DNA of 38,321 nt, taken from assembly GCA_002067795.1 (NCBI GenBank), contig MVQI01000019.1:1-38321 (forward strand), written 5' to 3'. A program made the translations under genes and the position numbers. The DNA comes from Methanosaeta sp. PtaB.Bin039. Its GTDB lineage: Archaea; Halobacteriota; Methanosarcinia; Methanotrichales; Methanotrichaceae. Below are positions 1-38,321 of this stretch, piece after piece. The notes beneath the pieces are model-generated. The model ran no database searches, was not told the DNA's origin, and saw nothing but the letters and a program-made list of their open reading frames with translations. Numbering within the stretch: position 1 is the stretch's first letter; the number at the start of each line of letters is the position of its first letter.

Positions 1-708
1 TCGATGGAGATGGAGTACCATCAGGCGGCAAAGATGTCCAAACCGGTCGATCTTGACCGCCGGCAGACGTTCTACGCCGTCTTATCCCTGCCCAAGAACA
101 GGTATCTGGCCAGGAAGCTCTCCTGGGTCCTTACCATACAGGGCGTGCCGACATACATCCTGTTGCCGACAGGACCAGAGGACCTTGACGGCTTGCTCGA
201 AGCCATAAGACCTCAGTGGGGTCCACTGGATAGGCAGGTTGTTGTGGGTCGAAAAGGGCCGATCGCCCAGCTGGATATGTGCGGGCTGGAAGTGCCTATG
301 GTTCTGATCGACCAGATCTACCAGTTCAAACATGGCGACTTTATGAGATCGATCTGGCCGGAAGCGGCTGCTGATGAGAGGCTCAAAGCTGCAGCAGATG
401 ATATGTTCCGGCGGATGATGCAGATCGCAGATAACACCGGGTCTACCGATAGGCATCGTGCGCTCAATTATCTGTCTGTACGCTGTCCTGAGATCTACAC
501 AAAGGCGGCAGAAGAGATGGGACGGGACTTCTCTCTGACATCGGTTGAGGCCAGAAGGTCCAGGATCAGCGATGATCGAAAGATCATCTCTGTCGTCTTC
601 TCATTCGCCAATAAGAATGGAGCAGCTGAGAAGTATTCCGTCAGAGTGGACGCGAGCGAAGAGTTTCCTTTCCTTGTCACCAAGATGGCGCCATACTATG
701 AAAGGTGA
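1..708 (+). CDS. PatG-type C-terminal domain protein, 5' end outside window
   Basis: The frame is open from the first base, so this is the 3' part of a longer gene and the ATG at base 4 is probably internal. The visible ~235 residues resemble, from memory of the family, the C-terminal domain of PatG cyanobactin-maturation proteases. Matching blocks are QTFYAVLSLPKNRYLARKL near residue 21, IQGVPTYILLPTGPEDLDGL near 46, ADNTGSTDRHRALNYLSVR near 142 and the final EEFPFLVTKMAPYY. In cyanobactin clusters a subtilisin-type domain that cuts and cyclises the precursor lies N-terminal to this region; here that part would be upstream of the window and is not seen. The role of the C-terminal domain itself is not established. 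A cysteine-rich peptide gene follows 26 bp downstream in the same direction, which suggests a processing or maturation partner. The domain call is fairly firm; the pathway is inference. Confidence 0.75.
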   Translation, partial: SMEMEYHQAAKMSKPVDLDRRQTFYAVLSLPKNRYLARKLSWVLTIQGVPTYILLPTGPEDLDGLLEAIRPQWGPLDRQVVVGRKGPIAQLDMCGLEVPMVLIDQIYQFKHGDFMRSIWPEAAADERLKAAADDMFRRMMQIADNTGSTDRHRALNYLSVRCPEIYTKAAEEMGRDFSLTSVEARRSRISDDRKIISVVFSFANKNGAAEKYSVRVDASEEFPFLVTKMAPYYER

Positions 709-734
709 ACAAAGATAAATGGAGGTGAAAAAAT

Positions 735-866
735 ATGGGAACTTGTTGCTGCAAAAATAGTCTCCCACCGTATAACTATTTGGGATGTGAGACAAAGCCA
801 GGCTGCCCTACTAACGTGACCTGCAGGTATCCATACTACAGGGACTGTTGGGGCCCGGGATGTTAA
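735..866 (+). CDS. 43-residue peptide with eight cysteines, possible RiPP-like precursor
   Basis: A short open frame starts at an ATG preceded by a strong Shine-Dalgarno sequence (GGAGGTG, 721-727, 7 bases upstream) and ends at TAA. The peptide starts MGTCCCKNSLPPYNYLG and ends YYRDCWGPGC. It has cysteines at 4, 5, 6, 18, 24, 30, 38 and 43, four tyrosines in YNY/YPYY, and no signal peptide or membrane segment. It lies 26 bp after the PatG-domain gene and just before a hairpin terminator, so the two are probably co-transcribed and this is the last gene. I do not recognise the family. It lacks the recognition sequences of classical cyanobactin precursors. It could be a modified-peptide substrate of the upstream protein, a disulfide-rich or metal-binding miniprotein, or a metal-storage peptide. 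That it is translated is well supported by the ribosome site; its function is inference. Confidence 0.65.
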   Translation: MGTCCCKNSLPPYNYLGCETKPGCPTNVTCRYPYYRDCWGPGC

Positions 867-879
867 GCATGTAGAATAA

Positions 880-916
880 TAAGAGGAGCAATATGTGCTC
901 CTCTTACCAATTTTTT
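880..916 (+). terminator. Hairpin plus T-run terminator
   Basis: A perfect 11-bp stem (880-890 with 896-906, core AAGAGGAGCA) with a 5-base loop is followed by a run of six T at 911-916. It sits 14 bases after the stop of the cysteine-rich peptide gene and would end that transcript. The gene on the other side reads towards it, so it may serve both. Confidence 0.7.
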
Positions 917-954
917 GTGGCGCTTGATATAAGCGTAGATTCAGTTGAATTGTA

Positions 955-1890
955 CTATTGGGTTCGGCTTGCTATTACCTCATTGGACTTGGCCAGCTTG
1001 TATTCTAGCTCCTTATCTATCAGCCATTTGGAGACCGGCTCGGAAAGTATCTCCAAGACCTGGTCGTAGTCCCCTGTAGATTTGTTCTGCTTGCCAATAG
1101 AGACTCTGATGATCTGGTCCGCGTCGCCCCACACGTTTACGAAGATGGATGACTCATTCACATTCCATACTGAATTCATGTTCCTTGAGCCGTTAGGCAT
1201 CAGCTCAACTGCTTTGTCAAATGCTTGCAGCGACTGGTTGTAGTCTCTTGGCTGCGTGAAGAGAATCTCAGCCTTTCTTATCCAGGCACCAACACCTTTC
1301 GTGGAGTTCAGTTCGATGACTTTGTCGTAGGCCTGGATGGCAGCTTCATGCCTGCCTAGAATTTCCAAGCTCTCGCCTTTTAGCCACCAAGCCTCTGCAT
1401 CACCAGGGTTCTTCTCAATACTTCCGTTCAGGATCTCAATAGCCTTTTCATAGGACTCGACTGCCTCCATATCCCTGCCCAGATTGACCATGACAATGCC
1501 TCTGTTCTGCCATGATTTGATATCTCTAGGATCATTCTTCAATAATTCATCAACTACATCGAGAGCCTTCTGATAGGCTTCCATAGATTCTTTAGACCTA
1601 TTGCAGAGCTTGAGCACGTAGCCTTTGCCTATCCAGGCGCTGGTGTTATTGGGATCCACCTTCAGTTGCCTGTCATAATCCTGCAAAGCGTTCTGCCAAG
1701 AGGTTTCAAATTTTTTCGTCTCATTGATCAGATCGTCTCCCTTCTTGATCCAGTCCCCAGCAGGATTTTCTTGAGCCATGACAGATCCGCACAGAAATGC
1801 CAACCCAACTATGCAAATAGTCGTCCAACTGCCGGACAACTTATTCCCCACTCGCCAAAACATCTCTCTCAACCTATCCACACTCCTCAT
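955..1890 (-). CDS. Secreted TPR-repeat protein
   Basis: A 311-residue protein. An N-terminal signal peptide is visible (basic start, then a hydrophobic stretch around residues 23-38 ending SVMAQ). At least four tetratricopeptide units follow between about residues 60 and 240, recognisable by repeated W..KG/G.A and A...YDKAIE patterns such as AYQKAL, SYEKAIEIL, AYDKVIEL and AFDKAVEL. TPR proteins bind partner proteins; this one would act on the outside of the membrane, with unknown partners. The C-terminal ~70 residues carry no known motif. The ATG at 1863 (MFWRVGNKL) gives a cleaner signal peptide than the ATG at 1890, so the true start may be nine residues later. It stands alone and converges with the PatG-domain/peptide pair. 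Confidence 0.85.
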   Translation of the reverse strand: MRSVDRLREMFWRVGNKLSGSWTTICIVGLAFLCGSVMAQENPAGDWIKKGDDLINETKKFETSWQNALQDYDRQLKVDPNNTSAWIGKGYVLKLCNRSKESMEAYQKALDVVDELLKNDPRDIKSWQNRGIVMVNLGRDMEAVESYEKAIEILNGSIEKNPGDAEAWWLKGESLEILGRHEAAIQAYDKVIELNSTKGVGAWIRKAEILFTQPRDYNQSLQAFDKAVELMPNGSRNMNSVWNVNESSIFVNVWGDADQIIRVSIGKQNKSTGDYDQVLEILSEPVSKWLIDKELEYKLAKSNEVIASRTQ

Positions 1891-2662
1891 TCCACAACAG
1901 CAAGGCTTCGCTTGAAATCAGGGAAGAGCCCCAATAGAAAACCACCAGCAGCCTTTGGCCAGTGTCCAAAGCTTATCTGCCGGCTTATCCCCGATCAAGC
2001 CGCCCCGCACTCCACACTTTTGCTTTTCCATTCATGCCAATGGCATGTGGATCTAAGCTGGATCTCATGTGATATAAAAATTACTGCTAAATAAATATCA
2101 GTTACAAAAGAGTTGTCTTGGATAGCATAAATAATAAATAATCCAGATTATCATACAATGTACATCACGTGTCTACTATTGCTGAGCAAATTAGCTGATC
2201 TCACATAAGTAACTTGACCTTTTGCCAACTGACTAAAGTAGCCTCTGTAAAGATTCACCGTTGAGCATATTGACGGTCGCCGCAGGCTCATACCCTCTTT
2301 GCAGACGGCTGCTGCGCCCAGATGATGCCGCATGCATGCGGTAATGGCTTGCCGCGGCGCCCGCGTCTCCTAAATGCGAGCCGTCCGTCTCTGATAAATG
2401 CGGTTTATGCGGTTAATGCTGCGAAACAGCATTTCAATCCCCTATTTCAAAAGGCATTGAAAGAGACTTGCGACCACTGGCGGTCAGCTCGTAATGGATC
2501 CACGTGCTCCATCCACACACAGGACGTCAGCAGAAAGCCAATCGAGCCCAAAATCGCAGCTGCTGGCCTGAAGAAGCGCATGGTATAGGATTCATGTATC
2601 ATTCATACGATCGTTGAGCTTTTATGCGCAGATGTTGAACATACATTTGGGGTTCAACTGAT
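1891..2662. other. Gene-free stretch with a dispersed repeat and several small hairpins
   Basis: No convincing gene. It holds one copy of the 64-bp dispersed repeat (2053-2116). Between 2329 and 2480 there are several short inverted repeats: CCGCATGCATGCGG, TGCTG/CAGCA around CGAAA, and TTTCAAT paired with ATTGAAA about 20 bases later. An 88-codon open frame on the plus strand (2322-2588) has no ribosome site and no family resemblance. The last part should carry the promoter of the secreted protein gene that starts at 2663. Confidence 0.5.
2053..2116. repeat. 64-bp dispersed repeat, copy 1
   Basis: It aligns without gaps to 6023-6086 with about 12 mismatches (near 81 percent identity). Shared runs are CATGTGATAT and AAATAAATATCA. 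Both copies lie in non-coding DNA, on either side of the block that holds the HD-domain genes. The AT-rich core could contain a promoter; it may also be a remnant of a miniature mobile element. Confidence 0.55.
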
Positions 2663-3259
2663 ATGATGTTAAAGATTTTGATGGCTTTGGCCTCGATAAT
2701 GCTTGTAGGCATGACCCTGGAGGGGGCGGCAGAGGCCGATCCCCTGGGAGCTGGCTATACAATACCTGTCGATCTCAGAAGAACCAGCAGCCTCAGCGAC
2801 AGTGTGCCGATAGTGTTCTTCGATCCTCGAGCCGATCATCTGGGAATTGATCCGCTCATGAGGCCATTGGACCCTGAGCACACCTGGGAGTATATGGACA
2901 AGATCAGCGGCCGGCAGTACCTAAGATCCTATGCGATCCCGGCGGCTCACCTGAGGGGCAGGTGGGCCATCCATCTGACAGGCGGCATGCCAGGCCAGGC
3001 CGATCTGATGCTTTTCCAGGATGGAAATGTGGTACTCGGCAGAGGAGATCTGGCATTCGGCAGTTCCTCATTTTCTGCCACAGCAAGCGGGCAGATCTAC
3101 GGGGATGTGCTCTACCTTGATCTGGTCTCCCCAGAGGACCTCATGCTGTATAAGCTGACTCTGACCATTGGCCAAAATTCCCTGTCCGGCGGCTATAACG
3201 CCTTTAACGGACTGGGCGGGACGTGGTCGGGATCGGCCAGCGGCAAGAGGGTGGCCTAG
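2663..3259 (+). CDS. Secreted protein of unknown function
   Basis: A 198-residue protein with a clear signal peptide (hydrophobic residues 4-22, likely cleavage after GAAEA). The mature part has no cysteines and no catalytic motif that I recognise. The second half (from about residue 95) alternates G, polar and hydrophobic residues as in a small beta-sandwich or barrel (RGRWAIHLTG, GNVVLGRGDLAFG, GLGGTWSGSASG). Similar small exported proteins ending in a GGxWSG-type motif are, from memory, seen repeatedly in Methanothrix genomes, but no function is known. Two ATG codons lie in tandem (2663 and 2666) and either could start. The gene stands alone; the DNA immediately downstream is a decayed gene on the opposite strand. 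Confidence 0.75.
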   Translation: MMLKILMALASIMLVGMTLEGAAEADPLGAGYTIPVDLRRTSSLSDSVPIVFFDPRADHLGIDPLMRPLDPEHTWEYMDKISGRQYLRSYAIPAAHLRGRWAIHLTGGMPGQADLMLFQDGNVVLGRGDLAFGSSSFSATASGQIYGDVLYLDLVSPEDLMLYKLTLTIGQNSLSGGYNAFNGLGGTWSGSASGKRVA

Positions 3260-3294
3260 GCCGCACAGCCGCAGGCTGCAAAGCCCGTCTCTAC

Positions 3295-3362
3295 GAATAC
3301 GCCCCCAGCGTGGTCTGCCGCCCTCCACTCCTTCGGGCTCCCCCCTGCCTCTTTGCTTCCTT
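3295..3362. repeat. Long direct repeat, copy 1 part A
   Basis: These 68 bp match 5743-5810 with a single mismatch. The repeat contains CTCCACTCCTTCGGGCTCC and ends CTTTGCTTCCTT. In copy 2 it joins directly to part B; here 238 bp separate the two parts. Confidence 0.9.
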
Positions 3363-3600
3363 GGCACTTTTCAGCTCCCCGTCGAAGCAGAATACCAGGG
3401 TCTGCCAGCTCAGCCATCCTCTGCATATGCTGATCCATTGCAGGCGAGCAAAGCAGGACGGTTGCCTATCTGGACGTCTGACGCAGGCGCTTTGCCACAT
3501 ATTCGACCATATCGCCTGAGTCCTCGTAGAGGATGGGATCGTGCTCAACGATAAGCAGCGAGTGGTAGATCTCACCGAGAATGGTCATGAGCTAAAAAAG

Positions 3601-3739
3601 AGGTGAACGCCTGGCTGATGTCGAGGTCGGTGACGGTGCGGTGCAGGCGGCCGAGGAGTTGCCGCTGACAAAGAGAGCCTTGTACTGCCGGATGTGCTGC
3701 TGGGAGTTGATCGGCTCTATCAGCATCTCGGGGAGAGCG
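3601..3739. repeat. Long direct repeat, copy 1 part B
   Basis: These 139 bp match 5811-5948 with four substitutions and one single-base gap. The repeat covers the best-preserved part of the decayed minus-strand gene (EMLIEPINSQQHIRQYKALF). Together with part A it places a direct repeat on each side of the HD-domain/YwgA-like gene pair. Confidence 0.9.
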
Positions 3740-3833
3740 TCCAGGAACTGCCAGAGCTGAGCAATTCTGTCGGCCTGGCGGGCAAGCATCTCCGGAAAAT
3801 AGGAGAACATGCACTCAGACGTTTCCTTGCCCC

Positions 3834-4373
3834 CTAGGGCACGGCGCTGATGATGCCCCCCGCCTTTAATACGCCTTCGATGTATACCAGACTGTACTTG
3901 TTCTTGGCATTATGGACGGCATCCACCAATCTATCGTCACCTACCCCGAAATTATCTTTGAGGTAAAGGGCAGTAGCTATCAAGGAAAGATCGATAGCTT
4001 TGAAGCCGCCAAATCTTTCTATGAGTTCATCCACGGCACGTTTTTCATCATCATCAAGAAGGTATGAGAACTTTTCTATTTTATTAGTTGGTTTTATGAA
4101 ATATCCCTTATCATCTTCCCAGCTTATCTCGACTATGCCGTTCCGCTCAGCGAAATTAAGCTCTCCAGCTACCTCTGAGGAGTAAGGACCATAATGGTAC
4201 ATAGAGAAATCGAAATCTATTATACCATTTCTTGAAAGCAAATACATCATTTTCTGTATTATTGTCTTCCCAACCTGCGTATCCGGACGCTCCTCGTTCA
4301 GCCTCTTTACTAAATAGCCCATCAATCCTGAAGTCTTGAACATGCTCTCTTCAGAATCTTCACCCATACTCAT
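3834..4373 (-). CDS. YwgA-like protein, partner of the HD-domain hydrolase
   Basis: A 179-residue soluble protein without signal or membrane segment. The region around residues 35-70 (GKTIIQKMMYLLSRNGI, then MYHYGPYSSEVAGEL) resembles the KxxY/GPxS pattern of B. subtilis YwgA and of SocA/DUF4065-like proteins, which have a winged-helix-type fold. It overlaps the HD-domain gene by the four bases ATGA, so translation is coupled. As I recall, ywgA and the HD-domain gene ywfO are also neighbours in B. subtilis, so the pairing is conserved between bacteria and archaea and suggests that this protein regulates or binds the hydrolase. No catalytic residues are evident. The family assignment is from memory and of moderate certainty; the operon is seen directly. 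Confidence 0.7.
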   Translation of the reverse strand: MSMGEDSEESMFKTSGLMGYLVKRLNEERPDTQVGKTIIQKMMYLLSRNGIIDFDFSMYHYGPYSSEVAGELNFAERNGIVEISWEDDKGYFIKPTNKIEKFSYLLDDDEKRAVDELIERFGGFKAIDLSLIATALYLKDNFGVGDDRLVDAVHNAKNKYSLVYIEGVLKAGGIISAVP

Positions 4374-5641
4374 CTCAGAACCTCCTCAGCACGTAACCGA
4401 TCTCCTGGCTTTACATAGATCCTTATTTGTTTGACATCACCTATATTTTTTACTATGTTTGAGTAATATGATAGGGGACGTGGGCTCCTTTCTCGTCGAG
4501 ACACTATCATTATCTCCTTATCGCCATTCTTACTATTATTCAAATTATACCATAATTTCTCGGATCTGTCCTCGTAATACTCTATTCCAGCGTTTTCAAG
4601 AGACCTCTTCTTGGCCTGCAGTTCAGCCTCATCTTCTTGATTTGGCACTTCCGGCGTTGAATAGACCTCTCTGATATGGCTTCTGCTCATTATCGCTGAA
4701 CAATCCGGATCGTCGCTTTTGCCTCTAAACCGATTCCATAGCGCATAGTCATCAAGGCCTATGAATTGCTCAAGGGATGTAAGGTCAGGACCTGGAAATT
4801 TTCCTCCATTCAGTATGTGCCCCATGGCGCTTTTAAGGTGGTAATCAAAGGCCCTTCGTGTCTTATGGAAATAAACCTGAGTGAATAGTTGATATCTCGC
4901 GATGACCACCGCCTCGGCTACATGCCAGCCATCTCTGTCCACCCCAAGAACAACTTCGCCAGACTCTGGCTCTATCCCCAGGGCGAGGGTGTTTATCAAT
5001 CTTGAATGGTCATAGATCCCGTATTTGACCCCTGTATGATACGAATCTCTTAGTAAGTAATCACCCCTATCAGCATCGAGTTGGCTGGAGATCAGCACTT
5101 TCCAGAAAAGCCTTTCGCCGAGGACCTCTGGATTTCCTTCGATTAGTGCTGCCACCTCTTCGGCCTCAATCCTGTAGTTTGTCCTGTTTATCGGGTGATC
5201 TTCAATAATATTTTTCAATATATTTTTTATAATTGAAATAGTATAATCTTCGTGTTTGAAGGGTTTGCCCCTCTTGGCATTCACGGGCATTATCTCTTCC
5301 GATGTATGGGAGAAAGGAGCGTGCCCGACGTCATGGAGCAATGCAGCAAGGCGAATGAGCTGCCTATCCTTTTTTAGCCCAGCCTGGTTATAACTCAAAC
5401 GATCCTTCAATAGGCCTCGGTCTTTCTCGATAATTGAATCATACATTTTAGTCGCTAAATGCATTACTCCCAGCGAGTGCTCAAATCTTGTGTGAACGGC
5501 CCCTGGATAAACCATCTCAGTCAGAGCAAGTTGCTTAATTCTCCTTAACCTCTGAAATACGGGATGCCCGATGATGTTCTTCTCCCAGTCATTGAAGGAC
5601 ACAAAACCGTAGACAGGGTCCCTAATCTCGTATTGCTTCAT
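4370..5641 (-). CDS. HD-domain (SAMHD1/dGTPase-like) nucleotide phosphohydrolase
   Basis: A 423-residue cytoplasmic protein of the HD superfamily, close in layout to B. subtilis YwfO and Enterococcus EF1143, which hydrolyse dNTPs to deoxynucleosides and triphosphate. The N-terminal signature is RDPVYGFVSF. Metal ligands of the HD domain are visible: H55 in TRFEHSLGVMH, H103 and D104 in LLHDVGHAPFSH, and D189/D191 in QLDADRGDYLLRD. H130-E131 (FKHEDY) lies in the active-site loop. All key residues are intact, so activity is likely. The C-terminal ~120 residues are charged and less conserved. It is first in an operon with the YwgA-like gene. The likely promoter lies 45-60 bases upstream within a 10-bp inverted repeat. 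Such enzymes control dNTP pools and in some systems restrict phage; which applies here cannot be told. Confidence 0.88.
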   Translation of the reverse strand: MKQYEIRDPVYGFVSFNDWEKNIIGHPVFQRLRRIKQLALTEMVYPGAVHTRFEHSLGVMHLATKMYDSIIEKDRGLLKDRLSYNQAGLKKDRQLIRLAALLHDVGHAPFSHTSEEIMPVNAKRGKPFKHEDYTISIIKNILKNIIEDHPINRTNYRIEAEEVAALIEGNPEVLGERLFWKVLISSQLDADRGDYLLRDSYHTGVKYGIYDHSRLINTLALGIEPESGEVVLGVDRDGWHVAEAVVIARYQLFTQVYFHKTRRAFDYHLKSAMGHILNGGKFPGPDLTSLEQFIGLDDYALWNRFRGKSDDPDCSAIMSRSHIREVYSTPEVPNQEDEAELQAKKRSLENAGIEYYEDRSEKLWYNLNNSKNGDKEIMIVSRRERSPRPLSYYSNIVKNIGDVKQIRIYVKPGDRLRAEEVLR

Positions 5642-5648
5642 CTAGACA

Positions 5649-5707
5649 CCCGCGTTTTCATCTCATCAACGACTCAAAGCCTTTTGTGATTAAATACAAA
5701 ACGCGGG
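5649..5707 (-). promoter_or_regulatory. Promoter region of the HD operon framed by a 10-bp inverted repeat
   Basis: CCCGCGTTTT (5649-5658) and AAAACGCGGG (5698-5707) are perfect inverted copies 39 bases apart. On the minus strand a TATA-like GTATTTAAT (about 5688-5696) lies just inside the distal arm, about 50 bases from the HD gene's ATG. The arms could be operator half-sites or the stem of a long hairpin. Confidence 0.45.
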
Positions 5708-5742
5708 AGCGGGGCGAAAGTAAGAGGTATGGCCGGTCTCAA

Positions 5743-6007
5743 GAATACGCCCCCACCGTGGTCTGCCGCCCTCCACTCCTTCGGGCTCCCCCCTGCCTCT
5801 TTGCTTCCTTAGGTGAACGCCTGGCTGATGTCGAGGTCGGTGACGGTGCGTGCAGGCGGCCGTGGAGTTGCCGCTGACAAAGAGAGCCTTGTACTGCCGG
5901 ATGTGCTGCTGGGAGTCAATCGACTCTATCAGCATCTCGGGGAGAGCGACCAGGACGCTCAGCGTCTCCTCCTGGAGGGAGACGGTGGGATGAAGCTCTA
6001 TATCCAT
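5743..6007 (-). pseudogene. Decayed gene of unknown function, copy 2
   Basis: A second copy of the remnant at 3260-3815, in the same orientation. It keeps LPEMLIESIDSQQHIRQYKAL and KALFVSGNS, then shifts frame because one base is missing relative to copy 1 (near 5850). It lacks the 238-bp middle portion of copy 1. The 206 bp 5743-5948 are the direct repeat proper. No start or complete frame remains. Confidence 0.6.
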
Positions 6008-6022
6008 GACCAGATACTGAAA

Positions 6023-6086
6023 CTGAAGTGGATCGCATGTGATATGAATATTACTACCAAATAAATATCAATTGCAGAATAGTTGT
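6023..6086. repeat. 64-bp dispersed repeat, copy 2
   Basis: It aligns end to end with 2053-2116 (about 81 percent identical, no gaps). It follows the second decayed gene copy directly and precedes the arsenic island by about 200 bp. Confidence 0.55.
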
Positions 6087-6282
6087 TATTTATGGCACGA
6101 ATTATAGAGAAAAACCTCATTTCAGAGTATCATATACCCGGGGGAATCCTTGTGACGACTCTCTTCTTCGGGCAGTATTGCATCTCTGGAAAAGATATGA
6201 TCCTTAGCCCGACTTGAAACAAAGTCTCATCGCCATAAGACGATAAGTTCATATCAGATTACGTACTTGCTATCGATCTGCC

Positions 6283-6627
6283 ATGGCCCAAAAATCCGTC
6301 ACAGACCTGCGAGTGAAGATCTTGAGCGCGCTTTCAGACCCAACCAGGCTCGAGCTGCTGGAGTACCTATCTGCAGGCGAGCGCTGCGTCTGCGAGATAC
6401 TCCCCGCATTTCAGAGATCACAGTCCACCATATCCAAACACTTGAACATACTCCATGAAGCCGACATCCTGGAACGCGAGATAGACGGCAAGCGAACGGT
6501 CTACCGCATAAGAGACGCTCAGGTATTCGACTTGATTCGCATGGTAGATTGCCTGGCCTACAGGCAGATATCGCAGCTTGCTGAAGCGGGAAAAGTCCTC
6601 GAGAGATCGCTGAACAAAAGGGGATGA
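6283..6627 (+). CDS. arsR: ArsR-family arsenic/metal-responsive repressor 1
   Basis: A 114-residue winged-helix protein of the ArsR/SmtB family. SDPTRLELLEYL begins the DNA-binding domain. The metalloid-binding motif ERCVCEIL is intact with C35 and C37, the pattern of arsenite/antimonite-sensing ArsR. The recognition helix region is QSTISKHLNILHEADILERE, and the beta-wing KRTVYRI follows. As a dimer it should sit on the promoter of its own transcript and leave when As(III) binds the cysteine pair. It is followed after 22 bp by the permease gene and is probably co-transcribed with it. The ATG at 6283 is the only reasonable start. The dimer's operator was not identified with confidence. Confidence 0.92.
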   Translation: MAQKSVTDLRVKILSALSDPTRLELLEYLSAGERCVCEILPAFQRSQSTISKHLNILHEADILEREIDGKRTVYRIRDAQVFDLIRMVDCLAYRQISQLAEAGKVLERSLNKRG

Positions 6628-6649
6628 TGTCACGATCGCCTACACAGCC

Positions 6650-7741
6650 GTGGCAATGGCAGCCCTTCAAGCAGGAATCTCAACACTGCTCGAATATCTC
6701 TCAGCTCATGTCTTGACCTGCCTGATACCGGCATTCTTCATAGCTGGGGCAATATCAGCGCTCCTCAAGAAGGAGGTGGTCCTGAGGTACTTTGGGGCAG
6801 ATGCACCAAAGTGGCTGTGCTATAGCGTTGCAGCCACATCCGGAACAATACTGGCAGTCTGCAGCTGCACTATCCTGCCCCTGTTTGCAGGAATAGAGAA
6901 GAAGGGTGCAGGAATAGGCCCTGCATCGGCGTTTCTCTTCTCGGGTCCTGCCATAAACATCCTGGCCATTGTCCTCACCGCCAGAGTCCTGGGCCTGGAC
7001 CTGGGAATTGCCAGGGCGGCGGCGGCAGTCTCGATGGCTGTTGTTATTGGCCTGATAATGGCTGCGATATTCGATAGAGGCCCTGATAAGTGCGCGACTT
7101 CACAAGGCAATGCATCGGCTCAAGTCGCCCACGCAGCGACCGAATCCCCTGGCATGGATGAGAACGATAAGGTCCCGGTCCTATTGCTGTCGATCCTAAT
7201 CGGCGTTCTGCTATCCGCCACCTCGAACCTCGAGTTCATGCTGAAATGGGCAATGGTGGCTGCATTTATAGCGGCCGCTGCCTTTGTGCTGGCGGCATAC
7301 CTCTCATCAGAGGAGAGGAGCGCATTCTTCAGCGAGACGTGGTTTCTGACAAGGAAGATCTTCCCATTGCTGGTGGCTGGAACTTTCATAACAGGAGTTG
7401 TTGGCTACTTCATTCCGGCCGAGCTGCTCAGAACATTTTTGGGCTCGAACAGCTTCATCGCATGCCTCATAGCCTCGGTTATCGGGGCTCTGCTTTACAT
7501 GCCCACTCTACTGGAGGTACCCATTGTTGGCACGCTCTTCGGTTACAGCACGGGAATAACAGCCCCGGGCCCTGCCCTATCTCTGCTCCTCGCTGGCCCA
7601 TCTCTCAGCCTGCCGAGCATGATAGTCATCACCAGAGTCGTAGGCCCAAAGAAAGGCGGCGCTTACATCCTCCTGGTCGTGATAGTCTCGACTCTGGTTG
7701 GGGTGCTCTACGGAGCAATAGCGAACATGAACGCTGGATGA
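6650..7741 (+). CDS. ArsP/DUF318-type permease
   Basis: A 363-residue integral membrane protein of the DUF318 permease family (PF03773), which includes the trivalent organoarsenical exporter ArsP. About eight hydrophobic segments form two halves separated by a hydrophilic loop (about residues 145-172). The signature cysteines are in AVCSCTILPLFAGI (C71, C73), followed by GPASAFLFSGPAINILAIV; the second half carries ALLYMPTLLEVPIVGTLF. The GTG at 6650 is the first usable start, with an ATG two codons later. No good ribosome site is visible. It follows the CVC-type arsR by 22 bp, so it is expected to be induced by arsenicals. The substrate could be methylated As(III), As(III) or another metal; the family does not decide this. 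Confidence 0.88.
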   Translation: MAMAALQAGISTLLEYLSAHVLTCLIPAFFIAGAISALLKKEVVLRYFGADAPKWLCYSVAATSGTILAVCSCTILPLFAGIEKKGAGIGPASAFLFSGPAINILAIVLTARVLGLDLGIARAAAAVSMAVVIGLIMAAIFDRGPDKCATSQGNASAQVAHAATESPGMDENDKVPVLLLSILIGVLLSATSNLEFMLKWAMVAAFIAAAAFVLAAYLSSEERSAFFSETWFLTRKIFPLLVAGTFITGVVGYFIPAELLRTFLGSNSFIACLIASVIGALLYMPTLLEVPIVGTLFGYSTGITAPGPALSLLLAGPSLSLPSMIVITRVVGPKKGGAYILLVVIVSTLVGVLYGAIANMNAG

Positions 7742-7927
7742 CGGGCTTTTTATGGTGGCGAATTGAGGATCAGATGTGCTCTTGGATCAGCCGTCGAGAT
7801 ATCAGATCGGAGAATAGAACGGCTGCAACCTGGCGTCAGACAAAGGGCCAGCCTGCTGACTCTTCGAAAATCCACAACAGATGCAATGGAGACTGAAGGT
7901 TGCTCTATGCAGCACCGAAAAAGGCAC

Positions 7928-8257
7928 TCATTTGCCCTTGGCTTTTAAATAGCTCCGGTACTCCCTCAAAAAGGCCTCCTTGTACAGGTCTTCGGCGTCT
8001 TCGGGAATGAAATTGAGCTTTCTCAGGTCAAAGACAAGCTGGTCGCCGGTCCTGTCCTCAGGCACCTTCCCACCCTTGGAGTATTCCTCGAAGACATCGT
8101 CCAGCCCCTCTATTTCGAGGCAGCATCCCCCGATCCTGACCGGGCGAAAGCCGATGACGCGTTTGCCGCAGCAGTCGCAGCAGCTGCTCTTCCTCGTAAA
8201 GAATTTATCGTTTGACATATCGGTCCCGCCTTTGATCCCCACTGCCTGTATCAGCAT
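7928..8257 (-). CDS. Cysteine-rich small protein (CCDCC motif), unknown function
   Basis: Up to 109 residues. The core starts at MSNDKFF (ATG at 8218, 96 residues) and shows KSSCCDCCGKRV followed by GGCCLEIEGL, seven cysteines that look like a metal or metalloid site. The rest is acidic and helical (GLDDVFEEYSKGG, ending EAFLREYRSYLKAKGK). It has no signal or membrane part. A TATA-like sequence on the minus strand at about 8279-8288 predicts a transcript start near 8257, so either a leaderless start at 8257 or the ATG at 8218 with a ~40-base leader is possible. It converges with the permease gene and lies downstream of the arsC/abrB genes on the same strand. I do not recognise a named family; a role in arsenic or metal binding is inferred from cysteines and context. 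Confidence 0.65.
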   Translation of the reverse strand: MLIQAVGIKGGTDMSNDKFFTRKSSCCDCCGKRVIGFRPVRIGGCCLEIEGLDDVFEEYSKGGKVPEDRTGDQLVFDLRKLNFIPEDAEDLYKEAFLREYRSYLKAKGK

Positions 8258-8392
8258 GATGAGCCATGTTTTTTGAGTTTTTATTTAGTTGTGTCCGGTG
8301 CCAGGAGCCTCGCTAATACTCTCGATAGCTCAAACAGGGAGATCACTTGATGGCCTAAATGAGTACATCCTCGCGATTTCGGTCTCATTTCT

Positions 8393-8423
8393 CACCCGCC
8401 CAGCAGCGGGTGCTCTCACCCGC
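8393..8423. repeat. Three alternating 7-mers that can form two exclusive hairpins
   Basis: CACCCGC (8393-8399), GCGGGTG (8406-8412) and CACCCGC (8417-8423) lie in a row. The middle copy can pair with either neighbour but not both. It lies in the gap between the frameshifted AbrB gene and the CCDCC protein gene. It may be a terminator or a switch; there is no adjoining T-run on either strand. Confidence 0.4.
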
Positions 8424-8504
8424 AGGCGTCCTTTCTGTGGCATTCCTCCGAAACGGTGGGTGGAGGAGCGAGGATGTCTCGTACATGATTTATTATATTG
8501 TCAC

Positions 8505-8787
8505 CTATTTCCTTAAGATCCCGTCGATGACCGGCCCAAGCATTGACTTCACCATGCTCTCGAGCTTCTCGACCTTGATCAGGGATAGGCAGCATACCTC
8601 TCCATCCTTCTCCATGGCGATCACAGCCAGCTTATCTCCTGCCAGTATCTTCGCCCTTTCCCTGAGGTCTTTTGGGAGCACCTTTTTGCCCTCGCTCGTC
8701 GATGCTCACTATGGATTCCACTCTGCAGCGGCTCATCCCACCTGGCAGGCAACAGGATTTTGCCCCATCCTCACTTGTCAAGATCAT
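8505..8787 (-). pseudogene. AbrB-family protein resembling HgcAB-associated HgcC, one frameshift
   Basis: The minus strand encodes an AbrB/SpoVT-type swapped-hairpin protein in two frames. The start is MILTSEDGAKSCCLPGG (ATG at 8787, with GGAGGT directly before it), then CRVESIVSIDERGQ. After one extra base in a run of five A (T-run 8683-8687 on the plus strand) it continues VLPKDLRERAKILAGDKLAV, then MEKDGEVCCLSLIKVEKL and a TAG at 8505-8507. The cysteine-rich start, SIDERGQxVLPK and DGEVCCLSLIK match what I recall of HgcAB-associated HgcC and of AbrB proteins beside arsenite methyltransferases. No hgcA or hgcB is in the window. The single homopolymer frameshift could be a real mutation or a sequencing error. 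If intact, it would be a small DNA-binding regulator downstream of arsC. Confidence 0.7.
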
Positions 8788-8814
8788 ACCTCCGCCCCCG
8801 ACGATTTCACTGAA

Positions 8815-8845
8815 GATTTAAATATTTCTGATTAATCAGAAATAT
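8815..8845 (-). promoter_or_regulatory. Perfect 24-bp palindrome overlapping a TATA-like box, probable operator
   Basis: ATATTTCTGATT and its exact inverted copy (8822-8845) abut with no spacer. On the minus strand it lies 35-58 bases ahead of the ATG of the AbrB-type gene, and its promoter-proximal end overlaps AAATATTTAAATC (8815-8827), a TATA-like box. A repressor dimer bound here would block TBP. Candidates are ArsR1, ArsR2 or the AbrB protein itself. Confidence 0.6.
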
Positions 8846-8940
8846 AAGTGCGGCACCAATCACTGGCCAGACTGCCACCTTTCATGAATCGGCCGAACCA
8901 TGTGCGATAACGATAGAGACGAACAGGTCAAATCCTGAAG

Positions 8941-9399
8941 TCAGCCGCCAAAGGTCCTGGAAATCCATTCCTTGATCTGGTCTCTGACCTGCCTGAAGAC
9001 CTGAAGCTTCTCCTCCTCCGATCCGGCGGCTGCGTCCGGGTCCTCGAAGCCTCTGTGAATCACCTCTCTGGCGCGCGGAAACCTTGAAGGAAGCTGAATA
9101 TTCGTGCTGCAGACAGGACAGGCCTGTCTTGCCCCGTCGCATAGAGTGACCGCCAGGTCGAATACAATGTCAAAGAGATCCTCGGAGGTCTTTGAGCGCT
9201 GATGGGAGATATCGATACCCAGCTCTCCCATGACCTCAACCGCCCGCCAGTTTACCGATGTGGCCACGGTGCCTGCACTGAAGGAATCGAACCGATCGCC
9301 ATACATGGCCCTCAATAGGCCTTCGGCCATCTGGGATCTGGCGGAATTATGGGTGCACAAAAACAATACCTTCTTCTTAGGAGGTCCTGCATCAGCCAT
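8941..9399 (-). CDS. arsC: Arsenate reductase, low-molecular-weight phosphatase type
   Basis: A 152-residue cytoplasmic enzyme of the LMW-PTP/ArsC family that reduces arsenate to arsenite. The phosphate-binding loop is VLFLCTHNSARSQMAEG, with nucleophile C15 and R21. The acid residue lies in FEDPDAA (D120 or D122). Redox cysteines are present at C87, C94 and C97 (TLCDGARQACPVC), as needed for a thioredoxin-linked intramolecular disulfide relay. The start ATG at 9399 has GGTGAG about six bases ahead, and a TATA-like TAAAATATAAAA lies at 9430-9441, giving a short leader. It precedes the AbrB-type gene on the same strand, but the palindrome between them suggests separate control. The product arsenite would be exported by Acr3, encoded 2.4 kb away on the other strand. 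Confidence 0.92.
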   Translation of the reverse strand: MADAGPPKKKVLFLCTHNSARSQMAEGLLRAMYGDRFDSFSAGTVATSVNWRAVEVMGELGIDISHQRSKTSEDLFDIVFDLAVTLCDGARQACPVCSTNIQLPSRFPRAREVIHRGFEDPDAAAGSEEEKLQVFRQVRDQIKEWISRTFGG

Positions 9400-9535
9400 C
9401 GTCTCACCGCTTCCTGCTTTTCTAATCGATTTTATATTTTAGGACGTCTGCCCAAGCACACCTCGAATCCTGAGCGCCACCACAGCATATGGCAAGCCAG
9501 ATTGGGATAGCTTCCGGAGAAGATATCTCGTTGCC

Positions 9536-9564
9536 CCTTCAAGGTCCATGGACTTGATATAGCC
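9536..9564. repeat. 29-bp repeat with palindromic core, copy 1
   Basis: CCTTCAAGGTCCATGGACTT followed by GATATAGCC; identical to 9611-9639. After one extra C here, the shared sequence goes on as GAAGAACG in both copies. The core GTCCATGGAC is a perfect palindrome. Confidence 0.8.
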
Positions 9565-9610
9565 CGAAGAACGCAGGAGATCGCCCCTAGCCTGGCTGGC
9601 TATCGATAAG

Positions 9611-9639
9611 CCTTCAAGGTCCATGGACTTGATATAGCC
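9611..9639. repeat. 29-bp repeat with palindromic core, copy 2
   Basis: Identical to 9536-9564 and 75 bp away in direct orientation. The distance is about seven helix turns, compatible with two protein-binding sites on one face of the DNA, or simply a small duplication. Confidence 0.8.
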
Positions 9640-9775
9640 GAAGAACGTCTCTTGCGCGATGCTTGTGAGGGCTTGAGAACGAAAGGGAAGAAAGAGCGGA
9701 AATTCTATCCTGGATAGGCGACTTCTCGTATCTCGAAGGCATGAAGGCATCCGCTACCCTATGTCGGCTGCCAGT

Positions 9776-10321
9776 TCATCCTGCTGAACTTTCGCCATGC
9801 AGGATAAGTGCGTTCTCGATGTAGCTTCTGATCCAATCTTCGCCAGTGACATCATCGGAGCTATGCCATACTGGCACGACTCTGCCCTCGGAGTCCAAGG
9901 CGAGTGTCACTACGACCGTCAAAGGTACGTATGATATTGCGCCGCCATTGGGATCGTAGGCTTTCAGGGCTTCGTTGGACATTGTATCTCCGCTTTCGGC
10001 GCTTATCTCGTAGAATTCGATCCGGCCTCCGAATTCGTCGGTTATATTCCCGACAGCCTCGGTCTGGGGTGCACAATAACCGCAATTTCTATGGACGTAT
10101 ATCAGCACCGGCTTGCTCTTCAGTGCATTCAAGACCCAACCAGGATGTGCGACCTGGCCGCCGGATGCCGTGGACTGATCAGGATATGTGGTCCACCAGT
10201 CGTCGTTTTCAGATCCTAAAGAGTACTCTTTGCCGATGGCGTCAAGCCCGCTGGCGAGAACCAAGATCGCAATCAAGGGGGCTATGAAGACGGCCTTTCT
10301 AATCATGTCCATCAAGTACAC
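9776..10321 (-). CDS. Secreted thioredoxin-fold protein (CGYC)
   Basis: A 181-residue protein with a signal peptide or membrane anchor at residues 8-28 (RKAVFIAPLIAILVLASGL). A thioredoxin-like domain follows: KPVLIYVHRNCGYCAPQTEA, with redox pair C80-GY-C83, and a cis-proline region SYVPLTVVV. It should act outside the membrane in thiol-disulfide exchange. A role as electron donor to the cytoplasmic ArsC is therefore unlikely unless the hydrophobic N-terminus is an internal anchor. Starts at codons 1, 4 or 6 are all possible. The gene is flanked by arsC (same strand, 380 bp downstream) and the second arsR (divergent). The acidic insert DDWWTTYPDQSTASGGQ precedes the domain. Its substrate is unknown. 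Confidence 0.8.
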   Translation of the reverse strand: MYLMDMIRKAVFIAPLIAILVLASGLDAIGKEYSLGSENDDWWTTYPDQSTASGGQVAHPGWVLNALKSKPVLIYVHRNCGYCAPQTEAVGNITDEFGGRIEFYEISAESGDTMSNEALKAYDPNGGAISYVPLTVVVTLALDSEGRVVPVWHSSDDVTGEDWIRSYIENALILHGESSAG

Positions 10322-10822
10322 GCTCCAATCGATTTCGGATTTCTAGAGTTATATAGTATGTTTATTATGATTAAGGGAATTCATATAAACACATTGAGAA
10401 GACGCGAGCAGGTCCACCACCCTCGCAGGATTCATTTCCTCGCACCGCGAGGGCCTTGGCGATCGATATCTTTTCCCACACCCCTTCTTGCGCCTGCAAT
10501 AATCCAAGAAGCCTGCCATTATGGGGCAAGCCAGCTCCCCATATCAACATTATTGGATATAAGAATTTCGACGAGTTGTCTTCGATGGAGCCGAAATGCT
10601 GGATGTCCCACAATCCATTGATGAATTTTTCTGTGAATATCTTAGTCGTCAACAGGTGATACTGAGTTAGTTGCAGGCCGCTTACGAAATCGTTCTAGCC
10701 TATTTTATCAAAGACGCCATCTCGGAAAACTGACTTGCGACATATGATGAGAAAGAATTATATATCGAAATAGGTTGATATGATGGGTAGAAGATCGAAA
10801 TGGGATAGTGGCAGGATTTCAA
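10322..10822. other. Gene-free stretch ending in the arsR2 promoter
   Basis: No convincing gene. Overlapping open frames on both strands (for example 10371-10652, minus) have no ribosome site or recognisable family. The right end carries the TATA-like box of the second arsR transcript at 10758-10765. Confidence 0.5.
10758..10765 (+). promoter_or_regulatory. TATA-like box of the arsR2 transcript
   Basis: TTATATAT preceded by a purine-rich GAGAAAGAA that could act as BRE. Transcription would start near 10790, leaving a ~120-base leader before the arsR2 ATG. Two cysteine-containing micro-frames lie inside that leader. Confidence 0.45.
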
Positions 10823-10855
10823 ATGGATACCTGCGCCGATTGTAGGAAAAGATGA
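10823..10855 (+). CDS. Ten-residue leader frame MDTCADCRKR
   Basis: An ATG frame of ten codons, preceded by GCAGGA (a weak ribosome site), encodes a peptide with a CADC pair and a basic tail. Its TGA overlaps the ATG of the next micro-frame (ATGA). Position in the arsR2 leader and the CxxC content make a regulatory leader peptide possible. Chance occurrence cannot be excluded for so short a frame. Confidence 0.3.
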   Translation: MDTCADCRKR

Positions 10856-10896
10856 GGCAAGGACCATACGGTCAAGATTGCTGTTGCTGCGATTGA
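10852..10896 (+). CDS. Fourteen-residue leader frame ending in four cysteines
   Basis: MRQGPYGQDCCCCD, overlapping the stop of the preceding micro-frame by ATGA and ending 14 bases before the arsR2 ATG. TAGGA lies just ahead of its ATG. A run of four cysteine codons directly upstream of an arsenite-sensing repressor could make translation sensitive to cysteine supply or to thiol-binding metalloids. The call is speculative. Confidence 0.3.
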   Translation: MRQGPYGQDCCCCD

Positions 10897-10910
10897 GAAC
10901 AGGGCAATTC

Positions 10911-11321
10911 ATGGAGATCGTCCCCAACGAGGCAGTCCACAGGATGACACGGCTGATCGGCGATCCCGATAAGGCCGAGTGTAAGGTCGATAGGCTTCGC
11001 TCCATCACGAGAAAGATTGATGAGAAGGAGGCCCTGGAGGAAGCGGAGATATTCAAGGCCATGGCCGATCCCTGCCGCGTAAAGATCCTCATGCTGCTTA
11101 GAGAAGGAGAACTGTGTGCCTGCGAGATCATGATAGGCCTCGACCGGCCACAATCCAGCACATCTCACCACCTTTCAATTCTGAAGGATGCTGGGCTTAT
11201 AAGAGAGCGAAAGGACGGGAGATGGTCCAGATATCGTTTGTCTGAGGGTGCCGTAATAGAGATGCTCAACATCGCAAAGCTGATTGTGGAAAACCGAAAT
11301 CCGAGAAGCTGCAATGGATGA
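10911..11321 (+). CDS. arsR: ArsR-family arsenic/metal-responsive repressor 2
   Basis: A 136-residue ArsR/SmtB protein if it starts at the ATG 10911; an in-frame TTG at 10878 would add 11 residues. An N-terminal ~45-residue extension precedes the winged helix (KAMADPCRVKILMLL). The sensing motif GELCACEIM is intact with C69 and C71, and further cysteines C24 and C55 could join the site. The recognition helix is QSSTSHHLSILKDAGLIRER, and the wing GRWSRYRL follows. It differs clearly from ArsR1 and has the longer N-terminus. It lies 484 bp ahead of acr3 in the same direction and probably controls the acr3-dsr operon. The TATA-like box at 10758-10765 implies a long leader. Confidence 0.9.
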   Translation: MEIVPNEAVHRMTRLIGDPDKAECKVDRLRSITRKIDEKEALEEAEIFKAMADPCRVKILMLLREGELCACEIMIGLDRPQSSTSHHLSILKDAGLIRERKDGRWSRYRLSEGAVIEMLNIAKLIVENRNPRSCNG

Positions 11322-11805
11322 CCTGTCCCGATGAAATACACTGCTGCAAATCTGGCCTTGCATCACATGGGCGACTTGTGCTGCACGAGAATTAGGCATC
11401 CCCGAAACCTCTTCTCCTTTAGAATACCGATCGTCTTTCTCATTGCCCTCGCTCTGGTGGCTGAAGCCGGCTGCTGGAGTCCAAGTGCTTCTCTGAGAAT
11501 AGATGATGGGGAGAGGGCGGTTCGGCAGCTCGGCGCCAAAGACTGCTCGGATGGAGATTAAGATGCTAGTATACAAGAGCCGCTCTATCAGGCAGGATCA
11601 TTTCACCAATGGCCAGTTCCTGAAGCCTATGAAAGGCGTTTTTGGCTCGGATGCGTATTGGACGTCTCTGGCCGAGATGGTCCCGACCCAATCATATCAA
11701 GAACACCATCTGTATCCCCACTGAGGAATTCCCTGATGATTATGGTTCCTCAATAAGGCACGAAGGCCCAGAAGAAATACCCCGTTCTCCGATGGGAGGA
11801 AGCGA
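11322..11805. other. Gene-free stretch between arsR2 and acr3
   Basis: Three short overlapping plus-strand frames are present (11331-11561, 11503-11724, 11642-11854). One has a hydrophobic segment (IPIVFLIALALVAEAGC). None has a good ribosome site or a recognisable family, and the frames change as in decayed DNA. A small gene may have been lost here. The acr3 ribosome site GGAGGA is at 11795-11800. Confidence 0.45.
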
Positions 11806-12894
11806 ATGTCAAATGGAGCCATCAGAAGGCTGGATTTCTTATCCCGCTACCTGACAATCTGGATATTTGTAGCGATGTTCCTGGGAATCGGAATAGGCCG
11901 CTTCGCCCCAGGCATAAGCCAGGTCGTATTGAGCCTGCAGGCAGGCACGACATCAATACCGATAGCACTCGGCTTGATACTGATGATGTACCCGCCTCTG
12001 GCAAAGGTGAGGTATGAAGAGCTCGGCAAGGTCTTCAAGGACAGGAAAGTACTTGGCCTCTCTCTGGTCCAGAACTGGGTCGTCGGTCCGATCCTGATGT
12101 TCGCCCTGGCCGTGGTCTTTCTGAGAGATCAGCCCCATCTTATGTACGGCATAATCCTGATCGGCCTGGCCCGCTGCATTGCAATGGTCATCGTATGGAA
12201 CGAGCTTGCATGCGGCTGTACGGAATACTGCGCCGCCCTGGTCGGCCTGAATTCCATATTCCAGGTCTTATTTTACTCTATCTATGCCTACCTGTTCATC
12301 ACAGTATTGCCTGCAGCTTTTGGCGTGGCAGAAGGAACGCCGATCGATGTGACGATCTCCCAGATTGCAGAAAGCGTATTCATCTATTTAGGGATACCAT
12401 TTCTGGCAGGGATAATCACCAGATACTACCTTATCAAGGCCAAAGGAATGGGATGGTATGAGAGGGAGTTTATACCAAGGGTCTCGCCAATTACGCTTGT
12501 AGCCCTGCTCTTCACAATCGTTGTGATGTTCTCCTTGAAAGGCGACTACATCGTGCAGCTGCCGTTAGATGTGCTTCGAGTGGCCGTACCCCTTGCAGTA
12601 TACTTCCTCGTTATGTTCTTCGTCAGCTTCTTTATGGCCTACAAGCTGGGTGTCAGCTATGAGAACACCGCCGCCCTGTCCTTCACCGCCGCCAGCAACA
12701 ACTTCGAGCTGGCAATCGCTGTTGCAGTAGGGGTCTTTGGCATCGCCTCTGCGGAGGCTTTTGCCGCCGTGATCGGCCCGCTCATAGAGGTTCCAGTTCT
12801 GATCGCCCTCGTAAACGTGGCCTTGAAGCTTAAGGATAGGTATTATCCAGATTATTCCAAGGACGTTTCGTGTGAATCTGGAGTTGTCAGGTGA
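11806..12894 (+). CDS. acr3: Acr3-family arsenite efflux transporter
   Basis: A 362-residue membrane protein with about ten transmembrane segments, of the Acr3 branch of the bile/arsenite/riboflavin transporter superfamily. It exports As(III) using the proton gradient. Family marks are [29 protein letters not shown], and [20 protein letters not shown] with the essential cysteine (C124) of the fourth helix; [19 protein letters not shown] carries the conserved discontinuous-helix region. All look intact. GGAGGA five bases before the ATG gives a strong start. The next gene begins five bases after the stop and its ribosome site overlaps the acr3 end, so this is the first gene of a five-gene operon with the HTH/Fe-S protein and dsrEFH. 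Control by ArsR2 is likely. Confidence 0.93.
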
Positions 12895-12899
12895 GATAG

Positions 12900-13697
12900 A
12901 TGACAGGATCGCCCGCAGAGGTGAAGCTAGTGAGCAACGCCATGGCCAATATCACCAGGAGAAAGATCATGGCCATGCTGGTTGAGAAGAGCAGAACAAG
13001 AGAGGAGATCGCCGGATCGGTGGGTCCATCTATGCTGGATTACCACCTGCAGATGCTTCAGCAGGCAGGTTTGGTCCAGGCAAAGGACGATTCCCTGTAC
13101 CTCAGCGATTTCGGAAAGAACTTCATGGAGACAAAGTCTGAGAAGCCGGCTGAGATCAAGAGAGATCTGAGTGGGACCAAGCCTCTCGAAGTCGTCGAGA
13201 TCAGACAGCTCTTGCCCTGCATAGCCGACAGCACCAAGTTCAGAACCATCGCCCGCCTCGAGCCGGCCCTGGCAGGCGCCTTGAGACTGCTTGAGCCACT
13301 GTTTCCGAGGGCAAGGTACTCGGATAAGCTGGGGGCCCTGCTGATTCAGAAGGGCAACAAGCTAATCACGATCTACTCCGGCGGAAATGTCACCATGACC
13401 ATGGTTGGGGGCCAGTCCGATGCCTGCGAGACCCTGGAGGAGATACGCAATACCATAAACGAGGCGATATCCAGAGGGATTACCCCTGTGCCGCGCGAGA
13501 AGGTCAAGGTGGACCACGCCGAGATATACGAGTACCTCCCAAAGACCAACTGCCAGGCCTGTGCAGAGCAGAGCTGCTATGCGTTCGCCATCAAGCTTGT
13601 GGGCAGGGAGACGGCTCTTGATAGATGCACCCCTCTGCTGGAATCGAGATATGCCACAAACCTTGAACACATCCGGTCTCTGCTGGAATACCTCTAA
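12900..13697 (+). CDS. HTH protein with C-terminal 4Fe-4S domain, probable redox or metalloid sensor
   Basis: A 265-residue cytoplasmic protein. Residues 8-75 form an ArsR-like winged helix (RRKIMAMLVEKSRTREEIAG, SMLDYHLQMLQQAGLVQ). The middle (about 100-195) is a ligand or dimer domain with C107 and C176 and a GALLIQKGNKLITIYSGG strand pair. The C-terminus (205-250) holds CX2CX4CX16C (C218, C221, C226, C243; TNCQACAEQSCYAFAIKL), the motif of the small Fe-S domain found at the start of acetyl-CoA decarbonylase/synthase gamma subunits. It is translated from AGGTGA overlapping the acr3 end, five bases from the acr3 stop, and is followed at once by dsrE. Arsenite or oxygen could act by destroying or replacing the cluster. 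Similar HTH/Fe-S proteins occur in methanogens; their ligand is unknown. Confidence 0.82.
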   Translation: MTGSPAEVKLVSNAMANITRRKIMAMLVEKSRTREEIAGSVGPSMLDYHLQMLQQAGLVQAKDDSLYLSDFGKNFMETKSEKPAEIKRDLSGTKPLEVVEIRQLLPCIADSTKFRTIARLEPALAGALRLLEPLFPRARYSDKLGALLIQKGNKLITIYSGGNVTMTMVGGQSDACETLEEIRNTINEAISRGITPVPREKVKVDHAEIYEYLPKTNCQACAEQSCYAFAIKLVGRETALDRCTPLLESRYATNLEHIRSLLEYL

Positions 13698-13710
13698 CAG
13701 GTGCGATAAA

Positions 13711-14079
13711 TTGAAGACTCTGACGATCATCCTCACCGATGGGCCATACATCTCCGAATATGCCGAGATGGCATACAAGATCGCTGCAAAAGCACTGCAA
13801 ATGGCTCAGGTCAATGTGTTTTTGTACCTGGATGCCGTGCATATTCCCAAGCGTGGACAAAAGCCATCAGTCCTTGGAGATGCAGGCCATCTTTTCCGCG
13901 ATCTTGCCCAGAGGGGGGCAATTGTCAGGGCCTGTGTCAGATGTGCTGCAGCCAGAGGCTACGCGGCAGGGGACGACGGAACCAGCCCCGATTACGAGCA
14001 GGGTATACTGATCACCAGCCTCTATGATATGGCTGAGATGATTAAGAACAGCGACCAGGTGATTTCCTTATCCAGATGA
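13711..14079 (+). CDS. dsrE: DsrE/TusD-like sulfurtransferase subunit
   Basis: A 122-residue protein starting with TTG at 13711, supported by AGGTG seven bases ahead; upstream in-frame codons belong to the overlapping end of the previous gene. MKTLTIILTDGPY and the alternating helix-strand pattern fit the DsrE fold. AIVRACVRCAAARG places cysteines at 75 and 78; residue 78 is also the active sulfur-carrying cysteine in TusD/DsrE as I recall. In a DsrEFH or TusBCD hexamer this subunit accepts persulfide sulfur and passes it on. It overlaps dsrF by ATGA. The neighbours are an Fe-S regulator and an arsenite exporter rather than dissimilatory sulfite reductase genes, so the acceptor is unknown. 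Confidence 0.85.
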   Translation: MKTLTIILTDGPYISEYAEMAYKIAAKALQMAQVNVFLYLDAVHIPKRGQKPSVLGDAGHLFRDLAQRGAIVRACVRCAAARGYAAGDDGTSPDYEQGILITSLYDMAEMIKNSDQVISLSR

Positions 14080-14417
14080 GATCTGCCTTCTACCTCCTGG
14101 ACGTTGCGCCCTACGGCAGCGAGAAGGCCTACGGATTGCTCAATGCATCGGCTGTCAGCATCGAGATGGAGGTGACTTTGGGCCTGTATGCCGATGGAGT
14201 GTACCTGGCTCTGGCAGGCCAGGACGGCCAGGCCCTGGCTGCGCCGACCATGTCTGACACGATCTATGCCTATCCCGAGATCAGGGTCCTGGCTCATGAG
14301 CCTTCCCTGGCAAGAAGAGGACTGTTATGCGAGAGCCTGATTGAGAGGGTGGAGCTGGTTGACGACGCGGATTTTCTGCAGCGAATAAGAGCAGCAGAGT
14401 GTCTCATAATCCTGTGA
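14076..14417 (+). CDS. dsrF: DsrF/TusC-like sulfurtransferase subunit
   Basis: A 113-residue protein beginning MRSAFYLLDVAPYGSEKAYG, with an ATG that overlaps the dsrE stop. The size, N-terminal strand followed by an E/K-A-x-G-L-L-A-S-like helix (AYGLLNASAVSIEMEV) and middle GLYADGVYLAL match DsrF/TusC. That subunit is structural in known complexes and need not carry an active cysteine; C85 and C109 are present. It is coupled to dsrE and followed 21 bp later by dsrH, giving the complete heterohexamer set in the usual order. Confidence 0.83.
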   Translation: MRSAFYLLDVAPYGSEKAYGLLNASAVSIEMEVTLGLYADGVYLALAGQDGQALAAPTMSDTIYAYPEIRVLAHEPSLARRGLLCESLIERVELVDDADFLQRIRAAECLIIL

Positions 14418-14438
14418 TGCGAGTGCAAAGGTGCCGAG

Positions 14439-14726
14439 ATGGAGATATTCTTCCTTACCAAGCCGCCGCGGAGTGACCGCACCGAGCTGTGCCTTCGTCT
14501 GCTGCAAAGCTCGAATGACGCCGCCATCTACCTGGCAGGCGACGGTATCTACAATCTGCTGGAGGATTCCCTCAAAGCCCTGCCACCTGAGAGAATTATT
14601 GTCTGCAAAGAGGACATGCAGGCAAGAGGGGTGGCGGCCAGGGAGGGCGTTGCCGTGCCTGACGACTTCTACGAGCGGCTTGTCGAGGACCTCATGAGAG
14701 AGGGGAACAGGGTCTACACATTCTGA
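14439..14726 (+). CDS. dsrH: DsrH/TusB-like sulfurtransferase subunit
   Basis: A 95-residue protein. AAIYLAGDGIYNLLEDSL is the typical DsrH/TusB core (GDGVY...L). C18 lies near the position of the conserved DsrH cysteine and C56 is a second candidate (RIIVCKEDMQARG). The start ATG has AAGGTG nine bases upstream. It is the last gene of the acr3 operon; the next coding sequence is a decayed arsM on the opposite strand. With DsrE and DsrF it should form the three-subunit sulfur relay. Confidence 0.83.
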   Translation: MEIFFLTKPPRSDRTELCLRLLQSSNDAAIYLAGDGIYNLLEDSLKALPPERIIVCKEDMQARGVAAREGVAVPDDFYERLVEDLMREGNRVYTF

Positions 14727-14844
14727 TTTATTTATAGCGCCGAGGTCTCGATCGTTTGAGTGCGAATAGGGCTGCCGACGAGCTGATAATGATTCGCGCG
14801 TTCTTAAGTGGGAGAGAGCATGTATGTGTTTGATCGCTGCTGAA

Positions 14845-15205
14845 TCAAAAATGGCTCCCTATTGAGCTGCCGGGCTTCTTTGCGGATTTGCCTATGCTGG
14901 CAACCAGGGCTCTGCCGTCCATCTCAACTGAGCCGTCTCTTGAGGCCATATCCTGCAACTCAGGACTCAAGGGGAATACCGTTTTTCCAGAAACTGAGAC
15001 CTCCTGAAATCCAGCCGCCCTTATGAACGAAAGATAGTCCTCTTTTCCCGCAGCACCGGAGATATATCCAGTATAGGCTTCGATGGACCTCTTTGCGGCA
15101 TTCGGAAAGCGCCCTGAGAAGTACCATGTCCGAGACTTTCAGCCTGCCGCCATGCCTGAGAACCCTGAAGGCCTCCGAGAAAGCCTTTTTCTTATCTCTT
15201 TGCAA
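14845..15205 (-). pseudogene. arsM: C-terminal remnant of arsenite methyltransferase arsM
   Basis: The minus strand carries RDKKKAFSEAFRVLRHGG and VSDMVLLRALSE from about 15200, typical of the SAM-methyltransferase half of ArsM. After a frameshift near 15085-15100 it continues RSIEAYTGYISGAAGKEDYL, SFIRAAGFQEVSVSGKTVF and ALVASIGKSAKK, ending TGA at 14845. The N-terminal half with the SAM-binding motifs is absent: the DNA upstream to 15300 does not encode it. ArsM proteins normally have a cysteine where this copy has tyrosine (GYISGA). So the gene is truncated, frameshifted and lacks a catalytic residue. It lies convergent to the dsrEFH genes. ArsM makes methylated arsenicals from As(III). 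Confidence 0.75.
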
Positions 15206-15496
15206 AGCAGGATTGCCCCTTGCAGGCCGTCGAGCTGCTCAAGGCGCCCATTCGGCCTTTCCTTTCGGCAACCTTGTGGAAAAGGTTTATTTTATTTAGG
15301 ATGAAAGACCACATGCTTGTATAGGCAGACAAAAGGCAATATTATATCGAGAAGAGACATCAAGGCATGTCCTGATAATATACGCAGACCCTGGACAATC
15401 GCAGGGTTTATCCGTACCGATGCCAAGAAGAGGACATCTCCAGCCATTTCGGCTGGCTATCATAACAAGACAATCTGACACGAGCGGGCCACCACA

Positions 15497-15751
15497 ATGA
15501 AGAATAGAATAAAGATCTATAGGGCAATTCACGACCTGACGCAAGAAGAACTGGCCGGAAAGCTGGGGGTCACCAGGCAGACCGTGCTGGCCATAGAAAA
15601 GGGCAAGTACAACCCGTCTCTTGATCTGGCCTTCAAGATGTCGAAGATCTTCGGCGTCAGGATAGAAGACATTTTCTTAAGTGACGATTCGCCAGACGAC
15701 AAGGTCTTGATCGCGAAGCAGATATTTGGCGAAGATAGAGGTGCCACGTGA
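15497..15751 (+). CDS. Small XRE-type HTH regulator
   Basis: An 84-residue DNA-binding protein. KIYRAIHDLTQEELAGKLGV is followed by TRQTVLAIEKGKYNPSLDLA, the canonical XRE/Cro helix-turn-helix, and the tail is FGVRIEDIFLSDD. This is the layout of the short YgzD-like regulators found in archaea and Firmicutes. There is no effector domain. A weak TATA-like ATTATATCG lies about 150 bp upstream (near 15341), and CCAGCC/GGCTGG forms a small hairpin in the leader at about 15441-15457. It is often paired with a small membrane protein in other genomes; here no such neighbour is seen. The target is unknown. Confidence 0.88.
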   Translation: MKNRIKIYRAIHDLTQEELAGKLGVTRQTVLAIEKGKYNPSLDLAFKMSKIFGVRIEDIFLSDDSPDDKVLIAKQIFGEDRGAT

Positions 15752-16098
15752 TACGAGGCCAGGGTCCGTAGAGCCACATCGAGAAGCGCTCTTCGGATTG
15801 GCCATTTCAATCCACAGGGCTGGGGGGCTTCCCATCATCACGGAGAATGGGAAGTGCATTGCATCAGCCAGAGGGGACGGCTTTATGTCCTGCAATCGGG
15901 TTGCCAGGGCCAAACTCTCATTTCAGGGCATAAATCGCGGTTTTTAGGTGGAACGAAACGCGCTAGAGATAGACTACTAAAAAAGGGTTGCCGAACGGAT
16001 TGAACCCCGTTGCCATTTGATTCTTCCCGCAAAAGATGAGTAATATAATTATTAAATTTCGATATCAACGACTCTGATGACGAACTGTGGGTAGAGAT

Positions 16099-16245
16099 AT
16101 GTCGAGGATCGAGGAAGCCATCGGCAGGCTGGAGAGAATAGCAGATCGGCCGATCTGTTTCTCCCGAAAAGAGGAGCTCATGGAGGTCATAGCCATACTC
16201 AAAGAAGAGGCAGAGCTGCAGCGTACGGCCCCTCCCAGGATATGA
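16099..16245 (+). CDS. Possible 48-residue helical small protein
   Basis: An ATG frame MSRIEEAIGRLERIADRPIC, then FSRKEELMEVIAILKEEAEL and a short tail. Heptad-like spacing of I, L and charged residues predicts an amphipathic helix or short coiled coil. GGTAGAGAT before the ATG is a weak ribosome site. There are no homologues I recognise. The amino-acid pattern is more protein-like than chance, but the frame is too short to be sure. Confidence 0.35.
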   Translation: MSRIEEAIGRLERIADRPICFSRKEELMEVIAILKEEAELQRTAPPRI

Positions 16246-16485
16246 TAGCTGTAAAGAGGCCTGCCTAAATACTCGGGCTTAACAGACGAACTGCCCCTGC
16301 CAGCAAGAGCAAGAGATCGCCCGCCCCAAGTTTTCTTGGTTAAATTCGACCTGCTTGCTAAAGTCGCCTGCTGGGCATTTTTGGTCCGGGATCGTATCCG
16401 TTGCTGCTCTTCCCGAGATCAGGTGATTTCAGAGCCAAAGGTCCCCGAAAAGCCCTGATCAGAGGCATATTTGGCGGTTGCCCGT

Positions 16486-17211
16486 TCATTTGACCCGAAG
16501 ATCGCGGATAGACGCATCCTGAAACGACTCGGTTATCTTGTCCCTGGGTCTCTCGGCGAACTGGTCGGCGCATCCATTGCAATCGACTTCCAGGTCCCTG
16601 AGCTGCCGGCAGGACCAGCCTCCATGAGGCACTCTGCTCGCGCGGTAGATCTTCTCAGTAAGCAATCCTACCATCTTTTCCTTGCCGCCGGCCTGGTTTA
16701 ACATCTTCTCAGCCTCGCCAGAAAGAAAGCCGGCCGCCTTCACCTCACTGACCAGGGCATGGCCAGCACGCCACCCCTCCGGTTCCTGGAGATCGATAGA
16801 ACCCAAGAGCAGCAGGTTTAGCATGCAGCTTCGCATTTGGGGAGACCTCTTAAGACAAAACCGCCTGCGTACCTTCTTCTTGAGGGCGTCAAGAACTGCC
16901 AGCCTATCATCTCGGCAACGCTCGCATAGCTTGAAATGAAGCGAACCCCTGACAGGAAGGGTCCCGCATTGTGGGCACAGCCTGGTTGCCCCAACGATTT
17001 CGCCATCATCTTCGTGCATTTTCGCCGCATCCGACTCCGGCAGAAGCTCCTTGGATCGGGACCGCAGGTCCTCCAGATCTACATGGTAGGCACAGGCTGC
17101 AGACGCCATGCCATCACGACATTTGGCGGCCTCCTGCGAAGGTGCCGTCAAGATATCATGTGTCATATCTTTATTATTATGCATATATAACATATCAGTT
17201 TCATCAACCAT
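16486..17211 (-). CDS. Zinc-finger-like protein of unknown function
   Basis: Up to 241 residues. A C4 zinc-finger-like motif lies near residues 79-99 (LCPQCGTLPVRG, then KLCERCRDDRL: CX2C...CX2C). The middle is helical. Near the C-terminus, PHGGWSCRQLRDLEVDCNGC contains another cysteine group. I do not recognise the family; nucleic-acid binding is plausible. Start choice is uncertain: the TATA-like stretch TTATTATAAAAT (about 17212-17224, minus) sits immediately before the first ATG, and another (GTTATATATGC, about 17182-17192) lies inside the first codons. The real start is therefore probably the ATG at codon 7, 10 or 16. Nothing in the neighbourhood gives a function. Confidence 0.6.
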   Translation of the reverse strand: MVDETDMLYMHNNKDMTHDILTAPSQEAAKCRDGMASAACAYHVDLEDLRSRSKELLPESDAAKMHEDDGEIVGATRLCPQCGTLPVRGSLHFKLCERCRDDRLAVLDALKKKVRRRFCLKRSPQMRSCMLNLLLLGSIDLQEPEGWRAGHALVSEVKAAGFLSGEAEKMLNQAGGKEKMVGLLTEKIYRASRVPHGGWSCRQLRDLEVDCNGCADQFAERPRDKITESFQDASIRDLRVK

Positions 17212-17401
17212 ATTTTATAATAAAAATCAGATGTGCAGAGGGCGGCCAGGAGCGATTTTGCAAACACTTAGCAGCGGTAATTGAGGGAATCCCGGATGCA
17301 AAAAGATCCAAGAGCTGAGAGAGCCCTCAGAGGCCTTCTCAGCTTGTGCGGAGATCGCCGTCACATCATGACGAACATATTAATATTATTGCCAGATCGT
17401 A

Positions 17402-17584
17402 TTAAAATCGTCTGGCAGGCCGGGCAGGCCTGTGCTTCTGATAGCAGTCTTGGCAATAAACCGGGCGTGATCCGTCTGGTTTGAAGGGAACCTGGGTCTG
17501 CTTTCCGCATTCTGAACAGGTCACGTCGTGCATCTCTCTGGGGCCTCGGTTAAAGCCACTCCTACCGCTTCCATATCTTTCCAT
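17402..17584 (-). CDS. CxxC-x17-CxxC zinc-ribbon small protein
   Basis: A 60-residue protein starting MERYGSGRSGFNRGPREMHD. It carries one complete CxxC-x17-CxxC unit: CSEC, 17 residues (GKQTQVPFKPDGSRPVY), CQDC. This matches the small zinc-ribbon family named for that spacing (TIGR04272 as I recall), common in methanogens and Patescibacteria. The ends are rich in R, G and P, which suggests nucleic-acid contact. It is a single gene; the 370 bp between it and the giant secreted protein gene contain only small repeats. The precise role of the family is not known. Confidence 0.85.
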   Translation of the reverse strand: MERYGSGRSGFNRGPREMHDVTCSECGKQTQVPFKPDGSRPVYCQDCYQKHRPARPARRF

Positions 17585-17952
17585 TTAATTCACTTACCTT
17601 TGTATCGATTCAAAGAACCGATATTAACCGCATACATCTCAACAAAATCATTTGAATCAATGCAATGGGGTTTACCACCTAGTGCTATTCTAGGATATAT
17701 AACTATCGATGCAATGGGGAGGACCCGGTCCGAGAGAGAGCCATGGGATATATTTGAGGTGGGCTGCTGGGACGTTCTCAGATTTCCGATCAGGGCCATC
17801 GGAAGCTGGGCCCACCCCGGCGAAAAATTGCAGCCAGCAACGATGTCCACTCCCGTCGATCCCATCCGGCGCGCCCGGGGGGATCATCCCCTCTTCGATC
17901 CGAAATCGGAGGGAAGGGCGCCGGCGAGGAGCACCTCCCAACCCCGATAGAC

Positions 17953-20900
17953 CTACATCTTGGGAAGATCGGTCTGCCAGCCCTCACCCCACCCATCATC
18001 TGGCGGCTGTTCATTCTCAGGCTCAAAGGCCGGCTGGCCGTCCGAATCCTGCTGGCGATCGGACAGGTCGCCAGATATCGTCTGGATATCCGAAGCCGGC
18101 AGATCCACTGGCGCCGTCCGGGAAGCTGGAGACTCCTGTTCCGGGACGACTGTCTCCTGGCCAGAGAACCATAGCAGCTCACGACCTCCATTGGCCAGTA
18201 CCAGCAGATCTCCGGTCAACGGAGAAAAGGCCAGATCGCTTGGCCTGTTCAGCCCCGATACGACTGGCGTAAAAGAGCCGTCTTCATCCACCCTGAATAT
18301 GATCCCAGTGCCGGGATCGCTGGCGTATAGGGATCTGCCGAACTGACCGCCCTCGCCGAATGCCAGGCCGCCTCCCGACAGAGTCTCGCTCTCGTTCAGA
18401 CGGCAGACCCTTACTGCTGTGCCGTTCTCCTCCAACCTGAAGACATCAAGGGAGGTTCCAAAAGGCCAGCTGCCACCACCCCAGCTCAGACAGTAAAGGG
18501 TCCCGGATGAGGGGTCGATGGCAAGGGCGCCAGGCCCTTGCGGCTTTTCTGCGCCTGTGATAAGCGGCACCTCAGCCACTCCTTCTGCAGGAAGCCGCCA
18601 TATGTTGTCGGCCTCGAAATCGCAGAATAGCCAGCCTCCGTCCTGAGCCGCAATTATATGGCCGAGCCCGCCGTATCCGCTGCTCAGGTTCCACTGCCGA
18701 AACGATCCATCCCGTTGCAGCTCATACAGCCCGGAGTAACGGTTTCCGCCCTCGACCCATCCATCGACAGCAACCAGGAATCCATCATCCAAGACCACTC
18801 CGCTCTTGCGGTTGATCCCGGCCAAAAGCTCGGACTCCACTGCCGTAAGAGCCCGCCCTTCCGGCGAGATCTCAACCAGCTTCTGCCATTTCCTGGTGGA
18901 CGAGTAATAAGCCTCCATCTGATTGGAAAAGGCATAGGCGGTTCCGTCTGGTCCGAAGAAGAGGCCGCCCAAAGCGAAATCTGACGATAGGCGCCTGACC
19001 TGAAGATCCGACATGGCGACGAGATCTTCCGGCAGGGGCAGCGGCTGAAGCAGGCTGCATTCTGGGGGCGTCCAGTTCTCTGCCTGCGACTGCCTGGCGA
19101 TCTGCTCAACGGCGAAGTCCGCGCTCAGCGATGCATTGGCAGTTGGATCCCACTCCTGGTTGGCTATCCGCAATGTCAGATAAGCCGGCCCCATAAAGCC
19201 TCCATTGAAGTCGTCCAGACGCTGCCACTGGCACTCTGACCAGACATATGTGGAGATGTTACCGTCAGTCCTGACCATTCGCAGATAGCCTGTGGTATCT
19301 GAGGCAGCCATCCAGCGATACCCCACCCACCGGTCCATGACCTTTAGATCAGTTGCATACCGCAGCATATAGCGGTCTGACATCGGCAGATAACCATCGG
19401 CAAATGCCACCTCGACATATGAGGAGTTGACCGGGTCCTGTCCCTGGGCTGCCACGGTGATCTGATACCGCTGTCCCTGCTGGTAGGTCCCGTTCTGGCC
19501 CGAGATCCGCACAACCACATCGAAGTCTCCTGGCATGCTTAGGCCGGAGCTTGCAGAGACGCTTCCGCGGATAGTTCCATCCAGCTCAAGATGAACTGTC
19601 CCATTGCCGCCCTGGGCCAGGCCGGCCCACTGGTCAAAGTCCCACTCCGGTGCTGGAAGGGAGCCGTTCTGGGCAGTGGCCAGGCTGACATCTCGCAGGG
19701 TGAAGTTGGCAGGCTCGGAAACCATGCCGTCGTAGGCATCTCGTTTGAAGACCCAACCAACCCATATTGTCTCGGGGACGACGATCTCCTGCCTGGTGGA
19801 CAGGTTCCAGCGGACCCCGTCAAGAGACCAGTAGCTCTTCCAAAGATCGCCACGCCGGGTCAGCTTCATCAGCACCGGACTGGACGGAGCCGAAGGGGCA
19901 TCCCTAAGATAATATGCAGAGTAATCCACCTTCGGCGGCCGTCCGAGCAAGGCCAGGCGGTTGAGCCCGTCCGAGAACACCCAGCCGCCACCCAGGATGC
20001 AATAGTGCTCTCCAAGCCCGTCCGGATCCATCTGTCCGGCCAGCTGACCCAGGTAAGATCCGGGGGAATAGAGCAGGAACTCGGCCGCCGATAGGCTTGT
20101 GGCGTTGGTCTGAAGCAGGATCTCCCCGACGAGATCGAAGTCGCCCGTGGCCTTGTGCAGAAGCCTGGGAGCTTCAGAACGCTGGCCTGCTGTGCTTCCC
20201 GGATACCCCCACAGCTCGTTTCCGGTTGGGACGGTCACTCGCAGAGTACCCTTCTGTGGGCTTTGCAGGATCGCGTCCTGATCCGGGTCCTGCCATAGCC
20301 ATCCCTCTGGCATCTCATTTCCGGAGAACTCGGCCTTGTGGGTACCATAAGGCTCAGGTATATGATCATCTGCCGGTATGTCGGCAAAGGGAAGTCCTCT
20401 TACGAGGTCGCTGCCAAGAGTGGTTGACTCGATCTCGCTGCTCACCTTTTCTGGAATGGAGAGGACCTGGCCAGCCCCTACCTGGGACTCTGACCCATCG
20501 GCGTCCATTATATCGGCCGAGCCGTCCTCCACTGCTACCCACCCGGATTCTCCGTCCCAGCGGCAGGTCAGCCTGGTACCGCGCGGCTCGATGATGCTGG
20601 GTCCCATCACAACCTGAACACGGTGCTCGCCCTGGGGCAAAGCGTCCAGTGTAACCTCGCCCCGGAAGACATTTGCCCGCACATAGCCGGGACGTGGCTG
20701 CGAGAAAATAACCACCGAGTCGGCCTTCACCAGCAGCCTGGACCCGTCAGGCATCTGGAGAAGGGCCTGCCCACCCGGACCGGTCTGCAGCCTGTCCCCA
20801 TCCTGTATTATGTCGCTGGCCTGAGCCGCAGTCTGCCTCTTCAATGAGACGACCTCGACTTTGGCTGTGAAGCTCTGGCCAAAGCAGGAACCGGTCAAAG

Positions 20901-23103
20901 GTCCGGCCCCCCTTGGAGCACCTATATACACACGCAGACGCCCAGGACCCGGCCACTCGGCGCTGCCGGAAAGATTGCTATTTTCCGCCTGGCCGCCGAG
21001 GCCCAGAACATCCTGGGCAGGACCATAACCGAGGCCCAGACGGGGCTCGAAGCTGACGGTAAGTCCGGTGTTGGAGTTGTACAGGCTCCATGTGGCTGGT
21101 ACCGGCGGCTGGCCGTTCACGCTTGCATTTACCCGGCCGCCTGAGGCCACCGGGAACGGGCCGAAGCTGAGACCAGGATCGCATGGCTGGTCCACTCCCT
21201 TCTCCTTGAAGCTGCCTCCAGTGCTCAGGATCACTCCCGGAGCGGCGATGGAGCCGGCCGGTCCTTTGACCAGACTTCGATTGAGCTCGGCCCCCTGGCA
21301 GGAGATTATGCGAGCAAGGCCGTCAAACGCCTCAATGGCCGGGGGAGCTGGTACCTGCTGAGCGGGTTCTTCCTGAGGAGACTCTAAAGGCTCTGAGGGT
21401 TGTTCTTCCTGCTCGTCCTCCAGGATCTCCACCGAAGCGCTTGCCTGAGCCTGATAGGTGGATCCGTCCTCGTCCTTTGCCTTGACTGTAGCGGTGTTGG
21501 TAAGAGGAGAGGCGTCCCCCTCCTCCACGGTGTAATCGACGCTTGAGCTGAGAGTGCCGCCTGCGCTCAGAACCTCCTGATCGAGCGGCACATCTCCCAG
21601 AAGGTTGTCCCAAAGTGACGTTATGCTCAGATCCTTCTGGCCGGAGTTCTTCAACTCAAATTTGTAGGTTACAGTGTCCCCCGGCCTGACCCTGGACGGG
21701 GAGGCGGATTTGGTCAGGGTGAGGGTGGAGGATGTGGATTGTCCCTCAGCGGATACCTGAATGATGGGCTCCTGTCCATCGGTCAGGTTGCGCAGCCGAT
21801 CCACCTCGATTATCCCCGCATCTATTCCGGCTTCTGCCTTGTCCAGTGTGATTGTTATCGGGTACTCCCTCACCGGCCAAAGGGTATCCAGCGCCGAATC
21901 GATCGGATCTTTGGCTGCCGGGACATTGGGGCCTTCCATCCATGGTTTATAGGCAAGCACAAGGTAGCGCCCCTCCTCCAGGCAGCTCGATATATCCCGT
22001 TCGATATCTATCTCGAATGTCCCGTCCGGGCCGGTCACCCAGGGGGAGGATGTGGTGATTGTGTAGGGCTTGCCATTTGTATCCAAGAACTGGTGCTCAT
22101 AGCTGGTTCTACAGCTGTGGTAATTCATCCAGGAGGTGAAGGACTCCACAGTATCGCCCTTCTTTCGGTCCAGCCTGATCTGGGCGCCTGGAACTGGCTC
22201 TTTAGATCCCCGCATCACGACCTTGCCCCTGATCAGTCCCTGATCCAGGATCCGGCCGGTCTTTGGAACAGCCTCCAACTCCACCGTCCCGACATCGTAG
22301 GGGCCCTCTTCCAGCTTATCTTTGCTTATCTGCACCACGTAATCGCGGGCTGGCCAAAGATCCCAATCCTTCTCAGAGAGGTGGACAATAAGGCGGTACT
22401 GGCCCTCGTTTAGTGCCGGGGACAGGTCCGACAGGCTGATCCGGAAACTGCCATCCGGCCTCGTAGTCCAGGAGGAGGATGTGTGGTCCTGGCTGTGTGC
22501 AGACAGGCTTACCGAAGCACCGGAGACCGGCTGGCCGCTGTCCTTGCGAACCGCCAGTCCAGATATGGTGCCCTCGATAACCGGAACCTCAGGTGATTTC
22601 GGCAGTTCTTTTCCTTTGACAATCACCCTGGTCATCTGGGAGTAGATGCGCTTCCTCTGAACCGAGCCTACCAGGGAATCCGACATGACCGGGCGGCCCT
22701 GGCTATCGGTCAGATAGTAGTACAGGTACATGGTGACCAGGCCTTCACCCGGATTCTCCGCTTTGAGCAGCATGCTGCGGCCAACCGTCCTGTCCTGGGA
22801 AAGAACACTGCTCGGTTCGGCGTACCAGGCAGTATCCTCCAGCCGAGGCACCCACAGAGGGTCCAGGACCAGCTTCTTTGAGCTTATGATCTTCCACCCT
22901 TCAGTCTTTATCTCCTCGGCCGTCTTGTAATCCCTTATGTCTGAGGCCACAAAAAGGCGCGTATCGCCTGGATTGAGGTAGATCGTGCTTATTGATCGCT
23001 GGGAGGCGGAACCGTCCTGAGCCGATGCGGAGGGCATCAGGAGCAATCCTAGCATGAGCAGGGCCAGGAGGCCGAGCTTGGTAGTTGGGGCGAGTCTGAT
23101 CAT
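17953..23103 (-). CDS. Giant secreted multidomain surface protein with FecR and beta-propeller domains
   Basis: A 1716-residue exported protein (signal peptide 1-28, LLALLMLGLLLMPSASA). Approximate order: unique N-domain 30-170; two carboxypeptidase-regulatory/Cna-B-like units near 175-285 and 290-440 (VIEGTISGLAVRKDSGQPVS, LIRGKVVMRGSKEPVPGA); a DUF11/CARDB-like unit near 450-560 (VRPGDTVTYKFELKNSGQ); an E/P/Q-rich linker; a beta-sandwich; a FecR-like domain near 765-900 (DGDRLQTGPGGQALLQMPDG, VFRGEVTLDAL, GWVAVEDGSADI); two laminin-G/DUF1349-like domains near 930-1160 and 1165-1370; an NHL/SMP-30-like propeller near 1395-1650; and an acidic proline-rich tail. No transmembrane anchor or sorting signal is visible at the C-terminus. 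Cysteines are few. It probably sits in or is released from the cell envelope, binding a polymer or ligand. Function unknown; domain borders are estimates. Confidence 0.85.
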   Translation of the reverse strand: MIRLAPTTKLGLLALLMLGLLLMPSASAQDGSASQRSISTIYLNPGDTRLFVASDIRDYKTAEEIKTEGWKIISSKKLVLDPLWVPRLEDTAWYAEPSSVLSQDRTVGRSMLLKAENPGEGLVTMYLYYYLTDSQGRPVMSDSLVGSVQRKRIYSQMTRVIVKGKELPKSPEVPVIEGTISGLAVRKDSGQPVSGASVSLSAHSQDHTSSSWTTRPDGSFRISLSDLSPALNEGQYRLIVHLSEKDWDLWPARDYVVQISKDKLEEGPYDVGTVELEAVPKTGRILDQGLIRGKVVMRGSKEPVPGAQIRLDRKKGDTVESFTSWMNYHSCRTSYEHQFLDTNGKPYTITTSSPWVTGPDGTFEIDIERDISSCLEEGRYLVLAYKPWMEGPNVPAAKDPIDSALDTLWPVREYPITITLDKAEAGIDAGIIEVDRLRNLTDGQEPIIQVSAEGQSTSSTLTLTKSASPSRVRPGDTVTYKFELKNSGQKDLSITSLWDNLLGDVPLDQEVLSAGGTLSSSVDYTVEEGDASPLTNTATVKAKDEDGSTYQAQASASVEILEDEQEEQPSEPLESPQEEPAQQVPAPPAIEAFDGLARIISCQGAELNRSLVKGPAGSIAAPGVILSTGGSFKEKGVDQPCDPGLSFGPFPVASGGRVNASVNGQPPVPATWSLYNSNTGLTVSFEPRLGLGYGPAQDVLGLGGQAENSNLSGSAEWPGPGRLRVYIGAPRGAGPLTGSCFGQSFTAKVEVVSLKRQTAAQASDIIQDGDRLQTGPGGQALLQMPDGSRLLVKADSVVIFSQPRPGYVRANVFRGEVTLDALPQGEHRVQVVMGPSIIEPRGTRLTCRWDGESGWVAVEDGSADIMDADGSESQVGAGQVLSIPEKVSSEIESTTLGSDLVRGLPFADIPADDHIPEPYGTHKAEFSGNEMPEGWLWQDPDQDAILQSPQKGTLRVTVPTGNELWGYPGSTAGQRSEAPRLLHKATGDFDLVGEILLQTNATSLSAAEFLLYSPGSYLGQLAGQMDPDGLGEHYCILGGGWVFSDGLNRLALLGRPPKVDYSAYYLRDAPSAPSSPVLMKLTRRGDLWKSYWSLDGVRWNLSTRQEIVVPETIWVGWVFKRDAYDGMVSEPANFTLRDVSLATAQNGSLPAPEWDFDQWAGLAQGGNGTVHLELDGTIRGSVSASSGLSMPGDFDVVVRISGQNGTYQQGQRYQITVAAQGQDPVNSSYVEVAFADGYLPMSDRYMLRYATDLKVMDRWVGYRWMAASDTTGYLRMVRTDGNISTYVWSECQWQRLDDFNGGFMGPAYLTLRIANQEWDPTANASLSADFAVEQIARQSQAENWTPPECSLLQPLPLPEDLVAMSDLQVRRLSSDFALGGLFFGPDGTAYAFSNQMEAYYSSTRKWQKLVEISPEGRALTAVESELLAGINRKSGVVLDDGFLVAVDGWVEGGNRYSGLYELQRDGSFRQWNLSSGYGGLGHIIAAQDGGWLFCDFEADNIWRLPAEGVAEVPLITGAEKPQGPGALAIDPSSGTLYCLSWGGGSWPFGTSLDVFRLEENGTAVRVCRLNESETLSGGGLAFGEGGQFGRSLYASDPGTGIIFRVDEDGSFTPVVSGLNRPSDLAFSPLTGDLLVLANGGRELLWFSGQETVVPEQESPASRTAPVDLPASDIQTISGDLSDRQQDSDGQPAFEPENEQPPDDGWGEGWQTDLPKM

Positions 23104-23483
23104 GTGGATTTCACCAAAGGACTTGGCTGTATCGGTTGATCGGTGCGGATTTTGCCGGATATCGAAATTAATATGGACAGTACCGGATTATGAGGATTTC
23201 CATGGCATGCCAATTGCCTTTTTCGGCTGATTAAAGAATAAATGAGAATATATTGTAATAATATGTCGGACGATATTGGATTGCTGTTCCTCCCCTCATG
23301 GACCGATAGGAGGTATATGGCGAGCCTAGCTGAGATCAGCCACACAACCGCCGCCTGCCGCAGCCGACCAGATGGGAGCATCATCCTGTCCTGAGCAGAG
23401 GGAAGCCATATGAATACTAAAATATTAAAATACTAAAATATTAAAAATAATAAATATATCTAATTGGATGGCCCTTTATCACC
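23104..23483. other. Gene-free stretch: promoter of the giant protein and AT-rich tandem repeat
   Basis: No convincing gene. The 94-codon minus-strand frame 23100-23384 has no ribosome site or family. The leader and promoter of the 1716-residue protein should lie in 23104-23280 (TATA-like sequences near 23235-23262). At 23415-23446 the 16-mer TACTAAAATATTAAAA occurs twice in perfect tandem. Confidence 0.5.
23415..23446. repeat. Perfect tandem pair of an AT-rich 16-mer
   Basis: TACTAAAATATTAAAA twice without spacer, followed by more A/T. It is probably replication slippage, or an AT-rich promoter or terminator zone beyond the end of the small membrane-protein gene at 23484. Confidence 0.7.
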
Positions 23484-23678
23484 CTATTTCAGGATCTTCA
23501 TGAAAGCCACACCAGCCAGGAAGATCAGCGCATCGCCGACAACCATGTACATCATGTTGCCCCCAGATGCGAAGATCACTCCAAGACCCAGGACAAATGG
23601 CACGAACGGCAACGAAGTCGCTGCAGAGGCTATCGTCTCACCTCCATTTCCAACTCGTTTACCCAAATATATCATCAT
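23484..23678 (-). CDS. Small two-helix membrane protein
   Basis: A 64-residue protein with two hydrophobic segments (about 19-37, ATSLPFVPFVLGLGVIFASG, and 42-61, MMYMVVGDALIFLAGVAFM) joined by a short GGN turn, and a basic N-terminus (GKRVG). Composition and hydrophobic pattern argue for a real gene. The sequence CTTATAATTA directly before the tandem ATGs gives no clear ribosome site. Unknown function; a hairpin membrane protein. Confidence 0.5.
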   Translation of the reverse strand: MMIYLGKRVGNGGETIASAATSLPFVPFVLGLGVIFASGGNMMYMVVGDALIFLAGVAFMKILK

Positions 23679-24220
23679 TAATTATAAGAATATTTGCGTG
23701 ATGGATGCCATGATCTGCATGAGATGCAAGCCTCGAGAACAGGAGGGTACTCAAACCAAGTGCCATGGACGCCAGCCGAATCAAAATACGCCGCCCTCTG
23801 ATTTTCGATCGAAACCATCAAGAACTCCGAAGTTGCGGGAATGGATCGGGGGCATATCCGCAGATCTTCCCATAATACAGCAGCTTCTACGGGCGTTCAA
23901 GTAGCCAGAGATGTGCAGCAATATAGATAAGATAATGATATTAATTTATGGACCAACGCGAGGGCGCGACGGGAATCTAAAGTCAATCTGCCAAAGAAGG
24001 ACGCCCTTGAATACCCCTCGCGAGCCCAGTGCCAATTTGCCATCCCAACAATTGGCCAAATCCGAAGTCCTTCACATCGAAGCGGCACTCCGACATCAAT
24101 TCCTATGATTTTTCAGGAGATTGCCTGACCACAGAAAGGCGGAGTTACGGAGCGCGGTTAGATCAATTATTCGAAAAAGTGATATCCTCGATTTATATAG
24201 ATTCTAGCAGGTGATACTTA
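23679..24220. other. Gene-free stretch with a doubtful small frame
   Basis: A plus-strand frame from the ATG at 23701 to 23904 (67 codons; MICMRCKPREQEGTQTKCHG near its start) has a CxxC but no ribosome site. It begins only 22 bp from the start of the divergent membrane-protein gene, so I do not call it. TTTATATAG at about 24192-24200 is a plausible TATA box for the DUF4332-type gene at 24221. Confidence 0.4.
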
Positions 24221-24625
24221 GTGGCCAGAATCAAGGAGATTCAGGGGATAGGTCCCACCTACGCCGAGAAGTTGATTCAGATTGGATTGAAGACCACCGA
24301 GGAGCTGCTGGAGGCGGGGGCTACCAAGAAGGGCAGAGACAACCTGGTCAGCAAGACCGGAATATCGAACAAACTGATCCTCGAATGGGTCAACCTGGCT
24401 GACCTGTTTAGGGTAAAGGGGATAGGTGAGAAATACTCGGACCTGCTGGAGGAGGCTGGAGTTGACACCGTGGTCGAACTCTCCAAGAGAAAGCCGGAGA
24501 ACCTGTATGCCAAGCTCCTGGAGGTAAATCAAGCGAAGAATCTGGTCAAGAGGCCGCCCACCCAAAAGGAGATCGTCTCCTGGATCGATCAGGCAAAGAG
24601 CCTCCCTCGCAAGCTCGAGTATTGA
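24221..24625 (+). CDS. DUF4332-type helix-hairpin-helix protein
   Basis: A 134-residue soluble protein made of helix-hairpin-helix units. The first is IQGIGPTYAEKLIQIGLKT (residues 7-25), the last VKGIGEKYSDLLEEAGVDT (66-84), with a further one around residues 41-56 (NLVSKTGISNKLIL). The pattern GIG..Y...L matches the DUF4332 family, seen in archaea and bacteria and presumed to bind DNA or proteins. The start is GTG at 24221 with AGGTGAT about seven bases ahead, and a TATA-like TTTATATAG some 20 bases before that. Single gene. A pair of hairpins downstream ends the transcript. Confidence 0.85.
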   Translation: MARIKEIQGIGPTYAEKLIQIGLKTTEELLEAGATKKGRDNLVSKTGISNKLILEWVNLADLFRVKGIGEKYSDLLEEAGVDTVVELSKRKPENLYAKLLEVNQAKNLVKRPPTQKEIVSWIDQAKSLPRKLEY

Positions 24626-24674
24626 CTGAAGAGATTCATATCCATGATGATTCTGCGAGCGCGGTGCTGCAACA

Positions 24675-24715
24675 GTCCAATGGGATTGGACCTGGACAGC
24701 AATCCCCTGTCCAGG
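24675..24715 (+). terminator. Two adjacent hairpins downstream of the DUF4332-type gene
   Basis: GTCCAAT/ATTGGAC (24675-24681 with 24685-24691, loop GGG) and CCTGGACAG/CTGTCCAGG (24691-24699 with 24707-24715) share a base, so they compete or stack. T-rich sequence follows at about 24730-24745. The pair is 50 bases after the stop codon. Confidence 0.5.
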
Positions 24716-25556
24716 CCAATTTGGATGTAATTTTTATATATTTTCGTTCGAGTCGTTATGGATAAGTATGTCTCATTTTCAGGTTCCATTGTGCCCGATG
24801 TTCCATTTGAGCTCAGGAGAACCTCACGCCCTGCAAACCCGAAATGCATTCCTGAGATATCGTGCGGCAGATTATCCGGAACCGGACGCTTAAAGTTAGA
24901 GGCGCTTTTCAGAATGATTTAATAATTCAATATGACTCCATCGTCATCGGCAATTGATCAGAGCCGTCTGATGAATTGCGGTCGCCTTATAGCGGTTGCC
25001 TCATCAGTCCCTGGTTTTCTGTCTTTTCAGGGGTTGCCAGGAAGTGGAGCAAAGCAATATTCACATGGTGAGACTCTGCCGCAGAACTGGTGTCCGGACA
25101 AGAAGAGACCCAGGAGCAGAGACTTCCTGGCCAAGCATATAGCAGCGGATGTCCTGGAAAGGACTGCAGAGGGAATCTGAGAAACAGAGCCAGCACCCTG
25201 GCCAGCTACCACGTATTCGGCTTGCCGTCCCGGAGCTTATGATGCCAGCGTGTCCCATGCCATAGACTCCTGGAACTTGAGGATCGAAGTGTATCTGGCC
25301 GAGAGATACGTCCGAAGGGGCTGATGCCGCATGAAGCATTACGTGCTTGAATCCGTCATGGTCTCTGGAACAGCCTGTTCCGGATCTGTCCCAAATGATC
25401 CGTGGAGTTGATCTGCGAATTTGGCAAACGCCGTCTGGATGGCGAAGAATATGCAAACATATGTCTGGCATGAAGTATGTCTGGCTGAGTCTTTGACAGT
25501 TGCCCGTTATATGCAGATACAGTTTCTATAGAAGTTGGGACTTGAAGGACCATACC
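24716..25556. other. Gene-free stretch, possibly decayed coding DNA
   Basis: No intact gene is convincing. A plus-strand frame 24932-25180 continues in the same frame after a TGA (25178-25180) with SVSHAIDSWNLRIEVYLAER and ends at about 25324, which looks protein-like and hints at an inactivated gene. I could not match it to a family. The end of the stretch holds the ribosome site AAGGA of the SRPBCC gene. Confidence 0.35.
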
Positions 25557-26084
25557 ATGTCCAAACACATTGTTCGGATGACATTGGGGATCATAATTCT
25601 CCTGGTGGTTCTCTACATAGCGACGCTTGTTGCTGCAAACACGACAATTGCCGAGAAGTCTATCCAGACCGAGGTCGTCATCGATGCTTCCCCATCCAGA
25701 GTCTGGCAAGTGCTGACCGACTTTGAGGCATATCCCCAGTGGAATCCGTTTATCCGTCGCATAAAAGGGGAGGCCCGACCTGGCGAGCAACTGACGGCTG
25801 AGCTGAACGTAGGCGACCTCACCATGACCTTTCAGCCAACCATCCTTATTGTGCAGCCTGAAAGGGAGCTGCGCTGGATCGGCCGCCTTTTCATACCGGG
25901 AGTATTCGACGGCGAGCACGGCTTCATCATTGAGCAGCTGGGAAGGAAACGGGTGCGCTTTGTTCAGAGCGAGTCCTTCAAAGGGATTCTGGTGCCATTT
26001 TCAGGCGGCATCCTCAAAGACACCGAGCGCAGCTTTCAGGAGATGAACCGTGAGCTTAAAGAGCGTGCAGAGGGGCAGACATGA
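25557..26084 (+). CDS. Membrane-anchored SRPBCC (START-like) protein
   Basis: A 175-residue protein. Residues 5-27 (IVRMTLGIIILLVVLYIATL) form a signal anchor. The rest is a helix-grip SRPBCC domain: IQTEVVIDASPSRVWQVLTD, then FEAYPQWNPFIRRIKGEA, typical of polyketide-cyclase/dehydrase-type lipid-binding proteins. The C-terminal helix is DTERSFQEMNRELKERA. The ATG at 25557 is chosen because AAGGA lies about eight bases before it and the anchor starts there; a TTG at 25500 would add 19 unrelated residues. The domain would face the outside and bind a hydrophobic ligand of unknown kind. Single gene. Confidence 0.8.
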   Translation: MSKHIVRMTLGIIILLVVLYIATLVAANTTIAEKSIQTEVVIDASPSRVWQVLTDFEAYPQWNPFIRRIKGEARPGEQLTAELNVGDLTMTFQPTILIVQPERELRWIGRLFIPGVFDGEHGFIIEQLGRKRVRFVQSESFKGILVPFSGGILKDTERSFQEMNRELKERAEGQT

Positions 26085-26446
26085 CGACTTCGAATTCGCA
26101 TATCTTCCGACCATGGTCTTGAGGAGTCGAGACGCCCGGATGATCTATATGCAGTTGCTGCAAAACGTCTGACTGATAGATGAGATATACAATAGGAGGA
26201 TTTCGAGCAACTGCTTAATCAAGCCATTTGAATCCCGCCCGCTCAAGCCACGGGCCTACACGGTCTTTGTGATTAATATTATGAATTCGTTAGTGAGTTT
26301 TGGCCTCAGGCAAGCATATTCCAGGTTGGCGAAACTTGGGGATCCATTGGCAAAGACAGCTATGTCTGGATACGCAGTTGTACCCCTGTAATTTGCCCTC
26401 TGACCTGTCAGTAACGCCGAGAGGCCGATAGATAGGGGGAAATCCC
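26085..26446. other. Gene-free stretch between two convergent genes
   Basis: No gene seen. At 26432-26450 ATAGGGG/CCCCTAT forms a 7-bp hairpin that overlaps the stop of the solute-binding protein gene and may end its transcript. A GGAGG at about 26193-26197 is not followed by a useful start codon. Confidence 0.45.
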
Positions 26447-27238
26447 CTATATTTCCGTTGCCTGCACCACTGGCTCGTAATGAGAGAGAATCCTCTCGTA
26501 TTCGCTCATTCCATCCCCACTCTTATTGGTCTTTATGTCATCAAGAGCATTCTGAAACTCAAGAAGAAGGGCTTCAGGAGTGTTCCGATCGAAGGCATAA
26601 TAGTAATCCAGCGTTCCCAGCACATATGCTATCCTGAAATCATCGGGATTTTGGCCGCCTTCACTGATCAGCCATAAACCAGCAGTGTCGCCATATGCCC
26701 AGGCGTCGATTGAGCCGTTTTGCAGCATCTCAATTATCGATTGAGCTTCGGCACAGAGAACCAGACGGTCTTCCTCCAGACCTCGATCCGCAAGCATCTG
26801 AACGGCGCTGTCATCCCTGATTGCGCCGATCTTGTATCTCGTAAGGTCGGAGTCGTCTGCTATACTGATATTGGAATCTGACTTCGCAAGCAGGACGTTT
26901 CTGATTGGCCCTATGGGACCGACCCATTTGAAAAGCTCCTCTCTGCCCTCCAGCCTGGCAGTTGAGAATAGGACGGTGCCATTTTCGGTCAGTGCTCTCC
27001 GATATCCCTCGGACCAGGGAAGGAGCACGATTGCGCTGCGGTTCAAGCTCACATTCATCCTTTGCCACATGGCTTCCAGGAGATCTACCGATATGCCCTG
27101 CAAGGTCCCTCCATCACGGAGGTTATAAGGAGGAAACTGCTCAGTCAAATACGTCAAATTGCCTGCAGAAGGAACCTGAGCAGATAGCGATAGTGATATG
27201 CTCAGGATAACAGCCAAGCCGAGTAGTAGTAGGCGCAT
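26447..27238 (-). CDS. Periplasmic-type solute-binding protein, family 3
   Basis: A 263-residue exported protein with signal peptide (LLLLGLAVILSISLSLSAQV). The mature part matches family 3 amino-acid-type binding proteins: LTYLTEQFPPYNLRDGG, GISVDLLEAMWQRMNV, PWSEGYRRAL, TARLEGREELFKWVGPIG, RYKIGAIRDDSAVQML, SIIEMLQNGSIDAWAYG. The R in TARLEGRE and the D in SIDAWAYGD are the usual ligand contacts. No permease or ATPase gene is adjacent, so it either serves a transporter encoded elsewhere or works as a stand-alone sensor-type protein. The ligand is probably an amino acid or small organic acid. No membrane anchor apart from the signal. Confidence 0.85.
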   Translation of the reverse strand: MRLLLLGLAVILSISLSLSAQVPSAGNLTYLTEQFPPYNLRDGGTLQGISVDLLEAMWQRMNVSLNRSAIVLLPWSEGYRRALTENGTVLFSTARLEGREELFKWVGPIGPIRNVLLAKSDSNISIADDSDLTRYKIGAIRDDSAVQMLADRGLEEDRLVLCAEAQSIIEMLQNGSIDAWAYGDTAGLWLISEGGQNPDDFRIAYVLGTLDYYYAFDRNTPEALLLEFQNALDDIKTNKSGDGMSEYERILSHYEPVVQATEI

Positions 27239-27477
27239 AGATCGAATTCTCCTGCCAAATTTATGTCAACTTGCGACATTATCATAATCTATTATAGTTA
27301 TGTATTGGAGCATTGGAGTTATAAGCCTAACCCGCCAACAATGGATGAGACGAATGGCCCCGTCCGGCGAAGTTCAACCATGCTTATTCACCAGTTCGTC
27401 TCCGACATAGAGAATGGAAAAAGAGCTGACAGCGCAGCCTGATGTGGGAAAGAACGATTAGGATTCGTGGGAGATAG

Positions 27478-28062
27478 TTGACGGATAAGACAATAGGAGA
27501 CAGGGACGTGGTCAGCGAATTTGCGGCGGTGATTGAGAGCTGGCATGACTTCTACATGCTGGCAGGCTCAGCAGCATTCACCCTCCTTGGCCTGCTATTC
27601 GTTGCAGTCTCTCTAAATATCGATCTTATTGCTGCTCCCAGAAACTCAGAGGATTTGACTGTGTTCTCTCTCCAGACCCTCATGAACTTCCTATCGATAT
27701 TGCTGATAGCGCTGGTCTTCATGATCCCTGAGCAGAGCGAGTACGGAACAGGCATACCGCTTCTGTTCATAGGCTTGCTGGAGATGTGGCGGACGGTTGG
27801 TCTGTGGAGAAGGTTCGGATTTAAAGGCAAGGAGCAGAGGCTCCTGAAGCGCGATCAATTCCAATCGAGACTTCTAATACCCAATACAATATGTTATGCG
27901 GCCTTGATCATGATCTCTGCTGAGCTTCTACATGGAGATACAGGCCTTCTCGATTGGATGACCATGGTGGTGATATGGCTGCTGATCGATGGCTCGCTTG
28001 GTGCCTGGACCCTTATGCTGCGCCTCGGAGAGATCGGCCACAATACAAAGGCCGAACGATAA
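27478..28062 (+). CDS. Integral membrane protein of unknown function
   Basis: A 194-residue protein with about five hydrophobic segments (near residues 29-51, 66-84, 92-104, 135-150 and 160-182): SAAFTLLGLLFVAVSLNIDL, FLSILLIALVFMIP, LLFIGLLEMW, YAALIMISAELL, VVIWLLIDGSLGAWTLML. The N-terminus is acidic. The start is a TTG at 27478 in the context GGGAGATAGTTG, whose GGGAG supports it. No cofactor or transport motif is visible. Single gene, flanked by a divergent solute-binding protein gene 240 bp away and a convergent reductase gene. I know similar proteins only as hypothetical. Confidence 0.7.
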   Translation: MTDKTIGDRDVVSEFAAVIESWHDFYMLAGSAAFTLLGLLFVAVSLNIDLIAAPRNSEDLTVFSLQTLMNFLSILLIALVFMIPEQSEYGTGIPLLFIGLLEMWRTVGLWRRFGFKGKEQRLLKRDQFQSRLLIPNTICYAALIMISAELLHGDTGLLDWMTMVVIWLLIDGSLGAWTLMLRLGEIGHNTKAER

Positions 28063-28176
28063 GAGGGGTCCATCGTCCTGCGATTGCCCAGCCTGTCGGA
28101 TATGCGCTGGATCTGTCTGATATCTCTAAAACGAGAAACTTGCGTGATGCCCGGATACAGCCCAATGGACACAACT

Positions 28177-28707
28177 TCATGCTGCAGATAAGGTATTCGG
28201 CAAGGCTGACTTGATCTTAACGACAGGTATCCCTTCTGTACTCCTTCGAAGCACATCCTCCGATACGGTCGACGGATTAAATCCGTATATCAATCCGGCC
28301 AAACCGGCGCCCTTCAGGATTTGGCGAATCGCAAAAGCAGCCTCATCAGGATCGGTAACCGATTCCGCATATCCCGTGAGACGGCTGCCTGGCATGATCA
28401 CATCTACAAGAGGATTGGCCAGGATGTTCAGGTACCATGCGCCTTTCAGATGCCTGCCTTGATAGCAATATATGCCTTCGTCGATTATGGCGTAGTTGAC
28501 AGGAGTGTACCGGGCCAGGCCCGTCTTCCTGCCGGTGTTCTTGAGAACCAAGATCCTGCCTGTAACAGGATTGGATATCAGCCAGCCAAATCCATGCATG
28601 AAGGCCGGTACAACAATATATTGATTCAGTATCCGAAAAGATGCCCTCTGGAGGGATCTTATATCCATATATCCTCTATAGATCCATTGCTTTCGGCCGT
28701 TTTTCAT
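28177..28707 (-). CDS. F420H2-dependent quinone reductase / nitroreductase-like (Ddn family)
   Basis: A 176-residue protein. ILVLKNTGRKTGLARYTPVN (52-71) followed by YQGRHLKGAWYLNILANPLV (82-101) are the signature blocks of the DUF385/Ddn split-barrel family that binds deazaflavin F420. T58-G59-R60-K61 and the W91..N..ANP segment contact the cofactor. In characterised members F420H2 reduces quinones or nitro compounds at the membrane; a methanogen makes abundant F420. The substrate here is unknown. The N-terminus is somewhat hydrophobic (FMHGFGWLI). The ATG at codon 14 (28668, MDIRSLQ) may be the true start. Single gene. Confidence 0.85.
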   Translation of the reverse strand: MKNGRKQWIYRGYMDIRSLQRASFRILNQYIVVPAFMHGFGWLISNPVTGRILVLKNTGRKTGLARYTPVNYAIIDEGIYCYQGRHLKGAWYLNILANPLVDVIMPGSRLTGYAESVTDPDEAAFAIRQILKGAGLAGLIYGFNPSTVSEDVLRRSTEGIPVVKIKSALPNTLSAA

Positions 28708-29008
28708 TTTATCATATTTAGTGGTTTCGTCAGGCTGTGTCCAAACGAGACCGAAATCGCATAAAGGACGGTTGGAAGAGCACTTCTCGTCGAGGACAGT
28801 CGGGCGAAACGAACAAAATGGGTATAAATAGTTTTGAGGTCAGTTCTGAGAATATTCGAAGGATGCCGGGGAGCAGAGGAGAGATCGCCACAATCCCCAA
28901 GACGAAGATAATTTCAATTTGAGCATAGGCTGGTCGGGACAAGCCGATCCTGTTGGGAAATGCAAAATAAAGGTATCCTCGAGAAGAGCGGCTCCACACG
29001 ACCGGGAC
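28708..29008. other. Gene-free stretch
   Basis: No convincing gene. A GTG-initiated 61-codon frame at 28737-28922 is basic and unstructured and has no ribosome site. GGTATAAATAG near 28821-28831 looks like a TATA box on the plus strand, but nothing recognisable lies downstream. Confidence 0.4.
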
Positions 29009-29272
29009 TCATGCTCCTGCATCTTCGTCGCTGGGATGGGCATTAGGCAGGAAATCTTGTCGGTCGTTGCCTCTTATGTTCTCCACATCGTAACCCAAGC
29101 CCTTTGAAACCTTTGATTCCCGCTTCCAAATAATATCCTGCTGCTCATAGGTCTGGCCAGAGGAGTAACATCTGACCATCGGAGCGCCTATATACTCCAC
29201 CCGAAGGTTGCATAGCGGGCAGATTGCCACCTCAACATCCCCAGTCTCGTTCTTCCTCTTGGTATTAAACAA
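29009..29272 (-). CDS. Small protein with half zinc-ribbon
   Basis: An 87-residue protein starting at TTG (29272), supported by a strong AAGGAG eight bases ahead. EVAICPLCNLRVEYIGAP supplies one CxxC knuckle and VRCYSSGQTY a single further cysteine, followed by a charged C-terminus. Only three metal ligands are evident unless a histidine (H79) joins. No known family; there are no neighbours in the same direction. Start and ribosome site are the best evidence that it is a gene. Confidence 0.5.
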   Translation of the reverse strand: MFNTKRKNETGDVEVAICPLCNLRVEYIGAPMVRCYSSGQTYEQQDIIWKRESKVSKGLGYDVENIRGNDRQDFLPNAHPSDEDAGA

Positions 29273-29704
29273 GTTTTATTCTCCTTGGGACATTTATACA
29301 TATTCAAGGCTAGCAGATACATCTTTTATACTTTATGCGGAAACATCTTGAGAGGAGGACATCCACTTGAATCCTCTGATCCTTTACGAGCCACAACTAG
29401 TGTTTTCCTCCCAGTTCGTATTTAAGCCTATTTAAGAAACAATCATAATCATTCATAAGAATTCATAACGATTCTTCGATATGGATTTTGATGTGCCTGT
29501 CCATCGGTAATCGGTGAATAATACTTATGAAAGCATGCTTTTGGGTCCATCACCCATCCACGTCATCTGCTTGCCCATGCATACACGGAGATTCGACTCA
29601 CATCCCATCGGGTCCTGGGCAGGGGCGCGAGCCCAGAAAAGTGCTGGAGCCAGGCGATTACAAAGGTTAAAGTAAAAGATTATTCTAATTATATTCGTGA
29701 TTTG
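29273..29704. other. Gene-free stretch ahead of the methyltransferase gene
   Basis: No gene seen. It contains AT-rich near-repeats of ATTCATAA (about 29450-29475), a CTGGGC/GCCCAG stem with 10-base loop near 29616-29637, and at the end an AT-rich segment (AAGATTATTCTAATTATATT) that is the likely promoter of the next gene, which would have almost no leader. Confidence 0.45.
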
Positions 29705-30517
29705 ATGGACTATCTCTCCAGCGGATTCTCAGATGTCGATCGCTCTTCGGATCCATCATTTTTCGCTTCCTGCCTGATCACATTGAACTCCTTGACTTAC
29801 TTCCAGGATTACAAGAGAAAGAGCTTCGACCTTATGGGCGCCATTGAAGGTTCCAGGGTCCTGGAGGTTGGCTGTGGACTGGGATTCGATGCGATATCCC
29901 TGTCTCGGATAGTAGGAGGCTTTGGGAGAGTTGTGGCACTGGACTCAAGCCTCGGCATGGTAGAAGCGGCCAAGTCCAGCGCAAGACCCCTGGGCCTTGC
30001 GATCGATTTCATGCTGGGGGACGCAGGCCAGATGGGATTTCGTGAGGGGTCTTTCGACTGTGCAAGGGTAGACAGAACCCTTCAGCATATACCACAGCCT
30101 GAGAGGGTGCTGGCTGAGATGGTCCGGGTCATAAAGAGAAAGGGCCACATCGTGGCTTACGAGCCGGATTGGGGAACATTCACAATCGGTTGTTGTGACC
30201 GAAAGACAACTCGCAAGCTGACGGACTTCTGGTGCGACAGCTTCAGAAGCGGCTGGATAGGACGTCTCCTCTACAAGCACTTCAGGAGATTGGAGCTAGA
30301 GGATATCCGGATATTCCCAAGTACCCTGCTGGTCACCGATCTCAGCCTCGCCGAGAGGATTTTCGACCTGTCCAGGAATGCGGAGAGGGCGCTGGACTTG
30401 GGCCTGATATCAAAGCAGGAGGCCGAGGGATGGTTGAGGCAGCTCAGGGAGGATGATAGCAGCGGAGAGTTCTTCTGCTCGTATACTGGTTTTCTGGCTG
30501 CCGGCAGGAAGGAATAG
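29705..30517 (+). CDS. Class I SAM-dependent methyltransferase
   Basis: A 270-residue cytoplasmic enzyme. Motif I is SRVLEVGCGLGFDAISLS, motif II the acidic end of VVALDSSLGMVEAAK, motif III MLGDAGQMGFREGSFDCARV, and post-motif VRVIKRKGHIVAYEPDWGTF. This is the ubiE/methyltransf_11 type that acts on small molecules. The substrate is not evident; the region after motif IV (residues 165-230) differs from quinone methyltransferases. The ATG at 29705 is preceded directly by a TTG and no ribosome site, and an AT-rich promoter lies 10-30 bases upstream, so translation may be leaderless. Single gene. Confidence 0.85.
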   Translation: MDYLSSGFSDVDRSSDPSFFASCLITLNSLTYFQDYKRKSFDLMGAIEGSRVLEVGCGLGFDAISLSRIVGGFGRVVALDSSLGMVEAAKSSARPLGLAIDFMLGDAGQMGFREGSFDCARVDRTLQHIPQPERVLAEMVRVIKRKGHIVAYEPDWGTFTIGCCDRKTTRKLTDFWCDSFRSGWIGRLLYKHFRRLELEDIRIFPSTLLVTDLSLAERIFDLSRNAERALDLGLISKQEAEGWLRQLREDDSSGEFFCSYTGFLAAGRKE

Positions 30518-30610
30518 CTGAAAAACATGGAGAGATGATCGGAAAGACTGCGGTCAAAAGAGCAACCAATCAAACAGCTGAGAGCAGATCAGAATCCGAC
30601 ACGGAGTCAA

Positions 30611-30639
30611 CTACCCCCCGTGAACGGGGTGGCTTGTAG
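30611..30639 (-). mobile_element. IS200/IS605-type terminal hairpin (remnant)
   Basis: CTACCCCCCGTGAACGGGGT, then GGCTTGTAG: an outer stem CTAC/GTAG and inner CCCCGT/ACGGGG around a two-base loop. This closely resembles the right-end hairpin that follows tnpB genes in archaeal IS200/IS605-family elements (TCAACTACCCC...GTAG pattern). No tnpA or tnpB gene remains next to it. On the minus strand it would form the 3' end of the structured RNA candidate. Confidence 0.5.
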
Positions 30640-30930
30640 CTGCGCAAAAAGTCGCGCTACGTTTGGCCGGTTGACACAAAGTAGCGAAGCTCTGAGGGAT
30701 CATAGATCTCTCTTACCTGGCGACCCGCCTTGCGCGAGATCTTGACGCCGTTGTTGCCAAGTCTTTCCACTTGACTCAGATCATTCCCTTACGGGAATCA
30801 TGCCACGCAAAAGCGATTGTCTTTCGTTCACCGTCTTTTCTGCAAGCAGATCTTGCAGTGCCCTACCAGCTTTCGATCTCTCGAAAGCACGGCGAAAGAC
30901 TGTTTCCTGGCCGATCGGCGCCAGGGAACT
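30640..30930 (-). ncRNA. Candidate structured non-coding RNA of about 285 nt
   Basis: No protein gene fits, but nested perfect stems are dense. GTCTTTCG/CGAAAGAC (30819-30826 with 30893-30900) encloses CCGT/ACGG (30831-30834 with 30889-30892). This encloses two hairpins, CTGCAAG/CTTGCAG (30840-30846 with 30852-30858) and GCTTTCGA/TCGAAAGC (30869-30876 with 30881-30888), making a three-way junction. Beside it are CCTGGC/GCCAGG (30906-30911 with 30920-30925) and ATTCCC/GGGAAT (30783-30788 with 30793-30798). On the minus strand TTAAATAC (30952-30959) is a TATA box at the right distance for a start near 30930. T5 at 30646-30650, inside a GTAGC/GCTAC stem, or the terminal hairpin at 30611 would end it. 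It does not look like RNase P or SRP RNA to me. A TnpB-type guide RNA relic is one option. Confidence 0.5.
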
Positions 30931-30950
30931 ATAGAGTAATATGACGTAAT

Positions 30951-30960
30951 AGTATTTAAG
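30951..30960 (-). promoter_or_regulatory. TATA box of the structured RNA candidate
   Basis: On the minus strand CTTAAATACT lies 20-30 bases before the first base-paired stem of the RNA candidate. The divergent DUF7557-type gene has its own TATA-like AGTATATTA near 30995-31003, so two promoters face apart in this 80-bp gap. Confidence 0.45.
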
Positions 30961-31010
30961 CGATATGCAACAGCGCTAACCTTAAGTATTATCATAGTAT
31001 ATTACGCCAT

Positions 31011-31205
31011 ATGGGATATACTAATGTCAGATTGAAAACGGAAACAAGAGACCGCTTGAAGAGGTGTGGCTCAAAGGGTGAAAGCTATGATGACATCATT
31101 GTTAGATTGTTGGATGCCGCAGAAACTAAGGGGACGGCTTCGCTTTCATCCTGTTGCGACTCCGTCGCAACTCCCCCGGACTCGCAGTCCGGGAGACCAC
31201 CCTGA
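31011..31205 (+). CDS. DUF7557 / antitoxin-like small protein with a foreign C-terminus
   Basis: A 64-residue protein starting MGYTNVRLKTETRDRLKRCG, then SKGESYDDIIVRLLDAAE. These 45 residues are the complete DUF7557-type (VapB-like, ribbon-helix-helix) domain common in methanogens. The last ~20 codons (KGTASLSSCCDSVATPPDSQ...) are read out of three perfect tandem hairpins and have no family similarity, so the gene's natural end has been replaced by inserted sequence. No toxin gene follows. A TATA-like box lies 8-16 bases before the ATG, so the mRNA may be leaderless. It could autoregulate, as RHH antitoxins do. Confidence 0.75.
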   Translation: MGYTNVRLKTETRDRLKRCGSKGESYDDIIVRLLDAAETKGTASLSSCCDSVATPPDSQSGRPP

Positions 31206-31216
31206 AGGGTGGGGTC
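31153..31216. repeat. Three perfect tandem hairpins
   Basis: GTTGCGAC/GTCGCAAC (31153-31160 with 31164-31171, loop TCC), CCCGGACT/AGTCCGGG (31175-31182 with 31186-31193, loop CGC) and CCACCCT/AGGGTGG (31197-31203 with 31206-31212), the last extended by GAC/GTC. They are separated by only 3 bases each. The block covers the 3' end of the DUF7557 gene. The arrangement suggests a palindrome-rich miniature element or the end of an IS200/IS605-type element. Confidence 0.75.
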
Positions 31217-31467
31217 TTACCGCTGCGCCCTCTCCGACCCCTAGAGATAAAAAGAACTTAAAACAGATCACTTTCGGACCACGCACGGTGAAAAGGCTAA
31301 AATATCTGACAACGAAAGACCTACCTCAGAATCAAAAGTAGGGTGGCAGGGGCAGGACCACGTCCTCGCAAGATAGAGAGGTCCCGGCCCGCCGTGAATC
31401 ATATCATCAGCGGAGCTAGATGAGCTTTGCGGTATTTTTCGCGGTCTGCTCACCCAGGCGGTGGGAA

Positions 31468-31692
31468 ATGAATGCAATCAAGCTCGATAATATAGATAGA
31501 GAGATCCTGGACAATGTGAGGAAGTGTCCTGGCTGCTCCATAGCTGAGGCAGTGGAAACGCTTCGGGGAAGGCTTGTGGATAGTACCCTGCGGGCTCGCG
31601 TCTGGAAACTGGAGGCAAACGGGCTGATCCGCATCGAGCACCGGCCAAGGCGAAGCACGGTTGCGCTGTTTTGCACCGAAGGCAAACGATAA
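31468..31692 (+). CDS. Small winged-helix protein
   Basis: A 74-residue protein: MNAIKLDNIDREILDNVRKC, then SIAEAVETLRGRLVDSTLRARVW (helix-turn-helix) and NGLIRIEHRPRRSTVALF (beta-wing). It is typical of minimal Lrp/MarR-like winged helices. No ligand domain. Two cysteines, C20 and C23 (KCPGCS), lie at the start of the second helix. The ATG at 31468 is chosen over the in-frame 31420 because the first 16 codons are unrelated and GGTGGGAA lies directly ahead. Target unknown. Confidence 0.7.
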   Translation: MNAIKLDNIDREILDNVRKCPGCSIAEAVETLRGRLVDSTLRARVWKLEANGLIRIEHRPRRSTVALFCTEGKR

Positions 31693-31810
31693 TGGCCCAT
31701 AGTTGCATGCGGGGGGGTGCGGCCGATCACATGCAGCAGGTCGGCGACGATGAGACACAGCAGCAATCCTCACCAAAGGCCCCGACTGCCTGATCATCCA
31801 CCAGCTCGAT

Positions 31811-32359
31811 TCATGGCCGGCTGCCCTCCACCTCTTGCAGAAAGTTCCTCCAGCGGCGGACATCGTCCGCCGATCTGCGCAGGGCTGAGGCCTGGAACTG
31901 TCTCGACCTGCCGGTGGATATGTCCTTCAGGTCGAGAAGGGCCCGGATGATCCCGGCGGCCTCGCCGTATATCTGGCGTGCCTGATGGTGGGTCAGAGCA
32001 GCCTGCTTTATCATCTGCTCGTCCTGCATCTCCCTGGCTTTCAGCAGCCGGACGATTCCGGAGATCTGGGCACGGTCAGCGTCGTTGAGGTCCTTTTGGT
32101 GCACCAGCCTGCTCAGCAGCTGGTGCAGGTCAATGGACCCCATATCCCGATGGATCTCAGGAGGAAGGGAGAGGTCGTGACCCTCAACCTCATCGTCTAT
32201 CCAGGATTGCTCCAGATGCACCTGCTGCGGTACCTGAGCCCCTACCCAGACCAGCAGACGATGCAGGTCTGAGATCAGGTGAGCCCTCTCCTCTTCGGTA
32301 AGTGGAGCCGGCCCGTCATCTATGTCACGAACGATCCGAATTCTCATCTCATCTTCCAT
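31811..32359 (-). CDS. DUF5788 family protein
   Basis: A 182-residue soluble, mainly helical protein. LTEEERAHLISDLHRLLVWVGAQ, then DRAQISGIVRLLKAREMQDE, EAAGIIRALLDLKDIS and DVRRWRNFLQEVE match the DUF5788 family of methanogens as I remember it. A GTG at 32434 would extend it by 25 residues, but GGCGGG ahead of the ATG at 32359 and the family's N-terminus favour the shorter form. It follows the dehydrogenase gene by 78 bp and is likely co-transcribed with it. Function unknown. Confidence 0.8.
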   Translation of the reverse strand: MEDEMRIRIVRDIDDGPAPLTEEERAHLISDLHRLLVWVGAQVPQQVHLEQSWIDDEVEGHDLSLPPEIHRDMGSIDLHQLLSRLVHQKDLNDADRAQISGIVRLLKAREMQDEQMIKQAALTHHQARQIYGEAAGIIRALLDLKDISTGRSRQFQASALRRSADDVRRWRNFLQEVEGSRP

Positions 32360-32437
32360 TTTCAGCCCGCCGCCTTTACTGCCTGGCAAGTTCCGGCCAA
32401 ACTTTTCCGCCTTATACCGGCTATCGATACTCACAGC

Positions 32438-33292
32438 TCACAGGTCTTTGAGCACCCTGTACAACGCAGAGAAGTCTTCCTTCTCCACTCCACGGCAGAA
32501 GGTCAGTGCGTAAAGCTCCTTGACGACTGAGCCTGTGAACAGGGGACGGTTCAGGGACCGGGCCAGGTCCTGCAGGTAGTGAAGGTCCTTGTGTATAAGC
32601 GCGGATGAGAACTGAGGGGAGAAGTCGTCCTTCATCAGGCGGTCCCTCTTGGAGGTCAACACCCCCGAGTTTCCGGCACCAAACGACAGTATGTCCAGGA
32701 CCTGCGATCGCTCTATCCCTATCTCCTCGCCGAAGACCAGAGCCTCGGCGATCGTGGCCATGAATGAGCCCAAAACCAGGTTATTGACAAGCTTCATCCT
32801 GGTGGCAAGCCCCGGGTCCTTGAGGTAGAAGATGGCCTTTCCGATCCGCTGCAAAAGCGGCATGGCCCGTTCAAAGGCTGCCTCGTCCCCGCTTGCAAGC
32901 ACCGTCAGCGTGCCGAATATGGCCTGGTTGATGCTTCCGAGCACCGGAGCCTCCAGGTACTGGCCGCCCCGGGACGCAACCGACCTGTGGAAATCCAGCA
33001 CCTCTGAGAAGTGGTTTGTGGTCGTATCCACGATCAGCTTTCCTGAGAGGTCGGCTGCGAGCAGGCCATTTTCGCCCTCCAGCACAGATCTGACCGCCGA
33101 GCTGTCGAAGAGGTTGAGAACTACCACAGGCGTGCGGGCTGCCAGGTCGAGGGGGCTTGAGGCCACGTCGGCCCGCAGGCCTTCTGCCTTCGTTGGCGAG
33201 CGGTTCCAGACCACCAGGTCGATCCCCTGCGAGATCAGCCGCTCGGCCATGGTCCTGCCCATGCGGCCCAGGCCGATGAATCCTATTTGCAT
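32438..33292 (-). CDS. Beta-hydroxyacid dehydrogenase family (3-hydroxyisobutyrate dehydrogenase-like)
   Basis: A 284-residue NAD(P)-dependent oxidoreductase. The Rossmann signature is MQIGFIGLGRMGRTMAERLI (residues 1-20); W29-N-R-S-P-x-K gives the cofactor-2'-end loop, where N30-R31 suggests NADP preference. The substrate motif is APVLGSINQAIFGTLTVLAS (115-134), and the catalytic lysine is K167 in MKLVNNLVLG. All is intact. Members reduce or oxidise short beta-hydroxy acids or succinic semialdehyde/glyoxylate; the exact substrate cannot be read from sequence. It precedes the DUF5788 gene on the same strand. Confidence 0.88.
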   Translation of the reverse strand: MQIGFIGLGRMGRTMAERLISQGIDLVVWNRSPTKAEGLRADVASSPLDLAARTPVVVLNLFDSSAVRSVLEGENGLLAADLSGKLIVDTTTNHFSEVLDFHRSVASRGGQYLEAPVLGSINQAIFGTLTVLASGDEAAFERAMPLLQRIGKAIFYLKDPGLATRMKLVNNLVLGSFMATIAEALVFGEEIGIERSQVLDILSFGAGNSGVLTSKRDRLMKDDFSPQFSSALIHKDLHYLQDLARSLNRPLFTGSVVKELYALTFCRGVEKEDFSALYRVLKDL

Positions 33293-33521
33293 GGATCAGA
33301 TGTATGTGCCGTTCTGGCTAAAGCGTTTTGCCAGGGCAAGGTATTGCGGGATAGTATATTGCCAGGGGCATGCATTTGAAGGGATGATATGGAAACGAGG
33401 GATGAAGATCGATGACTTAGGGCGAGGCCCTCCTAAGAGCGACGACACGAGACAATTTTTCGACACAGGATGTATCCGTGCCTTCGCTTATTTTCTCCGA
33501 TCTTCAGGGCCTAACTGGCCC

Positions 33522-36500
33522 TTATTGTGGGATGACAACTGAGCCAACAGGATCGCTCAGCTGCCCCTCGATCCCTGTTTCAGTTACCGCGGAGATCCTA
33601 AACGTGTAGCTGCTCCAAAGTTCTCCATCCATTGAGTATCTGGGATCTTCTACCTCACCCACTTGCTTCAATATATCACGTTCAAGTTGGTACACATGGT
33701 AGCGATCAGCTCTAACTACTGGAGGCCAGACGAGACTAATATTGCCATTGGTTGCGTTGATGGATATCGATTGCACTTTACTGGGCGGCTTGATCTCAAG
33801 CGCCCTAGTTATTTTCGCAGGCGCTTTAGGGTTTTCGGCAACAACTTCAATCTCATAATCTCTTTCATCCATATCTACCTTTAGCTGGCCAGTTTCGTCC
33901 GGATAGAAGGAGAACGCACCATGGGTGATGAAGAAGAGTGGCTGATGGTCGTTCATCTGAACGGATACAAGCCCTTCGGCTTTGAAAGAAAGAGGCTGGT
34001 TCACAATTGCAGTTTCATTATCTTTCAGCTCTTCGATTCCTCCATCCTTGACAGGCAAGGGATCTGGACTATTGATCTCTTTGTGGTCGATAACATCTCC
34101 TGCAGTGTTGGCTATCACCACAATGTAGGGTTCTTCATGGGACAGCGTCCTCGGAAAGACTATTTCTCGCTCCTGGCCACCGCTCATATTCATAGATGTA
34201 TTGATGGCTCTTAGCAGGATTTTTGAATATGAGAACATGGACTGATACATCTTGACTGGAGCCATCGGCTGAGCATCAGGATTAAAATCAAGATGCTTGG
34301 ATGGATTCGCATATATATTAAGATCAAGTTCAGATCCACCAATATTTATTATTTTAAATGATATGTCCTGATCACTCAAGTCAATGTCTACTATTTCGAT
34401 GATAGCTTCATCAGTGATCTCAATAGCCTTTTCAGCTGAGCCGTATTGACCTTTGCACCTTATCATATACTGTCCTGTCTCTCCGGGTGCGGTCAATCTG
34501 ATTGATCCGATCCCTTTTATAACTTTGACTCTCTGGCTGATCTCATTAAATTCTACTATCGCTTCTGTATCCCCGGATGCCAAATTGCCGAATGAGTCGA
34601 ATATCTTTAAGCTGACGTCAAAAGAGACATTGCAGCCGATTCGATCTAAAGAATAAACGCTTATAGAGACAGGCTCACCTGGCTCTACCACCATCTCTTG
34701 GAGGACTGGAAGATGTTTTCCGTTCTTCTCTAAAATGCCATAATACCGGCCTGCTTTTTCTGGTGCTTTGATCTCTATAGGTGCATCGTCGCAGATCCTA
34801 TAAAGGTCCTTCATATGGTAGAACTCTCCCACAAAATCAATCAGAATATATGTCCCGTTATCGGAAATCATGATCGTATCCTCATGCGACGGAGCGACAA
34901 TGTCGTTTCTGGATTCAGCAAATACAGCTTCATCAATATCTCCGTCGAACAGGCCATTGGCATTTTTGTCAAAGAATAGATGCGGGTAATACTCGGTACT
35001 GTTGCTGCGAAGCAATATCACATCGCCTATCTCAGCTTCAAAGATCTTTAAAGTGCCTTCTGCAATATCTTCCTTCAAAGAAAAACCAGCCACGCTGTCA
35101 GCGCCGGCAGGCAGGAGGCTGACAACTTCTCCTGCCTTTGTAATGATAATTTGTGGCTGAGCAAAGGAAGAAACCTCGGTCTGAATCGTTAAGTTTTCCC
35201 CATACGTATTGCCTCCGGAAATCACCTGGTTCAATACCACGATGTTCAAGCCGTCTGTTAATTCGCCAGTTATCACTTCCTTATTCTTGCCTGTTGATGT
35301 GTAAAATGTGCTATAGCTTGCACCAAGTCCTGACCCGCTTACATGTTGGTCTATTTTCGTGCGCCAGATTCTTGTACTGTGCCCATTATCCGTCAAGACC
35401 GTTAACTCAGGTAATTCTACTGGAGGCGATGTTGGAAAATCCCATATTGATGAGAAGTTCTTGGTCGTTTCCCCATACAGATAAACGTCGATGTCAGTGT
35501 ACTGATCGTCCCATGTGACGTTTATCGTTACCAGATCCTGTCCGGAGTACAAGATCGGATAAAACCTTGAATCATAAAAGCCTTTTCCATCACCCTCAAA
35601 TCGGCCATAGATCTTGTTGTTCTCGTATATATCTCGGCCGTCTCCGATCAAGATCTCGTCTTTTCTGTAAGCAGCAAATGATACAGGTATGCATTGCTCC
35701 TCTCCGCTATGTTTCAGAAGGATCCTTCCCTGATAAATCCCAGTGGCATCAGGTACTGGGATTAAACAATGGGTTCTGTTGTTATCGATGCTTATCTCTA
35801 TATCCCATGGCACCCAGGAATAGGTCTCTACCATAAGATGGACTTCATCGTTTTGCGTAGCGTTTTTCCGTTTGAGATATGCGACGATCCCATCACTAAT
35901 CCGGTTGGCGGGATTGTTAACCCTAACCTCGGAGGTGAATACGGAGCCCCAATCACCGATGGCTATGGTCTCCAGTTCGCTCTCTTGTGTATCTTCATAG
36001 AGGCCTCTATCCGATTTGAACCAGCGGTCTCCATTTATATCCTTCCAATTGTAGAGGATCAGATCGTATCCTTCACAGAGCTCCCAGTCCGCAAGACAGA
36101 CCTTGGTGTTTCTGTCGATTCTCGAATAATAGAAGGACGCCTTCAAGAGGTCGCAGGAGAGCATCTCATCAGGTATTTCCAATAGGCTCATCTTTTCGGG
36201 TTCTAAGATGAATTCTCTCTTGGCTTTCTTCATCAGCTTCTGTGGTTTCAAGGTAATGTCTTCGCCCGAATAATTGGTTATGGTGAAGTTGAAATCCAGC
36301 CTAGATCCGGCTCTTACTGGTGGAGTCACCAATAGCGCTGGTTCCACCAATACTCCATCCTTTTTCGACGCGATCTGAACAGCTCTCTTGGCGTTTATGA
36401 GCCCTGAGCCTTGAGCGAATACCTCTTCGTCGATGTTGGTGGCAGAGGACATCAGGATGTCCCTGGCCTTCTCAGAGGTGGGGAACACACCATGTGCGTC

Positions 36501-37841
36501 CCTATAGGCCTGGTATATAAGGGCTACCAGAGCGGATGCATGAGGTGTTGCGCCGCTGGTTCCACCACATTTGTTCGACCATGATGCACGCCCGTTATGC
36601 GTTTTCCAGAGTGGTTCAGCTGTTGGCGCCCAATAGCCGGTTGCCAGGATGTTGGGCTTGATCTGTCCCAGCGCATTTGGTCCGCGGGAGGAGAAGCATG
36701 TTACATCACTTCTATAGGATGATCCATTCCACCACAGATCAGAGATGGCTCCAACATTGATCACATGTTCGCTGCAAGGTGCTCCACAGGTGCCATAGCC
36801 TGAGCCGTCATTGCCATTGCCGAATACTAATGTTGTGTTGGGCGAGATTACTTGTGTCAAATATTCCAGAAACACAGATGTCTCATCAGCTCCTTTCTCG
36901 GCTGTCGGGATTGATCCGCTTCGGCTGATTACATTTGCTTCATCTCCCGTATTTGGCTCTCCATCGTAGCCCAGAGAGGCCAATAGGCAGAACAGAATAT
37001 CGTTCGATCCGAGCGCTCTAACAGAGATAATCCTCGCATCGGGAGCCACACCCTTTACATTTCTGCCCTGGGCAGCTACAGTTGAGGCACACATGGTCCC
37101 GTGAGAATACGGATCAAAGTGAAAGGCCACCAATTCGCCGCTGCCTGGAACTTTTGCGTCTTGGCCAAATAACATGCGGGCCAATGGTGGAGGAGTTATT
37201 CCATCAGATATAAAGTAGATCATGCCGCCGGACTCGTCGGGATATCCGTCGTCGTCTCTATCCCAATAGGATATCTCGTCACCCTTTTTGCAGGCTTTGT
37301 CATCTCTGAAATCGCGATTATTATTAAGATCCACATACACCGTATCGTATATGCCGGGCGTATTCTCATCGACGACGAGTACCTTAACTGGCTGGCCGTA
37401 GAAGGCGAAGAGATGCTGGTCTGGGTGATCTCCGATGTGGTATCGCCCGCTCTTGCTTGTGCCAGTAACTCGATAATCGTCTACATTGGTAGAGGTGGTA
37501 TTTGCATACTGGGATCTGACTCCAAAGATCCCTCGTTGATACGAGGAAAGACTGTCCAAATCAATCACTATTGGCCAGCCATCATACGGTGAGCTCTTGT
37601 CCGAGAGGCGTGCCTGTGTGCCTATTAGATCCGGGGTTGCGAAGTCAATTCCAGAATCAATTATCGCTATTTTTACATCTTTGCCTGTGTATCCCATCTT
37701 CCAGGCGTCTAATACCCCAAATTCTTCTAAGCCTTTATATTTATCGTAAAGCACAGGATTTCCATCCGAAACTCCGGTAACGAGTGGTGAGAAAAGAGAG
37801 CCGGCTAGCCATAGGGCCAATATTATTTTCAATATATTCAT
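33522..37841 (-). CDS. Large secreted subtilisin-like (S8) protease
   Basis: A 1439-residue exported protease. Signal peptide at 1-23. The S8 catalytic domain spans roughly 40-500 with Asp62 (AIIDSGID), His247 (SHGTMCAS), oxyanion Asn342 or Asn344 (LVFGNGNDGSG) and Ser429 (GGTSGATPHASA), all intact. Between Asp62 and His247 lie about 185 residues, much more than usual, with calcium-loop-like VDLNNNRDFRDD and DRDDDGYPDES. The remaining ~900 residues are beta-sandwich modules, include another loop FFDKNANGLFDGDIDEA, and end with a fibronectin-III-like unit (QSISINATNGNISLVWPP, SYTFRISAVTETG). No C-terminal membrane anchor. It probably degrades or matures proteins at the cell surface. Single gene with an AT-rich promoter at about 37855-37900. 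Confidence 0.9.
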   Translation of the reverse strand: MNILKIILALWLAGSLFSPLVTGVSDGNPVLYDKYKGLEEFGVLDAWKMGYTGKDVKIAIIDSGIDFATPDLIGTQARLSDKSSPYDGWPIVIDLDSLSSYQRGIFGVRSQYANTTSTNVDDYRVTGTSKSGRYHIGDHPDQHLFAFYGQPVKVLVVDENTPGIYDTVYVDLNNNRDFRDDKACKKGDEISYWDRDDDGYPDESGGMIYFISDGITPPPLARMLFGQDAKVPGSGELVAFHFDPYSHGTMCASTVAAQGRNVKGVAPDARIISVRALGSNDILFCLLASLGYDGEPNTGDEANVISRSGSIPTAEKGADETSVFLEYLTQVISPNTTLVFGNGNDGSGYGTCGAPCSEHVINVGAISDLWWNGSSYRSDVTCFSSRGPNALGQIKPNILATGYWAPTAEPLWKTHNGRASWSNKCGGTSGATPHASALVALIYQAYRDAHGVFPTSEKARDILMSSATNIDEEVFAQGSGLINAKRAVQIASKKDGVLVEPALLVTPPVRAGSRLDFNFTITNYSGEDITLKPQKLMKKAKREFILEPEKMSLLEIPDEMLSCDLLKASFYYSRIDRNTKVCLADWELCEGYDLILYNWKDINGDRWFKSDRGLYEDTQESELETIAIGDWGSVFTSEVRVNNPANRISDGIVAYLKRKNATQNDEVHLMVETYSWVPWDIEISIDNNRTHCLIPVPDATGIYQGRILLKHSGEEQCIPVSFAAYRKDEILIGDGRDIYENNKIYGRFEGDGKGFYDSRFYPILYSGQDLVTINVTWDDQYTDIDVYLYGETTKNFSSIWDFPTSPPVELPELTVLTDNGHSTRIWRTKIDQHVSGSGLGASYSTFYTSTGKNKEVITGELTDGLNIVVLNQVISGGNTYGENLTIQTEVSSFAQPQIIITKAGEVVSLLPAGADSVAGFSLKEDIAEGTLKIFEAEIGDVILLRSNSTEYYPHLFFDKNANGLFDGDIDEAVFAESRNDIVAPSHEDTIMISDNGTYILIDFVGEFYHMKDLYRICDDAPIEIKAPEKAGRYYGILEKNGKHLPVLQEMVVEPGEPVSISVYSLDRIGCNVSFDVSLKIFDSFGNLASGDTEAIVEFNEISQRVKVIKGIGSIRLTAPGETGQYMIRCKGQYGSAEKAIEITDEAIIEIVDIDLSDQDISFKIINIGGSELDLNIYANPSKHLDFNPDAQPMAPVKMYQSMFSYSKILLRAINTSMNMSGGQEREIVFPRTLSHEEPYIVVIANTAGDVIDHKEINSPDPLPVKDGGIEELKDNETAIVNQPLSFKAEGLVSVQMNDHQPLFFITHGAFSFYPDETGQLKVDMDERDYEIEVVAENPKAPAKITRALEIKPPSKVQSISINATNGNISLVWPPVVRADRYHVYQLERDILKQVGEVEDPRYSMDGELWSSYTFRISAVTETGIEGQLSDPVGSVVIPQ

Positions 37842-38321
37842 CGGCGATCACTTTTAATATTATATCTACGCCACATCTGGCCTATTAATATATATAATAT
37901 TACTTTCAGCATCTATCAATTCATGTTTATGAGTAATAATTATTATTGTTTTTTGATCATTTAAGTTGTTAAATAATCTTAGAGATTGATTTTCTTGACA
38001 CCTCCTCTAATTGGCAATATTGATGATATTGGCAGCTCCTGGAGTCGTCGCAGCTGAGACCGGCAAATCTCACACTCATGGATAATCGTGCAGTCCTTTG
38101 AGACTGCTCCCAACTGCTGGCGACTGCGACTATATCGGAAAAGCCGAAATACCCATAAGTTCCATGTTTCGAGCTGTTCGTGAGTACCGAAGGTGAATCC
38201 CCGTGCATTATGTCTGCGTCTCAAGCTTGAAGCAAAGCGATAGACGCTGGATACGATCCATGTAAGAGATGCCAGCCAGCGTAAGTCCAGCCAGATCATT
38301 TCGGCGGGCAGCCAGCCTGAT
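37842..38321. other. Right edge: protease promoter and no clear gene
   Basis: 37842-37980 is very AT-rich and holds the protease promoter. Beyond it, the minus strand has a 106-codon frame (37979-38299), and another frame shows protein-like LAARRNDLAGLTLAGISYMD near the window edge. The frames conflict and I cannot assign a family, so this may be the end of a decayed gene that continues outside the window. Confidence 0.35.

Follow-up and report, generated by a model that had tools for sequence, protein, structure and literature searches.

A Standalone PatG-Type Domain and a Short Cysteine-Rich Peptide Form a Conserved Gene Pair in Methanothrix That Looks Like a Reduced Form of a Wider Peptide-Making Operon

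The Locus

The stretch of DNA considered here (the window) comprises 38,321 nucleotides of Methanosaeta sp. PtaB.Bin039 (contig MVQI01000019.1), and its features are collected in Table 1. The window starts where its contig starts (C19, position 1), and the 5' end of the first gene, which encodes a PatG-type protein, lies beyond the contig. About 70 N-terminal residues of the protein fall past the contig end, and a search of the rest of the assembly did not recover this part. Positions 1–705 match the Pfam families PatG_C (2.2e-30) and PatG_D (1.1e-22), and the gene closes with a stop codon at 706–708. The protein is called PatG-DUF (or DUF) below.

After a gap of 26 nt, the ATG at position 735 opens a peptide gene with its stop codon at 864–866. 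Three of the eight cysteines of the peptide are consecutive (C4-C5-C6) and the others occupy positions 18, 24, 30, 38, and 43. No known family in Pfam or NCBIfam was found for this peptide or its relatives. The hairpin behind it consists of an 11-pair stem (880–906) followed by CCAATTTTTT (z −4.8), and none of 200 shuffled sequences was as stable. An earlier note, made from the letters of this DNA, had listed a match to the C-terminal domain of PatG, the 26-bp gap, an ideal ribosome site, eight cysteines in 43 residues, and a terminator, all of which hold.

Table 1. Features of the window, with the basis on which each was assigned.
Feature	Position	Strand	Basis and remarks
Standalone PatG_D+PatG_C (PatG-DUF) gene, 3' part, 235 aa	1–708	+	Pfam
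Shine-Dalgarno motif GGAGGTGA	721–728	+	Sequence; perfect, 6 nt ahead of the peptide ATG
Peptide MGTCCCKNSLPPYNYLGCETKPGCPTNVTCRYPYYRDCWGPGC, 43 aa, 8 Cys	735–866	+	ORF; equivalent ORF at 14/14 Methanothrix-family loci
Intrinsic-terminator-like hairpin and T-run	880–916	+	Stem folding versus shuffles
TPR protein gene, convergent, apparent signal sequence	955–1890	−	Pfam TPR
Short translated stretch VCRPPLLRAPPCLFASL, first copy	~3223–3440
SocA/Panacea-domain gene and HD-domain gene	3834–5641	−	SocA/Panacea match weak, at cut-off
Short translated stretch VCRPPLLRAPPCLFASL, second copy	~5686–5900
Very large secreted S8 protease, 1439 aa	33522–37841	−	60 bits to T7SS_mycosin

Further into the window, the two places that encode the common stretch VCRPPLLRAPPCLFASL suggest a repeated element flanking the SocA/Panacea and HD-domain genes. 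The latter two adjoin each other with a 4 nt overlap and are possibly a toxin-antitoxin-like or defence pair. An HD-domain gene likewise lies upstream of the S8 (subtilisin) gene at locus L030.

A Conserved Gene Pair in the Methanothrix Family

The PatG-domain gene was present in 6 of 61 related genomes, all from the Methanothrix family, and these six genomes provided 14 readable 3' ends of the gene. Each of the 14 is followed, 22–28 nt downstream, by an ORF of 39–71 aa with 6 or 8 cysteines. The Shine-Dalgarno motif of the window peptide recurs before the other peptides of the family. All of them start with a cysteine cluster (CC, CxC, or CCxC) inside the first seven residues, and the cysteine count is even in every case. 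The closest comparison is offered by the genome PtaB.Bin018 (locus L023), whose peptide is identical to that of the window at 40 of 43 positions (93%). The codons of the two differ by 10 synonymous and 3 replacement changes, and because dN is 0.05 and dS 0.60 (ratio ~0.08), the window peptide is regarded as a selected coding sequence under purifying selection.

The window peptide and one other were searched in the 61 genomes, and strong matches occurred solely beside a PatG-DUF gene. In Methanothrix, DUF and peptide therefore form a genuine gene pair that is both conserved and specific. The earlier note had proposed such an archaeal pair of PatG-type domain and peptide, and the proposal is borne out by the Pfam match, the family distribution, and the 14 loci; a cysteine-rich frame does follow the other archaeal PatG-domain genes of this family, and neither peptide turned up alone.

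The two members of the pair are conserved to different degrees. Between the window and PtaB.Bin018 the peptide is the better conserved, the DUFs being 67% identical. The tandem copies in genome G015 show the reverse, as its three DUF genes are 86–97% alike and each lies beside a different peptide.

A convergent ORF, mostly of a secreted TPR/SBBP-propeller group, ends 15–334 nt past the peptide at 13 of the 14 loci. Since this group is a multi-copy family, and since part of the recurrence is due to the tandem duplication of whole units, the convergent gene is considered associated with the DUF-peptide system, its membership not being established.

The Standalone PatG-DUF Protein

Full-length standalone relatives of the window protein measure 303–320 aa, of which ~50 form a disordered N-terminal tail ahead of PatG_D and PatG_C. 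These are the only domains in the full-length relatives (the window gene itself is partial), and the S8 domain that the earlier note had considered for the upstream part of the gene is absent from them, so the protein is not a PatG protease. A model of the 304-aa relative in PtaB.Bin018 (pLDDT 83) gave the PatG-DUF structure 4uvq as its sole significant PDB match (Foldseek E 3.8e-14, TM 0.64/0.73), and 4uvq was also the sole significant match by sequence (2.5e-8). Both comparisons indicate that the standalone protein has the PatG C-terminal DUF fold, as predicted by the model.

Among 42 standalone sequences, residues C162, H220, D212, N213, R221, N224, E71, E73, R106, R284, and D286 are invariant. 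The first three align with F, D, and H in PatG, and the standalone family therefore has conserved residues of its own. The structure of PatG-DUF has been solved and revealed a novel fold with no assigned function, with zinc present in the crystal (PMC4259220). The zinc site was considered as a mechanism and set aside, since the alignment shows that the zinc ligands are not kept in the standalone family.

The tail carries C-x-C or C-x-x-C in 33 of 41 complete standalone DUFs. By inspection, this motif often comes after P-Q, like the stretch preceding the first cysteine of the peptides described below. In some disordered tails (e.g., L049, L056, L064) it reads V-x-P-Q...C-x(1-2)-C, similar to the point where leader and core meet in the peptides. 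This tail motif could be an S8 site or an internal pseudo-substrate.

The Wider Operon Across Phyla

A scan of 84,980 species genomes revealed 59 loci with the same standalone domain, in taxa that include Nitrosospira, Acidobacteria, Actinobacteria, Cyanobacteria, Anaerolineae, Methanoperedens, Methanophagales, Nitrosocosmicus, and others. Most of them show a standalone PatG domain of ~300 aa (~305) with short cysteine-rich ORFs close behind. A cysteine-rich ORF with a ribosome site follows 40 of 58 DUF genes versus ~18 of 308 control genes; the raw control count was 35 of 325, from which inspection removed 17 matches that were themselves DUF or S8 members of the system.

At 44 loci, a PatA/PatG-type S8 subtilase of ~290 aa lies beside the DUF, usually just upstream and on the same strand, and its catalytic triad motifs are recognisable in most copies. 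In three cases tested, it matches positions 1–179 of the PatA/PatG family model TIGR03895 with 92–111 bits, and the standalone DUF matches positions ~290–599 in the C-terminal half; the two genes therefore correspond to separated halves of PatA/PatG. A third component is a small protein, RLPGF....IGLGD.IKR.T...GIKPCGGC.RRAAALNRW (the CGGC protein), which occurs at 38 loci (among L032–L083), mostly between S8 and DUF. It has no family in Pfam, and none of the archaeal loci was found to encode it. The same operon occurs on closed plasmids of Mesorhizobium, Sinorhizobium, and Streptomyces, with the CGGC protein in all three plasmid loci examined (L115–L117). The plasmid annotation reads "S8 family serine peptidase" and "hypothetical protein", and the leader peptides are largely unannotated. 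No DUF relatives were found in viral contigs or phage records.

A survey of 66 same-strand neighbours of these genes brought up no modification enzyme that recurs. The commonest Pfam family there is AMP-binding (5, mostly in Nitrosospira), and radical SAM enzymes (rSAM) occur twice. YcaO heterocyclases, oxidases, and prenyltransferases are neither among the 25 commonest families of these neighbours nor a recurrent cluster; the upstream side of the window is absent from this comparison. At L079 and L080 (Nitrososphaerales), the system takes a variant form that includes an rSAM enzyme: DUF, S8, a small protein, the rSAM enzyme, and a PGFTAQ-type cysteine peptide are encoded in a single stretch.

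Leader-Type Peptides

Outside Methanothrix, the short cysteine-rich ORFs have a common leader, M..PGFTAEASLY.....Y. In total, 111 matches were collected, up to nine per locus; as this set was gathered by motif search, some first residues are fixed by design and a few spurious ORFs were admitted. The strict motif also occurs in 31 of 40 ORFs for which cysteine content and a ribosome site were the sole criteria of choice. The first 14 positions show an ungapped pairwise identity of 0.48 and the last 30 one of 0.07, and cysteine makes up 0.6% of the first 30 residues versus 11% of those after. Both the spacing and the length of the cores are hypervariable, and the motif V-x-P-Q precedes the first cysteine. 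On these sequence patterns, the wider system appears to follow the conserved-leader, variable-core scheme of RiPPs, which was not seen in the Methanothrix peptides. The cysteine count is even in 93 of the 111 (naive p 2e-13, a value overstated since related peptides are not independent).

Even counts also fit metal sites. A metal-handling pair would make the peptide a metallothionein-like protein or an Fe-S scaffold, with a DUF that loads it or senses the metal. The parity, the CC and CxC clusters at the peptide N-terminus, the zinc in the PatG-DUF crystal (PMC4259220), and the C-x-C or C-x-x-C tail of most standalone DUFs all point in this direction. However, cores so variable in spacing and length speak against it, as do zinc ligands that are not kept, the protease and leader of the parent system, which point to processed peptides, and the want of a convincing match to any known metal-binding family. 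We regard this explanation as unlikely.

A Probable Reduced Form in Methanothrix

Several parts of the wider operon are missing from Methanothrix. No dedicated S8 was found in its genomes, which gave solely weak generic subtilase matches, mostly in large ORFs; there are no leader-type peptides in them and no co-distributed modification enzyme was found. The Methanothrix peptide has no recognised signal sequence, and no exporter is tied to it. Judged from gene content, the pair looks like a stripped-down, two-gene archaeal form of the wider system. The joint absence of a leader and its presumptive peptidase makes sense, and would leave the domain and the peptide as the irreducible pair.

The large secreted S8 protease near the far end of the window was considered as the PatG protease and rejected, as it has another architecture and no match to TIGR03895.

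The same genomes also hold rSAM enzymes related to those of the Clo7bot/CcpM system (TIGR04068), which likewise involves short cysteine-rich peptides, and these maturases might modify the Methanothrix peptides. One rSAM pair adjoins the three DUF-peptide units in G015, and the source genome of the window has two such pairs, on other contigs. Yet the rSAM genes and the DUF-peptide pair do not occur in the same set of genomes: in a search with G026 and G035 left out, G012 has the rSAM genes without the DUF, and the DUF-bearing G004 and G020 have no rSAM genes. The rSAM pair moreover has an ABC transporter and a large secreted S8 of its own. The pair beside the G015 units was accordingly dismissed as the maturase, and this explanation as a whole is very unlikely.

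Proposed Mechanism

The reading that we favour, with a probability of roughly 55%, is that the Methanothrix pair is a reduced two-gene form of a RiPP-like system for disulfide-rich peptides, with the PatG domain as the shared factor that handles them. It builds on what can be read directly from the genomes, namely the operon, the division of the peptides into leader and core, the S8 triad motifs, the fixed adjacency of DUF and peptide, and the absence of leader and protease in Methanothrix. In the full form, the S8 enzyme (~290 aa), often the CGGC protein, and the standalone DUF would serve one to several leader/core precursors. The PatG domain would bind the peptide, via the leader where there is one and probably via the N-terminal cysteine cluster in Methanothrix, and would present it for maturation. 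This step would most likely be oxidative folding to a disulfide-bonded form, given that the great majority of cysteine counts are even and that neither a heterocyclase nor a lanthionine-forming or other modification enzyme recurs in the operon. Where a leader is present, the S8 enzyme would remove it, perhaps near V-x-P-Q ahead of the first cysteine. The mature peptide might be a bacteriocin, a surface component, or a metal binder.

Some points weigh against this reading. That the DUF binds or modifies the peptide is something we infer from gene arrangement. By NMR, PatG-DUF bound neither unmodified nor heterocyclised PatE (PMC4259220), which calls for caution, although PatE differs from the peptides considered here. 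The Methanothrix peptide has neither leader, recognised signal, nor tied exporter, so its disulfides would have to contend with the reducing cell, or the peptide be exported by some route. The earlier suggestion that the peptide is the substrate of the upstream protein gains from the leader peptides found with a PatA/PatG-like protease in other phyla, while the chemical modification it implies stays conjectural.

Another way to read the pair is as a bacteriocin-like peptide that is secreted and a DUF that confers immunity to it. Hypervariable cysteine-rich cores, tandem peptides, and the tandem duplication of whole units in G015 would suit such a role. The pattern of conservation is, however, the reverse of that in co-varying toxin-immunity pairs, since the DUF is conserved (~45–50% identity across phyla, with C162, H220, and D212 invariant) and the peptides are not, and a single DUF serves several unrelated peptides. 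In G015 too, a conserved DUF serves variable peptides, which argues for a general maturation factor. An immunity function is therefore rather improbable.

A bolder version of the peptide-handling reading, which is put forward tentatively and is doubtful in its entirety, would make the standalone DUF an oxidative-folding or cysteine-targeting enzyme at the core of an undescribed archaeal-bacterial peptide class. Its tail would mimic the leader/core junction; the tail, Cys162, and His220 would shuttle disulfides; and in Methanothrix it would work free of leader and protease.

Relation to Known Systems

The nearest known relatives are the PatA/PatG proteins (TIGR03895; 4uvq), with which the system has in common the DUF fold, an S8 enzyme matching the N-terminal part of TIGR03895, and short precursor-like genes next door. 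Here, in contrast, the DUF is a separate gene with invariant residues of its own, and the archaeal pair comes without a protease. Cyanobactin precursors contain the cleavage sites G(L/V)E(A/P)S and AYDG (PMC10885120). Both are absent from the 43-aa window peptide and from the 13 other Methanothrix-family peptides, as the earlier note had remarked for the former, and the peptides have no cyanobactin recognition sequence in common with PatA/PatG substrates. Against the TIGR03895 cut-off of 421 bits, the window fragment scores 25.9 and two full-length relatives 29.0 and 31.1, all below it. Membership in the cyanobactins fails because there is no fused protease, the scores are far below cut-off, and the recognition sites are missing.

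True cyanobactin-like chemistry, with the cysteines heterocyclised or macrocyclised, would draw on the PatG domain itself and on the split PatA/PatG-family S8 of the relatives. It is hard to reconcile with Methanothrix loci that have no S8, with neighbours among which no YcaO or oxidase recurs, with peptides devoid of the cleavage sites, and with a cysteine parity that is unexpected if heterocycles form from single cysteines. We consider it highly improbable.

The standalone PatG-domain system and the leader motif are not described in the open-access literature searched, Pfam, or NCBIfam, and no paper in that literature brings PatG and Methanothrix together; the wider peptide-making operon is apparently undescribed. 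It exposes widespread, mostly unannotated cysteine-rich peptides with a recognisable leader, and a leaderless form in methanogens. Gene order ties the DUF to a cysteine-rich peptide in every Methanothrix-family case and at most loci across phyla, and this two-gene arrangement, free of protease and further enzymes, makes a direct test of DUF function possible.

Two further peptide systems came to light in archaeal genomes. Large S8 proteases of ~1255–1275 aa (L113, L114, L112), similar to the one in the window, follow a cassette of two rSAM genes and an ABC transporter elsewhere in the source genome and in G015. The first rSAM enzyme is TIGR04068-like and the second has a SPASM domain, and the cassette with its protease is a candidate for a separate peptide system. 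In the Methanosarcina-like genomes G355 and G404, S8 and DUF are fused in one gene (L109, 6784–8922, and L110, 7004–9178, both on the minus strand), unlike in Methanothrix. These proteins are archaeal members of the PatA/PatG family, and L109 (G355) scores 679 bits to TIGR03895, above the cut-off. Small cysteine-containing ORFs lie downstream (at L110 near 6584–6839, minus strand), with a different leader-like start, M..P.QAKPV.RN.S.A.IE.G, and are possibly archaeal precursors of the PatA/PatG type.
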